A stretch of 64,000 nt of DNA, taken from positions 1 through 64,000 of the forward strand of contig NZ_LMUW01000048.1 of the NCBI RefSeq assembly GCF_009765735.1. The letters are read 5' to 3'. The DNA is from Xenophilus sp. L33 (GTDB taxonomy: Bacteria; Pseudomonadota; Gammaproteobacteria; Burkholderiales; Burkholderiaceae_C). Positions 1 through 64,000 of this stretch are shown piece after piece; position 1 is the first letter of the stretch, and the number at the start of each line of letters is the position of its first letter. The notes under the pieces are model-generated. The model had not been told where the DNA came from and did no database searches. It saw only the letters and a program-made list of their open reading frames with translations. Position numbers and translations under genes: made by a program.

Positions 1-2
1 CG

Positions 3-824
3 GCCGCGCCGCCGCAAGTCGAGCCCGGCGCACCGGCGCCGGTCGCCGATCCGCCGCCCGGCGCGGTCGCGATCGGCAAGCTGCACGCGCGCCGGCTGCG
101 CGAGATCCATCGCTCGGCCGGCTGGCCCTGCTGCGATGCGCTCGAGGTCGACCTGCTCGCCGCGGGCCTGCTGGAGCGGGTCCGATCGGCCTTCGGCCAC
201 GAGACCCTGCGCCTGACCGACGCCGGCATCGCCTGCCTGGCCGGCGCGCTGGCGGTCAACCGGAGCGCGTTGTCGAAGCACGAAGCGCTGGTCGAGCAGG
301 TGGCCCGCGAGATGACCCGCAACGGCCGCCTGGCCTGGCGCGGCCTCAGCCTGCGCGCCCGGCTTCCCGCCATCGACGAGACGGACAAGCCGCGCTGGTG
401 CATCGCCCGGCCCGACGTCTTCTCGATCCGCAACACCAGCGTCGAGGCATACGCGCAGCCGATCGTCCACGAAGTCAAGGTGCACCGCGCCGACCTGCTG
501 AGCGACCTGCGCAAGCCCGACAAGCGCGCCGCCTACCTCGACCTCGGCGGCGAGTGCTGGTACGTGCTGGGCTGCGACGCCAAGGACAGGCCGATCGCCG
601 AGCCGGACGAGATCCCGATGGAATGCGGCGTGCTGGTGGCGCGCCAGGGGCGACTGGTCGTCGCTCGCGCGGCGGTGCATCGCGCCTTGCCGCGGATGCC
701 GTTCTCGGTGTGGATGGCGCTGGCGAAGGCGCAGCCCGTTGCGGGGCTGGACGAGGGGATGCAGGGGATGCTGGGGGAGAACGAGGCTGCCGGTCTGCTT
801 CAGGAAAGTGTTTCGGGGCACTGA
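3..824 (+). CDS. PD-(D/E)XK nuclease-like (MmcB-like) protein, 5' partial
   Basis: The reading frame is open from the first bases of the window, so the true start lies upstream; a TTG at 270 is unlikely to be the start. The visible N-terminal part is Pro/Ala-rich and then resembles a winged helix (about residues 25-85, with LRLTDAGIACL). The C-terminal half carries RPDVF followed by HEVKVHRADLL, which fits the D...ExK metal site of the PD-(D/E)XK fold and resembles MmcB-type DNA repair proteins. A role on DNA is inferred from the fold only. The end (LLQESVSGH) is poorly conserved-looking. Partners upstream are outside the window. Confidence 0.7.
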   Translation, partial: AAPPQVEPGAPAPVADPPPGAVAIGKLHARRLREIHRSAGWPCCDALEVDLLAAGLLERVRSAFGHETLRLTDAGIACLAGALAVNRSALSKHEALVEQVAREMTRNGRLAWRGLSLRARLPAIDETDKPRWCIARPDVFSIRNTSVEAYAQPIVHEVKVHRADLLSDLRKPDKRAAYLDLGGECWYVLGCDAKDRPIAEPDEIPMECGVLVARQGRLVVARAAVHRALPRMPFSVWMALAKAQPVAGLDEGMQGMLGENEAAGLLQESVSGH

Positions 825-964
825 AGGAGACAACGTGCCCGAAGGCGTGCCTGGACACCCCCGACCTCCCTCGCCACAATCCGACCCAGCCAATTTCGGA
901 CCCATCGCAGGCGCCCTCAGCGGCCGTCGGCGGTCCGCCAGACAAAGACACGAGAAGGCCGCCC

Positions 965-1435
965 ATGCATCGCGCACCAACCGCCGTCTGGATCGCCACG
1001 CTGGCCGCCGCCCTGGCCTGGAGCGCGCAGGCCCAGGCACAACTGGTGTTCATCGCCCGCCACGCCATCGGCCGGGTCCAACAGATGTCCCAGCAGCAGC
1101 AGGAATCGCCGAGCCAACAAGGAAACGGCGGCCTGGCCTACGACACCGCCGCCGTCATGGTCGAGGTGCCCGCGGACAAGGTCTACGCCGTCGCGTTGCG
1201 CAACCTCGGCGCGCAGCCGCAGTTGCGCATCACCAGCCAGGATCCGCAAAGCCGCGACATCCAGTTCACCAACGGCACCCAGATCGCCGGCATGCAGGTC
1301 AACCCGATGTCGCAGAAGCTGTCGCAGATCCTCATCACCGCCGCGCATTCGGGCAACGAGAACGTCTCAGCGGTCATCTTCGACCGCATCCTGGCGCTGT
1401 GCTCGGAGATGAAGGTGAAGTGTTCGAAGGAATGA
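965..1435 (+). CDS. Secreted hypothetical protein
   Basis: The 156-residue product opens with a clear Sec signal peptide: MHR, a hydrophobic stretch, then AQAQA before QLVFI. The mature part has a Gln/Ser-rich linker (QMSQQQQESPSQQ) and then an alpha/beta region of about 100 residues. That region contains VEVPADKVYAVALRNL and two late cysteines (CSEMKVKC) that could form a disulfide in the periplasm. I do not recognise the family. ATG 965 is chosen because the signal peptide begins there. It stands alone between the nuclease-like gene and a tRNA on the other strand. Confidence 0.7.
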   Translation: MHRAPTAVWIATLAAALAWSAQAQAQLVFIARHAIGRVQQMSQQQQESPSQQGNGGLAYDTAAVMVEVPADKVYAVALRNLGAQPQLRITSQDPQSRDIQFTNGTQIAGMQVNPMSQKLSQILITAAHSGNENVSAVIFDRILALCSEMKVKCSKE

Positions 1436-1560
1436 GCAGGCGTCCGCGGAGCGCGTGAAGCGACAGCCGCAATCGCGGCCCGGCGGCCGCCGGCTCTTGC
1501 GAGCCGGGCTGGAAGGCGTCAGGCGGGCGGCTTGTCGCGGTTGTGAAAGGCTTGGGGGAG

Positions 1561-1634
1561 TGGAGCGGGTGAAGGGAATCGAACCCTCGTATGAAGCTTG
1601 GGAAGCTGCCGTTCTGCCATTGAACTACACCCGC
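1561..1634 (-). tRNA. tRNA-Gly(CCC)
   Basis: On the minus strand the sequence folds as a 74-nt tRNA with a 7-bp acceptor beginning GCGGGTG. The D arm is GTTC/GAAC, the anticodon loop TTCCCAA gives anticodon CCC, and the T arm contains GGTTCGATTCC. Discriminator T and CCA are encoded (1561-1564 on the plus strand read TGGA). It closely resembles the glyU-type tRNA of enterobacteria, which reads GGG codons. The gene is flanked by unrelated protein genes. Confidence 0.95.
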
Positions 1635-1649
1635 GTTCTGCAGTGCCCA

Positions 1650-1655
1650 AGTATA
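1650..1655 (-). promoter_or_regulatory. Probable -10 element of the tRNA-Gly promoter
   Basis: The minus strand reads TATACT here, with its 3' end 15 nt upstream of the tRNA 5' end. The expected -35 position has no good match to TTGACA, so only the -10 is supported. Confidence 0.5.
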
Positions 1656-1877
1656 GGGACGTTCAAACCGTCCAGCGTTCGGGCAAGCGAACAGATGTCG
1701 CGCGACGCCGGATCACCTCGGCGGCACGCCCACGGCCAAGGACGCCAGCGCCGTCGAGGACGAGATGAGCAAGTCCGACACCCCGCCGGGTCTGCGCTTG
1801 CACGCATTGATCGACGAGGAGTCATCGCACGCGCGTCTGACCCGTGCACCGACCCTCGAAACTCGCTTTGGATTTAG

Positions 1878-2657
1878 TCACGGCCGCCATCGGTAAGTCA
1901 CGCCCACGAGCAATTGCCGCACCGAGCTCGCGCGGTTCTGGCCTTGCAGCAGTCCAGCGTCGAGCTCCAGCGCGGGTGAAGCTTTGTAGATCACACCCAC
2001 CACTTTCGTGTTCTTCCACGACAGCTGATACGGATCCTCATCCGGATCGAGCCCGGCATCGAGGCAAAGGGTCCATCTGTCGTTCAAGGCATACAGGACT
2101 GCGGCCGACACGCGAGCGATGTTGGCGTGCGCGCTCGGAATGCCGGGGTCGGTCGAGTAGCCCAGGTTCGCCTGCACGGTCCAGGGCTGCAGATCGGCTT
2201 CGGCGACGAACAGCGCGTGTGCGGATGTTTTCGCCTGGCCCATGCCGTCGGCGCCGGAGGGCACGAGCAGCCCCGCTCGAACCGCCATCGAAAAAGGCGG
2301 CGCATCGAGAAAGCGCCACTTGAGATCCATGCCGGTATCGCCGAAGCGGCGTTCGCTGGAGTCCGGGCCATGGAGTGCCGACCAGGAAGGCTGGACGATC
2401 AGGTCGAGGTTCTCGAAAGCGCCGTAGGACAACTGAGGTTGAAGCGTCACTGCCCGGGCGTCGCCTTCCCGGGATTGCTCCAGGCCGATCTCCAACTCCG
2501 CGTTGCCGGCTTCCTGGGTGCCGGTGTCCTCGCTGATCAGCAGATGCGCTGCGACCGCACTTTTGAGCATGAACAGCGAGGTCGATGCGGTCCAGGCTGC
2601 CACCTTGCGGCACCAATGCAGCGCTGGAAGATCGTTTTGGGTTGTCGGCCGACTCAT
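1878..2657 (-). CDS. Putative outer-membrane beta-barrel protein (MetA-pathway/transporter-like)
   Basis: The product is about 259 residues from ATG 2657; in-frame GTG 2738 and ATG 2699 are also possible starts. After a hydrophobic export segment near residues 20-40 it shows alternating hydrophobic and polar short strands. The last strand ends in an aromatic/basic residue (VGVTYRWRP), the usual signature of a beta-barrel C-terminus. The pattern (ELEIGLEQ, LQPQLSYG, LDLIVQPSW, LDAGLD) matches proteins annotated as 'putative MetA-pathway of phenol degradation' barrels. Substrate is unknown. A second barrel of similar style lies at 4018-4809. It is divergent from a small membrane protein gene. 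Confidence 0.65.
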   Translation of the reverse strand: MSRPTTQNDLPALHWCRKVAAWTASTSLFMLKSAVAAHLLISEDTGTQEAGNAELEIGLEQSREGDARAVTLQPQLSYGAFENLDLIVQPSWSALHGPDSSERRFGDTGMDLKWRFLDAPPFSMAVRAGLLVPSGADGMGQAKTSAHALFVAEADLQPWTVQANLGYSTDPGIPSAHANIARVSAAVLYALNDRWTLCLDAGLDPDEDPYQLSWKNTKVVGVIYKASPALELDAGLLQGQNRASSVRQLLVGVTYRWRP

Positions 2658-2741
2658 CGACGGGGCAGGATAGTCGTCGTGTGTGACGGTCCCGCGCATC
2701 GAAAGGGCTAAAGGTCGTGAAATTGCTGCCGATAACACCCT

Positions 2742-2906
2742 ATGTCCGAACTTCAGACCAGCAGCGACGAAGACACGACGGTCACCGCGTTCTTCGGCCC
2801 GGTACGCCTCGACGAGGGCGCCGGACGATGGCGCGCCAAATGGGCCGCGGCGACGCTTTTCGGTGTGGTGGTGCTTCTGACGGTCGTGATATTGAGCGCG
2901 TGGTAA
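2742..2906 (+). CDS. Small single-pass membrane protein
   Basis: A 54-codon frame starts at ATG 2742 and encodes an acidic N-terminus (SDEDTTVTAFFG), a basic hinge (RWRAKW) and one strong transmembrane helix ending ILSAW. The codon use is GC3-rich like neighbouring genes. No Shine-Dalgarno is visible. The topology (cytoplasmic acidic head, C-terminal anchor) is inferred. No family is recognised, and it could be a chance frame. Confidence 0.4.
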   Translation: MSELQTSSDEDTTVTAFFGPVRLDEGAGRWRAKWAAATLFGVVVLLTVVILSAW

Positions 2907-3009
2907 CCAAACGGCTGATCTCGGCCCTTGGAAGGCGCTACCGCGAAGACGCTCGCACGACCCCGGTACCTGGCCGGCAAGGCGAAGCCTCCGGTCGACA
3001 CCGCGCCAG

Positions 3010-3219
3010 TCATGGCAGCGGTCGGGGCTCGAAGAGGCGCGAGATGCCTTGCGCGACCATTCCGTACTGCGCGTTCAGGGGACTTTCCTGGGTTGTCGTC
3101 CATCCGTCCCTGGGAAAGGGCCAGTTGGCGTTGCTCGGCGGCTGGGCCTGGGCGCCCGCGGCCAGCATCCAGGCGGTCGCGGTGGTGGCGATGATTCGTC
3201 GGACTGTCGAACGATTCAT
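3010..3219 (-). CDS. Small secreted hypothetical protein
   Basis: The 69-residue product has a convincing signal peptide (MNRSTVRRI, hydrophobic core, AGAQA before QPPS), leaving a mature peptide of about 43 residues with several Pro, Trp and Phe (NANWPFPRDGW). It has no cysteines. ATG 3219 gives the signal peptide directly. I do not recognise the family. The genes around it are also small exported proteins, but spacing gives no sign of an operon. Confidence 0.55.
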   Translation of the reverse strand: MNRSTVRRIIATTATAWMLAAGAQAQPPSNANWPFPRDGWTTTQESPLNAQYGMVAQGISRLFEPRPLP

Positions 3220-3408
3220 GGGAAGCCTCGAGGTCTGCGGCGTGGAGGGACAAGCGCAAGGCTAGCCAGCGCGCCGCTGCCTTGCACGAAGCCGGATCCA
3301 GACCCATGGCAGGTGCGGGGCCTGTCATCGTGGTGCCATGCGTTGGTTGCTTCGCCGGCTCACGAGCAGCAGAATGAAATCTCCTGCTCCGGATTCGTGA
3401 GGTTTGCC

Positions 3409-3831
3409 ATGCGCCGTTCATTCCTGCTGCTCGCCGCCGCCGCCGCCACTCTCGCTCCCTGGGCCGCATCCGCTCAGCAAGCAACCGCGGTTGCGCATGT
3501 CGTCGTCCAGGTCAGCGAAAGCGACCCTGCGCGCTGGAATTTGGCACTCACCAACGTTCGCAACATGCAGGACGACATGGGCGCCGACAAGGTCGCCATC
3601 GAGATCGTCGCCTATGGCCCCGGAATCGGCATGCTGAAGCGCGATGCGGAGACGAGCGCGCGCATCAGCGACCTGGTCAAGCGCGGTGTCGTCGTTCAGG
3701 CCTGCCAGAACACCATGCGCAATCAGAAACTGGAGCGCGCGGACATGAACCAGGACGTCGGATATGTACCGGCCGGCGTGGTCGAGATCGTCAAACGGCA
3801 GCAGGAGGGCTGGGCTTATCTGCGGCCGTGA
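3409..3831 (+). CDS. Periplasmic DsrE-family-like protein
   Basis: The 140-residue product starts with a signal peptide (MRRSFLLLAAAAATL...ASAQQ). The mature part reads HVVVQVSESDPARWNLAL, then an alternating beta/alpha pattern (VAIEIVAYGPGIGML) and a single conserved-looking cysteine in VVVQACQNTMR. This is the layout of the exported DsrE/DsrF-like family (intracellular relatives carry sulfur on that Cys). A sulfur-relay or redox role is plausible but not shown. ATG 3409 is chosen because it begins the signal peptide. It is monocistronic by context. Confidence 0.7.
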   Translation: MRRSFLLLAAAAATLAPWAASAQQATAVAHVVVQVSESDPARWNLALTNVRNMQDDMGADKVAIEIVAYGPGIGMLKRDAETSARISDLVKRGVVVQACQNTMRNQKLERADMNQDVGYVPAGVVEIVKRQQEGWAYLRP

Positions 3832-4017
3832 GAGGGCAATCGATCTGTCATGGAACGGCGCACGGGCCGGAACCGATCAAGTAAGGTTCTACGCGTCCAG
3901 GGCAGCGTCCTCGCGATCAGGACGGAGCCCGACAAGGGGCCGATCGACGGGCGCCCCTGCATCGGGATTCTCGTCTTCGAAAAGCTTCGATAGGCGAACC
4001 CCCGAGGGTCGCGCACA

Positions 4018-4809
4018 TCACCAGAGCCGCGCCAGCGGCAGCACCACACCGATGGATAGCAGATTCGCCGCCGGCCGCGGTCGGAAGGCTCGAGCGACGC
4101 CGAAGTCGAAGGTCAGGATCTTGCTGGGGCTGAATGTCAGTGCCGTCAGAAGCTGGACGCCGTTGTCTGCGCCGGCCTGGTGAGTCCCCGAGAGTTCTCC
4201 GAGGATCGCCCAGCGCTCGGACAGAGAAACTGTGAAAGCGCTGGCCCCGCCGAATTGAGTGCGAGAGCTGCCGGGATCGACGAAGCCGAGTTGAGTTGCG
4301 TTGAGATTCGCATCCATGTGCACCGGACCGAAGTCGGCGCTGTAGATCGTGTTCACTTCGTAGTCCGCCCGGCCGGTTCCGATGGTCTCCTTCGCAGTGG
4401 GTATCTTGGCGGTCAACTCCATGCCGAACGCATTCGCACTGTTCACGATCCAGGCGCGCTTGAGCGTGATGCTCGTGTCGCCCACGCCGTTGAATCTGCC
4501 GACTTCCCCGCCAGTCCAGACGTAGCCGTCTCCGCCGATGAGCAAGCCCCAGTCCTGGTTGAAGGCGAGCTTGAGCAGATAGGGCAGCGTGTTCCGTCGC
4601 GACTCGCCATCGTTCGCAGCCAAGCCGCCGAGTTCGAACTCCAGTTGACCCGGGTAGGGCAGCTGCGCCGGAGTCGAGACGGAGGGGCGGTAGGGCGTGA
4701 TGGGTTGGAAGCCGGAATCGTCAGCGCGGGCCGCGAGACTCGCTGTCGCAGACAGCGCGCACACAAGGGCTTGTGCACGCCGGCGAGGGCGCATGACGGG
4801 AGTTTTCAT
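4018..4809 (-). CDS. Putative outer-membrane transporter-type beta-barrel
   Basis: From ATG 4809 the product is 263 residues, with a basic n-region and hydrophobic signal (MKTPVMRPRRR...SLAARADD). The remainder alternates short strands typical of barrels (LEFELGGLA, WGLLIGGDGYVW, VNTIYSADFG, LTFDFGVARAF) and ends in an aromatic residue (LPLARLW), a usual C-terminal sorting signal. It resembles the same broad transporter/MetA-like barrel group as the gene at 1878-2657, but the two do not look like recent duplicates. An in-frame ATG at 4851 would add 14 non-signal-like residues. Confidence 0.6.
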   Translation of the reverse strand: MKTPVMRPRRRAQALVCALSATASLAARADDSGFQPITPYRPSVSTPAQLPYPGQLEFELGGLAANDGESRRNTLPYLLKLAFNQDWGLLIGGDGYVWTGGEVGRFNGVGDTSITLKRAWIVNSANAFGMELTAKIPTAKETIGTGRADYEVNTIYSADFGPVHMDANLNATQLGFVDPGSSRTQFGGASAFTVSLSERWAILGELSGTHQAGADNGVQLLTALTFSPSKILTFDFGVARAFRPRPAANLLSIGVVLPLARLW

Positions 4810-4924
4810 CCGAGTGGGCGGTGGGCGCTGCGAGCGGCCATTCGTTGGCATGGTGCCTCGACGGTAGCAGACGAGGGTGCCCTTTCCCGGCCCTCCGGGC
4901 GTCGTCGGACTCGATCCGGTCCGT

Positions 4925-5251
4925 TCAGCGATCCGACCGCTCGACGACGACCTCGCTCACCTGGAGGACCGGCGCGATGTCGGTGTAGTTGGCGATGTCG
5001 CCCATGATCTCGGCGCCGTGCGTGTGCATGGCGGCCTGGAAGCCTTCGGCGGAATCGCAGATGAACGCGCACATCGCCACGAAGGCGGGCGGTGCACCGG
5101 GCACTCCGCCGGCCAGGCCTTTTTCGACGGTGTAGTAGGCGCAGGCGCTGCCCAGCCTCGCCTTCACCATCGGCATGTGCCGGTCGCTGTAATAGGCGTG
5201 GTCGAAGCGCGCGCCTTCGGTGAACGGATACATCACGTTGACCTTGATCAT
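4925..5251 (-). CDS. EthD family protein
   Basis: The 108-residue product begins MIKVNVMYPFTEGARFDHAYY and contains HMPMVKARLG, the hallmark of the EthD ferredoxin-like alpha+beta fold. EthD was named from an ethyl tert-butyl ether degradation cluster; members are small dimeric proteins, often linked to oxidoreductive catabolism, with unclear chemistry. ATG 5251 is chosen because the fold starts there. It follows a DUF1330 gene of the same fold class on the same strand, 37 nt upstream, so the two may be co-transcribed. Confidence 0.8.
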   Translation of the reverse strand: MIKVNVMYPFTEGARFDHAYYSDRHMPMVKARLGSACAYYTVEKGLAGGVPGAPPAFVAMCAFICDSAEGFQAAMHTHGAEIMGDIANYTDIAPVLQVSEVVVERSDR

Positions 5252-5288
5252 TCGAGTCTCCTTGCTTTGCAATGCAACGTTGGATGGA

Positions 5289-5576
5289 TCAGCAGCCGTC
5301 GACGGCCACGAGACGGTCGACAGCAGCCGGCTGGCGCAGCGCCAGCAAGGGTGCGTATTCCGGTGAGGCGAACCAGTCCCGAATATGCTGCATCGAAGGA
5401 AATTCGATCAACACCATGCGGCTCGGCGTCCAGTCTCCTTCGAGCACCTCGACGTCGCCGCCGCGGACGATGAACTTGCCTTGGAATTTCTGAACCAGCG
5501 GCAACACCTGCGCCTTGTACCGGTCGTACGTCGCGTGATCGTGGATCTCGGTTTGAGCGATCAGGTAAGCGGCCAT
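5289..5576 (-). CDS. DUF1330 family protein
   Basis: From ATG 5576 the product is 95 residues: MAAYLIAQTEIHDHATYDRY at the start, then VRGGDVEVLEGDW and LIEFPSMQHIRDWFASPEY. These are the standard blocks of DUF1330, a dimeric alpha-beta barrel family of unknown function. A good ribosome site (GAGGAG on the minus strand, about 8 nt upstream) supports this start over an upstream in-frame ATG at 5624. It is probably the first gene of a two-gene unit with the EthD-like gene downstream. Confidence 0.82.
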   Translation of the reverse strand: MAAYLIAQTEIHDHATYDRYKAQVLPLVQKFQGKFIVRGGDVEVLEGDWTPSRMVLIEFPSMQHIRDWFASPEYAPLLALRQPAAVDRLVAVDGC

Positions 5577-5709
5577 GGGCAATTCTCCTCGTGTCGGGAG
5601 TCGGAATTCAAGTGGACTCCTCACTGTCGCCGTTCGCTCGAAGCCTTGTCCTTAATTTTTCCTAATTCGCAGGCGCAAGCTCATCGGCGCATGGTCAAGC
5701 CTCCATGGG

Positions 5710-5982
5710 CTATCCGTAGTGCCCGCTTCCCACCGAACAGAACCACACCTGCGCAAACCATTGCTCGCCCTCGCGCTCGATGCCACTGAAGCTGATCGTG
5801 TCGCTGAAGCACGCCTTAATGACCGGGCGGTAGAGGATGCCGTAGGGCGGCGGCATGTTTCCGGGCGAACTGAGGCAGAGGTAGAGCACGCCGCGTTCGA
5901 GCTGGAGCATGCCGCGGGTCCACTCCTGGCCGTGGAAGTCCTTGTCGGACAGTTCGATCCCGCCGCGAAGTCTACGTTTCAT
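5710..5982 (-). CDS. Hypothetical protein behind a LexA-like box
   Basis: The 90-residue product (94 if ATG 5994 is used) has no signal peptide or transmembrane segment. It carries a basic start (MKRRLRGG), several cysteines and aromatic residues, and short strand-like blocks such as VLYLCLSSPG and GEQWFAQVWFC. No family is recognised. Its main interest is the 20-bp dyad 24 nt upstream of ATG 5982, which has the outer arms of an SOS box and would place the gene under LexA control. Confidence 0.55.
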   Translation of the reverse strand: MKRRLRGGIELSDKDFHGQEWTRGMLQLERGVLYLCLSSPGNMPPPYGILYRPVIKACFSDTISFSGIEREGEQWFAQVWFCSVGSGHYG

Positions 5983-6005
5983 CCTGACGCGCATGCGAGG
6001 CAGTT

Positions 6006-6025
6006 TACTGGATGAATATCCAGTA
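6006..6025 (-). promoter_or_regulatory. LexA (SOS) box-like palindrome
   Basis: The 20 bp read TACTG, ten bases (GATGAATATC), then CAGTA. Both 5-bp arms match the enterobacterial LexA consensus TACTG-(TA)5-CAGTA, and the arms extend to an 8-bp perfect stem (TACTGGAT/ATCCAGTA). The central bases carry G and C where T and A are usual, which would weaken a LexA site. It sits just upstream of the minus-strand gene 5710-5982 and 116 bp before the plus-strand arsR-like gene. A TetR-type operator is the alternative. Confidence 0.5.
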
Positions 6026-6104
6026 TTTTCCGGACCCTCTCTTGGCGCCCCTCCGGCGCGCGTCGTCGTCTTCGCCTGTCACATCAACATCGCCAGTCAG
6101 GGCC

Positions 6105-6133
6105 TTGCCAGCGCCCGCAGCGCACGGTAAAGT
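6105..6133 (+). promoter_or_regulatory. Sigma70-like promoter of the ArsR-type gene
   Basis: TTGCCA (6105-6110) and TAAAGT (6128-6133) are separated by exactly 17 bp. The predicted start of transcription falls at or next to the ATG at 6141, so the message would be leaderless or nearly so. Confidence 0.5.
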
Positions 6134-6149
6134 TAGCCAAATGGATAAC
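6132..6149. promoter_or_regulatory. Candidate ArsR-type operator
   Basis: An imperfect inverted repeat GTTAGCC-N4-GGATAAC (one mismatch) overlaps the end of the -10 element and the start codon of the regulator gene. This is where an autorepressor of the ArsR family would be expected to bind. Confidence 0.4.
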
Positions 6150-6485
6150 AATGCAGCAGCGCTGAGCGCGATCTTCCATGCGCTCGCGGACCCCACGCGC
6201 ATGGCTGTCGTCCAGCGCCTCGGCAAGGGCTCCGCCACCGTCAGCGAGTTGGCCGAGCCCTTCGACATGGCGTTGCCGTCCTTCATGAAGCACATGGGTG
6301 TGCTGGAAGAGTCGGGCCTCGTTCGTTCGATGAAGAGCGGGCGCGTCCGAACGTGCACCTTGGAACACAAGAAGCTTGCGATCGCGGAACGCTGGTTCGG
6401 AAAGCAACGCGCGGCCTGGAAGAGCAGGTACGAAAACCTCGACGACCTTTTGACAACCCTCAACGGAGAAGACCATGAAAGCTGA
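6141..6485 (+). CDS. ArsR-family transcriptional regulator
   Basis: The 114-residue product has the ArsR winged helix: AIFHALADPTRMAVVQRL, then VSELAEPFDMALPSFMKHMGVLEESGLV as the recognition region, and the wing MKSGRVRTCTL. It lacks the CxC-type metal site of the metal-sensing ArsR/SmtB members, and belongs instead to the branch commonly paired with SRPBCC proteins. The gene overlaps the downstream SRPBCC gene by 11 bp, so the two are translationally coupled. No ribosome site precedes ATG 6141, consistent with a leaderless message. It probably represses its own operon. Confidence 0.88.
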   Translation: MDNNAAALSAIFHALADPTRMAVVQRLGKGSATVSELAEPFDMALPSFMKHMGVLEESGLVRSMKSGRVRTCTLEHKKLAIAERWFGKQRAAWKSRYENLDDLLTTLNGEDHES

Positions 6486-6987
6486 ACTTCAATTCGATTT
6501 CCTCGTAGACAAGGAAAAGAGCACGCTCACCGTCCGGCGAGAGTTCGCGGCGAAGCGCCAACTCGTCTGGGACTGCCATACGAAGAGCGAGTTGCTGGAC
6601 CGTTGGTTCGCGCCGAAGCCTTTGACGACCAGGACCAGCCACATGGAATTCAAGGAAGGCGGCTACTGGCACTACGCCATGCTGATGCCTGACGGGCAGG
6701 CGTTCTGGAGCCGCCTGGACTACCAGACGATCGACCCGATCGATGGCTACACGGCGCTCGACGGCTTCTGCGACGAGGCCGGCATCGTCAATGCCGACAT
6801 GCCCAGGGCGACCTGGGACGTCGTCTTCACCGACGCGAGCGGGCACACGCTGGTGACGACGTCGATTCAGTACGACTCGCCCGACGATGTGGAGAAGGTC
6901 ATCGCCATGGGAATGAAGGAGGGCTTGGCCTCCACGCTCGAGCGGCTCGACGAACTGCTTGTCGTCCTGCATGACACGGGTCGGTGA
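6475..6987 (+). CDS. SRPBCC (AHSA1-like) domain protein
   Basis: The 170-residue product carries the AHSA1/SRPBCC pattern: LTVRREFAAKRQLVWDCHTKSELLDRWFAPKP, followed by MEFKEGGYWHYAM and a C-terminal helix GMKEGLASTLERLDEL. The fold encloses a hydrophobic ligand pocket; the ligand is unknown. Its start lies inside the end of the ArsR-type gene (11-bp overlap), a very common bacterial pairing in which the regulator controls the SRPBCC protein. No downstream partner is on the same strand. Confidence 0.88.
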   Translation: MKAELQFDFLVDKEKSTLTVRREFAAKRQLVWDCHTKSELLDRWFAPKPLTTRTSHMEFKEGGYWHYAMLMPDGQAFWSRLDYQTIDPIDGYTALDGFCDEAGIVNADMPRATWDVVFTDASGHTLVTTSIQYDSPDDVEKVIAMGMKEGLASTLERLDELLVVLHDTGR

Positions 6988-7037
6988 CCGCGGTCGGCCG
7001 GACGCCGAGTTGCCGCCGAACTACCTCGCGGCGAAGC

Positions 7038-7796
7038 CTACTTGGCGCCGTTCGCAGCGAAGGTCTCTTGCGCTTGCGCAGACTTCATGAACGCGACGAA
7101 AGCTTCGGCGGTATCGCGCTGCGGCGAGTTCGCCATGAGCACCGCGGTGTAGGAAAGCGTGGTCTGGAGATCGCCCGGCAGTGGGCCGAGAAGCTTGATG
7201 CCGGGCATGGTCGCGATGAGCGGAATCGTGCCCGCGACCAGATCGTTGCCGGTGCCTTTCAGCACCGGGTCGAAGATGCCGTTGGGTGTCGTGCGCACGA
7301 TCTTCGGCTTGAGCGCTTCGGCGATGCCCAGCCTTTCGAGCGTGCCCGCGAACGCCTGTCCGGACTTGACGCTGTTGAAGACCAGCAAGTCTGCGCCGAG
7401 CAGCGTGGCCTTGAATTTCCCGACCGTCGAGATGTCGTAGGTCGGCGCGTCCTTGCGATTGCCGAGGCCGACGCCGACGTGGGCAATGATCGGTCTGTCC
7501 CCGGCACTCACCTTGCCCGACTTCGTCAGTTCGTCCGCGAAATCCGGCTGCACGATGACGACGTCGGCTGCCTCGCCACTCTCGATTCTCTTCTTCACTT
7601 CGGGCGAGGGATCGAAGACCAGGTTGACCCGATCGTGTGTCTGCCGCCGATAGAGATCGACGACCTGCGTCAGCGCGGGCTCCAGCGGGCTGTCGCACAT
7701 GACCTTGATATCGGCCGCGCAAGCTGTCGTGGACAGCGCGCAGAGCGAGCCTGCCAGGCAGATGCTCAGGCTGATGCGTTTCGGTGATGCCTTCAT
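7038..7796 (-). CDS. ModA-like periplasmic substrate-binding protein
   Basis: The 252-residue product has a signal peptide (MKASPKRI...STTACAADIK), then the type-II binding-protein pattern of the molybdate/extracellular solute-binding group 11: IKVMCDSPLEPALTQVVDLY, VNLVFDPSPEVKKRIESGEAADVVI and a closing helix AEAFVAFMKSAQAQETF. No ABC permease or ATPase gene is adjacent. It lies 43 nt downstream of a membrane histidine kinase on the same strand, suggesting co-expression and perhaps ligand presentation to the kinase. True molybdate binding is uncertain; such proteins are often annotated only by fold. Confidence 0.8.
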   Translation of the reverse strand: MKASPKRISLSICLAGSLCALSTTACAADIKVMCDSPLEPALTQVVDLYRRQTHDRVNLVFDPSPEVKKRIESGEAADVVIVQPDFADELTKSGKVSAGDRPIIAHVGVGLGNRKDAPTYDISTVGKFKATLLGADLLVFNSVKSGQAFAGTLERLGIAEALKPKIVRTTPNGIFDPVLKGTGNDLVAGTIPLIATMPGIKLLGPLPGDLQTTLSYTAVLMANSPQRDTAEAFVAFMKSAQAQETFAANGAK

Positions 7797-7839
7797 CGCA
7801 GGACTCCTTCTCGCCGGTCCGACGACGGATCGTAGCGTT

Positions 7840-9684
7840 CTAGGCCTCTTGCCGCTCGACGGCTGCGATCGGCAACGTGAAGCGCAGGCTGGAGCCGCCG
7901 CCTTGACGGTTCTCCGCCCAGAGCCGGCCGCCGTGGGCCTCCACCAGGCTGCGCGAGATCGCCAGGCCCATGCCCAGTCCGCTCGCCTTGGTGGTGTAGA
8001 AGGAATCGAAGATCTGCTCGAGATGGTCCTGAGCGATTCCCGGACCTGTGTCGCTCACCGCGAATTCGACGATATCGGCGCTGCCGCGTGTTGCCGAGAT
8101 CGTGATGCAACGGTCTTTGGGGTTGGCCTCCTCGACCGCGTCCATGCCGTTGGAGATCAGGTTCAGGAGGACCTGTTGCAGGTGCACCGGGTCGCCCCAT
8201 ACCGGCGGCAGGCCGTCCGCCACCTTCGTCATCAGCCTTACGCGGCGGACGGCGGCATCCGAACGCACCAGCGCGGCCACTTCCGACAACAGGGCATCGA
8301 TGCCCAACGGCCGAAACTCGATTTCGCTGCGCCGAAGCATCGCTCGCATCCGATCGATGACGGCACCGGCGCGCTCGTCGTCGTCGAGGATGTCCGTCAG
8401 GACCTCCCGGATTTCCTGCATGTCCGTCTGCGGTGACTTCAGGAGCAGGAGGGCCGTCTCGGCGTTACGCATGATGGCGCCGAGAGGCTGATTGATCTCG
8501 TGCGCCAGGCCCGTGGCCAGGTGGCCCATGGCCGAAACACGCGCTGCGTGCGCCACGTCGAGTCGCAACTGGACCATCTGCTTCTCGATCTCCTTGCGTT
8601 CGGTGACGTCATTGCAGGCGCCTCGCATGCGCTGCGGTCGCCCGCGTTCGTCCAACTCGACGCGCCCTCTGGCCGAGACCCAGCGCACACGCGTGGTATC
8701 GCCGCCCGGATGGATTCGGAACTCCGTCTGGCAGTCGCTGGAAGTGCTTTGCGATGCCGAGAAGACTTCGCGTACCGCCGTCAGATCCATCGTGTCGACT
8801 CGCGACAGCAGGGCTTCGACATCTGGCGCCTCGGTGGGCGAGAAGCCGAATACGGTGCGCGCCCGCGGGTTGGTCCAGAGGCTGCGTGCCCCGAATTCGA
8901 ACATCCAGGTGCCGACTTCCGCGGCTTCGGTTGCCAGCGCCATGCGTTTCCGGCTCTCGTGCAGGTCTTGCGCCAGTCGATTTGCGGCGAGCAGCTTGCC
9001 GCTGAGTTCGTAGGCCATCGCAATCACGATCGCCAGCGAGAAGAGGCTGATCGTGATCGGCATCCGGAGGACGCCTGTAAATACCAGCAGAGCCTGGATC
9101 GTTCCGGCCAGCGAGAAGAGCAGAAGGCCGCCGCCCACGGTCAGTGCTTCGCGCCTGGCGCCGCGGCGCCAGGCTCCAATGCTGGCGTCCACCAGGAAGA
9201 TGACCAGCAGCGCCAATGACAACTCGTCGAGGGCGATCCACGGACTTGGCGTGCCGACGGCAATCGACGCGCGTTCGCCCAGGAACTCCAGTCGGTCGAT
9301 GCTGCTGATCGTGCTCAGGTTCAGACTTTGCCCAGTCAGGAAGTTGGGCAAGAGGGAGGCTGTTCGCAGCGCGATCGCGGCATATCCGAGCCAACGGCGG
9401 CCGACATTGAAATAGCTGCTGATGAAGCCGACCACTGCCACGACCATTGCAAGGATCGGAACGTGAGCGAGCCGCATGGCCGCCGCATAGGCATCCGGCG
9501 TGCGCGCATGCAGCATCTGCATCTCGCTGAGGGCGAGGCAGGCGTTCGCGACGCACAGGAGAGAGAAGAAGAAGCTCGGCCAGGCCGAACGATCCCTCAG
9601 CCAGAGCGGCAGGTGGACGGCTGCGAGGGTCAGGCATGCGGCGCTGACCATCGCCCACAGCAAGGTGATCCAGCTCACCGTCAT
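7840..9684 (-). CDS. Membrane sensor histidine kinase with PAS domain
   Basis: The 614-residue product has about seven N-terminal transmembrane helices (residues 1-225), a PAS fold with PAC end (about 240-370, ending GACNDVTERKEIE), then the kinase. The phosphoacceptor is H395 in GLAHEINQPLGAIMRN, the HPK4/FixL-like type. The ATPase has NLISNGMDAV, DTGPGI and GLGMGLAIS motifs. No response regulator gene is nearby. The start overlaps the stop of a small membrane protein by 4 bp (ATGA), and a binding-protein gene follows 43 nt downstream, so the three form one unit. Signal unknown. Confidence 0.9.
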   Translation of the reverse strand: MTVSWITLLWAMVSAACLTLAAVHLPLWLRDRSAWPSFFFSLLCVANACLALSEMQMLHARTPDAYAAAMRLAHVPILAMVVAVVGFISSYFNVGRRWLGYAAIALRTASLLPNFLTGQSLNLSTISSIDRLEFLGERASIAVGTPSPWIALDELSLALLVIFLVDASIGAWRRGARREALTVGGGLLLFSLAGTIQALLVFTGVLRMPITISLFSLAIVIAMAYELSGKLLAANRLAQDLHESRKRMALATEAAEVGTWMFEFGARSLWTNPRARTVFGFSPTEAPDVEALLSRVDTMDLTAVREVFSASQSTSSDCQTEFRIHPGGDTTRVRWVSARGRVELDERGRPQRMRGACNDVTERKEIEKQMVQLRLDVAHAARVSAMGHLATGLAHEINQPLGAIMRNAETALLLLKSPQTDMQEIREVLTDILDDDERAGAVIDRMRAMLRRSEIEFRPLGIDALLSEVAALVRSDAAVRRVRLMTKVADGLPPVWGDPVHLQQVLLNLISNGMDAVEEANPKDRCITISATRGSADIVEFAVSDTGPGIAQDHLEQIFDSFYTTKASGLGMGLAISRSLVEAHGGRLWAENRQGGGSSLRFTLPIAAVERQEA

Positions 9685-9923
9685 GGAAAGGTCAAGTCCA
9701 GACCGAACACCTTGCCGAGACCGAAGGTCAGGAGCGAAAGGCCCAGGAGCGACAGCGCGAAGACTGCGGCCACCTTGCCGCCCGCACGCAGCACCGCGCC
9801 CTTCTTCTCCTTTTCCTTTCCCTTCTTGCCTTGCTCATAGTGCCATTTGACGGCGAAGAACATGCCCGTGCCGAACACGAGAACCTTGAACGTGATGAAG
9901 ACTACAGGAACCCAATCCATCAT
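9681..9923 (-). CDS. Small two-helix membrane protein
   Basis: The 80-residue product begins MMDWVPVVFITFKVLVFGTGMFF (helix 1), has a very basic cytoplasmic loop (EQGKKGKEKEKKG, residues 31-43) and a second helix (AAVFALSLLGLSLLTFGLG). No family is recognised. Its stop overlaps the histidine kinase start by 4 bp, implying coupled translation. It may be an accessory subunit of the sensor; that is inferred from position only. Confidence 0.65.
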   Translation of the reverse strand: MMDWVPVVFITFKVLVFGTGMFFAVKWHYEQGKKGKEKEKKGAVLRAGGKVAAVFALSLLGLSLLTFGLGKVFGLDLTFP

Positions 9924-9998
9924 TCGACTATTTCCAGGGCGTTGCCCGACACCCTCCTGACGAGGCGGGCCACATTATCGCGGCGTCGAAGCGCCCGT

Positions 9999-11867
9999 TC
10001 ACCGTTCGTGGTGCCTGGCTGCTCGCTTGGCTGAATGCCGCTGCCGGATCTCGTGCAAGGCCGGTTCTTCCCGGCTCACCGGTGCGAACGCGGCAGGCGT
10101 CGGCAAGGCATCCGCGGACGGCGAACTCGCCAGCCAGAAGCCGAGTTCCGGCGAGACCGGTCGTCCGGCTGCATCGAAGTAGCTGTTCTGCCAGTGGTCG
10201 TCGATGCCGAGCGAGGCCCAGGCCGTGTCGGGCTTCGTCGCCAGCCACCAGCGCCACGCGTAGTGGTCGTAGATGTCCAGCGCGTTGGCCGCATACGCTT
10301 CGGCGAGTGCGCGATGGCCCTTGATGATCGCCATGTTCTCGTCGTTGTTGTAGGACGCCTGGAAGCCGAGGTTGTGGCTGCCCGTGATGACCACGCAGCC
10401 GTCGGAGAAAGGATCGATCACGATGAACTTGCTGTGCGTCACCGCGAAACCGGCGCTGTTGAGTTCCTTTTCCCAGACGCCGATCGGGTCCTTGATGCCC
10501 TCGGCCGGAATCACCCGGTAGTCGACGGGAATGCGCTCGCCCGAAGGCAATGGCTTGCCCGTGCTGTCGCCCTTGGCATCGCCCTTGATGGCGATCGCGA
10601 AGTCCTCGGCCGCCCGGGCCACGGTCACCGTCCCGCGGACGAACAGCGACGGATTGGCCTTCTGAGCGGCTCCGATCGCGTCGATGACGCTCGGCTCACC
10701 GGGTTCGAAGGCCACGAAGAGCACCGCCTGCCGGGCTGCGGCGATCAGGTCGAACACTTCCTGCAGGTCCGGAGGCGTCGCTTCATGCACGTGCGACCTG
10801 GCTCGGGCCTTGGGCGTGTTCGGCGAGAACCACACATCGACGGTGGCGCTGCCGTCTTCGAGTTCGACGACGACCGGGCCGCCGCCATCGGCCGATCGCA
10901 GCGCCGCGTCCTGCTTGCCCTTGCCGTCACCCGCCTCGGTGTCGGCCTTCAGCGCATTCCAGTAGTCGAGGTAGGCCGCTGCGAGCTTGGGCGAACGGGC
11001 GATGACCGTGTTGTTCGATTGCGCGCACAACGCGCGATCGGTCCAGTTGGTCGAGCCGAACTGCACGGCCTTCGCGCCGCCCTCGTCGAGGATGGTGAAC
11101 TTGTTGTGGCCGATGTGGCCGCCCGGCATCATCCGGTCGACGACCTGCACACCGGCGTCCTTGGCCTTCTGCCGCTCGGCCGCATAGGTGTCGTCGGTCT
11201 TCTCGCCGTCGACGGTGCCCGGCATGTTCGAGAGGATGAGATTGGCGCGGCCCGCCACCGCATCGAGCGAGGCGATCAGTTGCGTGTCCTCGAATTCATA
11301 GAGGCTGCACCACAGCTTGCCGGTGCCGGCGGCCGCCTCGAGCGGGAGCGCGGTCATGGCCTTCACCATGTCGCCCGCCAGGTCGATGCGCAGGCGATCG
11401 GTCGGGTCGGCGATGCGCCGCAGCAACTCGGTCTTCATCGCTTCAAGATCGCCATCGGAGTGGAGCGCCTTGGCGGTTGCCTGGGTCGCCAGGATGCCGC
11501 GGTTGAAATAGGCGGACAGCACACCGTAGGCGGGCGTCAGCTGCACGATGTTGGTGGTCAACGCGCCGATCGACATGGCGACCAACGCGCCGGGCTTGCC
11601 CGACATCGGGACGATGCGGTAGCGGTACGAACCGCCTCGCTTCGCGTAGACATCCTTCCAGTAGAACTTCTGGATCGGGTCCTGCGCGGTGGTCCGGTTC
11701 GCGCTGGCGTCCTGGCCGGGGAAGGTGGCGAGCGCAGGCAGGCATGTTTCGGTGCCGGCCTTCACGTCGATGCGATAGATCGCGAAGCCGAGACAGTCCT
11801 TGATCCGGCCGCCGAAGGTCCAGGCGGCGACCGCGATGTCGTTGTTGGAGAACGCGACGGCTTTCAT
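9999..11867 (-). CDS. Phospholipase D-superfamily protein with two HKD motifs
   Basis: From ATG 11867 the product is 622 residues and cytosolic-looking. Two catalytic HxK(x)4D motifs are present: GHNKFTILD with H254 and THSKFIVIDP with H478, each followed by a Ser/Asn block (QFGSTNWT; ITGSHNLG). This two-motif layout is that of PLD-type phospholipases and nucleases acting through a phospho-histidine intermediate. The N-terminal 200 residues (AVAAWTFGGRIKDCLGFAIYRID) look like a separate domain seen in PLD-like bacterial proteins of unknown role. It lies 75 nt upstream of the small membrane protein/kinase unit. The substrate, lipid or nucleic acid, is not decidable here. Confidence 0.8.
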   Translation of the reverse strand: MKAVAFSNNDIAVAAWTFGGRIKDCLGFAIYRIDVKAGTETCLPALATFPGQDASANRTTAQDPIQKFYWKDVYAKRGGSYRYRIVPMSGKPGALVAMSIGALTTNIVQLTPAYGVLSAYFNRGILATQATAKALHSDGDLEAMKTELLRRIADPTDRLRIDLAGDMVKAMTALPLEAAAGTGKLWCSLYEFEDTQLIASLDAVAGRANLILSNMPGTVDGEKTDDTYAAERQKAKDAGVQVVDRMMPGGHIGHNKFTILDEGGAKAVQFGSTNWTDRALCAQSNNTVIARSPKLAAAYLDYWNALKADTEAGDGKGKQDAALRSADGGGPVVVELEDGSATVDVWFSPNTPKARARSHVHEATPPDLQEVFDLIAAARQAVLFVAFEPGEPSVIDAIGAAQKANPSLFVRGTVTVARAAEDFAIAIKGDAKGDSTGKPLPSGERIPVDYRVIPAEGIKDPIGVWEKELNSAGFAVTHSKFIVIDPFSDGCVVITGSHNLGFQASYNNDENMAIIKGHRALAEAYAANALDIYDHYAWRWWLATKPDTAWASLGIDDHWQNSYFDAAGRPVSPELGFWLASSPSADALPTPAAFAPVSREEPALHEIRQRHSAKRAARHHER

Positions 11868-12041
11868 GCAGGCTCCACGATGACGGGAAGGCCGTCTTTT
11901 ACGCATCGCATGCGACAGCGCGGTGACCCTGCGCAGCCAATGTCGCGCGCTCAGGCTTCGAGGTCGCCGGCAAAGGTCTCGGGAGTCATCGGATCGGCCG
12001 TGCGGCCCCGTTCTCGAGTCAGTTTGCGGTCAGGCCGGCTT

Positions 12042-12305
12042 ATGATCCAACAGCCAACAGCCGGAAACAAGCAAGCCATGCCGACTTGGGAATTCCACTT
12101 GCCATGGGACCGCGACGACCTCGTCGAGGAACTCGTTCAAGCTGCGGACAGCGTCGGCGTGAAGTGGCGCTACGCGCCGGTGACGCTTCAGGGCAGTCTC
12201 GTGATCGCCGCTTCTCCCACCAGGACCCAGGAGGCCGCCTTCGAACAGGCGCTGGCGGATGCCGGGCCCGAGTGGCGGGGCCGGATCGTCAAGCGCACGC
12301 TCTGA
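12042..12305 (+). CDS. Small hypothetical protein
   Basis: The 87-residue product reads MIQQPTAGNKQ then MPTWEFHLPWDRDDLVEELV, with a later block AFEQALADAGPEWRG. ATG 12042 has AGG 7 nt upstream; ATG 12078 (75 residues) begins the conserved-looking part and is an alternative. The pattern strand-helix-strand-strand-helix suggests a small alpha/beta fold. No family is recognised, and the neighbours give no hint of function. Confidence 0.5.
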   Translation: MIQQPTAGNKQAMPTWEFHLPWDRDDLVEELVQAADSVGVKWRYAPVTLQGSLVIAASPTRTQEAAFEQALADAGPEWRGRIVKRTL

Positions 12306-12334
12306 ACCGTCGTGCGCGCATGGGTCGGTTCCGC

Positions 12335-13558
12335 TCAAGTGTTGGCGACCTTGCGCGCGATGAGTGCGTCCTTGGTTGCCGATGCCAACGACTCGAGCGA
12401 ACGCACCTGTTCACTGTCGAGTTGACGCGCCTTGAAGTCGTAGACGCACAAGGTCCCCAGGGTGTGGCCATGGACGGCCAATCGGACCGCGGCGTAGAAG
12501 CGGATGAAGGGCATGCCGCGCACGAGCGGATGGTCCGAGAAGCGCCGGTCGTGCAAGGTGTCGGTGACGACCACCGTGTTCTCTGTCACGTCGAACAACA
12601 CGTCCGAGAATGAGGTGTCTGCGGGCGATTCGGTGGCAGCGAATCCGACGCGGGACTTGAACCAGTCCCGGTCCTGGTCCAGGAAGCTGATCGTCGCGAT
12701 CGGCGCCGCGAGCATTTCGCTGGCGCGGGTGGCGATGTCGTCGAAGATCTTTTCGGACGGCGAATCCAGGATGTCGAACATGCGCAGCAACGCGAGCCGA
12801 TCCCTGTCATGACGCACGCTCACGTGAGATCGATCGATCTCCATGGCGTCGTAGGCCGGCCCCAGGCGGTCGTATTCGAACTTGATGACCGCATAGCATT
12901 CACATGCGCGCGCCTCCAGGGCGTGACGGTTGTCGACCGTGATCTTGCGGCGGCCGGAGGTGATCAGTCCCTCCTTTTGCAGCTGGGTCGCCGCCATGTT
13001 CACGCTGGCGCGGCGAACGCCCAGCGTGGCGGCAATCATTTCTTGCGTCGTCGCGATGGAGTCGCCCGGAAGGCGATCGAGCATGGTGAGGATCCACCGA
13101 CAGAGTTGCTCGTCGATGGTGTGATGGCGGTTGCACACGGCGGTCTGCGCCATCTGCGCGACCAGCACCTGCGTGTAGCGCAACAGCAATTCGGTGACGC
13201 AGCCGCCTTGTCCGAACTCTTCCCTCAATTGCCCGGCGCTGAGCCGAAGCGCAGTCCCGCCGCACTGGACCATCGCGCAGCTGGCGGTCGTGCCGTCGCT
13301 CATCAGGCTCGACGTGCCGACGACGCCTTCGTTGCCGATGACGCAAAGCTCGGTCATGTCGCCGTCGGCCAGCACGTAGAGCAGCGACACCACCGCGGTC
13401 ACCGGGAAATAGACGTATTCGCGGGGCCCGCGCGGCTCGTGCAGGACCTGGCCGAGCGTCAGGTCCACCCAGCGCAAGTCGTCCTGCCAGAGACCTGGTG
13501 CGATCCGGGTCAGGGTGTCCAATAGGTGATTGCTTCCGAGCGTGGCCTCGATTGCAAT
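12335..13558 (-). CDS. CRP/FNR-type regulator with C-terminal GAF domain (copy 1)
   Basis: The domains are a cNMP-binding-like beta roll (about residues 20-150), a CRP-type winged helix (about 155-235, ATTQEMIAATLGVRRASVNM), then a GAF domain (about 255-400, with FDILDSPSEKIFDDIA and GTLCVYDFKARQL). It is a clear paralogue of the gene at 21697-22917. No ATG or GTG begins the frame. A TTG at 13522 would give 395 residues. AUU at 13558 gives 407, matches the paralogue's length and N-terminus position for position (GSN-LLD block), and has GGGAG 7 nt upstream, so it is chosen here. The gene diverges from a small helical protein gene at 13846. The effector of neither sensory domain is known. Confidence 0.85.
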   Translation of the reverse strand: MAIEATLGSNHLLDTLTRIAPGLWQDDLRWVDLTLGQVLHEPRGPREYVYFPVTAVVSLLYVLADGDMTELCVIGNEGVVGTSSLMSDGTTASCAMVQCGGTALRLSAGQLREEFGQGGCVTELLLRYTQVLVAQMAQTAVCNRHHTIDEQLCRWILTMLDRLPGDSIATTQEMIAATLGVRRASVNMAATQLQKEGLITSGRRKITVDNRHALEARACECYAVIKFEYDRLGPAYDAMEIDRSHVSVRHDRDRLALLRMFDILDSPSEKIFDDIATRASEMLAAPIATISFLDQDRDWFKSRVGFAATESPADTSFSDVLFDVTENTVVVTDTLHDRRFSDHPLVRGMPFIRFYAAVRLAVHGHTLGTLCVYDFKARQLDSEQVRSLESLASATKDALIARKVANT

Positions 13559-13680
13559 GGCAATGCTCCCGTCAACTCTGGAACACTACTACTTGTGACT
13601 GACGTTCGACTCGGCGATCAAGTTGTAGGCGCTTCAAGTCGAGCGCTTCACTGACAGGGTTTGCCCCGCTAGATTTTCTA

Positions 13681-13696
13681 TCTGCCAAAAGGCAGA
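13681..13696. promoter_or_regulatory. Perfect inverted repeat between divergent genes
   Basis: TCTGCC-AAAA-GGCAGA forms a perfect 6-bp dyad. It lies 21 bp upstream of the -35 element driving the small gene at 13846 and 123 bp upstream of the CRP-GAF start, so it is a candidate operator for one or both. Confidence 0.4.
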
Positions 13697-13716
13697 GCGT
13701 GGTCCACAAGAATTCA

Positions 13717-13745
13717 TTGTCTTTCGAGCCAGTGCTTTTTAGAAT
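13717..13745 (+). promoter_or_regulatory. Sigma70-like promoter for the small helical protein gene (copy 1)
   Basis: TTGTCT (13717-13722) and TAGAAT (13740-13745) are spaced by 17 bp and point toward the gene at 13846, leaving a leader of roughly 95 nt. Confidence 0.5.
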
Positions 13746-13845
13746 GGTCCGACCAAGGCCCCGCACCGGCTGCGACACCCATCGCACAGCGCCATGTACC
13801 GCCGCGACCTTGCACCCGAGCTTCATCAGCCAGGAGCAGACAGTC

Positions 13846-14103
13846 ATGAACGACACCGCGCGCACCCGAGCCTTGGCCCAAACCATCGCGAAGATTCATT
13901 GGTCCATTGCCTATGTGGGGCTGGACTCGATGTTGGAGCCCGGGGACTTGCAGTCTCCGACGCAGGCCGCCGAGATGTCGGCCGCCCTGGCACTGGTCGA
14001 CGAAGCCCTGGCCGAGTTGCGCGCTGCCTACCGGCTGGTGCCGGCGGCCGCAGCGGCCTCAACTCGTCGCGTGCAGATTGCCGATGAGATCGAAGATCAA
14101 TGA
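13846..14103 (+). CDS. Small helical protein paired with CRP-GAF regulator (copy 1)
   Basis: The 85-residue product is all-helical by pattern: RALAQTIAKIHWSIAYVGLD, a short loop, then MSAALALVDEALAELRAAYR, and an Ala-rich tail. It is a paralogue of the product of 21282-21500: the two align from the first Met (both have HW at residues 18-19) through the ALAE-RAA block. Both are divergent from a CRP-GAF gene. No family is recognised. The 3' end overlaps the convergent gene 14059-14319 by 45 bp. It may be a target or a binding partner of the regulator. Confidence 0.65.
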   Translation: MNDTARTRALAQTIAKIHWSIAYVGLDSMLEPGDLQSPTQAAEMSAALALVDEALAELRAAYRLVPAAAAASTRRVQIADEIEDQ

Positions 14104-14319
14104 CTGCGGTGCCTTGGACTGGACGCGACGCAGATCCTCGAGGAGCAATTCACGCGTCTTGAAGCCGGCGGCACTGCGGGCGATGGGGCCGCTGTCCTGG
14201 CCTTGCAGCACCCAATGCCAGAGGCCGGTGGCGCGCTCCTGCGAGATCTCGAATCCCGCTTCTCCGATTGCCTTTGCATCTCTCGTCTTTCTCAGACGCT
14301 CGCCAAACGCTTCGTACAT
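14059..14319 (-). CDS. Small hypothetical protein
   Basis: The 86-residue product starts MYEAFGERLRKTRD and contains GLWHWVLQGQDSGPIARSAAGF followed by a helix ELLLEDLRRVQ. The GxWHWxL...IARSxxGF pattern resembles the small DUF1508/YegP-like beta-alpha unit, but the match is loose. The last 45 bp overlap the convergent small helical protein gene, so one of the two frames may end differently in related strains. Function unknown. Confidence 0.5.
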   Translation of the reverse strand: MYEAFGERLRKTRDAKAIGEAGFEISQERATGLWHWVLQGQDSGPIARSAAGFKTRELLLEDLRRVQSKAPQSLIFDLIGNLHATS

Positions 14320-14451
14320 TCATGGCCTCCTGTTTCGATACACAGAAGATGCCGCATCGGGTCTGCCCGGTTCTATCCGGCAGCGTACACAAACGCCATC
14401 GCACTCTGTACGGAATCGAACAGTCGATGAGCAGTCGGCCATGGGTCGATT

Positions 14452-14883
14452 TCATGCAGCGGCGGCCTTGACCGGCGCATTGAGCGGCGCATCGACCGGC
14501 AACCATTGCACCAGGCACCACGCCATTTCCGGCAGCAGGAACAGCCACAGCACCGGAGCGCCGGTGACGGCCAGGGCCCGGGCCATCCAGGTCGCGAAGA
14601 GGCCACGCGCGACTCCGTCGTAGCGGCCCATACGAAGGCTCGGCTGGCGCAGTCGCAATACCGACCAGACCATCACGAGGCTGCCCAGAAGACAGGCGAT
14701 CAGCACGTGAAAGACGTCGAAGGCCGGCAGCATCGCGCCGCCCAGCGACTGGTTCATCGCCGAGAGTTGATCGCGCAGCAGCGCGAAGGTCCATGGGGTT
14801 GCGAAGGGCGCAGTGACCAACACGTCGTAGAGGGCGCTGGCGCGCACGATGCAGCGATAGCCGGAGGTCGAGAAAGAGGGCAT
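14452..14883 (-). CDS. Membrane protein divergent from a MerR regulator
   Basis: From ATG 14883 the product is 143 residues with about three transmembrane helices: VFHVLIACLLGSLVMVWSVL, GLFATWMARALAVTGAPVLW and the following LFLLPEMAWCLVQWL. No family is recognised. The gene shares its upstream region with merR-type gene 14969-15388, and a perfect MerR-style operator lies between them, so it is the likely regulated target. An upstream in-frame ATG at 14991 would run through the operator and is rejected. Confidence 0.65.
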   Translation of the reverse strand: MPSFSTSGYRCIVRASALYDVLVTAPFATPWTFALLRDQLSAMNQSLGGAMLPAFDVFHVLIACLLGSLVMVWSVLRLRQPSLRMGRYDGVARGLFATWMARALAVTGAPVLWLFLLPEMAWCLVQWLPVDAPLNAPVKAAAA

Positions 14884-14919
14884 GTGAGAGGGCTCTGAAG
14901 GGATCGAATTTGCATGGTC

Positions 14920-14943
14920 GACCCTGGAGTACGATCCAGGGTC
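14920..14943. promoter_or_regulatory. MerR-family operator
   Basis: GACCCTGGA-N6-TCCAGGGTC is a perfect 9-bp inverted repeat, with the ACCCTGGA arm style typical of MerR-family binding sites. It lies 37 bp upstream of the membrane protein start (14883) and 25 bp upstream of the regulator start (14969). Confidence 0.75.
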
Positions 14944-14968
14944 AAGCACTTCGTCCCACGGACCGCCC

Positions 14969-15388
14969 ATGCAAATCGGAGAACTTGCCAATGCCGTGGG
15001 CCTGAGCCGGGACGCCTTGCGCTTCTACGAGAAGCGCGGCCTCATCGCCTCGGTCCGTCGCGACAACGGCTATCGCGAGTACCCGCCGGAAGCTGTCGAC
15101 TGGTTGCGCTACGTGCGCACGGCCCAATCGCTGGGTTTCACCCTGGCCGAGATCGAGGCCGATCTTCCGTTGCTCGCGGCGCCGGGAACGTCCGCGCCCC
15201 TGCTGCGCGAAGCCCTGCAGAAGAAGATCCGGAGCATCGACGAGCGCATCGAGGGTCTCTCGGCCTTGCGCCAGGAGATCTCACGGCGACTCGAAGAGGG
15301 CATGGCCACCTGTCCGCTCGCGCCCGGCGAGGCGTTCGCGAAAGCCTCCGGCTTGCCGGTTCAGTACGGCGCGTTGATCACCACGTAG
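14969..15388 (+). CDS. MerR-family transcriptional regulator
   Basis: The 139-residue product starts MQIGELANAVGLSRDALRFYEKRGL with the wing RDNGYREYP, the diagnostic MerR DNA-binding domain (residues 1-70). A long dimerisation coiled coil follows (LREALQKKIRSIDERIEGLSALRQEISRRLEE). Only one cysteine is present, near the C-terminus (ATCPLA), so the classical multi-Cys metal site of MerR/CueR/ZntR is absent and the inducer is unknown. The operator at 14920-14943 and divergent membrane gene fit the usual arrangement. Its 3' end overlaps a convergent gene by 28 bp. Confidence 0.9.
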   Translation: MQIGELANAVGLSRDALRFYEKRGLIASVRRDNGYREYPPEAVDWLRYVRTAQSLGFTLAEIEADLPLLAAPGTSAPLLREALQKKIRSIDERIEGLSALRQEISRRLEEGMATCPLAPGEAFAKASGLPVQYGALITT

Positions 15389-15879
15389 GCGCCGTTCTGC
15401 GGCTGGTACCAGGTCGAGCCGCACTGCTGGTAGATCAGGCCGCCATAGTTGACCGGCACGCAACCGGCCGGCACCGTCCTGACCATCGACCCCACCACCG
15501 CAGATGTCACCGCCACTGTCGCGGTGACGGCCGCCGCCGTCGCGACCGGGTGGTAGTAGTCGTTGTCCCAGCCACCGTGGTAGCCATTGCGGCCGTTGTT
15601 GGCGACCACCACGTTGCGATTCACGTTGACGTTGTTGACGCTGGTGTTGCGCACGTTGTTGGCGCGCACGTCGCGGTTGGCGTTGTTGATTTGCGGCCGC
15701 GGGCCGCCGCCGCCGCCGGGGCGGCCGCCACCCATTCCGCCACCGCCCATGTGGCCACCGCCACCGCCCATGTGCCCGCCGCCGCCACCGGGGCGTGCGT
15801 CGGCGATCGGCGCGAACGCGACTGTCGAGATCACCAGGAAGGTCAGCGGCTTCAGCAATCGGCGGATCGTCGGGTTCAT
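15361..15879 (-). CDS. Exported Gly/Asn-rich protein
   Basis: The 172-residue product has a signal peptide (MNPTIRRLLKPLTFLV...PIADARP), then a Gly-rich low-complexity stretch with repeated GGGGGHMGG units (about residues 30-60) and an Asn/Val-rich stretch (NNVRNTSVNNVNVNRN). A hydrophobic segment (ATAAAVTATVAVTSAVVGSM) precedes a C-terminal block PAGCVPVNYGGLIYQQCGSTWY with two cysteines. This layout recurs in exported betaproteobacterial proteins of unknown function. It lies 11 nt downstream of the DUF2092 lipoprotein gene and is probably co-transcribed. Confidence 0.75.
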   Translation of the reverse strand: MNPTIRRLLKPLTFLVISTVAFAPIADARPGGGGGHMGGGGGHMGGGGMGGGRPGGGGGPRPQINNANRDVRANNVRNTSVNNVNVNRNVVVANNGRNGYHGGWDNDYYHPVATAAAVTATVAVTSAVVGSMVRTVPAGCVPVNYGGLIYQQCGSTWYQPQNGAYVVINAPY

Positions 15880-15890
15880 TCGAGACTCCT

Positions 15891-16733
15891 TCACTTGGCT
15901 TCCAGTTCGTGCAATTCGACCTTGGTCGCGCCCTTGGGCGGCGCGAAGGTGAAGACCGCGTCGTTGAAGCCCGGGCTCACGTTCCAGTTGATCAGGTGCA
16001 CCGATTGCGGCCGCGCCTCGTCGGCGCGATTGATGATCACCAGCTTGCGCGGCAGCGGACGGCCGTCGGCGGTGATCCAGATCTGCCAGTCGTAGTCGCC
16101 TTGTCGGAAGGCGAAGTGATTGCAGAGGTCGTTGCCGATGAAGTCCTGGCCTGCATTCATCGCGGAATCGATCTTGTCGAGCGGGGCCGCGGCGGTGCCC
16201 CACAGGAACAGGTCGGACAGCGGGATCTCGATGTCGTAGCGTTCCTTCATCTTGGTGACCAGCTCATCGACGCTGCCGCCGAACTCGACGCTCGAGTAGT
16301 AGTTCTGCGCCGGCAGGAAGACCGTCGCGAGCTTGCCGTTGAAATAGATCTCGCGCTCGTTGCGGGCGCTGAACATGCGCGCCCGCAACCGGTTCGGGCG
16401 TTGCACGTCGATGTCGGCATGGGCGCTGTGCTGCAGCTTCTGACCATCGGCCAGCACCACTTCGCCGGTCAACTCGGTCGAGACGTGATAGCGCTTCAAG
16501 CTCTGCAGGAAGGCGCCCATGTCCTTCAGGGCCTGGATCGCGCCGGGGTTCACTGCATCGGCCGCCGTCGATGCAGTCGACCCGGCGGGCGCCGCGGACG
16601 GCATGGCCGCCGGCGGGGCAGCTCGCGCTGCGGGCGTCGCCGCGGCAGGCGCTGCAGTTGTCGTTGGCGGCTGTGACGTGCATGCCGCCAGGGCCACTGC
16701 CAGCAGTGTCCCGGCAATCAATGTGAACTTCAT
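15891..16733 (-). CDS. DUF2092-family lipoprotein
   Basis: From ATG 16733 the product is 280 residues with a lipoprotein signal (MKFTLIAGTLLAVALAAC, lipobox LAAC, lipidated Cys18). A Pro/Ala/Thr linker follows (about 20-60). The body is LolA-like beta sheet: FLQSLKRYHVSTELTGEVV, RPNRLRARMFSARNEREIYFNG and LPRKLVIINRAD, matching DUF2092. Such proteins resemble periplasmic lipoprotein carriers; a direct role is not known. It is the first gene of a two-gene unit with the Gly-rich exported protein 11 nt downstream. Confidence 0.8.
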   Translation of the reverse strand: MKFTLIAGTLLAVALAACTSQPPTTTAAPAAATPAARAAPPAAMPSAAPAGSTASTAADAVNPGAIQALKDMGAFLQSLKRYHVSTELTGEVVLADGQKLQHSAHADIDVQRPNRLRARMFSARNEREIYFNGKLATVFLPAQNYYSSVEFGGSVDELVTKMKERYDIEIPLSDLFLWGTAAAPLDKIDSAMNAGQDFIGNDLCNHFAFRQGDYDWQIWITADGRPLPRKLVIINRADEARPQSVHLINWNVSPGFNDAVFTFAPPKGATKVELHELEAK

Positions 16734-17090
16734 ATCGGCATCCTCGAAAGAGTGCGACTTCGCCATCGGACCGGGTTGGAGCATTACCTCGATCGGTGGT
16801 TTGCGCAACTGAGGACTACCAATAAGCCCCAGCAGCCTCCTGTGTTGAAAAGTTCACACAAGGAGCGTTAGGCGATGTTACGAATGGAACCTTTGAGTTA
16901 CATTCGTCAGGTGGCGGTCAGCACGGCCGAGCGCCGCGCAGATGGGTCGAGCAGACATCGAGACAAGCGTGCAGGTTTAGAAAGAATACTTTAGTATTCA
17001 TTATGGTCATCGGCGAGGGTCACGTCTCCGTCAAATCCGGGGTCCAGCATCCGCGTCGGTTGTTCGAACAATGCAGTGAGGGATGGTGCG
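16734..17090. promoter_or_regulatory. Intergenic region with palindrome GAATAC-N4-GTATTC
   Basis: This 357-bp divergent intergenic region contains no supported gene. It is markedly AT-richer around 16975-17005. A perfect dyad GAATAC-TTTA-GTATTC sits at 16984-16999, upstream of the DegT aminotransferase gene, and is a candidate operator or promoter element. A second AT-rich patch (16840-16915) may hold the promoter of the DUF2092 gene; no clean -35/-10 pair was found. Confidence 0.4.
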
Positions 17091-18251
17091 ATGTCGGTGC
17101 GAAGCCATGACAATTTCCTGATCTTCGGGTCGCCGAAGATCGAGGAGGACGAGATCCGCGAAGTCGAAGCCGTGATGCGTTCCGGCTGGCTGGGCACCGG
17201 GCCGCGGGTGACCCGGTTCGAGAAGGCATTCGCGCAATACCGTGGCGCGCCGCATGCCGTGGCGTTGAACTCCTGTTCGGCTGCGCTCCATCTCTCGCTG
17301 CTGGCGTCGGGTGTCGGCCCGGGCGACGAAGTCATCACCACGCCGCTGACCTTCTGCGCGACGGCCAACGCCATCATTCATGCGGGCGCGACACCGGTGC
17401 TCGCGGACATCGATCCGCTCACGTCCAACATCGATCCCGAGCAGGTGCGCGCCAAGTTGACGCCGCGCACGCGAGCCATCGTCCCGGTGCACTTCGCGGG
17501 CAGGCCCTGCGACATGGACAGCTTGATGGCGATCGCGCGAGACCAGAACCTCAAGGTGATCGAGGACTGCGCGCACGCGATCGAAGCCGAGCACCGCGGC
17601 CGCAGTGTCGGCACCATCGGCGACTTCGGCTGCTTCTCGTTCTATGTGACCAAGAACGTCATCACCGGCGAGGGCGGCATGGTGCTCGCCCGCAACGAGG
17701 AAGACGCCTCGACCATCAAGGTGCTGGGCCTGCACGGCATGACCAAGGACGCGTGGAAGCGCTTCGGCGACGAAGGCTTCAAGCACTATCACGTCGTCGC
17801 GGCCGGCTTCAAATACAACATGATGGACTTGCAGGCCGCGATCGGCCTGAAGCAGTTGGAGAAGGTCGAGACGTACTGGCTGCGACGCAAGTCGATCTGG
17901 GACCGGTACATGAACGAGCTGGCCGACCTGCCGATCGGCTTGCCCGCGAGTCCGGAGTCCGACACCCGTCACGCGCATCACCTCTTCACCGTCGAGATCG
18001 ACGAGGCGCGCTGCGGCATCGCGCGGGACGCCTTCCTCGACGCGATGACCGCGCAAGGCATCGGCATCGGGGTTCACTATCTTTCGCTCACCGAGCATCC
18101 GTACTACCAGGAAGCCTTCGGCTGGCGCCCGGAAGACATGCCTCACGCCACGCGGGTGGGCCGGCAGACGGTGTCGCTTCCGATCTCGGCGAAGTTGACC
18201 GACCAGGACGTCTCCGACGTCATTTCCGCGGTACGGCTGGTCCTGCCATAG
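17091..18251 (+). CDS. DegT/DnrJ/EryC1/StrS-type sugar aminotransferase
   Basis: The 386-residue product has the full PLP fold: GTGPRVTRFEKAFAQY, ALNSCSAALHLSLLA, DEVITTPLTFCATANAI, VIEDCAHAIEA and the PLP lysine K188 in FYVTKNVITGEGG. The family transaminates nucleotide-linked keto-sugars during surface polysaccharide or glycan synthesis. ATG 17091 is preferred (GAGGG 8 nt or so upstream); GTG 17076 is an alternative. A glycosyltransferase gene follows 16 nt downstream, so the pair probably makes and transfers an amino sugar. No other sugar genes are nearby. Confidence 0.92.
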   Translation: MSVRSHDNFLIFGSPKIEEDEIREVEAVMRSGWLGTGPRVTRFEKAFAQYRGAPHAVALNSCSAALHLSLLASGVGPGDEVITTPLTFCATANAIIHAGATPVLADIDPLTSNIDPEQVRAKLTPRTRAIVPVHFAGRPCDMDSLMAIARDQNLKVIEDCAHAIEAEHRGRSVGTIGDFGCFSFYVTKNVITGEGGMVLARNEEDASTIKVLGLHGMTKDAWKRFGDEGFKHYHVVAAGFKYNMMDLQAAIGLKQLEKVETYWLRRKSIWDRYMNELADLPIGLPASPESDTRHAHHLFTVEIDEARCGIARDAFLDAMTAQGIGIGVHYLSLTEHPYYQEAFGWRPEDMPHATRVGRQTVSLPISAKLTDQDVSDVISAVRLVLP

Positions 18252-18267
18252 CGGCTCGGAGACTGGC

Positions 18268-19218
18268 ATGCCGTTCTCCATCCTCATCCCCGCGTATGCC
18301 CGACCGGAGCAACTCGGCGAGGCCCTCGCCAGCCTCGCCCGGCAGGAACGCCTGCTGATCGGCGAGATCATCATCGGCGACGACAGCCCGCAGGCCTACT
18401 GGCCGAAGAACCGTCAGGCCATCGCCGACAGTGGCCTCGCGCACCTCGTCGACTACGTGCCGAGCGATCCGCCCAAGGGCACCTATCCCAATCAGTGGTT
18501 CCTGGCGTCGAGGGCGAAGTTCGACCAGTTGCTCTTCCTGCACAACGACGACCTTCTTCATCCCGGCGGCTTGCGTGCGCTGGCCGATGCCTGTTCGGCC
18601 GAGACCGACCCGCGCGTGAAGCTGTGGTTCGGCACCCAGCAGATCATCGACGAGAACGGCGCGGTGAACGAGTCGGCCACGTCGCACTACGACAACTGGT
18701 ACGGAAGACAAGGGCCGGCTGCGGCGCGACCGGCGTGGCAGTGGTGCCTGACCGAATCGATACCCTCGGATGCCTTCCTGGTGGAGCGGGCCACCTACCT
18801 GCAATACATGCGCGGCGAACGCGACGGCAACATCGGCGACTGGGCGTTCGCGGTGCGCCTGGCCAACGGCGGCAACTGGGCGCGCTTCGTCGGGCAGGTG
18901 GTCTCGAGCTACCGGGTTCAGACCGGCTCCGTCACGAACAGCGGCCGCGGCGTCGATTCGCATCGCTCCTTCGAATTCGCCCGCGAGTTGCAAGTGCCGC
19001 CGGAATTCGAAGCAGCGAGAGCGGACCGCTTCTACCGCCACATGCTGGTGGTGGCGAGTCGCTACGCGCGCGACGGCGAGCGCTTGAACGGATGGCGCGC
19101 CTTCTTCTCGTCGCACATTCCGTGGCGGCAGCGCATGAGTATCCGCGCGGCGAGGGTGATGGTGATGCTTTCGACGCCGCGGCCGCTTTGGCTGTGGGCC
19201 ATGCGGTACAAGGATTAG
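18268..19218 (+). CDS. Family 2-like glycosyltransferase
   Basis: The 316-residue product starts MPFSILIPAYARPEQLGEALASL, with IIIGDDSPQAYW and LLFLHNDDLLHPGGL. This is the GT-A nucleotide-sugar fold with a DD-type metal motif (HNDD, about residue 93). A C-terminal region without transmembrane helices ends in an amphipathic basic stretch (WRQRMSIRAARVMVML). It acts in the cytoplasm or at the inner membrane face. It follows the DegT aminotransferase gene by 16 nt, so the donor may be the amino sugar made by that enzyme; that is an inference. Confidence 0.88.
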   Translation: MPFSILIPAYARPEQLGEALASLARQERLLIGEIIIGDDSPQAYWPKNRQAIADSGLAHLVDYVPSDPPKGTYPNQWFLASRAKFDQLLFLHNDDLLHPGGLRALADACSAETDPRVKLWFGTQQIIDENGAVNESATSHYDNWYGRQGPAAARPAWQWCLTESIPSDAFLVERATYLQYMRGERDGNIGDWAFAVRLANGGNWARFVGQVVSSYRVQTGSVTNSGRGVDSHRSFEFARELQVPPEFEAARADRFYRHMLVVASRYARDGERLNGWRAFFSSHIPWRQRMSIRAARVMVMLSTPRPLWLWAMRYKD

Positions 19219-19243
19219 CGGGCGGTTCGGGTCTCCAGCCTTG

Positions 19244-19273
19244 TTGACGGCGCGGAACTTGACGCCGTATTGT
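19244..19273 (+). promoter_or_regulatory. Candidate sigma70-like promoter
   Basis: TTGACG (19244-19249) and TATTGT (19268-19273) are 18 bp apart, upstream of the exported protein gene at 19374. The -10 is weak. Confidence 0.4.
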
Positions 19274-19373
19274 CGCTACCGGCCTTGCCGGCCTCTCGCC
19301 GCCGTTCTTGCAGTGCGCGATGCGGCAGCGTCCAGCCGGACTCATCGTCGAATGGTCTCGTGAAGGAGCCAGG

Positions 19374-19733
19374 ATGAAGATCTTTCTATTCTCAGTGCTT
19401 GCGGCATTGGCGTGTTCGGCCCTCGCGCAACCGAAGGTCGTAGATGGTGTGCTGACTGACTCGAAAGGCATGACCCTATATGTCTGGGACAACGACCTGA
19501 CAGTGCCTGGGAAGATTCAATGCGTGGGCGTCTGCGTGATGAGTTGGCCGCCCATGTTGGCAGGGCCCGCGGACACGCCTACTGGCGAGTACACGCTCAT
19601 GGTTCGCGAGGATGGCAAGAAACAGTGGGCTTACAAGGGAAGGCCGCTGTACCTCTGGGTGAACGACAAGAAGCCCGGCGACCGAACGGGCGACGGCTTC
19701 CGTGCGGGGACCTGGCATCTGGTGCGGCCCTAG
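19374..19733 (+). CDS. Exported PF03640-type repeat protein
   Basis: The 119-residue product has a signal peptide (MKIFLFSVLAALACSALA), then LTDSKGMTLYVWDND, KIQCVGVCVMSWPPMLA and GKPLYLW-type block GRPLYLWVNDKKPGD. These are the two repeats of the 'secreted repeat of unknown function' family (PF03640), with the usual CxxxC pair (Cys about 55 and 59). The start follows GGAGCCAGG. It heads a row of exported proteins (cache-like pseudogene, binding protein) on the same strand. Members are often regulated by stress sigma factors; no evidence for that here. Confidence 0.85.
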   Translation: MKIFLFSVLAALACSALAQPKVVDGVLTDSKGMTLYVWDNDLTVPGKIQCVGVCVMSWPPMLAGPADTPTGEYTLMVREDGKKQWAYKGRPLYLWVNDKKPGDRTGDGFRAGTWHLVRP

Positions 19734-19806
19734 CGACCGTCGACTCGCGGCCAACTGCCGTCCTTGATCTGAATGTATCGGGCCGCCACTTTGGTGGGAG
19801 AAATCA

Positions 19807-20282
19807 ATGCTGAAGCACACCATCATCTGCGCTGCGTGGGTCAACTTCGCAATTGCCAATGCTGCGTTGGCCCAGCAGGCGCCGCCGGCATCCGAGAAGA
19901 CGATGCAGATCGAGGCCATGGTCAACAAGGCCGCGGCACTGCTCGACAGGGAAGGCAAGGCAGCGCTGCCTGCGTTCCGGGTCAAAGACTCCGAGTGGTA
20001 CCACGGCGACTCCTACCTGTTCGTCTACGACCTGACTCGAATGTCCTGCTGAACCCCGCCTTTCCGTCCCGGGAGGGGACGAACGTTTTCGGAGAGAAGG
20101 ACGCCAACGGAAAACTGTTCCAGGAAGCCATCGTCCAGACTGCCGCGGCGAAGGGCTCGGGATGGGTCAACTATGTGTTCCCGAAACCAGGGCAGACGCA
20201 ACCATCTCAGAAATGGACCTACGTCAAGGCCGTCAAGATGGATGGGGTTCAAGGCCTCGTCGCATCGGGCTTCTATCCTTGA
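19807..20282 (+). pseudogene. Cache-domain periplasmic sensor-like protein, frameshifted
   Basis: The first frame (19807-20052) has a signal peptide (to ALAQQ) and the start of a single-cache domain ending SYLFVYDLT. The rest of the same domain continues in the -1 frame to 20282: SNVLLNPAFPSREGTNVF, KDANGKLFQEAIV, GWVNYVFPKPGQ and KAVKMDGVQGLVASGFYP. Restoring one G after 20034 (CTG-GAC) rejoins the frames as VYDL-DSNVLLNP, the normal cache pattern. A single-base deletion, or a sequencing error, is the simplest reading. If intact it would be a secreted small-ligand-binding domain of about 158 residues. GGGAG precedes ATG 19807. Confidence 0.8.
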
Positions 20283-20296
20283 CGGGTCGCACGGAC

Positions 20297-21247
20297 ATGC
20301 TCATTTCCAGACGGTCCGTGGTGTGCGGCCTGGGGCTTGTCGGCGTCGGTCTTGCCCAACGAAGCGGCGCGCAAGGATCACGGACCGAATTCCGAGTCGG
20401 CTACCAGAAGGCCGGCTTGCTCAGCGTCGCCAAGGCGCAGGGCGTCTTCGAGCGGAGGCTTGAGCAACTCGGAGTCGAAGGCGTGAAGTGGTCGGAGTTT
20501 GAACCTGGACCGGCAATGATGGACGCGATCAGTGCGGGTGCCGTTGATTTCGGGTGGCTCGGCGATGCGCCCGCCATCATCGCCCAGTCGGCGGGCGCGA
20601 AATTCGTCTACGCGGCATGCATGCCCGCTTCGCAACATGGGCTGCTGGTGCAGCAAGGATCCGGCCTGCGCTCTCTGGCGGACATTCAGGGCAAGAAGAT
20701 CGCCTTTGCTCGCGGCACCAGCGCGCAGAGCGTCGTCCTGCGGCTGCTGGCCAAGGCGGGCCTGACCTACGCTGACATCGTGCCGGTCTATCTTTCGCCC
20801 AGGGACGCCTCGGTGGCGTTCTCGCGCGGGGAGGTGGATGCGTGGTTGATCTGGGACCCATTCTTTGCGCAGGCGGAACGAGTGCAGCAAGCCCGCGTGA
20901 TCGCCACCACGAAAGGCATGGCAGGCCTCAACTCCGTCTACGTGGCAAATGCCGACTTCGCCGCGAAAGACTCCAAGGTCCTCGCCGCGGCCATCGATGA
21001 AGTGAGAAAGCTGACCGGATGGGCGGCGCGAAATCGCGAGCAGCTCGCGCAAGCGACTTCGGCCGCCATCGGCATCGATCTCGACGCGGAGCGTGTCGCG
21101 ATAGGTCGCACCGAATTGGTCGAAAAACCCATCACGCCTGCGACAGTGGCCGAGTTGCAAGAAACCGCCGATGCCTTTCTCAGGATCGGGGTCATTTCCA
21201 GGCCAGTCGTCATTCACGACGCCGTCTGGTCGCCGCATGCTCGTTGA
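20297..21247 (+). CDS. SsuA/TauA/NrtA-like substrate-binding protein
   Basis: The 316-residue product has a twin-arginine-like n-region (MLISRRSVVCGLGLVGVG) and then FRVGYQKAGLLSVAKAQGVFERRLEQLG, FEPGPAMMDAISAGAVDFGWLGDAP and VDAWLIWDPFFAQAE. These are hallmarks of the aliphatic sulfonate/taurine ABC binding proteins. Permease and ATPase genes are absent nearby, so it must work with a remote transporter or is an orphan. It starts 14 nt after the frameshifted cache gene and may share its transcript. Confidence 0.88.
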   Translation: MLISRRSVVCGLGLVGVGLAQRSGAQGSRTEFRVGYQKAGLLSVAKAQGVFERRLEQLGVEGVKWSEFEPGPAMMDAISAGAVDFGWLGDAPAIIAQSAGAKFVYAACMPASQHGLLVQQGSGLRSLADIQGKKIAFARGTSAQSVVLRLLAKAGLTYADIVPVYLSPRDASVAFSRGEVDAWLIWDPFFAQAERVQQARVIATTKGMAGLNSVYVANADFAAKDSKVLAAAIDEVRKLTGWAARNREQLAQATSAAIGIDLDAERVAIGRTELVEKPITPATVAELQETADAFLRIGVISRPVVIHDAVWSPHAR

Positions 21248-21281
21248 CGGTAGCGAATCAATGCGACGGGACAGAAGTTTC

Positions 21282-21500
21282 TCAGGGCGCGTCGACCAAC
21301 ACCACCCCAGGCCCGAAGGCCGCGCGAACCTCCGCGAGCGCATGCTCGATCAACCGCATCGCAGTCTCGAAATCGACCGGCGGCATGCCCGGCACGGCAT
21401 CGTGCGGGGCCAATGCAAAGTCCAGGCGTTCGCATGCAATCGCCCAGTGAAACCTGGCGACGGTGCGTGCCATGGCACATTCCGACGAGGACTTTTGCAT
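21282..21500 (-). CDS. Small helical protein paired with CRP-GAF regulator (copy 2)
   Basis: From ATG 21500 the product is 72 residues: MQKSSSECAMARTVARFHWAI, a Pro-containing loop, then TAMRLIEHALAEVRAAFG. It aligns with the product of 13846-14103 from the first Met onward, with HW at the same positions 18-19, which is why this start is preferred over TTG 21539. Like copy 1 it is divergent from a CRP-GAF gene. No Shine-Dalgarno is visible. No family is recognised. Confidence 0.6.
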   Translation of the reverse strand: MQKSSSECAMARTVARFHWAIACERLDFALAPHDAVPGMPPVDFETAMRLIEHALAEVRAAFGPGVVLVDAP

Positions 21501-21602
21501 TGTGAATTCGATCGTAGCGACTTTGCCGGTGGCCGCCAAGACGGTCGGCGGGGAGTTACACGATGCGATTCGCGATGCCGACGACGGCGTGCAGTCGATA
21601 GC

Positions 21603-21614
21603 GGGTAGTTACCC
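21603..21614. promoter_or_regulatory. Inverted repeat GGGTA-GT-TACCC between divergent genes
   Basis: A perfect 5-bp dyad lies 83 bp upstream of the CRP-GAF start at 21697 and 103 bp upstream of the small gene start at 21500. It may be an operator for the pair. The same arms with a 6-nt centre occur at 29421-29436. Confidence 0.35.
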
Positions 21615-21696
21615 TATGCGGCCTTTGGAATTACCCAGCGCTTAATCGACGACACACCGCAGAGGAATCCTCTCCTCGGGCGAACCAGGGCATCTC

Positions 21697-22917
21697 ATGG
21701 CATCGGAGATCGCGCCCGGAAGCAATCTGCTTCTGGACGCCCTGGCTCGCAATGCGCCCGGCCCCTGGCAAGGCGAGTTGCAACTCGTGGACCTGCCGCT
21801 CGGCAAGGTCCTGCACGAGCCCTATCTGGTCCGCGACCAGGTGTACTTTCCCGTCACCGCGATCGTCTCGATGCTCTACGTGCTCTCGGATGGCGACATG
21901 GCCGAGATCGCGGTCATCGGCAATGAAGGTGTCGTGGGCCTGTCGATGTTCATGGGCGATGGCAATTCGCCGAGCTGCGCGATGGTGCAATCCGCAGGCA
22001 GTGCCATCCGGCTCAAGGCCTCGGTCCTCAAGGACGAGTTCGTGCGCCGGGGCCAGGTCGGCCATCTGCTGCTGAGGTACACGCAGGCGTTGATCGCCCA
22101 GATGTCTCAGACAGCCGTGTGCAACCGCTACCACCCGGTCGAGCAGCACTTCTGTCGGTGGATCCTCCTGATGTTCGACCGGCATGCGGGCAACGAGATC
22201 GTCATGACGCAGGAGATGATCGGCGCGATGCTGGGCGTGCGCCGCGCCAGCGTCAACACGGCCGCGACCCAGCTGCAGAAGGACGGCCTGATCACCTATC
22301 GACGCGGCAGGATCACGCTGCTCGATCGCCCGGCGATGGAGGCGCGCGTCTGCGAGTGCTATGCGGTGGTGAAGGGCGAGTACGACCGCCTGACGCCGGC
22401 GCTGCTGAAGGCCTCCATCGAGGAGCCGCCCTGGAGCCTGCGCGCCGACGTGCAGCGCCTGGCCTTCCTGCGCCGCTTCGGCATCCTCGACTCGCCCTCC
22501 GAGGATGTCTTCGACGACATCGCCCGCCAGGCGAGCGACGCCTTGGGCGTGCCGATCGCGATGATCAGCTTCCTCGACGAGAAGCGAGACTGGTTCAAGG
22601 CCTGCATCGGCTACGCCGCGACCGAGTCGCCTGCGGAGACCTCCTTTTGCGACGTCTTCTTCCGCATGAACGAGAACACGCTGGTGGTGGAGAACACGCT
22701 GGAGGACCGACGCTTCTCGGCGCATCCGTTCGTGCGCGGCATGCCTTTCATCCGCTTCTACGCCGCGGTGCGCCTGGTCGCCGAAGGCCACACGCTGGGC
22801 ACCTTGTGCGTCTACGACTTCAAGGCGCGGCGGCTCGCGCGGGAACAGGTGCAGGCCCTGGAGTCGCTGGCCGGCGCGACGCTCGACGCGCTCAGGTCAC
22901 GCGGCGCGAAGGTCTGA
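21697..22917 (+). CDS. CRP/FNR-type regulator with C-terminal GAF domain (copy 2)
   Basis: The 406-residue product begins MASEIAPGSNLLLDAL. A cNMP-like beta roll (about residues 20-150) contains VYFPVTAIVSMLYVLSDGDM. A CRP-type winged helix (about 155-235) contains MTQEMIGAMLGVRRASVNTA. The GAF domain (about 250-400) contains FGILDSPSEDVFDDIARQA, AETSFCDVFF and LGTLCVYDFKARRL. It keeps a cysteine (SFCD) where copy 1 at 12335-13558 has serine. DNA-binding residues look intact; ligands are unknown. It diverges from the small helical gene 21282-21500 across a 196-bp region. Confidence 0.9.
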   Translation: MASEIAPGSNLLLDALARNAPGPWQGELQLVDLPLGKVLHEPYLVRDQVYFPVTAIVSMLYVLSDGDMAEIAVIGNEGVVGLSMFMGDGNSPSCAMVQSAGSAIRLKASVLKDEFVRRGQVGHLLLRYTQALIAQMSQTAVCNRYHPVEQHFCRWILLMFDRHAGNEIVMTQEMIGAMLGVRRASVNTAATQLQKDGLITYRRGRITLLDRPAMEARVCECYAVVKGEYDRLTPALLKASIEEPPWSLRADVQRLAFLRRFGILDSPSEDVFDDIARQASDALGVPIAMISFLDEKRDWFKACIGYAATESPAETSFCDVFFRMNENTLVVENTLEDRRFSAHPFVRGMPFIRFYAAVRLVAEGHTLGTLCVYDFKARRLAREQVQALESLAGATLDALRSRGAKV

Positions 22918-22927
22918 CGGACCCGCC

Positions 22928-24037
22928 TCAGCAGCCGGCTTCGGCGATGGCGGCGGCCTCCTGCAGGAAGGTCGACACCGGCACGGTCGGGATGCGCGCG
23001 TTCAGCGGCACCGAGACGTCGTATTTCTCGACCACGACCAGGCCGGAATGCGGCATGACCAGGATCCACTGACCGAAGAGTCCCCAGGCCAGATAGGCGT
23101 CTTGCAGCGGCGAGCCGGCGGCCGCCTCGGGCACCCACCACATCATCCCGTAGCCGACGCCGCGCATGGCGGCGTGCGGCGGGTGCATCTGCGCGGGCGG
23201 CGTGACCTGCGTCGTGATGGTCCGCACCCAATCGGCCGGCACCAGCGTGCGTCCGTCCCAGCGGCCGCCGGCGAGCATCAGTTCGCCCACCTTGGCCATG
23301 TCGCGCGCCGAGAGACGGAACGCGTAGGCGAGATGCGTCGACCGGCTGGCGTCCCCGCCGTAGTGCTGGCTCGCGCGACGGAAGTCCTCCAGGGCCAGCG
23401 GCCGCGCGATGTCCTCGTCGAAGGCGTCGTAGATGTCGCGACCGGTGCGCTGGACGTAGATCGCGCCGGCGGCGTTGAAGTCCCAGTTGTTGTAGATGAA
23501 GTAGCTGCCCGGCTGCTGCGAACCGCGTGGCGGCTCGGCGGCCGAATCGTCGCCGCCGTTCGCGGCCGGGTGGTAGACACCGGAGCGCGACTCGATCAGG
23601 TCGCGCACGCGCGCCTTCCGCTCGATCGGCAGCAAGCCGCCGATGTCGTCGAAGCGCAGGTCGTCGAGCGTGGCGTCGAGCGAAATGCGACCGTCCTCGA
23701 CGGGCCGGCCATAGAGCATCGCCAGCAGGCTCTTGCGGATGGATGCGATCCGCGTCGCCCGGTCGATGGGCCCTTCGCTGAACACGACCTGGTCGCCGCG
23801 CACCACCAGCAATGTGGTCATCGGTTGCCCGTGCAGGCGCTCGCGCAGCGCCACGAGATGGCTCCGGCAGGTGGCCGGCTGCGTGACCTGGCCGTCGCTG
23901 CGCCAGTGAGAGGAGGGTGGAATCGGCGGCGCCGGCGTCGGCAGCGGTGGCGGCGTGCTGCAACCGCTGAGAACGGCAAGGGCCGACAGGGCGAAGCGGC
24001 CCGCGACATCCGTTCGCCGAGGCGGCCGGCGGTACAT
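22928..24037 (-). CDS. Beta-lactamase-fold serine hydrolase, lipoprotein
   Basis: From ATG 24037 the product is 369 residues with a lipobox (LAVLSGC, Cys26) and a Pro-rich linker. The class C/esterase-type catalytic motifs are present: SxxK as S99-I-R-K102 and a YxN-type motif in YFIYNNWDFN. It matches the beta-lactamase/6-aminohexanoate hydrolase group rather than a true resistance enzyme; a peptidase or esterase role at the envelope is likely. ATG 24103 upstream would add residues before the signal. It lies 16 nt downstream of the gene at 24054-24446, so the two are probably co-transcribed. Confidence 0.85.
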   Translation of the reverse strand: MYRRPPRRTDVAGRFALSALAVLSGCSTPPPLPTPAPPIPPSSHWRSDGQVTQPATCRSHLVALRERLHGQPMTTLLVVRGDQVVFSEGPIDRATRIASIRKSLLAMLYGRPVEDGRISLDATLDDLRFDDIGGLLPIERKARVRDLIESRSGVYHPAANGGDDSAAEPPRGSQQPGSYFIYNNWDFNAAGAIYVQRTGRDIYDAFDEDIARPLALEDFRRASQHYGGDASRSTHLAYAFRLSARDMAKVGELMLAGGRWDGRTLVPADWVRTITTQVTPPAQMHPPHAAMRGVGYGMMWWVPEAAAGSPLQDAYLAWGLFGQWILVMPHSGLVVVEKYDVSVPLNARIPTVPVSTFLQEAAAIAEAGC

Positions 24038-24053
24038 CCGGTCCGGCCCCGGA

Positions 24054-24446
24054 TCAGCGGTCCAGGGCGGGCTCTTCGATCGAGAGCACTTCCAGGCAGA
24101 CATCGTCGCTCAGCACCGCGAAGTGCTTCACCTGCGGCGCGCAGTGCACGCCGCCGCTGGATTGTTCGAGCCAGTCCAGGAATTTCGAACTGCGCGTGAT
24201 CAGCACGTTGTGGCCGCCGATCACCACGCCGTCGTTCCAGTATTCCAAGAGGCTTGCTTCGTGGACCACGCGCACGGCCAGGGGCGCCTCGAACACCAGT
24301 TGCACCTGCACTTGGCGCGACGCGTCCGGCCGATGCAGTTCGACCCACAGCGGGCCGTCGGCGCGGTGCTCGATGGCGCCGATCCGATACCTGCATTCAG
24401 GCAATGCGCCATCCGCGTTCCACGGAAGAAAATCGATCGTGCTCAT
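24054..24446 (-). CDS. Hypothetical cytosolic protein
   Basis: From ATG 24446 the product is 130 residues, rich in beta strands (YRIGAIEHRADGPLWVELH, VQVQLVFEAPLAVRVVHE, VVIGGHNVLIT) and ending in an acidic tail (CLEVLSIEEPALDR). It has no signal peptide or transmembrane helix. I do not recognise the family. It lies 16 nt upstream of the serine hydrolase gene on the same strand, so co-expression is likely. Confidence 0.6.
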   Translation of the reverse strand: MSTIDFLPWNADGALPECRYRIGAIEHRADGPLWVELHRPDASRQVQVQLVFEAPLAVRVVHEASLLEYWNDGVVIGGHNVLITRSSKFLDWLEQSSGGVHCAPQVKHFAVLSDDVCLEVLSIEEPALDR

Positions 24447-24537
24447 CTGGTCCTCGGCCTTGCTCGGCATTCATGCTCGTCGGAGGCGAAGTATGAACGA
24501 CGGCTTCGGCGCAGCGGCCGGGATTAGGATTCAACCC

Positions 24538-25080
24538 ATGCAAGCGTGCACTAAGTCTCTGCTCCCGGTCGCTGCGATGATCCTCTTCGCACCGATCACC
24601 GCCTGGGCGACCGACGCCACCGATTGCGCCGCCGGCGACGGCACCTTGCTCTCGGGTGTCGTCGTCGCGGCGCCGACCTTCGCACCGGGCCGGCCGTTGC
24701 AGGGCATCCCGCTCAGCCACACCCACATCCGCATCCGCGGCGACGCGGACGGCAAGACCTACGACCTCGCGGTCGACGATGTCTTCGCCTCGGGCTTCCG
24801 GCCGCAAGAGGACGTCGTGCCGCCGCCGCTCAGCGCGATCGCCGTCGGCCAGCATCTGCAGGCCTGCGGGCTGCCCTATGCCGGCGGCATGCACTGGGTG
24901 CACACCAATTGCGGCGACACGCCGACCCCGCAGGACCCGAACGGCTGGTTGAAGGTGGTCGATGCGGCCGGCGTTCCCGGGCCCAACCTCGAAGGCAGCC
25001 AGACCTACTGCTACCTGTGGCCGAAGAACGCATCGGCGGGGCACCGCCAGCGTCGCCAGCGGGTGCCCGAGGCTCCCTGA
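24538..25080 (+). CDS. Secreted hypothetical protein
   Basis: From ATG 24538 the product is 180 residues with a signal peptide (MQACTKSLLPV...APITAWATD). Six mature cysteines (DCAAGDG, QACGLPY, TNCGDTP, TYCYLW and others) suggest periplasmic disulfides. Segments such as GIPLSHTHIRIRGDADGKTYDLAVDDVF and GGMHWVHTNCG recur in small secreted proteins described as hypothetical in proteobacteria. An upstream ATG at 24493 would put the signal peptide inside the protein. Function unknown. Confidence 0.7.
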   Translation: MQACTKSLLPVAAMILFAPITAWATDATDCAAGDGTLLSGVVVAAPTFAPGRPLQGIPLSHTHIRIRGDADGKTYDLAVDDVFASGFRPQEDVVPPPLSAIAVGQHLQACGLPYAGGMHWVHTNCGDTPTPQDPNGWLKVVDAAGVPGPNLEGSQTYCYLWPKNASAGHRQRRQRVPEAP

Positions 25081-25110
25081 GAGAACCCGACAGCAACCGG
25101 GCGCGCAAGC

Positions 25111-25530
25111 TCAATGCGCGGCCGCCACCTCGTCCATCGTCCCCAGCAGCGCGACCATCGCCTGCCGGCAGGCCGCGAGGTCGACCTGCCTGGCGCGCAA
25201 CGCGTCGAGCGCGCGGTCGATGGCCTTGTCGACGCGGTGCCAGTCGGCGGCCGAGCGCGGCTTCAGACCCGCCTCGGCATCGTCCCAGGCGGTCTCCAGG
25301 TCCTTGATGCGCGCCTTGGCGGCCGCGGCGTTGCCTGCGTCGACCAGGGCCGCGGTGTCCTGGGCGATCGCGCGGAAGTTCGAGAGGTCGCCGAGGCGCG
25401 CGGCGCTGGCCGCCTGCGCCGTCTGCAGCGGTGCGATGGCGCCGGCGATGGCACCGGTGATGGCGAAGGGGCCGAGCAGGCCGGCGCTCAGGATGAAGTG
25501 GCGAAGTGCGGATCGATTGCGGCGTGTCAT
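25111..25530 (-). CDS. Exported helical hypothetical protein
   Basis: The 139-residue product has a signal-like N-terminus ([30 protein letters not shown]) ending near TAQAAS. A helical body follows ([38 protein letters not shown], then [23 protein letters not shown]). The pattern [30 protein letters not shown] recurs in exported proteins linked to DUF347 membrane genes. It follows the DUF347-type gene by 41 nt on the same strand, so the pair is probably an operon. Function unknown. Confidence 0.72.
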
Positions 25531-25571
25531 GGGACGAAGGTTCCAGGGTGAGGTGAAAGGAAAGAGGGGAT

Positions 25572-26411
25572 TCATTTCAGGCGCGTCTGCCGCATGGCCT
25601 GGATGCGGCGTTCGATGCGCGCGGGTCGGCCGGTCATCCAGCCGACCAGGCCGACGATGGCGAAGAGAAAGACGATGCTGGTCGGGACAGTGCCCCAGCC
25701 CAGTCCGCCGTAGCTCGGCGATTGCGAGAGCAGGTCGCCGAGCGAAGCACCGAGCGGGCGCGTCAGCACATAGGCGATCCAGAACATCGGCACGGGCGGC
25801 GCGCCGATGCGCCAGGCCAGCGCGCTCGCCGCGATCAGCGCGGCGCAGAGGCCCACGCCCAGCGTGAAGCCCATGCCCAGCGCCTCGGTGGCCAGATCGC
25901 CGGCGGCGGTGCCGAGTGCGAAGGTCAGGAGGATCGCCGCCCAGTAGAAGAGCTCGCGCCGCCGGGTGGTGATGCTGTGGATCGACAGCGTGCCCTCCGA
26001 GCGATACCAGGCGGCGAAGACGAGGCCCAGCGCCAGCGCGAAGACGCCGGTGCTCAGGTAGAGGCTGACCTCGAGGCCATCGGTCAGCGCGTCGGTGACC
26101 TGCGTGCCGACCACGCTCAGCAGCACCACGGTGAGCCAGTAGATCGCGGGCACGTAGCGATCGCGGTTCAACTGCATCAGCAGCGCGCACAGCAGCAGCG
26201 CGGCGGTGATCGCCCCGGTCAGCAGGGTGCCGAGGCCGGCGTGCACCGCCAGGTAGTCGGCGCCCGTTTCGCCGACGGTGGTCGAGAGGATCTTGACCGC
26301 CCAGAAGGCCAGGCCGATCTCGGGCACCTTGCTGCGATCGAAGCGGCGTTCGATCCACCGCGGTCGGGTCGTTTCGATGGCGGCATTGCGGTCATTGGCG
26401 GCGTCATGCAT
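25572..26411 (-). CDS. DUF347-type integral membrane protein
   Basis: The 279-residue product has repeated motifs [27 protein letters not shown] and [26 protein letters not shown], then [24 protein letters not shown]. That is, repeated copies of the short membrane unit in the DUF347/COG4705 family, with about eight helices in total. The acidic residues in GETGAD, TQVTDA and AAGDLATE lie inside the helices and suggest ion or metal transport. An exported helical protein gene follows. ATG 26411 begins the cytosolic N-terminus. Confidence 0.82.
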
Positions 26412-26684
26412 GGCGTCGATTCCTCGGGCTCGGTCTTCGGGGTGTCGCGCTCCGTGAGCGGCGACGACGTGCATGAAGGCTATTCGCCGCCGACTTATCG
26501 ATCGCTTAACGCAGGCGTCGATTTCGGCCGTTCGCTCGTGCTCGTGCCGACGTCACGAATGCTGACCGGAGCATGACCTGGAGACCCCGCGCGCACCCTC
26601 GTAAGTCCTATCTCGATGGCGCCCCGAGCCTTGTTTCATTTACCTACAATTTAGTCCATAAGTATTCGAGACAAGGAGCCCGCG

Positions 26685-27671
26685 ATGCTCTCTCCAGTCC
26701 TCTCCCGCGCTGCCGTCGACCCCCGCGTGCAGCCCTGCGGCTTGATCGAGGCGGCCGATCCCGCCAAGTGGTCGGGCATCGATTCGCAGTCCTTCGCCTT
26801 CCGCCACAAGCTCGGCGACCTGCCGTTGTTCGAGCTGCCGCGGCTGGCTGCGTTGTCCGAGAAAGTGTTCGACCGGATCGATTACGGCCGCTACTTCGAC
26901 GCCGACGAGATGAAGCTCGGCAAGCCCGAGCTGAAGCGCCGACTGCGCAATGCGATCGAGGGCGTGGGGCAGTCGCGGCGCTGGCTGGCGCTGCACTTCG
27001 TCAACGAGATGGACCCCGAATACGACGCGGTGCTGCAAGGCCTGCTGGCCGACGTCGAGCACATGGTCGGCCAGCCGATCCGCCAGCGCATGAGCTGGGC
27101 GGCGATGACGGTCTTCATGAATTCGCCCGGCCTCGCGGTGCCCTACCACTTCGACCACGAGACCAACTTCCTGCTGCAGGTCCACGGCGAGAAGGACCTG
27201 AGCCTGTACCCGTGCAACGACCGCTGGGTGCTGCCGGAGACCGACGTCGAGGATTTCTATCGCCACAACCCGATCGCCACGCGCTACCGCGACGAGGTCG
27301 AGCGCACCGTGACCCACTATCAGCTGCTGCCGGGTGTCGGCGTGCACCATCCGCCGCTGGCACCGCATCGCATCAAGAACGGCGACCAGGTGTCGATCAG
27401 CGTCTCGTTCTATTACACGATGCCCGAGACCGAATACCGCGCCCGGGTGCACCAGGTCAACTTCCTGCTGCGCAAGCTGGGCCTGCAGCCGCGGCCGCCG
27501 GGCCAGTCGGCGCTGGTGGACGATGCCAAGAACCGCTTCATCCGGATGCTGTCGAAGCCGCATCCGCGCACGCACGACGAAGCCCTCTACTCGGGCATCG
27601 AGCGGCTCACCGCTCCGGCGCGGATCGCCAGGAAGATGCTGCACCGCGCGCCGCATCGCGCGATGGGCTGA
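26685..27671 (+). CDS. Cupin/JmjC-like Fe(II)-dependent oxygenase
   Basis: The 328-residue product has a double-stranded beta-helix core with HFDHETNFLLQVHGEKDLSLY, a typical HxD start of the iron site (about residue 155). A distal HHPPLAPHRIKNGDQVSISVSF supplies the third His. This is the layout of cupin-like and JmjC-type 2-oxoglutarate oxygenases. The cosubstrate and target are not evident; related proteins hydroxylate proteins or small molecules. The GGAG site before ATG 26685 is good. It stands alone, convergent with the GT-C type membrane protein. Confidence 0.75.
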   Translation: MLSPVLSRAAVDPRVQPCGLIEAADPAKWSGIDSQSFAFRHKLGDLPLFELPRLAALSEKVFDRIDYGRYFDADEMKLGKPELKRRLRNAIEGVGQSRRWLALHFVNEMDPEYDAVLQGLLADVEHMVGQPIRQRMSWAAMTVFMNSPGLAVPYHFDHETNFLLQVHGEKDLSLYPCNDRWVLPETDVEDFYRHNPIATRYRDEVERTVTHYQLLPGVGVHHPPLAPHRIKNGDQVSISVSFYYTMPETEYRARVHQVNFLLRKLGLQPRPPGQSALVDDAKNRFIRMLSKPHPRTHDEALYSGIERLTAPARIARKMLHRAPHRAMG

Positions 27672-27689
27672 GCAGCGAGCCACATCGGC

Positions 27690-29345
27690 TCACTTCGGAT
27701 CGCCGTCGAAGACGTAGACGTCGTAGGTTTCGTCCGAGCAGCAGGCGCGGTCGAAGCGCTCGATGCGGCGCGTGGCCGCCAGGAAGCGGGCGACCTGCTC
27801 CGGCGTGGTCGACAGGATCCAGTTGTAGCCCTCGGTGAACTCCTCGGCGGGGGCGTCCGGATCGATCCGGTCCATCAGCAGGATGACCACCGGCTGGTGC
27901 GTGGCTTCATGCAACTGGCGCACCTCGCGCAGGATGTCGTCGAGCGTCAGCGTGAGCAGTCCGTTCTTCGAGAACAGCACGATGCGGCCGTAGCGATGCT
28001 CGCGCAGCAGGTAGGTGGCATTGGGCATGTAGTAGCCCAGCGGCTCGACCAGGTAGTCGGGGTCGCCGACGATCGTGGCCTGCGCCAGTTCGGGATGCCG
28101 CCCGATCAGCAAGCCCAGGTCGCGGCTGCGGCTTTCGGGCGGCTCGCCGGACGCGATGTGCGCGATCTTGTAGAGGCCCGCGACCGCCTGCAACACCAGC
28201 AGCAGCCCGAAGCAGGCCAGGCCGAACTGGTGGATGCGGCGCTGCCAGGGGCCCGGTCGCCATGCCTGCCGGAGGGCGGCGATGCCGTCGATCCAGTAGA
28301 GGCTCACCAGGAACACGATCCACAGCCCCTGGTGCCTGAAGCCGCCGGGATAGACCACCGCGAACAGGCAGGACAGGCCGAGCAGCGCCAGGCAGGCCGC
28401 GATCCAGGCGGGCGGCCGGCGCAGCAGGCCGAGCGTGGCGCCGCCCAGCAGCGCCGATGCGAGTGCGTCACGCACCAGCGGGTAGTGCGCCTTCCAGGCC
28501 GCGGGCAGCAGCGCGCCGAAGAGCGAGTTGAGTTCGAAGTAGCGCAGCACGTCCGGGAAGTTCGGACCGGGCAGCAGCAGGGCGCGCAGCACCACGCCCG
28601 CGAGCGGCTGGCCGGCGGTCGGCGACACCGCGGCATCGTTGGAAGGCGCATAGACGGTCAGCGCGCAGAGCGCGACGCCGACGAGCGCGAGCCCCGCGTT
28701 CCAGGCGAAGTTGCGCAAGGCCGGACGGCGCTCCGGGCCCGGGTCGGTGGCCAGGTCGAGCAGCCAGAACAGCAGGAAGGCGCCGACCAGCAACGCCGAG
28801 TGCACATTGCAGTTGGCCAGCAGGCCCAGCACCAGCCCGAGCCAGAGGCCGCGGCCGCGACAGCGGTCGTAGAGCGCCGCGAAGACGAACATCAGCAGCA
28901 TGCTGATGCCGTAGTTGCGCGCCACCACCGAATACTCGTAGCCGACGATCCGCGAGAACAGGATCAGCGCCACCACCGGCCAGCCGAAAGGCGAGCGCCA
29001 GGCCAGCAGCAGCGCCGCCGCGATCGAGACGGCGATGGCGACCACGGGCAGGACCTTCTGCGTCGGCACCAGCCAGTAGGCACCCCGCAGCATCAGGTGC
29101 CAGAGCCCCGGATGGCCGTCGCTCAGGTGGCGCAGCATCGCCGCCGGGCTGTCGCCGTACAGGGCCAGCCCGAGGGCGCGGACCTCGTCGCGCCAGACCA
29201 CATGGTTGAACGCCATGAAGACCACCGCCGCCAGCCACACGAGCAGAACCCAGGCCATTCGCCTGCGCTCGGCGGCACCGGCCACGGCAGCCGCAGGGCC
29301 GGCGCTGCCCTGTCCGTCGAGGAAGAGGCGCTCAGCTTGCGGCAT
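27690..29345 (-). CDS. Polytopic GT-C-like membrane protein
   Basis: The 551-residue product has about 10-11 transmembrane helices in residues 25-410 and a soluble periplasmic C-terminal part (about 420-551, [23 protein letters not shown]). The first loop holds [10 protein letters not shown] after helix 1, the position of the catalytic acidic residue in GT-C glycosyltransferases such as the PMT/ArnT (GT39/83) groups, which use lipid-linked sugar donors. The exact donor and acceptor are unknown. The gene is divergent from the large histidine kinase gene at 29455. Confidence 0.72.
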
Positions 29346-29418
29346 ACGGGCAATGCAGTGGGTCGGACATTCGGGTTCCTGTCATCGGTCGGAGGGTGAA
29401 GCACGGAACGGTCCCGCC

Positions 29419-29438
29419 AAGGGTAGCCGCATACCCTT
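29419..29438. promoter_or_regulatory. Perfect inverted repeat just upstream of the hybrid kinase gene
   Basis: AAGGGTA-N6-TACCCTT forms a perfect 7-bp dyad ending 16 nt before ATG 29455. It could be an operator or an mRNA hairpin near the ribosome site. Confidence 0.4.
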
Positions 29439-29454
29439 GCGGCAAAATGTCGCG

Positions 29455-32400
29455 ATGACCCAGCGAGCAGCGGAGCAGGTGCGCAAGGACCCGGAAGGAC
29501 CGGAAGGCCCGGCGTCGGGCCGTCCGTTCCCCTGGCGCTCGCTCGCCTTGCTGGTGGTCGGACTGGGCCTGGCCGGCGTCGCCGCCATCTGGCAGCAGCG
29601 CTACAACGAGGACCTGGCGCAGAGCCGCTTCGACACCCTGGCCCGGCGCACCGCCGAGCAGATCGTGGCGCGCATGCACAGCTACGAGTACGGCATGCAC
29701 AGCGCCCGTGCGTCGGTCATCGCCGCGGGCGGCGAGAACGGCATCACCCGGCTTCGCTTCGCGCAGTCGAGCGCCTCGCGCGACCTGACCAAGGAATTCC
29801 CGGGCGCGATCGGCTTCGGCTTCGTGCGGCGGGTGCCGGCCGCGCGCGAGGCGGCCTTCGTCGCCGCTGCCCGCCAGGACGGCAAGCCCGACTTCCGCCT
29901 GCACCAGATCGGGCCGAACGACGGCGAGCGCTACGTCATCCAGTATTTCGAGCCTTCCGACTCCAACACGCCGGCGATCGGCCTGGACATCGCGTCGGAG
30001 CCGCGCCGGCGCGACGCCGCCGAGCGCGCGATGCGCACCGGCGAGGCGGCGTTGAGCGCGCCGCTGACCCTGGACCGCAAGGAAGGCCCGGTCGACCATT
30101 CCTTCCTGCTGCTCGACCCGGTCTACAAGGCCGACGACGAGCTGCCGCGGCTGCAGCAGCGGCATCGCGATTCGGCCGCCGCGCGCGGCACGCCGGAGCA
30201 GACGGTCGGCTGGATCTACACGCCGCTGATCATCGAGGAAGTGCTCAAGGGCTTCGACTTCCAGGACGGCCAGATCGCGCTCAGCCTGGTCGACGTCACC
30301 GACGGCAAGTCGCTGCCCTTCTTCCGCTCGCCGGTGCAGCCCGCCGGCGGTGCCGGCGCGTTGTCGAGCGTGCTGCCGCTGTCGCTCTACGGCCGCGACT
30401 GGCAGGTGGGCGTCGAGGCGATGCCGCTCTTCTGGCAGCAGCTCAACCTGCGCAGCCCGTGGGAGGTCTTCGGCTTCGGCGCCGTGCTGGCGGCGCTCCT
30501 GGCGATGCTCTCGCAGATCGAGCAGTCGGTGCAGCAGCGCACCCGCCAGGCCGGCGAGCAGCGCTCGCGGCTGGCGGCGATCGTCACCAGCTCGAACGAC
30601 GCGATCGTCGGCTGCGGCCTCGACGGCCGCATCACCGACTGGAACGCCGCGGCCACCAAGATCTTCGGCTACGGCGCCGACGAGGCCGTCGGCCGCCGCA
30701 CGTCCGAGCTGCTGATGCCGTCGGACTACGCGCACGAGGAAGAGAAGCTGCTGCGGCACATCGCCGAAGGCCGCGCCGTGGCCGCCTTCGAGACCTTCCG
30801 GCGGCGCAACGACGGCACGCCCGTGCCGGTCTCGGTGGCGGCGGCGCCGATCCGCTCGGCCGACGGCCAGGTGATCGGCGCGGCCCAGACGGTGCGCGAC
30901 ATCACGCACGAGCGCACCAGCAAGGCGCGCATCCTGGAGCTGAATGCCAGCCTGGAGCACCAGGTGGTCGAGCGCACCGCCGAGCTGGCCGCGCTGTCGC
31001 GGCGCGAGCGGGCGATCCTGGTCGACGCCGCGAGCGCGATCATCGTCACCGACGTGCATGGCGTGGTGACCGTCTTCAACCCGGCCGCGGAGGCGCTGCT
31101 CGGCTACACGGCCGCCGAGGTGGTCGACAAGGTCGAGATGAACCGCTTCCACGACGCGGCCGAGGTCCATGCGCGCTCCGAGGCGCTGTCGGCCGAGCTG
31201 GGGCGTCCGCTCGAGGTCGGCGAGGTCTTCGCGCCGGCGCCGGGCGCCGAGCGCGGCCGGCCGCGCGAATGGACCTACGTGCGCAAGGACGGCAGCCGGG
31301 TCGCGGTGCACCTGAACGTCAGCCCCTTGCGCGACGAGCGCGACACGGTGGTCGGCTTCATCGCCGTCGGCTCCGACCTGTCGGAACGCAAGCAGGCCGA
31401 GGACCAGCTGGAAAGCCTCAACCTGGCGCTCAACAAGCGCAGCGCCCAGGCCGAATCGGCCAGCCGCGCGAAGACCGAGTTCCTGGCCATCATGAGCCAC
31501 GAGATCCGCTCGCCGCTGAACGCGGTGATCGGCCTCTCGTACCTGCTGCGCCAGACCTCGCTGGACGAATCGCAGCGCAGCTACCTGCAGAAGATCGACA
31601 CCGCCACCCAGGCGCTGCGCAGCGTCATCGACGACGTGCTGGACATCTCGAAGATCGAGGCCGGCGAGATGACGCTCGAGGAGGCCGGCTTCGATCTGCA
31701 CGAGATGCTCGACACGGTGGTCTCGATGAGCGCGGTCGGCGCGAGCGAGAAGGGCGTCTCGGTGCTGCTGGAGCTGCCCGAGGCGCTGCCCACGCACCTG
31801 CGCGGCGACCTCGTGCGGATCCGGCAGATCCTGCTCAACCTGATGAGCAACGCGGTCAAGTTCACCGCGCGCGGTTCGGTGCGGCTGAACGTGCAGTGGG
31901 CGGCGGCCTTGCCGGGGCAGGCGCCGCCGCAGCCGGGACAGCCGAAGCGGGCGCGCCTGCGCTTCGCGGTGGTCGACACCGGCATCGGCATCGAGCCGGA
32001 GGTGCTGCAGCGCCTCTTCAAGCCCTTCACCCAGGCCGATTCGTCGACCACGCGGCGCTACGGCGGCACCGGTCTGGGGCTGTCGATCGTGCGCCAGCTC
32101 ACCGAGCTGATGGGCGGCGAGATCGGCGTCTTCAGCACGCCCGGCCAGGGCAGCGAATTCTGGGTCGTGCTGCCGCTGGCGATCGACACCGAGCCGCCGG
32201 CCCGGCCGGCTGTGCGCACATCGGGTGCAACGGGCGCGGCGGGCGCCGCCGTTGCGGCCACGGCTGGCTCGCAAGCCCTGCCGGAGGTGCGGGTGCTGGT
32301 GGTGGACGACAGCCCGGTCAACCTGCTGATCTGCCAGCACATCCTGGAGCGCGAGGGCGCGACGGTGAGCACCGCGCGCGACGGCCGGGAAGCGGTCGAG

Positions 32401-32697
32401 CGCCTGCGCGCCGACCCTTCGGGCTTCGACCTGGTGCTGATGGACGTGCACATGCCGGGCCTGGACGGCAACGCCGCCACCCGGCTGATCCGCGGCGAGC
32501 TGGGCCTGCGCTCGCTGCCGGTCGTCGCCCTGACCGCCAGCGGCCTGGTGGCCGAACGCCAGGGCGCCTTCGAGGCCGGCATGAACGATTTCATCGGCAA
32601 GCCTTTCGACGCCGAGCGCCTGGTCCGCACCGTGGTGCGCGGCGTCGAGCGCGGGCTCGGCCGGCAGGCCGCGGCGCTCAGCACCGACGGCGGCTGA
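29455..32697 (+). CDS. Hybrid sensor histidine kinase (CHASE-PAS-PAS-HisKA-HATPase-REC)
   Basis: The 1080-residue product has an N-terminal transmembrane helix (about residues 30-48), a periplasmic CHASE-type domain (about 80-300), a second helix (about 340), and two PAS domains (about 370-490 and 510-650). HisKA has H682 in [13 protein letters not shown]. The HATPase has [15 protein letters not shown] and GTGLGLSIV. The C-terminal receiver has [10 protein letters not shown], phosphoacceptor D997 in [11 protein letters not shown] and the lysine in IGKPFD. The output partner, an Hpt protein or regulator, is not in the window. The gene precedes alaS but with its own spacing of 114 bp, so it is probably not part of that operon. 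Confidence 0.93.
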
Positions 32698-32731
32698 GCC
32701 CCGCTGCGGGGTCGGCGAAAGGCCCCAAACC

Positions 32732-32737
32732 TATAAT
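32732..32737 (+). promoter_or_regulatory. -10 element of the alaS promoter
   Basis: A consensus TATAAT lies 74 bp upstream of the alaS ATG. No good -35 is seen at 16-18 bp spacing. A small CCCCG-CTG-CGGGG hairpin (32699-32711) right after the kinase stop may separate the two units. Confidence 0.55.
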
Positions 32738-32811
32738 CGAATGTTCAGCCAAATCAAGCAGTTAGGCGGGATCGAAGCCTTGCCGCCTCTCCAGAAGCCT
32801 CCAAAGACTCC

Positions 32812-35442
<2,631 letters not shown>

Positions 35443-35452
35443 AGGCGTCGCG

Positions 35453-36487
35453 ATGAGCGACGCCGCGTCGACTGCGTCGTCACCGACCGTCGACATCCTC
35501 GTCATGGGTGCCGGCAGCGTCGGCTGCTTCATCGGCGGCAGCCTGGCGGCCGCGGGTGTGCGCGTGGCCTTCGTCGGCCGTCCGCGGGTGTTGGACGAAC
35601 TGGCCTCGCACGGCCTCACCGTGAGCGACCTCGAAGGCCGCAGCCAGCAATTGCCGCCATCGGGGCTGCGGCTGTCGTCCGAGGTGCCGGGTGGCCTGCG
35701 GCCCGCGCTGGTGCTGCTGGCGGTCAAGAGCGGTGCCACCGCCGAGGCCGCCGCGGAGCTGGCGGCGGCGCTGCCGGCGGGCACCGCGGTGCTGTCGCTG
35801 CAGAACGGCATCTCGAACGCGGCGGTGGCTGCCGCCGCCGCGCCGAGCCTGCGCGTGCTGCCGGCCATGGTGCCCTACAACATCGCCGCCATCGGGCCGG
35901 GCGCTTTCCACCGCGGCACGCTGGGTCGGCTGGCGGCGCAGGACGATCCGGCGCTGCGGCCATGGCTGTCGGTCTTCGACCGCGCCGGCGTGCCGCTCGA
36001 CCTGCATGCCGACCTGCTGCCGGTGCAATGGGGCAAGCTGCTGTTCAACCTCAACAACCCGGTGAATGCGCTGTCGGGCCTGCCGCTGCGCGACGAGTTG
36101 CTGGAGCGCGGCTACCGCCTGTGCCTGGCCGCGCTGATCGAGGAGGCGCTGGGTGCGCTCGAAAAGGCCGGCATCGTGCCGGCGCAGCTCGGCGCGGTGG
36201 CGCCGCGGCGGCTGGTGTCGATCCTGCGGCTGCCGTCGCCGCTGTTCCGGCTGGTCGCCGCGAAGATGCTGCGCATCGATCCGAAGGCGCGCTCCAGCAT
36301 GGCCGACGACCTGGCGCTCGGCCGCCGCACCGAGATCGACGTGCTGTCGGGCGAGGTCGTACGGCTGGCGCAGGCCCACGGCGGCACGGCGCCGCTGAAT
36401 GCCAGGATGGTCGAGCTGGTCGAGGCCTGGCCCGAACGCCGGCAGCCCTGGCCGGCATCGCAATTGCGTGGCACGCTGGGTCTCTAG
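35453..36487 (+). CDS. Ketopantoate reductase-like NADP-dependent dehydrogenase (PanE/ApbA family)
   Basis: The 344-residue product has an N-terminal Rossmann fold with [21 protein letters not shown], the typical [13 protein letters not shown] and [10 protein letters not shown] blocks, and a helical C-terminal domain with [19 protein letters not shown], whose Lys/Asn are the catalytic region in PanE. In pantothenate synthesis the enzyme reduces ketopantoate; in this family many members act on other 2-keto acids, so the substrate is unsettled. It lies 10 nt downstream of alaS and 28 nt upstream of dadA. Confidence 0.85.
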
Positions 36488-36515
36488 CGAAAAGTCCAAA
36501 CAACAAGGGTCGCTC

Positions 36516-37769
36516 ATGCATGTCCTGGTCCTCGGCAGCGGCGTCATCGGCACCACGATCGCCTACAACCTCGCGAAGGCCGGCCACCAGGTCACGGTGC
36601 TCGACCGGCAGCCGGCCCCGGCGCTCGAGACCAGCTACGCCAATGCCGGCGAGGTCTCGCCCGGCTACTCCTCGCCCTGGGCCGGACCGGGCGTGCCGCT
36701 GAAGGCGGTGAAGTGGCTCCTGATGCAGCACAGCCCGCTGGTCATCAAGCCGATGCTGGACCCCGCCATGTGGCTCTGGGGCCTGGCGATGCTGCGCAAT
36801 TGCACCCAGGCGCGCTACGAGATCAACAAGGGCCGCATGGTGCGGCTGGCCGAATACAGCCGCGACTGCCTGGTGCAGCTGCGCGCCGACACCGGCATCC
36901 GCTACGACGAACGCGCGCTCGGCACCCTGCAGCTGTTCCGGACGCAAAAGCAGCTCGACGGCGCGGCCAACGACATCGCGATCCTCGAGTCCTACGGCGT
37001 GCCCTACCAGCTGCTCGACCGCGACGGCTGCATCCGCTGGGAGCCGGCGCTGGCGGCGGTGCGCAACAAGTTCGTCGGCGGCCTGCGGCTGCCGGGCGGC
37101 GAGACCGGCGACTGCTTCCTCTTCACCCAGCGGCTCGCCAAGCTGGCCGAAGCGGCGGGGGTGCAGTTCCGCTTCGGCGTGAACAGCCTCGGCTTCGCCA
37201 GCGACAACGCCGGCGTCGCCGCGGTCCATACCGATGCCGGGCCCTTCGAGGCCGACCGCTACGTGGTGGCGCTGGGCAGCTACTCGCCCGAGCTGGTCAA
37301 GCCGCTGGACATCCGGCTGCCGGTCTATCCGGTGAAGGGCTTCTCGCTGACCCTGCCGATCACCGACGCCTCGAAGGCACCCGAATCGACCGTGATGGAC
37401 GAGACCTTCAAGGTCGCGGTCACGCGCCTGGGCAACCGCATCCGGGTCGGCGGCACCGCGCAGCTGTCGGGCTTCGACCTGGCGCTCGACCGCCGCCGGC
37501 GCGACACGCTGGAGCACGTCGTCGGCGACCTGTTCCCGCGCGGTGCACGCGCCAGCGGCGGCGAATTCTGGACCGGCCTGCGACCGATGACACCCGACGG
37601 CACGCCGATCATCGGCAAGACGCGGGTGCGCAACCTGCTGCTGGCCACCGGCCACGGCACGCTCGGCTGGACCATGGCGGCCGGCACCGGGCGGGTGCTC
37701 TGCGACATCGTCTCGGAGCGCGAGCCCGAGATCGACCTCGAAGGCCTGGGCGTCGAACGCTACGGTTGA
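36516..37769 (+). CDS. dadA: D-amino acid dehydrogenase (small subunit type)
   Basis: The 417-residue product starts with the FAD motif [20 protein letters not shown], then [21 protein letters not shown] and a C-terminal [17 protein letters not shown] and [14 protein letters not shown], all diagnostic of DadA. It oxidises D-amino acids, chiefly D-alanine, feeding electrons to the respiratory chain at the inner membrane. ATG 36516 follows AAGG at 8 nt. Position after alaS and a PanE-like gene suggests shared regulation. No alanine racemase gene is nearby. The 3' end overlaps the convergent binding-protein gene by 10 bp. Confidence 0.93.
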
Positions 37770-38512
37770 GCGGGCGCCACGCTGGCACCCTGGATGCCGT
37801 GCCGCCTCAGGGCCTCGGCGAGGAAGCCGCTCGCCTTCATCTCCTCGACGAACGCCGCCAGCGCCGCGGCCGCCTGCGCACCGCGCGAGGCCGGCGTGCC
37901 CATGGCCTGCTGGATGACCATGAAGCGGCCCGGCAGCAGCCTGAGCCCTGCGTCGGCCGTGGCTTCAGCCTCCAGCACCTGGCGGATGCCGGCCGCCACC
38001 TCGGCCTCGCCGGCGCGCAGGCTGCGCATCACGCCCGGCGCGCCCTGCACGCGGATGATCTCGGCCGCGCTGATCTCGCGCGTGAGGAAGAGGTCGTAGG
38101 CGCTGCCGGTGCCGACCGCGATGCGCTGGCCGGCGTGGTCGACCGCCTCGTTGTCCTGGATCGGGGAGGCGGCCGGCACCAGGTAGCTGCCTTCGATCAG
38201 CACGTAGGGCGCGGTGAAGGCCAGGCCCTGGCTGCGTGCCGGATCGATCGCGAAGAAGCCGATGTCGGCCTCTTCGGCGCGCACCGCGTCGACCGAGGCG
38301 GCCGCCTTCTCGAAGACCACCAGTTCCAGCGCCACGCCCAGCCGATCGGCGAAGGCCCGCGCCAGGTCGATCGAGACGCCGGCCGGCTCGCCGCTGGCCG
38401 GATCGCGGTTCGCGAGGATCGGGTTGCCCAGGTTGATGGAGGCGCGCAGCGCGCCGGTCGGCGTGAAGGCCGCGATCACCGCGGCGGAAAAGGTGGTGCG
38501 CGTGGTGCTCAT
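37760..38512 (-). CDS. Amino-acid-type solute-binding domain protein without signal peptide
   Basis: From ATG 38512 the product is 250 residues and matches family 3 binding proteins: [73 protein letters not shown] and [16 protein letters not shown]. The usual Sec signal is missing: the binding fold starts within about 20 residues, and upstream in-frame codons do not encode a hydrophobic segment. It is the last gene of the HD protein/aldolase/transporter run, 43 nt after the transporter. A cytosolic sensor-like or scavenging role is possible; so is loss of the export signal. Confidence 0.82.
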
Positions 38513-38555
38513 GGCCGGCCATTCTGCCGCAGCAGGCGGCCGGCGGAGGTGTCCG

Positions 38556-39863
38556 TCAGGCGATCGCCGCGACCCGTCCCTTGCGGTAGAGCACAAGCGT
38601 CGCCACCAGGCCGCAGATCGCCGCCACGCTGAGCCAGTAGGCGGGCGCGGCCTTGTCGGATGTCAGCTCGATCAGCCAGGTCGACATCGCCGGCGTGAAG
38701 CCGCCGAAGATCGCGGTGGCCAGGCTGTAGGCGAGCGAGAAGCCGACCACCCGCACCTCGACCGGCATCACCTCGGTGAGGGCGACCACCATCGCGCCGT
38801 TGTACATGCCGAAGAGGAACGAGAACCACAGCAGCACGTCGAGCAGCCGGCCGAAGCTCGGCTCGGCGGCCAGCCAGTGCATGGTCGGATAGGCGGTGAA
38901 GATGGCCAGGATGGTGACCGCCAGCAGCAGGGGCTTGCGGCCGATGCGGTCCGACAGCGCACCGCCGATCGGCAGCCAGATGAAGTTGGTGATGGCCACG
39001 AGCAAGGTCACGATCAGGCTGTCGCGCGACGTCAGGTGCAGCACGGTGCGGCCGAAGGTCGGCGTGTAGACCGTGATCAGGTAGAAGGTCGTGGTGGTCA
39101 TCGCCACCAGCATCGCGCCGGCCAGCACGGTGCGCCAGTTGCGCGCCATCGAGGCGAAGACCTCGCGGGTGCTCGGATGGTGGGCGCGGGCCTGGAAGGC
39201 CTCGGTCTCCTGCAGCGAGCGGCGCAGCAGGAAGATCACCGGGATGATCGAGCAGCCGACGAAGAACGGGATGCGCCAGCCCCACGCGGCCAGCGCGCCC
39301 GGGTCCATCACTTCGTTGAGCCCGAAGCCCAGCGCCGCCGCCAGCACGATCGACAGCTGCTGGCTGGCCGATTGCCACGACGTGTAGAAGCCCTTGTGGC
39401 CCGGCGTCGCCATCTCGGCCAGGTAGACCGAGACGCCGCCCAGTTCCGCGCCCGCCGAGAAGCCCTGCAGCAGCCGCCCGATCAGCACCAGCGCCGGCGC
39501 GAGCAACCCGATGGTCGCGTAGCCGGGCACGAAGGCGATCAGCACGGTGCCGCTGGCCATGATCGCCAGGGTCACGATCAGGCCTTGCCGGCGGCCGACC
39601 TTGTCGATGTAGGCGCCCAGCAGGATGGCGCCGAGCGGCCGCATCAGGAAGCCGGCGCCGAAGACCGCGAAGGTCAGCATCAGCGAGGCGAATTCGCTGT
39701 CGGTCGGGAAGAAGGTCTTCGAGATGTTGGTGGCGTAGAAGCCGAACAGGAAGAAGTCGAACTGCTCGAGGAAGTTGCCGCTGGTGACCCGCAGCACGGT
39801 GCCGATCTTCGAGCCGATGTTTTGCGGCGCTTCCTGGCCGGGGGCCAGTGTGGCGGTGTTCAT
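38556..39863 (-). CDS. MFS transporter, metabolite:H+ symporter (citrate/tricarballylate-type)
   Basis: The 435-residue product has 12 transmembrane helices and the MHS-family signatures: [17 protein letters not shown] in helix 1, [10 protein letters not shown] between helices 2 and 3, and [22 protein letters not shown] in helix 4. Relatives import citrate, tricarballylate, dicarboxylates or betaines with protons. It lies downstream of the class II aldolase gene (165 bp) and upstream of the signal-less binding protein. The context suggests it imports the substrate of the HD oxygenase/aldolase pair. Confidence 0.92.
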
Positions 39864-40028
39864 GAATTCTCCTGGGGGAATGAGGGCCTCATCGGCGCGG
39901 GTATGCCGATCGTAGAGAGAGAAGCCCTGGTTCCGCCACCCGGGCGCTCGGGGTTTGTCCCGACCGTCCGAGTCAGGTCATGGTCAGGCAATCGGGCGGC
40001 CATCGCGAGGCGCCCCTTGCGGCCGGCC

Positions 40029-40796
40029 TCAGGTCTTGTAGCTCGGGTCGAGCCGGTCGAGCTTGCGGATCAGCGACGGCCACACGAAGGAGCCGCCCAT
40101 GCCGCCGGTCTGCACCTTCATCGCGTGGCCCACGCCTTCGACGATGCGCGGGTCGACCTGGGTCAGTTCGCCGCCGCCGGATTGCGCCGCGAGCTGGATC
40201 TGGCAGGTGCTCTCGAAGGTGTACATGCTGAGGAAGGCGTCGGCGATCGACTTGCCGACGGTCAGCAGGCCGTGGTTGCGCAGCATGAGGAAATTGCAGT
40301 GGCCGAGGTCGTTCTGCAGCCGCGGCTTCTCGTCGTCGCGCACCGCGACGCCTTCGTAGCCGTGGTAGGCCAGCGAGGCCAGCACGAAGGTCGACTGCTG
40401 GCTGATCGGCAGGATGCCTTCCTTCTGCGCGCTGACGCCGACGCCGGCGCGGGTGTGGGTGTGCAGCACGCACTGGATGTCTTCGCGCGCCGCGTGGATC
40501 GCGCTGTGGATCACGAAGCCGGCCGGGTTCACCGGATAGGGCGAGTCGATGATCTTGTTGCACTCCTGGTCGATCTTGACCAGGCTCGAGGCGGTGATCT
40601 CGTCGAACATCAGGCCGTACGGGTTGATCAGGAAGTGATGCTCCGGGCCGGGCACGCGCGCGGTGATGTGCGTGAAGATGAGGTCGCTCCAGCCATAGAG
40701 GGCGACCAGCCTGTAGCAGGCGGCGAGGTCGACCCGCAGCTGCCACTCTTCGGCGCTGACGATTTTCTGGATTTCGGCTTGGGTGCTGGCGTTCAT
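40029..40796 (-). CDS. Class II aldolase/adducin family protein
   Basis: The 255-residue product contains LYGWSDLIFTHITARVPG, VIHSAIHAAREDIQCVLHTHTRAGVGVSAQ and FLMLRNHGLLTVGKS, the three metal/substrate blocks of class II (zinc) aldolases. The HTH pair and the late His supply the metal ligands. Relatives cleave or decarboxylate phosphorylated or free hydroxy-acids. It starts 30 nt after the HD-domain gene, so the two are likely to act in sequence. The specific substrate is unknown; adducin-type members without clear enzyme function are an alternative. Confidence 0.88.
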   Translation of the reverse strand: MNASTQAEIQKIVSAEEWQLRVDLAACYRLVALYGWSDLIFTHITARVPGPEHHFLINPYGLMFDEITASSLVKIDQECNKIIDSPYPVNPAGFVIHSAIHAAREDIQCVLHTHTRAGVGVSAQKEGILPISQQSTFVLASLAYHGYEGVAVRDDEKPRLQNDLGHCNFLMLRNHGLLTVGKSIADAFLSMYTFESTCQIQLAAQSGGGELTQVDPRIVEGVGHAMKVQTGGMGGSFVWPSLIRKLDRLDPSYKT

Positions 40797-40826
40797 TCGT
40801 GGGCTCCTGTCTCGGGGGAAGTGGGT

Positions 40827-41420
40827 TCAGGCGGCGGCCGTCTCGGGATGCACGACCGGCTTGTAGATCGACTGGCGCGGCTGCGCCATCACGCGGCGAA
40901 GCATCGGCTCGAATTCGACGATCGGCAAGGTCTCGGCCTTCGGGTCGAAGGCCGGGTTGTCGTAGAGCTCGCAGAACTCGGCGGTGCGCTCGAAGTTCGG
41001 ATGGCTGCGGAAGCCCTCGCGCATGTCGCGGTCCAGCCCGATGTGATGGAAGAAGTAGTGGCCCTGGAAGATGCCGTGGTGGGCCACCATCCAGTGGTTC
41101 TCCTCGGTCACGAAGGGCTTCAGGATCGCCGCGGCGATGTCCGGGTGATTCATGGTGCCGAGCGTGTCGCCGATGTCGTGCAGCAGAGCGCAGACCACGT
41201 ATTCCTCGTCGCGGCCGTCGCGCAGCGCGCGGGTGGCGGTCTGCAGCGAATGGCTGTAGCGGTCGATCGGGAAGCCGCCGTAGTCGCCTTCCAGGATCTG
41301 CAGGTGCTTGATGACCCGTTCGGGCAGCTTCATCGCGAAGGGCATGAATTCGCCGCTGATGGCCTGCCAGTCTTCCTTGGTGCTGTCCTGCATGCGGACG
41401 AAATTCGCTCGGGCGTTCAT
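40827..41420 (-). CDS. HD-domain protein, probable PhnZ-like diiron oxygenase
   Basis: The 197-residue product has YSHSLQTATRALRDG (H57) and VVCALLHDIGD (H81-D82). H92 follows in NHPDIAAAIL, H115 in AHHGIFQGHYFFHH, and D154 in ELYDNPAFDP. The order and most spacings follow PhnZ-type HD oxygenases (HSLQ..., ALLHD, single His, His, WD), which use a mixed-valent diiron site to cleave C-P or C-C bonds. An ordinary HD phosphohydrolase cannot be excluded. It is first in the run with class II aldolase, MHS transporter and binding protein, and diverges from a CRP-like regulator across a palindrome. Confidence 0.8.
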   Translation of the reverse strand: MNARANFVRMQDSTKEDWQAISGEFMPFAMKLPERVIKHLQILEGDYGGFPIDRYSHSLQTATRALRDGRDEEYVVCALLHDIGDTLGTMNHPDIAAAILKPFVTEENHWMVAHHGIFQGHYFFHHIGLDRDMREGFRSHPNFERTAEFCELYDNPAFDPKAETLPIVEFEPMLRRVMAQPRQSIYKPVVHPETAAA

Positions 41421-41474
41421 CGTGTGTGTCTTTCGTGGGGTGCAAAGACTTTAGACCCGCGCCGGTCGCTCAAC

Positions 41475-41490
41475 TGTCAAAAAATTGACA
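41475..41490. promoter_or_regulatory. CRP/FNR-like operator between divergent genes
   Basis: TGTCAA-AAAA-TTGACA is a perfect dyad (TGTCA-N6-TGACA), similar in layout to CRP sites (TGTGA-N6-TCACA). It lies 54 bp upstream of the HD-domain gene start and 39 bp upstream of the CRP-like regulator start. Confidence 0.6.
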
Positions 41491-41529
41491 ATAGAGGGCT
41501 CTGGTAAACCCCCGGATGCATTCTCGAAC

Positions 41530-42258
41530 ATGGCCGCCTCGCAACCTCTGCCTCCTCATGTGTCGGCCGCGCACCGCGCCGCCATGGAGGCCAATCCGTG
41601 GTTCGCCTCGATCCCGACGGCACAGCGCGAGGCCCTGCTCGGCGCCTCCGAGCTGATGCACCTGCGGCGCGGCGCCATGGTGTTCCGCCAGGGCGATCCG
41701 GTGCATGCGGCCGGCGCCGGCTTCTTCGGGCTGGCGGCCGGCACGATCAAGATCTCGACCCTGCGCCAGGACGGCCGCGAGGCGATCCTGGCGGTGCTCG
41801 AGCCGGGCAACTGGTTCGGCGAGATCAGCCTGATCGACGGCTCGCCGCGCACCCACGACGCCACCGCCCTGAGCGCGCTCGACCTGTTGGTCGTGCCCTT
41901 CGACGCCTTCGCGCGGCAGATGCAGGGCGCGCCTTTCGCCCATGCGATCGCCGGCCTGCTGGCGGCGCGCGTGCGCGGCCTCTATGCGCTCATGGAAGAC
42001 GCCACCCTGCGCGGCCTGCGCGCCCGGATCGCCCGCCGCCTCCTGACCCTGGCGCGCGGCGACGCGACCCAGTCGCAGGTGTCTCGCGCCGTGCTGACCC
42101 TGCCGCAGGAGGCGCTGGCGATGATGCTCGGCGTGACCCGGCAGACCTTGTCGAAGGAGCTCAACGCGCTGGCGAAGGAGGGCGTGATCGGCCTCGGCTA
42201 CGGGCGCATCGAACTGCTGGCGCCGCAGAAACTGAAGCTGCTGGGCAGCGCGGTCTGA
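41530..42258 (+). CDS. CRP/FNR-family regulator
   Basis: The 242-residue product has a cNMP-binding beta roll (about residues 25-145, with LEPGNWFGEISLIDGSPRTHDA, the phosphate-binding cassette region) and a CRP-type winged helix (about 165-235, LPQEALAMMLGVTRQTLSKELNAL). The cassette keeps GE and R residues but the cAMP specificity is unproven. ATG 41530 is used; an in-frame start at 41485 lies in the operator. It diverges from the HD oxygenase/aldolase/transporter run and is the obvious candidate regulator of it. It differs from the CRP-GAF proteins in lacking any C-terminal domain. Confidence 0.88.
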   Translation: MAASQPLPPHVSAAHRAAMEANPWFASIPTAQREALLGASELMHLRRGAMVFRQGDPVHAAGAGFFGLAAGTIKISTLRQDGREAILAVLEPGNWFGEISLIDGSPRTHDATALSALDLLVVPFDAFARQMQGAPFAHAIAGLLAARVRGLYALMEDATLRGLRARIARRLLTLARGDATQSQVSRAVLTLPQEALAMMLGVTRQTLSKELNALAKEGVIGLGYGRIELLAPQKLKLLGSAV

Positions 42259-42275
42259 ACAAGGCGGGAATCGTT

Positions 42276-42293
42276 GCTGACCGATTGGTCAGC
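42276..42293. promoter_or_regulatory. Perfect inverted repeat after the CRP-like gene
   Basis: GCTGACC-GATT-GGTCAGC is a perfect 7-bp dyad 17 bp after the regulator stop and 123 bp before the next gene. With no T-run it is a weak terminator candidate; it also resembles a TetR-type operator. Confidence 0.4.
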
Positions 42294-42416
42294 CGGCGCG
42301 ACATCCGATTGCCATAATCTGTAACTTTGTATTTAACTTGTGGCTTTTTGCACAGGCTCAAAGCGGCCGGCGCTGTCAACATTCTTCCTGAGCCGGAATC
42401 GATCCGGACGGAAGAA

Positions 42417-42854
42417 ATGAAGCAAACGACACCCGAACTCGCCCTGTTGGAAAGCGCTTTGGTCGCCATCGAGAAAGTGCTCGCGCACGCCGAGGCCGGC
42501 TTGCAAGGAAACCTCTATCGGGGGCCGACCGCCAACGTGCCGCTGGAGGCGCTCGGCATGAACGGGTCGATCGAGGGCGAGGGCTACCGGGCCAGCGCGG
42601 CGCATTCGGCGATCCACATCTGCCTGAGTTCGGCCGCGGCGCTGGTCGACGTCAGCCAGGCCATGATGACCCGCCACGGCCCGCGCAGCGCGCAGGAACT
42701 CGAGCAGGAGTGGCATGCGCTGGTCACCCACACCAAGATGGCCAGCCGCTCGGCCTACCGCGCGGCGCTGATCATGGCTTCGCAGATGAACGTGCTGCAG
42801 GCGCAGCGCAGCGCGACGCCGGACATCGAGGCGCCGTTCAGCCTGACGCACTGA
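42417..42854 (+). CDS. Hypothetical helical protein
   Basis: From ATG 42417 the product is 145 residues and helix-rich: LALLESALVAIEKVLAHAEAGLQ, AAHSAIHICLSSAAALVDVSQAMM and RSAYRAALIMASQMNVLQA. There is no signal peptide. The pattern is slightly phasin-like but no family motif is convincing. A GAAG site lies 3-6 nt before the ATG. It is preceded by a perfect dyad at 42276-42293 and followed immediately by a GC-rich hairpin. Function unknown. Confidence 0.6.
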   Translation: MKQTTPELALLESALVAIEKVLAHAEAGLQGNLYRGPTANVPLEALGMNGSIEGEGYRASAAHSAIHICLSSAAALVDVSQAMMTRHGPRSAQELEQEWHALVTHTKMASRSAYRAALIMASQMNVLQAQRSATPDIEAPFSLTH

Positions 42855-42855
42855 G

Positions 42856-42872
42856 CCGCGCGCTCCGCGCGG
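42856..42872. terminator. GC-rich hairpin between convergent genes
   Basis: CCGCGCG-CTC-CGCGCGG starts directly after the stop of 42417-42854 and faces the end of trmB. There is no T-run, so a bidirectional terminator is only a possibility. Confidence 0.35.
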
Positions 42873-42893
42873 CCGCGGCGCGCCCGACGCGCT

Positions 42894-43667
42894 TCAGGTC
42901 CGCTCGAAGACGACGTCCCAGACGCCGTGGCCGAGCTTGATGCCGCGGTTCTCGAACTTGGTCAGCGGCCGGTAGACCGGCTTGGGCGCGAAGTCGGTCG
43001 CGGTGTTGCGCAGCAGCGGCTCGTGGCGCAGCACCTCCAGCATCTGCTCGGCGTAGGGCTGCCAGTCGGTGGCGCAATGCAGGTAGCCGCCGGCGCGCAG
43101 CCGCGCGGCCAGCTGGTGCACCAGCGGCGGCTGGATCAGGCGGCGCTTGTTGTGGCGCTTCTTGTGCCACGGATCCGGGAAGAACACGTGCACGCCGGCC
43201 AGCGTGGCGGGCGCCAGCATGTGGTCGATCACGTCGACCGCGTCATGGGCGCAGATGCGGATGTTCTGCAGGCCCAGCTCGCCGATCCGCTTGAGCAGCG
43301 CCCCGACGCCGGGCTCGTGCACCTCGCAGCAGAGGAAATTCTTCTCCGGCATCAGCGCCGCGATGAAGGCGGTGGCTTCGCCCATGCCGAAGCCGATCTC
43401 GAGGATGGTCGGCGCCGGGCGGCCGAAGGCGATCTCGAAGTCGAGCGGCGCCGGCCGGTAGGGCAGCAGGAACTGCGGCCCGAATTCGTCGTAGGCACGC
43501 GCCTGGCCGTCGGTGGTGCGGCCGCCGCGCTTGACGAAGCTCTTCAGGCGGCGGTGCAGCGGATGGTTTTCGCCGGTGGCTTCGGTGGTGGCGGCGGCGG
43601 GGATGCCGCCGATCACGGGCGCGGTGGTCGGCGGGTCCGCCGGGGCTGGTTCAGGGAGTGACGTCAC
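42894..43667 (-). CDS. trmB: tRNA (guanine-N7-)-methyltransferase
   Basis: The 257-residue product has the SAM-binding motif [14 protein letters not shown], and [19 protein letters not shown], the TrmB signature near the catalytic site. It methylates G46 of tRNAs to m7G. The first 40 residues are a Pro/Ala/Thr-rich extension, absent from shorter homologues. Its start overlaps the stop of gluQ by 4 bp, so the two tRNA-modification genes are translationally coupled. Confidence 0.96.
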
Positions 43668-44602
43668 GGCCGCGGATTGTAGAGATCGCGCCAGGCGGGG
43701 ACCCAGGCGGCCAGCGCTTGCGGGATCGATGCAGCGGCTCCCGCGCCTTGCGCGCCTTGCGCGCCTTCAGGCAGCCCGAGCACCCGCGCCGCCGCCCGCA
43801 GCGCCGCCAGCGCCTCGGCTGGCGTGCCGGTCGCCAGCGGCTCGGCGCCGTTCTGCTTGGAGAGCTTGTCGCCGTCGGCGCCGAGCACCAGCGGCGCGTG
43901 CAGGTAGCTCGGCGTCGGCAGGCCGAGCGCGCGCTGCAGCAGGATCTGGCGCGCGGTGTTGTCGGCCAGGTCGGCGCCGCGCACCACGTCGGTCACGCCT
44001 TGCGCGGCATCGTCGACCACCACTGCCAGTTGATAGGCCCAGGGCCCGTCCGCGCGCTGGAGCACGAAGTCGCCGACCTCGCGGCCGACCTGCTGCTGCT
44101 GGGGGCCGAGGCGGCGGTCGGTCCAGTGCAAGGTCTGCAGCCCATGGGCCTGCTCGAAGCGGGTGGTCGCGAAGCGCCAGGCGCGCGCCGGCTTGCCGTG
44201 CAGACCGTCGCGGCAGGTGCCGGGATAGACGCGCTCGCCGTGCCGCGCGTGGACCACGCCGCTTGCTGCCAGCGCTTCGTCGATGTCCTTGCGCGAACAG
44301 CCGCAGGGGTAGGCCCAGTGCGCGCTCGTCAGTTGCGCCAGCGCCGCTTCGTAGAGCGTGCCGCGCTGCGATTGCCAGGTGGGCGCTTCGTCAGGCTGCA
44401 GGCCGCAAGCGGCCAGTTGGGCGAGGATGCGTTCGCCCAGTCCGGGCTGGCAGCGTTCGGTGTCGGCGTCCTCGATGCGCACCAGCCAACGGGCTTGCGG
44501 GCCACGAGCCCGGACGTCGAGCCAGCTGGCCAGGGCCGCCACCAGCGAGCCGGCGTGCAGCGGGCCGGTGGGCGAGGGTGCGAACCGGCCGATCCGGGGC
44601 AT
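43664..44602 (-). CDS. gluQ: Glutamyl-Q tRNA(Asp) synthetase
   Basis: The 312-residue product resembles the catalytic half of GluRS without the anticodon domain: [15 protein letters not shown] (HIGH-type), [12 protein letters not shown] and DKLSKQNGA (KMSKS-type). Zinc ligands are in YPCGCSRKD and YPGTC. It attaches glutamate to queuosine 34 of tRNA-Asp. A short tandem repeat encodes [10 protein letters not shown] before the C-terminus. The stop overlaps the trmB start by 4 bp, and the upstream FAD oxidoreductase gene ends 6 nt away, so the three are likely co-transcribed. Confidence 0.94.
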
Positions 44603-44608
44603 GGACCG

Positions 44609-45676
44609 TCAGAGGGCTTTCAGCGCCAGCGTGAGGCCCGATAGGAAGGCGTCCTCGACCCGGTGCCCCATGCACCAGTCGCCGGCCACGCCCAGCCGCA
44701 GCCGGGCGTCCCACAGGTGCGGCTTGCCGAGCGGCACCTGGGTCTGCGCCTCGGGCCAGCAGCGCGCCTGCGCGTGCGAAGGCTCGGCCCGGACGCCGGT
44801 GATCTCGGAAAAGGCGCGCAGCAACTTGGCCTCGACCCGCGCGGCGTCGTCGCGCAGATGCTCCTGCGACCAGGCGGCGCTCGCCTGCAAGGTCCAGCGC
44901 TCGACCGGATCGCGCCCCGGCTTGGACGATTCGCGCGCCAGCCAGGCGACCCGGTGGTGCGTGCTGCGCGCGGCGTTCCATTGGGGCCCGAGGTGCGACA
45001 GGGTCGGCTGGTTGGCCTGCGGGAAGGCGATCATCAAGGTCCAGCAGGGCGCGATGCGCACCGGCGCGATCTTGCTGGCGAGGGCCGGCGCGAGGTCGCC
45101 GGCCAGCAGCTCGCGGGTGCGGGCGGGCGGCACCGCCAGCAGCACCGCGTCGAAGCCGGAATAGACGTGCTGCGACTCGTCGTCGCCGCTGCTGCGCAAT
45201 TGCCAGCGCTTGGGGTCGAGGGCGTCGGGCTCGATGCGGGTCACGCGGGTCTGCGTCACCAGCGCATCGCCCAACGGCGCGGCCCAGTGCGCGACCAGGG
45301 CGTCCATGCCGGGCTGGGCCACCCAGTGCGGCTCGAGCGCCGGCAGCGCGGCCTCCGCCACCCGGCCATGCGCATCGAGCACGCGCACGAGATTGGCGCT
45401 CCAGGGCTTGCAGATGGCGGGTGTGGCCTCCAGCACCTGGGCGAAACGCGGGTCGCGCACGGTGAAATATTGGGCGCCGCTGTCGAAGCTGCCGAAGGGC
45501 GTCGGCACGCTGGCCATGCGGCCGCCGACGCGGGCCTCGCGTTCGAAGACGCTCACGCGATGGCCGGCCTGCTGCAAGGTGCGGGCGCAGGCCACGCCCG
45601 CGATGCCGGCGCCGATGACGGCGTAGTGGCGGGTCGAAGGGGTTCGGTGACGGTCGGCGACAGGACGCAGTTGCAT
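44609..45676 (-). CDS. FAD-dependent amine oxidase/renalase-like oxidoreductase
   Basis: From ATG 45676 the product is 355 residues with an N-terminal dinucleotide site HYAVIGAGIAGVACARTLQQAG and the ATG-motif-like EREARVGGRMAS. The C-terminal FAD block is LRLGVAGDWCMGHRVEDAFLSG. This is the layout of bacterial renalase-like NAD(P)/FAD amine oxidases, whose substrates are mostly unknown. A cytosolic location is expected. It lies 6 nt upstream of gluQ and 50 nt downstream of the LysR gene on the same strand. Confidence 0.85.
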   Translation of the reverse strand: MQLRPVADRHRTPSTRHYAVIGAGIAGVACARTLQQAGHRVSVFEREARVGGRMASVPTPFGSFDSGAQYFTVRDPRFAQVLEATPAICKPWSANLVRVLDAHGRVAEAALPALEPHWVAQPGMDALVAHWAAPLGDALVTQTRVTRIEPDALDPKRWQLRSSGDDESQHVYSGFDAVLLAVPPARTRELLAGDLAPALASKIAPVRIAPCWTLMIAFPQANQPTLSHLGPQWNAARSTHHRVAWLARESSKPGRDPVERWTLQASAAWSQEHLRDDAARVEAKLLRAFSEITGVRAEPSHAQARCWPEAQTQVPLGKPHLWDARLRLGVAGDWCMGHRVEDAFLSGLTLALKAL

Positions 45677-45726
45677 GTCGGTCTCTCTTTTTCTGGGTGG
45701 CGATGCAGCCACTCTAACCGCTCGCT

Positions 45727-46677
45727 TCAGCGTCCCCGATGGCGTTCGAGCAGTGCGCGCCGGGTGCCCTCGTGCTCGAAGCGTTCGAGCCACCAGCTCA
45801 GCGCCCGCCCCGGGCCGGTGGCGCTGCGGGTGCGCCAGGCCAGGTGCATGGTGCCGAGCGGCTCGACCCGCTCGGTGCGGCGCGTGACCAGGCGGCCTGC
45901 CTCGATGTAAGGGCGCGCCATCGGCTCGGGCAGGAAGCCGCCGCCCAGGCCGTGCAGTTGCGCGGCCAGCTTGGCCTGCATGGTCGGCACGGTCAGCACG
46001 TCCTGGCCGCCGACCAGGTTGACCGTCATGCTCGGCCCGGCGCGCGAGGAGTCGGCCGCGGCCACGGCGCGATGCTGGCGCAGCACGTCGTCGCTGAGCG
46101 GCTCGGGCGCGCGCGCCAGCGGATGGTGCGGCGCCACCGCATAGACGAAGGCCAGTTCGCCGATCAGCCGGCTGCGGATGCCGGTCGCTGTGAAGGCCAA
46201 GCTGGCGGCATCGAGCACCGCGCCGACCGCCAGATCGGCCTCGCCGCTGGTCAGCGCCTCGATAGTGCCGAGCAGGGTCTCGTCGCGCAGCTTGAGCCGG
46301 GTCGGCGGATCGAGCGCGTAGAAGGCGCCGACCAGGTCGAGCATCGGATCGCGGGCGATCACGCTGTCGACCGCGATCGTGAGCATCGGCTCCCAGCCGG
46401 TGGCCACCCGGCGCACCCGGTTGGCCACCGCGTCGATCTCGCCCAGCAGCCGGCCCGATTCGCGCAGCAGTTCGACGCCGGCCTCGGTCACCTTGGCCTG
46501 GCGGCCGCTGCGGTCGAACAGCAGCACGTCGAGCGCGTCCTCGATCTGTCGCACCCGGTAGCTGAGCGCGCTCGGCACCAGCCCCAACGTGCGTGCCGCG
46601 GCGGCGAAGCTGCCGGTGCTGGCGACCGTCTGGAGCATCGACAGGGCGTCGGGCGTGAGGGCTTCGCGCGGGGTCAT
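45727..46677 (-). CDS. LysR-family transcriptional regulator
   Basis: From ATG 46677 the product is 316 residues with the LysR winged helix (LTPDALSMLQTVASTGSFAAAARTLGLVPSALSYRVRQIED, residues 6-65) and a substrate-binding domain of two lobes (about 90-300). The TTG at 46695 upstream is less likely. It diverges from the pirin-DoxX-flavodoxin-pirin series, which is the probable target. The inducer is unknown. It is followed on its own strand by the FAD oxidoreductase gene. Confidence 0.93.
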   Translation of the reverse strand: MTPREALTPDALSMLQTVASTGSFAAAARTLGLVPSALSYRVRQIEDALDVLLFDRSGRQAKVTEAGVELLRESGRLLGEIDAVANRVRRVATGWEPMLTIAVDSVIARDPMLDLVGAFYALDPPTRLKLRDETLLGTIEALTSGEADLAVGAVLDAASLAFTATGIRSRLIGELAFVYAVAPHHPLARAPEPLSDDVLRQHRAVAAADSSRAGPSMTVNLVGGQDVLTVPTMQAKLAAQLHGLGGGFLPEPMARPYIEAGRLVTRRTERVEPLGTMHLAWRTRSATGPGRALSWWLERFEHEGTRRALLERHRGR

Positions 46678-46691
46678 CGGCCTTCCGATCG

Positions 46692-46704
46692 TCAAAAAAT
46701 TTGA
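46692..46704. promoter_or_regulatory. LysR-type binding-site candidate
   Basis: TCAAA-AAA-TTTGA is a perfect dyad in the divergent LysR/pirin region, immediately upstream of the regulator start. It is AT-rich within otherwise GC-rich DNA. Confidence 0.5.
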
Positions 46705-46823
46705 ATGATGCCATCAAATCCGGGCACTTTTCGCGCACGGGTCGGGGCCTAAAGTCCTGCACATCCGCTGCGCACAGGGCGCGGCATCCCAAGGGCCCTC
46801 GAAGGAGGGCTGGAGTCCAAGCG

Positions 46824-47525
46824 ATGTTGCAAGTCCGTAAATCCCAGGAACGCGGTTATGCCGATCACGGCTGGCTGCGCTCCTTCCACAGCTTTTCCTT
46901 TGCCGGTTACTACGACCCCGAACACATGGGTTTCGGCAACCTGCGCGTGATCAACGAAGACCGGGTCGCCGCCGGCGCCGGCTTCGGCACCCATGGCCAC
47001 AAGGACATGGAAATCATCAGCTACGTGCTCTCGGGCGAACTGGCGCACAAGGACAGCATGGGCAACGTGGAATCGATCCCGCCCGGCGACGTCCAGCGCA
47101 TGAGCGCCGGCCGCGGCGTGATGCACAGCGAGTTCAACCACAAGGCCGACGAGACCACCCACTTCCTGCAGATCTGGATCGAGCCGAACGTGCGCGGCAT
47201 CGCGCCGGGCTACGAGCAGAAGAATTTCGCCGCCGAGGAAAAGCGCGGCCGGCTGCGGCTGGTCGCCTCGCCCGACGGCGCCGACAATTCGGTCACCGTG
47301 CATGCCGACGCGCGCCTCTATGCGGGGCTGCTCGACGGCGAAGAGAAGGCCGCGCTGAAGCTCGATCCGAAGCGCAAGAGCTACGTGCACCTGGTGCGCG
47401 GCGAGCTCGAGGTCAACGGCAGCAAGCTGGCCGGCGGCGACGCCGCGTTGCTGGAAGGCGAATCGGAACTGACGCTGAACCACGGCAAGGATGCCGAGGT
47501 GCTGGTGTTCGATCTGGCCGCCTGA
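46824..47525 (+). CDS. Pirin family protein (YhhW-type)
   Basis: The 233-residue product is a bicupin with the pirin metal site: GFGTHGHKDMEIISYVLSGEL (two His plus Glu region) and GRGVMHSEFNHKADETTHFLQIW. E. coli YhhW is a quercetinase-like cupin; others act in stress responses or regulation. ATG 46824 follows GGAGGG. It leads a plus-strand series, with DoxX 32 nt downstream, then a flavodoxin-like protein and a second pirin. The divergent LysR gene and AT-rich dyad suggest control by that regulator. Confidence 0.93.
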   Translation: MLQVRKSQERGYADHGWLRSFHSFSFAGYYDPEHMGFGNLRVINEDRVAAGAGFGTHGHKDMEIISYVLSGELAHKDSMGNVESIPPGDVQRMSAGRGVMHSEFNHKADETTHFLQIWIEPNVRGIAPGYEQKNFAAEEKRGRLRLVASPDGADNSVTVHADARLYAGLLDGEEKAALKLDPKRKSYVHLVRGELEVNGSKLAGGDAALLEGESELTLNHGKDAEVLVFDLAA

Positions 47526-47557
47526 TTTTTCTATTTTTTCAACCGAGGAGTTCAACC

Positions 47558-47998
47558 ATGTCCACCACCACTGCAAGCGGCTACCCCGCGACGACCACCA
47601 CCGGCACCCTGCAAGACACCCTGGCGCTCGTCGGCCGGATCCTGGTCGCGACCCTGTTCGTGCCCGCCGGCTTCGGCAAGCTGATGGGCTTTGCCGGCAC
47701 CGTCGGCTACATCACCTCGGCGGGCCTGCCGATGCCGCAGGTCGCGGCGGTGGTCGCGATCCTGGTCGAGCTCGGCGTCGGCCTGTGCTTCCTGTTCGGC
47801 TTCAAGACCCGCGCCGCCGCGCTGGTGCTCGCGGTCTTCACGCTCGCCACGGCCGTCTTCTTCCACAACTACTGGGCCATGCCGCCGGAGAAGGTGCAGA
47901 TGATGCAGATCAACTTCTTCAAGAACCTCGCGATTGCCGGTGGCCTGCTTTCGTTCGCGGTGATGGGCGCGGGTCGGTTCAGCATCGACAGGAAATAA
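47558..47998 (+). CDS. DoxX family membrane protein
   Basis: The 146-residue product has four transmembrane helices: LVGRILVATLFVPAGFGKL, the Gly-rich start of the second, ILVELGVGLCFLFGFKTR and ALVLAVFTLATAVFFH, plus a last one after INFFKNLAIAGGLLSF. This is the DoxX/YphA pattern, a membrane subunit often tied to quinone or thiosulfate redox chemistry. It sits 32 nt after the first pirin gene with a GAGG site, so it is co-transcribed with it. Confidence 0.92.
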   Translation: MSTTTASGYPATTTTGTLQDTLALVGRILVATLFVPAGFGKLMGFAGTVGYITSAGLPMPQVAAVVAILVELGVGLCFLFGFKTRAAALVLAVFTLATAVFFHNYWAMPPEKVQMMQINFFKNLAIAGGLLSFAVMGAGRFSIDRK

Positions 47999-48011
47999 GC
48001 TCGCCCCCCTT

Positions 48012-48089
48012 GCCCGCACTGCGTGCGGGCGCCCACCCCCCTGCCGGGGGGCAACACCTGAGGCCCGGCAAAGCCGGTTCCTCGGTGTT
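48012..48089. repeat. Nested palindromic intergenic repeat
   Basis: Three adjacent dyads follow each other: GCCCGCAC-TGC-GTGCGGGC (48012-48030), CCCCCC-TGCC-GGGGGG (48036-48051) and AACACC...GGTGTT (48053-48089), the last enclosing GAGG/CCTC and CCGGC-AAA-GCCGG arms. I recall this kind of element as a recurrent intergenic palindrome in Comamonadaceae genomes. Between doxX and the flavodoxin gene it could also act as a terminator or mRNA-stability element. Only this copy was noticed in the window. Confidence 0.7.
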
Positions 48090-48156
48090 CCGCGAAGGAA
48101 GGCCTCGCTGCGCGGCCTTACGATCGAGGGCTGTTTGATTTCCTTGGATCCGTGAG

Positions 48157-48708
48157 ATGGCCGACATCGTTGTAGTTTTTCATTCCGGCTACGGCCACAC
48201 CCAGCGCATCGCGCAGGCAGTTGCCGACGGCGCCGGCGCCGAGCTGCTGGCGATCGATGCCGACGGCAACCTGCCGGAAGGCGGCTGGGAGCTGCTGGCG
48301 GCAGCCGATGCGATCGTCATGGGCACGCCGACCTACATGGGCGGCCCGAGCTGGCAGTTCAAGAAGTTCGCCGACGCCTCGTCCAAGGTCTGGTACACGC
48401 AGGGCTGGCGCGACAAGCTCTTCGCCGGCTTCACCAACAGCGCCACCATGAACGGCGACAAGAACGCCACCCTGACCTGGCTCTGGCACCTGGCGATGCA
48501 GCACGCCGGCCAGTGGGTCGGCCTTGGCATCCTGCCGAGCAACAGCAAGGCGGCGACCCGCGATTCGATCAACTACGTCGGTGGCTACACCGGCCTGCTC
48601 ACCACATCGCCTTCCGACGCCAGCCCGGCCGAGATGGCCCGCGGCGACTTCGACACCGCCCGCGCCTTCGGCGAACGGGTGGCCGAAGTGGCAAGATCGC
48701 GCGCCTAG
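48157..48708 (+). CDS. Flavodoxin/WrbA-like NAD(P)H:quinone oxidoreductase
   Basis: The 183-residue product has the FMN phosphate loop VVVFHSGYGHTQRIA and the second FMN loop AIVMGTPTYMGGPSWQFK, as in WrbA and flavodoxin-fold quinone reductases. A two-electron quinone reduction role in the cytosol is likely. It lies between DoxX (158 bp upstream, with the palindromic repeat between) and the second pirin (26 nt downstream). Confidence 0.9.
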   Translation: MADIVVVFHSGYGHTQRIAQAVADGAGAELLAIDADGNLPEGGWELLAAADAIVMGTPTYMGGPSWQFKKFADASSKVWYTQGWRDKLFAGFTNSATMNGDKNATLTWLWHLAMQHAGQWVGLGILPSNSKAATRDSINYVGGYTGLLTTSPSDASPAEMARGDFDTARAFGERVAEVARSRA

Positions 48709-48734
48709 CGTTCGCCAGCCCCAGGAGACCGACC

Positions 48735-49646
48735 ATGACCGCACCGCTGCTGCTCCAACCGCACGACAAGGACCTGGGCGGCGGCTTCAAGGTGCGGCGC
48801 CTCCTGCCGGCGGCGCGCCAGCGCTCGGTCGGACCCTTCGTCTTCTTCGACCACTTCGGGCCGGCTACCGAGGTGCCCGGCGCGCAGCACGACGTGCGGC
48901 CGCATCCGCACATCGGTCTGGCCACGGTCACCTATCTTTTCGAGGGCGCGATGATGCATCGCGACAGCCTGGGCAGCGTGCAGGAGATCCGCCCCGGCGC
49001 GATCAACTGGATGACCGCCGGCCGAGGCATCGTCCACTCGGAGCGCAAGCCGGAAGACCGGCGCCAATCGACCTACGTCAACCACGGGCTTCAGCTCTGG
49101 GCGGCACTGCCGCTGGCCCACGAGGAAACGGAGCCGAGCTTCGCGCACGTCGCCGCGGCCGACCTCCCGTCCTGCGTCGAACAGGGCGCGCAGGTGCGGG
49201 TGCTGGTCGGCGAGGCCTTCGGGCTGCGCTCGCCGGTGGCGACGTTGTCGCAGACGGTCTACCTCGACGTCACGCTCGCGGCCGGCGCGCGCTTCGAGCT
49301 GCCGGCGCTGGCGCGCGAACTGGCGGTCTATCCGGTCGACGGCGACCTGTCGATCGACGGCGAGGCGGTGGTCCGCCACAGCATGGCGATCCTGCCGGAG
49401 GGGCAGGGCGCGGTGCTGGCCGCGCCGGACGCGGTGCGGCTGGTGGTGATCGGCGGCGAGCCGCTTGACGGTCCGCGCTACATCACCTGGAACTTCGTCT
49501 CTAGCCGGCGCGAGCGGATTCTCGAGGCCGGCGCGGACTGGAAGGCGCAGCGCATGGGCCAGGTGCCCGGCGAGACCGAATTCATTCCGCTGCCGGGCCA
49601 TCCCTTCGAGGTGCAGGCGCCGGACACCGGCAGCACGCCGGTCTGA
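48735..49646 (+). CDS. Pirin family protein (second type)
   Basis: The 303-residue product has RSVGPFVFFDHFGPA, the pirin metal block RPHPHIGLATVTYLFEGAMMHRD and GRGIVHSERKPE, and a C-terminal cupin with NFVSSRRERILEA. It is longer than, and distinct from, the YhhW-type pirin at 46824, being closer to human-pirin-like bacterial members. ATG 48735 follows CAGGAGA. It ends the plus-strand pirin/DoxX/flavodoxin series. Confidence 0.93.
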   Translation: MTAPLLLQPHDKDLGGGFKVRRLLPAARQRSVGPFVFFDHFGPATEVPGAQHDVRPHPHIGLATVTYLFEGAMMHRDSLGSVQEIRPGAINWMTAGRGIVHSERKPEDRRQSTYVNHGLQLWAALPLAHEETEPSFAHVAAADLPSCVEQGAQVRVLVGEAFGLRSPVATLSQTVYLDVTLAAGARFELPALARELAVYPVDGDLSIDGEAVVRHSMAILPEGQGAVLAAPDAVRLVVIGGEPLDGPRYITWNFVSSRRERILEAGADWKAQRMGQVPGETEFIPLPGHPFEVQAPDTGSTPV

Positions 49647-49655
49647 GCCTTCGTC

Positions 49656-50441
49656 TTATCGCTTGATCGCGAGGTCCGGGTCTTCCGCGGCCCGGGCGCT
49701 GCTGTCGCGGCCGCGCGGGCTCAGGTCCGGCGCCAGCGCCTGGCGGCCGTCGAAGACGAAGCATTCGCCATGGAAGTGCGCGCCGCCGACTTCCTCGAAA
49801 TACTTGAGGATGCCGCCTTCGAGCTGCAGCACGCCGTCCAGGCCGGCTTCGCGCATCAGGATCGCGGCCTTCTCGCAGCGGATGCCGCCGGTGCAGAAGC
49901 TGACGACCGTCTTGTCCTCCAACTGCTGCCGGTGCGCCTTGAGCGCCTCCGGGAATTCGGTGAACTTGCCGATGCGCCAGTCGATCGCGTCGTCGAAGGT
50001 GCCGTGGTCGACCTCGAAGGTGTTGCGGGTGTCGAGCAGCGCCAGCGGCTTGCCGGCATCGTCGTGGCCCTGGTCGAGCCAGCGCTTGAGCGTGGCCGCA
50101 TCCACGCCCGGCGCGCGGCCGGCGGCCGGCTGGATCGCCGGATGGTCCATGCGGATGATCTCGCGCTTGAGCTTCACCAGCATGCGGCGAAAAGGCTGCG
50201 TCGGAGACCAGCTGTCCTTCGTGTCCAGGTCGGCGAAGCGCGAGTCGGCGCGCAGTTCCGAAAGAAAGGTTCGCACCGCCTCCGGCGCACCGGCGAGGAA
50301 CAGGTTGATGCCTTCCGGCGCCAGCAGGATCGTGCCTTTCAGCGCCAGCGCGTGCGTGCGCTCGCGCAGCCGTTCGCGCAGCGCGGCGCCGTCGTCGATG
50401 CCGACGAACTTGTAGGCGGCGATGTTGAGGATTTCTGTCAC
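49656..50441 (-). CDS. trhO: tRNA uridine(34) hydroxylase, rhodanese-fold (TrhO/YceA)
   Basis: The product is about 261 residues from GTG 50441 (271 from ATG 50471). It has the TrhO N-terminal acylphosphatase-like part ([26 protein letters not shown]) and the rhodanese core [19 protein letters not shown] with active Cys in [15 protein letters not shown]. TrhO hydroxylates U34 of certain tRNAs in an O2-dependent reaction. The C-terminus lacks the zinc-finger-like extension of E. coli YceA, as usual for betaproteobacterial members. It is divergent from dnaE. Confidence 0.88.
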
Positions 50442-50503
50442 GGGGCGCGATTGTAGGGACGGCCCCACCACATCGTGGAGCCGCTGTTTTCTACAATGGC
50501 CGG

Positions 50504-53500
50504 ATGTTCGTTCACCTGCGCCTGCACACCGAGTTTTCCGTCGTCGACGGCACCAATCGCATCGACGAGGTCGTCAAGGCCGCGGCCGCCGACCGCCAGC
50601 CGGCGTTGGCGATCACCGACCTGAACAACCTGTTCGGCGGCGTCAAGTTCTACAAGGAAGCGCGCGGCAAGGGCGTCAAGCCGCTGCTCGGCGCGGAGGT
50701 CTTCCTCGAAGGCCTCGGCAGCGAGCCGGGCGCGCTGACCCGCGTGCTGCTGCTGGTGCAGAACAAGGAAGGCTACCTGCACCTGTCGGAGCTGCTGGCG
50801 CGGGCCTGGACCCAGAACGTCGGCCGCGGCCAGTCGCAGGCGGCCTGCAAGCTGGCCTGGCTGCAGGAGCTGCAGGGCGGGCTGATCCTGCTGTCGGGTG
50901 CGCAGGCCGGCCCGTTGGGCGCGGCGTTGCTGCAGGGCCATGCCCAGCGCGCGGCCGAGGTCGCGCTGCAGCTGGCGGCGCTCTTTCCGCACCGCTTCTA
51001 TATCGAGCTGCAGCGCGCCGGCCGGCCCGACGACGAGCCGTACGTGGTGGCCGCGGTGCAACTGGCAGCCCGCCTCGGCCTGCCGGTGGTCGCGACCCAT
51101 CCGGTGCAGTTCGCGACCGCCGACGACTACGAGGCGCACGAGGCGCGCGTCTGCATCTCCGAGGGCGAGATCCTGGGCAATCCGCGCCGGGTGCGCAAGT
51201 TCACCCACGAGCAGTATTTCAAGTCGGCCGCCGAGATGGCGGCGCTCTTCGGCGACGTGCCGAGCGCGCTGGCCAACTCGGTCGAGATCGCCAAGCGCTG
51301 CAACCTGACGCTGGTGCTCGGCAAGCCGCAGCTGCCCAACTTTCCGACGCCCGACGGCATGCCGATCGACGCCTATTTCCGGGTCGCCTCCTTCGAGGGC
51401 CTGGAAGAACGGCTGGCGCACCTGTATCCCGACGCCGCGAAGCGAGACGCCGAGCGGCCGCGCTATGTCGAGCGGCTGGAATTCGAGATCGCCACGATCC
51501 TGAAGATGGGCTTCCCGGGCTACTTCCTGATCGTGGGCGACTTCATCAACTGGGCCAAGAAGAACGGCTGCCCGGTCGGTCCGGGCCGCGGCTCGGGCGC
51601 CGGCTCGCTGGTCGCCTATTCGCTGAAGATCACCGACCTCGATCCGCTGGAATACAAGCTGCTCTTCGAGCGCTTCCTGAACCCGGAGCGGGTGTCGATG
51701 CCCGACTTCGACATCGACTTCTGCCAGGGCAACCGCGACCGGGTCATCGACTACGTCAAGGACAAGTACGGCCGCGACGCGGTCAGCCAGATCGCCACCT
51801 TCGGCACCATGGCCGCGCGCGCCGCGATCCGCGACGTCGGCCGCGTGCTCGACATGAGCTACATGTTCTGCGACGGCATCAGCAAGCTGATCCCGAACAA
51901 GCCGGGCCAGCCGGTCACGCTGCAATACCCGCCGTCGCCCAAGCCCGAGGGCGACAAGAACAACTACGCGATCGAGATGGAGCCGCAGTTGGCGGCCCGC
52001 ATCGAGCGCGAGGAAGAAGTGCGCATGCTGGTCGAGCTGGCGCAGAAGCTCGAAGGCATGACCCGCAACATCGGCATGCACGCCGGCGGCGTGCTGATCG
52101 CGCCCGGCAAGCTCACCGACTTCACGCCGCTCTACCAACAGCCCGGCAGCGACTCGGCGGTGAGCCAGTACGACAAGGACGACGTCGAGGCGGTCGGGCT
52201 GGTCAAGTTCGACTTCCTGGGCCTGGCCACGCTGACCATCCTGGAGATCGCCAAGGACTTCATCGTGGCGCGCCACAAGGGCCAGGAAGGCTTCGCGTAC
52301 GAGAACATCAAGCTCGACGATCCGCACACCTACAAGCTCTTCTCCGAAGGCAAGACCGAGGCGGTGTTCCAGTTCGAATCGCGCGGCATGCAGGGCATGC
52401 TGAAGGACGCGCGGCCGACGCGCCTCGAAGACCTGATCGCGCTCAACGCGCTCTACCGCCCGGGCCCGATGGACCTGATCCCGAGCTTCGTGGCGCGCAA
52501 GCACGGCCGCGAGCCGGTGGAGTATCCGCATCCGCTGGTGGAGGAGATGCTCTCGGAGACCTACGGGATCATGGTCTACCAGGAACAGGTGATGCAGACC
52601 GCGCAGATCCTGGGCGGCTATTCGCTCGGCGGTGCCGACCTCTTGCGCCGCGCGATGGGCAAGAAGAAGGCCGAGGAGATGGCCGAGCACCGCGAGATCT
52701 TCCGCAAGGGCGCGGCGGTCAACGGCATCGACCAGCGCAAGGCCGACGAGATCTTCGACCTGATGGAGAAGTTCGCGGGCTACGGCTTCAACAAGTCGCA
52801 CGCCGCCGCCTATTCGCTGCTGGCGTACCACACCGGCTGGCTCAAGGTCCACTACACCGCCGAATTCTTCTGCGCCAACATGACGGTGGAAATGGACGAC
52901 ACCGACAAGCTCAAGGTGCTGTTCGAAGACGCGCAGAAGAACTTCGGCATCACCTTCGAGCCGCCGGACGTCAATCGCGGCCACTACCGCTTCGAGCCTG
53001 TCGACGACCGTTCGATCCGCTACGGGCTGGGCGCGGTCAAGGGCTCGGGGCAGCTGGCGGTCGAGGCGATCGTCAAGGCGCGCGAGGAGGGCGGACCGTT
53101 CAAGAGCCTGTTCGACTTCTGCGTGCGGGTCGACCGGCAGCGCATCAACAAGCGCACGGTCGAGGCGCTGATCAAGGCCGGTGCCTTCGACTCGCTGCAG
53201 CAGAACCGCGCCGCGCTGATCGCATCGCTCGAACGCGCCTTCGAATTCGCCAACGCGACCGATGCCAACGCGGCGCAGGTCGACATCTTCGGCGACAGCG
53301 AGCACGGCTCCGCGACGCAGGAGCCCGAACTGGTCGCCGCCACGCCCTGGGGCGTGAAGGAAAGGCTGACCTACGAGAAGACCGCGGTCGGCTTCTACCT
53401 GTCGGGGCACCTGTTCGACGAGGTCGAGCACGAGGTGCGGCGCTTCTGCAAGCGCGAGATCGACGAGCTGCTCGACAGCCGCGAGCAGCAGGTGATCGCC

Positions 53501-54004
53501 GGCATCGTCAGCGACTACCGCGTCATCAACGGCCAGCGCGGCCGGTTGGCGATCTTCAAGCTGGACGACAAGTCCGCCTCGATCGAGGCCACCGCCGACG
53601 AGGCGCTCTTCAACGCCAACCGCAATGTGCTCAAGGACGACGAACTGGTGATCGTCAGCGGCCGGCTGCAGCCCGGTCGCGGCGGCTTCGAGGCGCGCTT
53701 CCAGGTGCAGCAGGTGTGGGACCTGGCGACCGCACGCTGCCGCTTCGGCAAGTTCCTGCGGGTGGCGGTCAACGGCAAGGCGCCGGACATCGCACGCCTC
53801 GTGAAGGACTTCCCGCCGCGCACCGAGCAGAGCGAGCACGGCGAACTGCGCCAGGGCCTGGCGGTGCGACTGTCGATGGCCCGCGCGGGCGCGCAGGTCG
53901 AGCTGCAGCTGGGCGAGCGCGCGAAGTTCTTCCCGACCGACGCGGCCCTGGCCAGCTGGATGGCGCAGGCCGAGGCGGGCCGCGCCGCGGTGGTCTACGA
54001 GTAG
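50504..54004 (+). CDS. dnaE: DNA polymerase III alpha subunit
   Basis: The 1166-residue product begins with the PHP domain ([15 protein letters not shown]). The polymerase active site has D401 and D403 in [16 protein letters not shown], the same numbers as E. coli. [14 protein letters not shown] and the HhH and OB ([21 protein letters not shown]) regions follow. It is the catalytic replicative polymerase. The start is close to an AT-rich -10-like patch; divergent trhO begins 62 bp upstream. The stop abuts the end of the convergent GntR gene with no gap. Confidence 0.98.
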
Positions 54005-54697
54005 CTACAGCGCCCGCGTCGCGCGCAACCGGCGCGCGACTGCCTTGCCGGTATCGACGATGTGCTTGTGCAGCAAGGCGCCGGCACCCTCGACGTCCCG
54101 CCGTTCGCACAACTTCAGCAGTTGCCGATGTTCCCGTTGCGAGGCGGGCACATGGCCGTTCGCGTCGCTGACCAGCCGGAAGTAGCGGTCGAAGCCGAGC
54201 CGCAGGGTGCGCACCAGCGCCAGCGTGCGTTCGAGGCCGGCCGCGCGGTAGAGCGTGTCGTGGAAGGCGGCGTTGAGGCGGATGACTTCCTCCGGCGCCT
54301 CGGCCGCCTCCAGCTCGACCAAGCAGTCGCGCGCCGCCGCGAGATCCTCCGGCGTCATGCGCGGCAGCGCGTGGGCCAGCGCCTGCACCTCGATCGCGCT
54401 GCGCAGGCGCACCAGCTCGTCCGCGTCCTCCAGCGTGAGTTCGGCCACGCTGACGCCGCGCCGCGGCTCGGCGCGCAGGAAGCCCTGCACCTCCAGCTCG
54501 CGGAAGGCCTCGCGCACGATGGTCTGGCTGACGCCGAGCCGTGTCGCGACTTCTTCCTGCATCACGCGGGTGCCGCCGCCAAGCTCGCCGCTCAGGATCG
54601 ATTCGCGCAGGTCGTCGGCAACGGCCTGCGAGGCGGAGGGCGGGCCGCCTTCGGGATATCGGGTGCGCGGACGCCGGGAATGTCGAACGGTGCTCAT
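54005..54697 (-). CDS. GntR-family regulator (FCD/FadR-type)
   Basis: The 230-residue product has the GntR winged helix (VADDLRESILSGELGGGTRVMQEEVATRLGVSQTIVREAFRELEVQGFL, about residues 25-75) and an FCD ligand domain (about 90-220) with metal-binding-type residues in RLNAAFHDTLY and EHRQLLKL. Such regulators respond to carboxylic acids. The 12-bp palindrome just upstream of its start and the divergent HAD gene indicate autoregulation and control of that hydrolase. Its end abuts dnaE. Confidence 0.92.
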   Translation of the reverse strand: MSTVRHSRRPRTRYPEGGPPSASQAVADDLRESILSGELGGGTRVMQEEVATRLGVSQTIVREAFRELEVQGFLRAEPRRGVSVAELTLEDADELVRLRSAIEVQALAHALPRMTPEDLAAARDCLVELEAAEAPEEVIRLNAAFHDTLYRAAGLERTLALVRTLRLGFDRYFRLVSDANGHVPASQREHRQLLKLCERRDVEGAGALLHKHIVDTGKAVARRLRATRAL

Positions 54698-54703
54698 TTA
54701 ACG

Positions 54704-54715
54704 ATTATCGATAAT
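54704..54715. promoter_or_regulatory. GntR operator candidate
   Basis: ATTATCGATAAT is a perfect 12-bp palindrome, 6 bp upstream of the GntR start (54697) and 35 bp upstream of the HAD gene start (54751). Position and symmetry fit a dimeric regulator controlling both genes. Confidence 0.65.
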
Positions 54716-54750
54716 GTGCCATCATAGCGGCCTTCTTGAAGGAAACCGCA

Positions 54751-55407
54751 ATGAACCGCTGGATCACATTCGACTGCTACGGCACGCTCATCGACTGGCG
54801 CACGGGCATGAGGAATTCGCTCGACATGATCGCGCCCGGCCACGGCGCCGCGCTGCTGGAACTGCATCGCAGGATCGAAGGGCAGATCGAGATGCACGAG
54901 CCCTACCGGCCCTACCGCGAGGTGCTGGCCGAGTCGGTGCGCCGCATGTGCGCCGAACGCGGCGCGGCGATCCGCTCGGGCGACGAGCAGGTGCTCGCAG
55001 CCACCCTGGCCTACTGGCCGCTCTACGCGGACACCAACGCGGCGCTGAAGGCGCTCAAGGCGCAGGGCTGGAAGCTGGCGATCCTCTCCAACGTCGACCG
55101 CGACCTCATTGTCGGCACCTTGCGGCACTTCGAGGTGCCCTTCGACCTGGTGATCACCGCCGAGGACGTGCGCTCCTACAAGCCGGCGCCGGCCCATGCG
55201 CAGCGCTTCCTCGACATCACCGGCGTGGCCGCCGGCGACTGGCTCTACGCCGCCGTGAGCCTGCAGTACGACCTGGTGGAAGGGCAGCGCATGGGCGCGC
55301 AATGCGCCTGGATCAACCGCGACCGCGAGAGCGCGGCCGACACCGGCTTCCTGCGTGGCAACCTGGCGGGCATGAAGGACCTGCCGGCGCTCGCGGCCAC
55401 GCTTTGA
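54751..55407 (+). CDS. HAD-type haloacid dehalogenase-like hydrolase
   Basis: From ATG 54751 the product is 218 residues: catalytic WITFDCYGTLIDWR (nucleophile Asp8), motif II WKLAILSNVDRD, the Lys region VRSYKPAPAHAQRFL and a C-terminal AVSLQYDLVEGQRMGAQ. The FDCYGTLID block is the signature of the L-2-haloacid dehalogenase group; motif IV has one acidic residue, as in that group. The physiological substrate is unknown. It diverges from a GntR regulator and ends 16 bp from the convergent phosphatase gene. Confidence 0.88.
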   Translation: MNRWITFDCYGTLIDWRTGMRNSLDMIAPGHGAALLELHRRIEGQIEMHEPYRPYREVLAESVRRMCAERGAAIRSGDEQVLAATLAYWPLYADTNAALKALKAQGWKLAILSNVDRDLIVGTLRHFEVPFDLVITAEDVRSYKPAPAHAQRFLDITGVAAGDWLYAAVSLQYDLVEGQRMGAQCAWINRDRESAADTGFLRGNLAGMKDLPALAATL

Positions 55408-55423
55408 ACCTGGGCGCCCGGCG

Positions 55424-57025
55424 TCAGTCGCGGCGCGGCCGCTGCAGCGTGAAGCGCTCGAAGGGCAGCAGCTGGCCGTCGGGGCCGGTGACGTCGTAGT
55501 AGGTCACCTGGATCCGCGTGAGGTCGCCCGGATGGCGGCCGGGATCCAGGTCGAAGGCGGCGAAGCCGTACGAGCGCGCGGCGTTGCGAACCGCCGACCA
55601 CGGTGCGTCCTCGGTGACGTAGATCGGCGGACGCTTGCCGGTGGTGGCGTTGCGCTCGCCGACGCCGGTGATCACCCGGCAGCAGGGCGGGTTGAAGAAC
55701 AGCTGGTTCGAAGGCGCCGAGGTGCCGCCGCCGCCGATCACCATGTGCACCGTGCCCTTGGTGGTATCGATCACCTCGGTGCCGGTGGCGGTCGGGATCG
55801 GCGTCAGCGTCTGGTTGGCCTGCCGGCCGCGGATCGGGTGCGAGCGCTCGTAGTGGTGCTCGTGGCCGCAGACCACCAGGTCGACGCCGTACTGGTCGAA
55901 CAGCGGCAGCCATTCCTCGCGGATGCCGAGGTCGGCGCCGTTGAACTTGTCGGCGGTCGAGATCGCCACCTGGTGCATGCACACCACCAGCCAGTCGATG
56001 CCGCGGTCGGCGCGCGCGGCCGCCAGCTGCTTCTCGAGCCACGCCTTCTGCGCGCCCTTGGAGTAGCCGCGCACGTAGGAGTCGCCGCCGTCCTGGTAGG
56101 TGACGTCGTCGTTGGCGATCGCCACCACGCGCATCGAGCCGGCGGTGAAGGCGTACCAGAGGCCGCGTGTGGTGTCGTCCTGGCCGTCGGCGGGCGGCAG
56201 GCTGAAGTAGGTCTGGTAGGCGCGGTAGCCGATCGGCCCGTTGCCCAGTTCGTTCTCGTGGTTGCCGGGCGAGGGCATCCACGGGCGGTTGCGGGCGCTG
56301 CGGGTGTTGTTGTTCCAGAAGTCCGACCAGGTGCGCACCCGGTCCTGCGCCAGGTTGGCGTAGCAGAGGTCGCCGTTGAAGAGATGGAAGAGCGGGCGCA
56401 GGCGCTCCACGCCGAGCACCGTGTCGCCGGCCGCGGGCGAGCCGAGGTTGTCGTTGACGTAGGTCTGCGCGGCCAGCGTGACGCCGGCCGGCGGCGTGAA
56501 GAGCTTGCCGAGGGTCGGCGTGCCCTGGTCGCCGAAGCTGGTGAAGCGCAGCGGATGGCGTCCGCGCGGCGAGGTGCGGAAGGTGCCGAACTGCGGCGCT
56601 GCGCCATCGTGCAGGGCCGCGTAGAGGTAGGCGGTGTCGGCCTTCAGGCCTTCGATGCGCGCGTGCCAGGCATGCACCGTCTGCCCCGACTTGCCGTCGA
56701 CGTAGCTGGTCTCCCTGGCGGCCACGGTCTTCTCCAGACGGCCATCGGGCCGGCCGAGCAGTACGCGCGGCCGCTGCACCGGCTGCAGGCTGTGCCACGA
56801 GACGACCATCTCGGACGAGGCGTCGGCGCCGAACTGCAGGTGCAGGCCGGTCACCGGCGGCGTCGTCAGCGCGTCGGCAGCGCCCTCGCGCAAGCTCGGC
56901 GGCGGCACGATGGCTTCGGCGCCGGCCTGGCGCGCCATCAGCAGCGCGCCGGTGCCGATGCCGGCGGCGGCGAGCAGGCGGCGGCGGCCGATGTCGAGGG
57001 AGTCTTCGTCGTGGGAGGCGGTCAT
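55424..57025 (-). CDS. Tat-exported purple acid phosphatase-like metallophosphoesterase
   Basis: From ATG 57025 the product is 533 residues with a twin-arginine signal (DIGRRRLLAAAGIGTGALLM). A fibronectin-like N-terminal domain contains LQFGADASSEMVVSWHS, followed by a metallophosphoesterase domain with GDQGTPT, NGDLCYANL, PSPGNHENELG, VVCMHQ and VVCGHEHHYERSHP. These are the dimetal ligands of purple acid phosphatases. It acts in the periplasm on phosphate esters. An acid phosphatase regulated by phosphate is likely; no Pho box was identified. It is 90 bp downstream of tolA on the same strand. Confidence 0.9.
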   Translation of the reverse strand: MTASHDEDSLDIGRRRLLAAAGIGTGALLMARQAGAEAIVPPPSLREGAADALTTPPVTGLHLQFGADASSEMVVSWHSLQPVQRPRVLLGRPDGRLEKTVAARETSYVDGKSGQTVHAWHARIEGLKADTAYLYAALHDGAAPQFGTFRTSPRGRHPLRFTSFGDQGTPTLGKLFTPPAGVTLAAQTYVNDNLGSPAAGDTVLGVERLRPLFHLFNGDLCYANLAQDRVRTWSDFWNNNTRSARNRPWMPSPGNHENELGNGPIGYRAYQTYFSLPPADGQDDTTRGLWYAFTAGSMRVVAIANDDVTYQDGGDSYVRGYSKGAQKAWLEKQLAAARADRGIDWLVVCMHQVAISTADKFNGADLGIREEWLPLFDQYGVDLVVCGHEHHYERSHPIRGRQANQTLTPIPTATGTEVIDTTKGTVHMVIGGGGTSAPSNQLFFNPPCCRVITGVGERNATTGKRPPIYVTEDAPWSAVRNAARSYGFAAFDLDPGRHPGDLTRIQVTYYDVTGPDGQLLPFERFTLQRPRRD

Positions 57026-57114
57026 GGTCTTGTGTGGAACAAAACGCGCGACGCTAGCAGGGGACTGTGACAGTGGCGTTGCCTCGGGTGCGGCCGCCAC
57101 CCGAGGCAGCGGCC

Positions 57115-58110
57115 TCAGCGCTTGGGCTGCAGCACCACCACCAGCGACGGGAAGATGCGCCCGTCGATGTCGCGCGGCAGCTTGTCGGTCTTGCGCAGGC
57201 CGCGCTCGGCGGCGTCGTCCCAGCTCGCGTTGCCGCTGCCCTTGAGCAGCTTGACGTTGACGATGGTGCCGTCCGGCGCGAGGCTCACGGCGAACTCGGC
57301 GGTCGGGTTGCCGCTCACCGTGTCCGCATCCGGATAGACGATGTTCGGCCGCACCACCGCGGCGATGCGCGCCGCGTAGCCGCCCGATGGCCCGGACGAG
57401 CGCGCCGCGGTGCCGGTCGAGCTTTCGTCGCCGGTGCCGGCCATCGCCTGCATGCGCTTGAGCGTGGCCGCGCGGTCTGCCGCGGCCTGTGCGGCGGCCT
57501 TGGCGTCGGCTTCCTTCTTCTTCGCGGCATCGGCGGCGGCCTTGTCGGCGGCCGCCTTGGCATCGGCCTGCTGCTGCTGCTTCTTGGCGTCGGCGAGCTT
57601 CTTCTGTTCCTCGGCCTTGCGCTCGGCTTCTTCCTCGGCGCGCTCCTTGGCCTCGGCGTCGCGCTTGTCCTGCGAGGCCTTCCTGGCGGCGTCGAGCTTC
57701 TTCTGCTGGGCCTGTTGCGCGGCCAGGTCGCGCTCCTGCTGTTCCTTCTGGGCCTGCAGCTGCTTCTCGCGCTCCAGCGCGATGTCGGGTGCGCGCGGCG
57801 GCGGTGGTGTCGGCGGGGTCACCGCCTGCGGTGGCGGGGGTGGAGGAGGCGGCGGTGGTGGTGGTGCGGGCACCGGTGTCGGCACGGGCGGGACCGGCAC
57901 CGGCGCGACGGCGCGCGGCGCGGCCTGCTGCACGGTCGAGGACCACAGCTCGGCCTCGACCGCGTCGTCCTCGGCTTCGCGCTTCCAGCTCACGCCCCAG
58001 GTCAGGGCCGCGATCAGCAGCGCGTGGGCGAGCAGCGCGAAGAGCACCGCGCGCGGTGTGCCGCGCTGCGGCGGCGGGGCGAATTCAGGCCGGTCGGCGG
58101 CGAGCGACAT
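57115..58110 (-). CDS. tolA: Tol-Pal system protein TolA
   Basis: The 331-residue product has one N-terminal transmembrane helix (AVLFALLAHALLIAALTWGV), a Pro-rich block with a run of consecutive prolines (about 80-95), and a long Lys/Glu/Ala coiled-coil domain II (about 110-215). The C-terminal domain III has YAARIAAVVRPNIVYPD and a final VVVLQPKR. TolA spans the periplasm, linking TolQR to Pal for outer-membrane constriction. It follows tolR by 44 nt. The usual tolB and pal genes do not follow; a phosphatase gene does. Confidence 0.93.
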   Translation of the reverse strand: MSLAADRPEFAPPPQRGTPRAVLFALLAHALLIAALTWGVSWKREAEDDAVEAELWSSTVQQAAPRAVAPVPVPPVPTPVPAPPPPPPPPPPPPQAVTPPTPPPPRAPDIALEREKQLQAQKEQQERDLAAQQAQQKKLDAARKASQDKRDAEAKERAEEEAERKAEEQKKLADAKKQQQQADAKAAADKAAADAAKKKEADAKAAAQAAADRAATLKRMQAMAGTGDESSTGTAARSSGPSGGYAARIAAVVRPNIVYPDADTVSGNPTAEFAVSLAPDGTIVNVKLLKGSGNASWDDAAERGLRKTDKLPRDIDGRIFPSLVVVLQPKR

Positions 58111-58154
58111 GCGTCAGCAGTCCGCTCGGTTCGTGGCACCGGTCATGCGGCCGC

Positions 58155-58592
<438 letters not shown>

Positions 58593-58604
58593 GGCGAGCT
58601 CCGC

Positions 58605-59324
58605 TCAGCGGCCGGTGGCCGTGGCGCTGACGGTCGCCGGGTTCACGTGGGCCGTCAGGTTGCGCTGCAGGATGTTCGAGAACTCCTCGATGAAGGTCTC
58701 GAGCGCGATCGCGATCTTGTCGATCTCGCGGGCGAAGCGGTTGTAGGCGACCACGGCCGGGATCGCGGCGAAGAGGCCGATGGCGGTGGCGACCAGCGCC
58801 TCGGCGATGCCGGGCGCGACGGTCGAGAGCGTCACCTGCGCCAGTGCCGCGAGGCCGGTGAAGGCATGCATGATCCCCCAGACCGTGCCGAACAGGCCGA
58901 CGTAGGGCGAGACCGAGCCGACCGTCGCGAGGAACGAGAGGTTCTGCTCGATCGCGTCCAGCTCGCGCTGGAAGCTGGCGCGCATCGCGCGGCGGGCGCC
59001 GTCGAGCAGGGTGCCGGTGTCGGACACATGGCGTTCGCGCAGCTTCTGGTATTCGCGCATGCCGGAGGCGAAGATGCGTTCCATGGGGCCCGCGAACTTG
59101 GCGTTCTGCGCGGCCGACGAGAACAGCTCGTTCAGGCTGGTGCCCGACCAGAATTCGCGCTCGAATTCATCGTTCAGGGCGCGCGTGCGCTTCAACGAGA
59201 AGAACTTGCGGAAGATCGCCGCCCAGCTGGCGACGGAAACCACGATCAGCAGCAGCACCACCAGTTGCACTGGCAGGCTCGCGTGGATCAGGAGGGAAAT
59301 GATCGAGAGTTCTTGTGGATTCAT
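58605..59324 (-). CDS. tolQ: Tol-Pal system protein TolQ
   Basis: The 239-residue product has three transmembrane helices: near residues 15-38 ([18 protein letters not shown]), 135-160 ([17 protein letters not shown]) and 170-195 ([23 protein letters not shown]), with the cytoplasmic loop between helices 1 and 2. It is the MotA/TolQ/ExbB proton channel subunit. The start overlaps the stop of ybgC by 4 bp. Confidence 0.97.
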
Positions 59325-59773
59325 GGCTTGAGAGGTTGAGACATGGAGCCCGCATGGCGCTCAAGGGTTCCCGAAACTTGGGGCGGGATGCGCGAGGGCC
59401 GCAGGCGGATCGCATCGACCCAACCGATACGGATGGTGCCTTCGCACAAAAGGACTTCAGGGGCATTCTCACCCTGGTCCGATGCGGACAGCACCCGCTG
59501 GTCGATTATCAACGACGCCGATCCGATCTGGCGCAGCTCGGCGGTGACCCGCAGCTGGTCGTCCAGGCGCGCCGGGCGGTGGTACTTCAGCTGCGTCTCG
59601 CTGACCACGAAGATGCCGCCGGTCTCCTCGCGCAGCCGGCTCTGGCTGATGCCGAGCGAGCGCAGCCATTCGGTGCGCGCGCGCTCCATGAACTTCAGGT
59701 AGTTGGCATAGAACACGATGCCGCCGGCATCGGTGTCCTCCCAGTAGACGCGGATGTCGAGCGCAAAGCTCAT
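59321..59773 (-). CDS. ybgC: Tol-Pal-associated acyl-CoA thioesterase YbgC
   Basis: The 150-residue product is a hot-dog thioesterase with VYWEDTDAGGIVFYANYLKFMERARTEWL, containing the catalytic Asp of the 4-hydroxybenzoyl-CoA thioesterase type. YbgC lies in the tol cluster of many proteobacteria and acts on acyl-CoA or acyl-ACP, with a link to phospholipid synthesis. Its start overlaps the aminotransferase stop by 4 bp (ATGA) and its stop overlaps the tolQ start by 4 bp. Confidence 0.95.
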   Translation of the reverse strand: MSFALDIRVYWEDTDAGGIVFYANYLKFMERARTEWLRSLGISQSRLREETGGIFVVSETQLKYHRPARLDDQLRVTAELRQIGSASLIIDQRVLSASDQGENAPEVLLCEGTIRIGWVDAIRLRPSRIPPQVSGTLERHAGSMSQPLKP

Positions 59774-60981
59774 GCGTTCACTGCGGCGCTCACACCGTGG
59801 TTCGCCCAGGCCCGCAGCCGCGCCACCGACTCTTCCAGCTGCGCCATCGAACTGGCGGTCGAGAAGCGCACGAAGCGCCCGGTCTCGGCGCTGCCGAAGT
59901 CGCGGCCCGGCGTGATCGCCACGTGGGCCTCCTTCATCGCCTCGAAGGCGAAGTCCCAGCTGCCCGAGATGCCGAGCCGCTCGGCGAAGTCGGTGCAGTC
60001 GGCCCAGGCGTAGAAGGCGCCGTCGGGCATGACCGGCACGCGCAGGCCGAGCGCATCGAGCTGTGGGATGAACCAGTCGCGGCGGGCCTTGAACTGCGCG
60101 CGGCGGCGTTCGTATTCGGCGATGCTGTCGGCCTCGAAGCAGGCCAGCGCCGCGTATTGCGAGACGGTGCTCGCGCAGATGAAGAGGTTCTGCGCCAGCC
60201 GCTCGACCACCGGCACCAGCGCATCGGGCACCACCAGCCAGCCGAGCCGCCAGCCGGTCATGTTGAAGTACTTGCTGAAGCTGTTGATGCTGATGACCTG
60301 GTCGTCGATGCCGAGCGCGCTCTGGCCGAAGGCCTCGTCGTACGAGAGGCCCAGGTAGATCTCGTCGACCATCGTGATGCCGCCGCGCCGGCTCACCGCC
60401 TCGTGGATGCGGCGCAGCTCGTCGTGGGCGATCGAGGTGCCGGTCGGGTTGGACGGCGAGGCCAGCAGCACGCCGCGGGTGCGCGGGCCCCAGGCGGCCT
60501 CGACCTGCGGTGCGCTCAGCTGGAAGCGCTCGGCCGCGCCGGTCGGCAGCAGCACCGCGCGGCCGTCGGCCGCGGTGACGAAGTGGCGGTTGCAGGCGTA
60601 GCTCGGATCGGGCAGCAGCATCTCGTCGCCGGCGTCGATCAGGGCCAGGCAGGCCAGCTGCAAGGCGGCCGAAGCGCCGGCGGTGACGACGATGCGCCGT
60701 GCCGGCACCTCGATGCCGAAGCGCTGCCGGTACCACTCGCTGATGCGCTCGCGCAGCGGCTCGAGGCCCGTGGCCTGCGTGTAGTGCGTGGCGCCGGCGC
60801 GGATCGAACGCAGCGCGGCTTCCTGCACCAGCGGCGGCGCGGTGAAGTCGGGCTCGCCGATGTTCAGGAAGATCATCGGCCGGTCGGTGGCCTGCACCTC
60901 GCGCGCGATCTTCTGGGCCGCCTTGGCGACCTCCATCACGTAGAAGGGCTCGATGCGCTCGGCGCGCTGCGAGATCCTCAC
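59770..60981 (-). CDS. Class I/II PLP aminotransferase
   Basis: From GTG 60981 the product is 403 residues of the aspartate-aminotransferase fold: [38 protein letters not shown] and the PLP lysine K237 in [17 protein letters not shown] late Arg in [10 protein letters not shown] binds the substrate carboxylate. The substrate pair is not clear. The GTG overlaps the nusB stop by 4 bp (GTGA), and the stop overlaps the ybgC start, so it is embedded in the operon. GTG is chosen because it begins the conserved RISQRAERI and is coupled. Confidence 0.92.
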
Positions 60982-61520
60982 GGCTTGGCCTTGCCGCTGG
61001 CCCGGTCGGCCTCGACCTCGGCCGGCCGCAACTGCGGCGCCAGGCCGTTGAGCACCGCGTTGACGTACTTGTGGCCGTCGGTGCCGCCGAATTCCTTGGC
61101 CAGCTCGATGCATTCGTTGAGCACCACGCGCCAGGGCACGTCCAGGCAATGCTTGAACTCGTAGGCGCCGATCCACATCACGCCGTGCTCGATCGGCGAG
61201 ATCTCCTCCAGCTTGCGGTCCAGGAGCGGCACGATCAGCGCGTCGAGCTCGGCCGCGCCTTCGATCGAGCCGTGCAGCAGCGCGTCGTAGTGCGCGGCGT
61301 CGGCCTTGTGGAAGCCGGCCAGGTCGCGGGTGAACTGGTCGATGGAGGCGGCGTCGTTGCGCCCGACCAGGTGCTGGTAGAGCGCCTGCAGCGCGAACTC
61401 GCGGGCCCGGCTGCGGTTCGACTTGGCCGAGGCCTTGCGCGCGCCGGTGCTGGTGAGGCCGGTGCGGGACTGGCGCGGCTTGGCCTTGTCGCCGGTTGCT
61501 TTGGTGGTGTCTTCGGTCAT
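60978..61520 (-). CDS. nusB: Transcription antitermination protein NusB
   Basis: The 180-residue product has a basic N-terminal extension (about 35 residues), then [65 protein letters not shown], the NusB core. NusB with S10 (NusE) binds boxA RNA for antitermination of rRNA operons. It overlaps ribH and the aminotransferase by 4 bp each. Confidence 0.96.
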
Positions 61521-61978
61521 GAAAGGTTGCCGAGCAAGCGCGCCATCTCGACCGCGACGCGGGCGGCGTCGCGGCCCTTGTCGGTCTGGCGCGCCACGGC
61601 TTGTTCGAGGTTCTCGGTGGTGAGGATGGCGTTGGCGATCGGCAGCCGGTAGTCGAGCGCGACCCGGCTCACGCTGGCGCCCGATTCGTTGGCCACCAGT
61701 TCGAAGTGGTAGGTCTCGCCGCGGATGATGCAGCCGAGCGCGACCAGCGCGTGATAGCCCCCACGCTCGGCCAGCGCCTGCAGGGCGATCGGGACCTCGA
61801 GCGCCCCGGGCACCTGCAGGAGGTCGATGTCGGATTCGGCCACGCCCAGCGCGGCCAGCTCGGCCCGGCAGGCGGCGGCCAGCGCGCCGGTGATGTCCTC
61901 GTTGAAGCGCGCCTGCACGATGCCGATGCGCAGGCCCGTGCCGTCGAGCGCGATGCTGCCCTGGTTCGCTTGCTGCAT
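61517..61978 (-). CDS. ribH: 6,7-dimethyl-8-ribityllumazine synthase
   Basis: The 153-residue product contains [38 protein letters not shown] and [21 protein letters not shown], including the catalytic His of the lumazine synthase family. It joins the RibB product (dihydroxybutanone phosphate) with the ribitylaminouracil made after RibD action, giving the lumazine used by RibE. Its stop overlaps nusB by 4 bp; ribBA ends 28 nt upstream. Confidence 0.97.
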
Positions 61979-62006
61979 CAGCGGCTCCGTCCTGCGTGTT
62001 CGTCGT

Positions 62007-63167
62007 TCATTCTTCGTCCTTGGAGATGTAGCCGGCGATCTCGAGACCGTAGCCCGCCGCCATGCTGGGCATCCGGCGCGGCGTGCCGAGCAGGTTCATG
62101 CGGTGCACGCCGCATTCGCGCAGGATCTGCGCGCCGATCCCGTAGCTGCGCAGGTCCATGCGGCCGCGCTCGGGCGCCTGCGCCGGCCGCGCGGTGCCGT
62201 CGAACTGCGAGAGCAGGTCGGCGCCGGTCTCGCCGCAATTGAGCAGCACCGCCACGCCCTTGCCCTGTTCGGCCAGGTGCGCCAGGCTGGCGTCGAGGCT
62301 CCACGAATGCAGCGCCCGGTTGCGCTCCAGCGCGTCGAGCACCGACAGCGGCTCGTGCACCCGCACGTCGACCACGTCGCCCGGCTTCCAGCTGCCGCGC
62401 ACCAGCGCCAGGTGCACGCCGTGGCTCGGCTTGTCGGTGAAGGCATGGGCGGTGAACGGGCCCCAGGCGGTGTCGATCTCGCGGCTGCCGACCTTCTCGA
62501 CCAGCGATTCGGTGCGGCTGCGGTGCTCGATCAGCGCGGCGATGGTGCCGATCTTCAGGCCGTGCTCGGCCGCGAACAGCTGCAGGTCGGGCAGCCGGGC
62601 CATGGTGCCGTCCTCGTTCATGACCTCGCAGATCACCGAGGCCGGCGAGCAGCCGGCCATCGCGGCGAGGTCGCAGCCGGCCTCGGTATGGCCGGCGCGC
62701 ATCAGCACGCCGCCGTCGACCGCCTGCAGCGGGAAGATGTGGCCGGGCTGCACCAGATCGGTGGCGAGCGCGTTCGGCGCCACCGCGGCCTGCACGGTGC
62801 GCGAGCGGTCGGCCGCAGAGATGCCGGTGGTCACGCCCTCGGCCGCCTCGATCGAGACGGTGAAGGCGGTCGCGTGCTTGGCGCCGTTGCGGGCCACCAT
62901 CGGCGGCAGTTGCAGCCGCTCGCACATCTCGCGCGACAGGGTCAGGCAGATCAGGCCGCGCGCATGGCGAGCCATGAAGTTGATCGCCTCGGGCGTGACG
63001 TGGTCGGCGGCCAGCACGATGTCGCCTTCGTTCTCGCGGTCTTCCTCGTCGACCAGGATGACCATGCGGCCGGCGCGCATCTCGGCCACGATGTCCTCGA
63101 CCGGGGAGATGGCGGCGGGCGCGATGCCGCCGCGCGGCGCGCCGATCGGTGTGACGGATGCGTTCAT
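62007..63167 (-). CDS. ribBA: Dihydroxybutanone-phosphate synthase with degenerate GTP cyclohydrolase II domain
   Basis: The 386-residue product has an intact RibB half (residues 1-210: [40 protein letters not shown]). The C-terminal half (about 215-386) aligns with RibA by order of blocks ([17 protein letters not shown]), but the zinc cysteines (expected in ECLTGD...RCDCG) are missing, as is the usual catalytic region. So only the RibB activity is likely, and GTP cyclohydrolase II must come from another gene. It overlaps ribE by 4 bp. Confidence 0.93.
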
Positions 63168-63817
63168 GGGAGCTTGTCTTTCTGGGGCGGGGCGATGGCG
63201 CCGGCCTGGAGCATGCGCTCCACGTAGCGGGCCACGGTGTCGATTTCGAGATTCACGGCGCTGCCTTCGCGCAGGCTGCCGAGCGAGGTGTTGTCGACCG
63301 TGTGGGGAATGAGGTTGATGCTGATCTCGGCGCCATCGGCCACGTCGCGCACGCTGTTGACCGTGAGGCTGACGCCATTGACCGTGATCGAGCCCTTGTA
63401 GGCGAGGAAGCGGGCCAGTGCCGGCGGCGCCAGCACGCGCAGTTCCCAGCTCTCGCCGACCTGCGCGAAATGGCTGACCCGGCCGATGCCGTCGACGTGG
63501 CCGGACACGATGTGGCCGCCCAGCCGGTCGCTGGCGCGCAGCGCCTTCTCGAGGTTGACGCGGGTTTCGGGCTCGGCCAGGCCCGCGGTCTTGTCGAGCG
63601 ACTCGGCCGAGATGTCGATGGTGAAGAGCCGCTGGGCCGGGTCCAGCGTGGTGACGGTCATGCAGGCGCCGTTGAGCGCGATGCTGTCGCCGAGGCCGAC
63701 GTCGTCGAGATAACCGTCGGGCACCGCGATGCTGAGCCGCTTGCCGTGGGAGGAAGAACTGCCGAGGTCGTGGACGGCGGCGATGCGCCCCACGCCGGTG
63801 ATGATTCCGGTGAACAT
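63164..63817 (-). CDS. ribE: Riboflavin synthase
   Basis: From ATG 63817 the product is 217 residues, a tandem pair of lumazine-binding barrels: MFTGIITGVGRI, SIALNGACMTVTTLD, GGHIVSGHVDGIG, then SITVNGVSLTVNSV and LIPHTVDNTSLG. It dismutates two lumazines into riboflavin. An in-frame ATG at 63865 would add 16 residues before MFTG and is not expected. Its stop overlaps the ribBA start by 4 bp. Confidence 0.97.
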   Translation of the reverse strand: MFTGIITGVGRIAAVHDLGSSSSHGKRLSIAVPDGYLDDVGLGDSIALNGACMTVTTLDPAQRLFTIDISAESLDKTAGLAEPETRVNLEKALRASDRLGGHIVSGHVDGIGRVSHFAQVGESWELRVLAPPALARFLAYKGSITVNGVSLTVNSVRDVADGAEISINLIPHTVDNTSLGSLREGSAVNLEIDTVARYVERMLQAGAIAPPQKDKLP

Positions 63818-63854
63818 CGCCGCATTTTCGCAGAGAAGCGGAGCCGCCCCGGAT

Positions 63855-64000
63855 TCAGTCCCCAAAGCGGTCCCGGCCGGTCACCCGGGCGACGATCCGC
63901 AGGTCGGTGCCGATCGGTTCGAAGGACCGGAATTCGAGGGTCTTCACGTCGGCGAGCGAGGTCAGCGGGCCGCCGACATAGGGCCCGCTGGCGATCCCCA
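63855..64000 (-). CDS. ribD: RibD, C-terminal fragment (cut by window end)
   Basis: A minus-strand frame runs in from beyond the window and ends at 63855. It encodes about 47 residues ending GTDLRIVARVTGRDRFGD. The tail PLTSLADVKTLEFRSFE followed by PIGTDLRI fits the RibD reductase C-terminus (last strands before the stop). Its position 37 nt upstream of ribE matches the common ribD-ribE order. Confidence is limited by length. If right, any FMN riboswitch of the operon lies outside the window. Confidence 0.65.
   Translation of the reverse strand, partial: GIASGPYVGGPLTSLADVKTLEFRSFEPIGTDLRIVARVTGRDRFGD

Follow-up and report, generated by a model that had tools for sequence, protein, structure and literature searches.

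Why does one stretch of DNA carry the same divergent gene pair twice, and what is the small protein to the regulator that it faces? The window (the whole stretch analysed, 64,000 nucleotides) holds pairs A and B, each joining a CRP-GAF regulator to a small gene. The initial annotation read them as a two-gene module in which the small protein is a target, partner or antagonist of the regulator. The features are:

12335..13558, minus strand: CRP-GAF regulator A, beginning with ATT or TTG; the CRP-like part spans about 12845-13558 and GAF about 12341-12844
13559..13845: region between the divergent genes of pair A, sharing 68% identity with its counterpart on contig C120
13668..13682: palindrome GCTAGATTTTCTATC in the pair A intergenic region, candidate operator
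13717..13745, plus strand: sigma-70-like promoter pattern toward small A (9/12 matches; pattern only)
13846..14103, plus strand: 85-aa small protein A, of the Variovorax small family
21282..21500, minus strand: 72-aa small protein B, of the Variovorax small family
21501..21696: region between the divergent genes of pair B, sharing 62% identity with its C120 counterpart; palindrome absent
21697..22917, plus strand: CRP-GAF regulator B, with its CRP-like part at 21697-22404 and GAF at 22414-22908

A divergent gene pair duplicated as a unit

The four genes lie at the positions and on the strands first given. Regulators A and B are full-length paralogues, as first described, with 65% identity over 402 aa and no gaps. 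Small proteins A and B are also homologous (37% identity over 62 aa, E 2e-13), and their alignment score of 110 lies well beyond chance: the best of 5,000 shuffles reaches 61, and 153 control ORFs taken from the window reach 40 at most. Single-sequence searches with small A and small B find each other (E 2.2e-7 and 5.7e-8). The HW motif reported for the two proteins is present at residues 18-19 in both, but across the family (24-row alignment) W alone is invariant. Helices are predicted from their sequences, and a two-helix shape may be common to both. The small genes look to be under purifying selection as proteins, with dN/dS against the C120 copies of 0.15 for small A (75 codons) and 0.24 for small B (37 comparable codons).

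The two pairs lie in inverted orientation, with about 7.2 kb from small A to small B (originally put at about 7.5 kb). Over nearly its whole length, and across the region between its genes, each can be aligned to a pair on contig C120 of the draft assembly (224 contigs, 2.27% contamination), at 81% identity over 1,703 bp for one and 79% over 1,608 bp for the other. Each window pair has a whole-module copy there, giving four pairs in the genome. These copies, the single clade formed by all seven CRP-GAF genes (tree support 100/100) and the grouping of the linked small proteins bear out the proposal that the module was duplicated as a unit. In one C120 pair the regulator is broken and the small gene intact, and in the other the opposite holds, which indicates that neither gene strictly needs its neighbour.

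CRP-GAF fusions are found in one lineage

The domain order initially read from the regulators, a cNMP-like domain followed by a CRP winged helix and GAF, is clear for its last two elements. HTH_Crp_2 scores 47.6 and 56.1 bits in regulators A and B (Pfam cut-off 27), placing a Crp-type winged helix in both, and the C-terminal GAF scores 51.6 and 47.3 bits (cut-off 22.4). The N-terminal cNMP_binding match, at 20.1 and 16.5 bits, falls under its cut-off of 27.5, and a cyclic-nucleotide-binding fold there is a candidate. On that score we set aside a role of the regulators as cAMP receptors as unlikely. In E. coli CRP, cAMP is contacted by an Arg and a Glu; by eye, neither is evident in regulators A and B. 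The start assigned to regulator A at 13558 also needs correction: the codon there is ATT and not ATG, which is found in the C120 copy, and in the ORF list the gene begins at TTG 13522.

Among the matches listed, CRP-GAF fusions are seen in this genome alone, and the fusion appears to be a one-lineage protein. VYFP-type Crp/Fnr regulators, a common group in Burkholderiales, match the first ~240 residues and have widespread homologues, but among the matches listed those from other genomes end by residue 266. For the GAF part, the GAF domain of a diguanylate cyclase (PDB 4zmu) matches residues 257-388 of regulator B with E 4.7e-21; the likeness stops there, and in the window the GAF forms one protein with a DNA-binding regulator. 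Among plasmids (best 15 of 2,885 records), the matches extending into GAF are Methylobacterium records, and in the three examined CRP and GAF are two adjacent genes. One match on a Burkholderia plasmid runs as far as residue 304 and was considered as a second fusion, but it holds just a CRP gene and gave no GAF match. A similar layout is on a Methylobacterium currus plasmid, where a CRP gene is followed by a GAF-PAS-HWE kinase and an 85-aa protein is encoded divergently upstream; it differs from the window in that CRP and GAF are separate genes, the output is a kinase and the small protein is DUF6894. We rejected this 85-aa protein as a relative, as the small-family profile gives no match to it. 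A search of the open-licence literature, weak evidence in itself, listed no system combining CRP-GAF with a small protein.

A Variovorax family beside exchanged neighbours

The small family occurs in 41 of 101 genomes, with credible members in Variovorax only. Its profile recovers small A and small B of this genome with E 7.2e-20 and 6.8e-24, both being seed rows of that profile, and both carry the invariant W. Searching 24 members revealed no credible Pfam or PHROGs family match: the best Pfam E is 0.029 (DUF6888, 4 members), and the best PHROGs matches are weak but conceivable (phrog_15635, E 0.0031, 1 member; phrog_36254, E 0.0072, 7 members, function not given). For the two members P0002 and P0004, NCBIfam likewise gave no credible match (best E 0.061). 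Two weak partial matches beyond Variovorax (E 4.0e-4 and 5.2e-4, with 17 candidates scored per genome) were judged to be chance. A phage or plasmid origin was set aside, with no match for one member in phages or for two members in plasmids, and a search of viral contigs with the small-family alignment (A3) gave 47 stretches and 0 relatives.

To place the family in context, we recorded it at 71 places in Variovorax (72 rows; 59 distinct members), with surroundings examined at 69 of the 71. The tie to CRP-GAF genes implied by the window does not extend to the genus: only 4 of the 71 places adjoin a CRP-GAF gene, all four in this genome, and the two places with surroundings unexamined are in genomes without a CRP-GAF gene among the matches listed. 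Small proteins lying mostly away from CRP-GAF genes are what the initial annotation had named as refuting its reading. Within this genome, four of the six small genes face a CRP-GAF gene, and three of the seven CRP-GAF genes have no small-gene neighbour. Elsewhere the neighbour has been exchanged. A single-domain response regulator (REC) is divergent from the small gene, at short distance, in 11 of the 59 distinct members; the small gene is in tandem with REC in 2 and with CRP in 2. HTH-S24 genes adjoin it at loci L078, L084, L157 and L160, with an S24 fragment at L158. In Variovorax sp. J22P271, REC, CRP, CRP, another small ORF and the small gene stand in a row. None of REC, CRP, CRP-GAF and S24 lies within ~1.5 kb in 38 of the 59, with L084, L157 and L160 counted as S24-linked, and several loci, judged by eye with ten genes assigned by Pfam, resemble accessory regions with other paralogous genes.

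In the small-family tree, the three intact CRP-GAF-linked small proteins cluster (90/87) within a 16-row group (90/84) that unites the CRP-GAF-linked proteins with 10 of the 11 REC-divergent rows; the tree covers 57 of the 59 distinct sequences over 64 columns, with long branches and a bootstrap that has not settled. This grouping fits replacement of one controller by another. An intergenic element found between REC and small genes is absent from both window pairs, and we rejected it as the mark of a wide regulon, its strict pattern occurring in 3 places in the 101 genomes, every one beside REC.

Pair A shares a palindrome with S24-linked genes

The palindrome between the genes of pair A lies 110 bp from regulator A and 164 bp from small A, closer to the regulator. 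It recurs upstream of small genes at C120 A', L084, L157, L158, L159 and L160, and also upstream of S24 genes, so that small A shares a candidate operator with S24-linked genes. We counted 14 sites, against 1-3 in five block shuffles, concentrated upstream of small and S24 genes. Because the consensus was built partly from the window site, that site's own match count is circular. The pair B intergenic region lacks the palindrome: its best score is -3.3, and the nine sites used score between 18.8 and 28.0. No S24 gene was found in the window, and none lies near L159 or the window palindrome within the stretch examined. An S24 repressor may bind the palindrome. As in HTH-S24 (LexA/CI-like) repressor regulons, some small genes have an HTH_3 plus Peptidase_S24 gene next to them, and palindromes lie upstream of the two; in the window, where the search gave no S24 gene, the palindrome is a candidate operator. 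With a candidate S24-type operator between the genes of pair A, two inputs may converge there.

A proposed output gene with an exchangeable controller

Because the same small protein stands beside quite different regulators in relatives, a regulated gene is likelier than a dedicated CRP-GAF partner. Of the roles first proposed, target is the one that the comparison appears to favour, and dedicated partner or antagonist the ones that it speaks against. We favour a reading, for which we see roughly an even chance, of a regulator and an output gene with an exchangeable controller, copied as a unit in one Variovorax lineage. Each pair would comprise a divergent small output gene and a one-component regulator built from a CRP-like fold, a winged helix and a GAF sensor. 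The small protein belongs to a genus-restricted family that would act independently, probably in a stress response or another accessory role, and its gene would have been set repeatedly beside whichever regulator controls it: REC in most regulator-linked relatives, HTH-S24 in others and CRP-GAF here. The neighbouring regulators would then control the small gene. Against this reading stand the 38 members with no tested regulator nearby, the lack of the palindrome in pair B and its place nearer the regulator in pair A, the lack of an S24 gene near L159 and the window site within the stretch examined, and the absence of the REC-small element from the window pairs.

The small gene might instead be a passenger of accessory regions, its proximity to regulators functionally meaningless. 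The 38 members with no tested regulator nearby and the accessory character of several loci fit this, but the recurrent short-distance divergence from REC in 11 distinct members, the excess of palindromes over shuffled sequence and their clustering upstream of small and S24 genes, and purifying selection on the small genes argue against it, and we consider it doubtful. A dedicated role as partner or antagonist of CRP-GAF is, in our view, unlikely for the small protein. Copying of the pair as a unit, the common group of CRP-GAF-linked small proteins and the four of six small genes facing CRP-GAF are what it would predict; against these stand the structurally unrelated regulators, or none, beside the family in other Variovorax, the three solitary CRP-GAF genes and the loss of one member from both C120 pairs. 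The unit is compact, duplicated and divergent, and one of its genes is very small, which also recalls a toxin-antitoxin or addiction pair. We rejected this as highly improbable: the two genes are not kept together, each persisting without an intact other in solitary and half-broken copies, the family often lacks a tested regulator, and the small proteins have no credible match in Pfam, NCBIfam or PHROGs. Rather improbable, too, is a portable adaptor, in which the small family couples REC, S24 and CRP-GAF to one common Variovorax target; if true, a swap of neighbour would rewire the input and leave the adaptor unchanged.

With no credible counterpart in the libraries searched, the small family adds to the known protein families. 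How a CRP gene with a GAF kinase next to it could become a single CRP-GAF protein is open to direct comparison. If the exchangeable-controller reading is true, these loci would provide a compact case of one small gene switching controller several times within one genus, of which the row of genes in J22P271 may be a surviving intermediate.

A two-gene module copied as one unit

Two divergent pairs in the window each place a CRP-GAF regulator beside a small gene, and the initial annotation had positioned all four genes correctly:

12335-13558, minus strand: CRP-GAF regulator A (pair A)
13846-14103, plus strand: small protein A (pair A)
21282-21500, minus strand: small protein B (pair B)
21697-22917, plus strand: CRP-GAF regulator B (pair B)

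Both regulators carry HTH_Crp_2 and GAF domains above Pfam cut-offs together with a sub-threshold cNMP domain, and 65% identity over 402 aa bears out their description as paralogues. The small proteins share 37% identity over 62 aa (E 2e-13), and their likeness was rightly judged to exceed chance: their alignment score of 110 was reached in 0 of 5,000 shuffles, which peaked at 61, and a control set of 153 further short window ORFs scored at most 40. With dN/dS values of 0.12 (regulator A), 0.16 (regulator B), 0.15 (small A against its copy on contig C120 of the same genome) and 0.24 (small B, 37 comparable codons), the regulator and small genes look real and under selection. The start of regulator A at window position 13558 appears to be ATT, and the C120 copy has ATG; regulator A may be weakly translated or begin at TTG at 13522. 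An 86-aa ORF with no Pfam match (14059-14319, minus strand) overlaps the end of small A, and a stretch of it recurs at 81% DNA identity close to the C120 pairs (locus L079, 1555-1703).

The draft genome (224 contigs) encodes seven genes with CRP and GAF parts and six small genes, one split into two pieces (seven rows). A divergent small gene lies beside four of the seven CRP-GAF genes, split evenly between the window and C120. Of the two C120 pairs, one carries a frameshift in its regulator and the other in its small gene. Window positions 12354-14042 match C120 at 81% over 1,703 bp, and 21308-22903 at 79% over 1,608 bp. Because these alignments take in the two genes of a pair together with their intergenic region, the proposal of a two-gene module duplicated as one unit stands. 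The CRP-GAF genes on C70, on C126 and at 25 kb on C120 showed no credible small neighbour in a lax search, the best match covering 16 positions (E 0.12) about 1 kb from the C126 gene; small genes on C24 and C34 have no CRP-GAF neighbour.

Distribution of the small family and of CRP-GAF fusions

At E 1e-4, 41 of 101 Variovorax genomes have the small family (72 rows, 71 places); it is found at seven loci of named Variovorax strains. Outside the genus, a family-wide search of 349 genomes, with the best 17 candidates scored per genome, gave two weak partial matches, and a search of 101 relatives, which took in 40 other genera, had no match in these at E 0.001. CRP-GAF genes that include the two domains came, among the matches listed, only from the window's genome. 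None appeared elsewhere when 101 relatives were searched at E 1e-60 (best 18 or fewer candidates scored per genome) or when 300 genomes from the order were searched at E 1e-100 (best six or fewer). In a phylum-wide search of 398 genomes (E 1e-50), no other-genome match among those listed passed residue 261, with the best four or fewer candidates per genome and the window's genome showing four of its own seven. About 40 Variovorax genomes of the small-family search lay outside the 101-relative search, and scoring only the best candidates per genome could have missed a fusion elsewhere.

Among the best 15 of 2,885 plasmid records, at least five, all from Methylobacterium, match 80% or more of CRP-GAF B at a single place; in the three examined, the CRP gene and a GAF-PAS gene are separate neighbours. 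Methylobacterium currus plasmids resemble the CRP-GAF layout, with a CRP gene, about 20 bp and a GAF-PAS-HWE kinase, which suggests a possible route to the fusion. Their divergent 85-aa protein, by contrast, is unlike the small family (DUF6894 in L199, similar in L200).

Divergent 85-aa protein, CRP gene and GAF-PAS kinase on M. currus plasmids
L199: 2495-6453
L200: 2494-6808

A Burkholderia plasmid match reaching residue 304 was rejected as a fusion, since it holds a CRP gene but lacks GAF.

All seven CRP-GAF genes group as a single clade among 20 (100/100). In a tree of 57 small proteins with few columns, long branches and unsettled bootstrap, three CRP-GAF-linked proteins cluster (90/87), and a 16-row group (90/84) contains the CRP-GAF-linked proteins and 10 of 11 divergent from REC, a single-domain response regulator gene. 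The simplest reading is that CRP and GAF fused once, that the fusion later spread, and that REC was the earlier neighbour.

Exchange of regulators beside small genes

Genes within 1.5 kb defined neighbour classes for small sequences. The 59 distinct ones classed scored above 40, were free of stop codons and had a length of 48 aa or more, a filter that removed weaker and broken rows. The fourth CRP-GAF pair is absent because its small gene is broken, and REC identity rests on Pfam for two examples and on a profile for the rest.

Neighbours of the 59 distinct small sequences
REC, divergent: 11
CRP-GAF, divergent: 3
CRP, tandem: 2
REC, tandem: 2
None of the tested regulators, before the S24 search: 41

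Genes for S24 (HTH_3-Peptidase_S24, LexA/CI-like) repressors adjoin small genes at L078, L084, L157 and L160, with a fragment at L158, and remove three from the last class. In Variovorax sp. J22P271 (L116, 2476-5231), REC diverges from a run of CRP, CRP, a 94-aa ORF and a small gene, which may represent a transitional stage between the REC-linked and the CRP-linked layouts. Another Variovorax genome holds three family members within 6 kb (L104, 3456-8771), beside genes that by eye resemble Ku and DnaE2.

Candidate regulatory elements

A palindrome is kept between pair A (GCTAGATTTTCTATC, window 13668-13682) and its C120 copy (GATAGAAAATCTATC). Allowing up to three mismatches, the C120 word has 14 sites in 780,507 bp of locus sequence, against one to three in five block shuffles. 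Leaving aside the two sites that began the comparison, seven have a small gene no more than 600 bp away, spread over five loci (L084, L157, L158, L159 and L160), a closeness partly built in by scanning loci picked for small, REC or CRP genes. Two sites lie upstream of S24 genes (L078, L157) and a weaker one just upstream of the L084 S24 gene; three of the 14 seem unrelated. The consensus matches the window once, against 0 in 100 shuffles, a circular comparison in that the window site helped build it. Scoring for the same site found none in pair B, and the part of L159 examined has a site and lacks an S24 gene. From this neighbourhood we infer that S24 repressors may bind the palindrome. The S24 genes of L078 (17034-17645) and L084 (10226-10840) are about 78% alike in DNA; the copy on C34 has an Ala-Gly that, by eye, we take to be a possible self-cleavage site, and in the one on C120 it is altered.

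REC-small pairs of several other Variovorax have in common the block AGTGGGCGYTCAGG and, after it, GGTAGGA or a near variant.

Positions of the AGTGGGCGYTCAGG block
L114: 4937
L118: 4927
L119: 4922
L120: 2150
L172: about 2988
L173: about 3002

Measured by eye at L114, L172 and L173, the distance between the block and the REC start is 57-66 bp, with the block oriented away from REC; the block is kept even at loci that lack the small gene. A strict pattern of this type occurs at three places in 101 genomes, all adjoining REC genes; at the one in the window's genome, a long ORF, resembling ligD by eye, diverges from REC. The element is absent from the window pairs.

A possible role for the small protein

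The exchange of neighbours across the family argues against the small protein being a partner private to CRP-GAF, one of the roles initially proposed, and in favour of an output gene that would answer to different regulators. A passenger whose position beside regulators is meaningless stays a live alternative, given the 38 of 59 members that have no tested regulator nearby. Judging from its sequence, the small protein would probably have a two-helix shape; a profile search of PDB sequences returned nothing below E 0.2. Genes for DUF4142, CsbD, an ATP-dependent DNA ligase domain and a ferritin-like protein lie near CRP-GAF or REC genes of the window's genome, and these neighbours suggest that the small family may be linked to stress.
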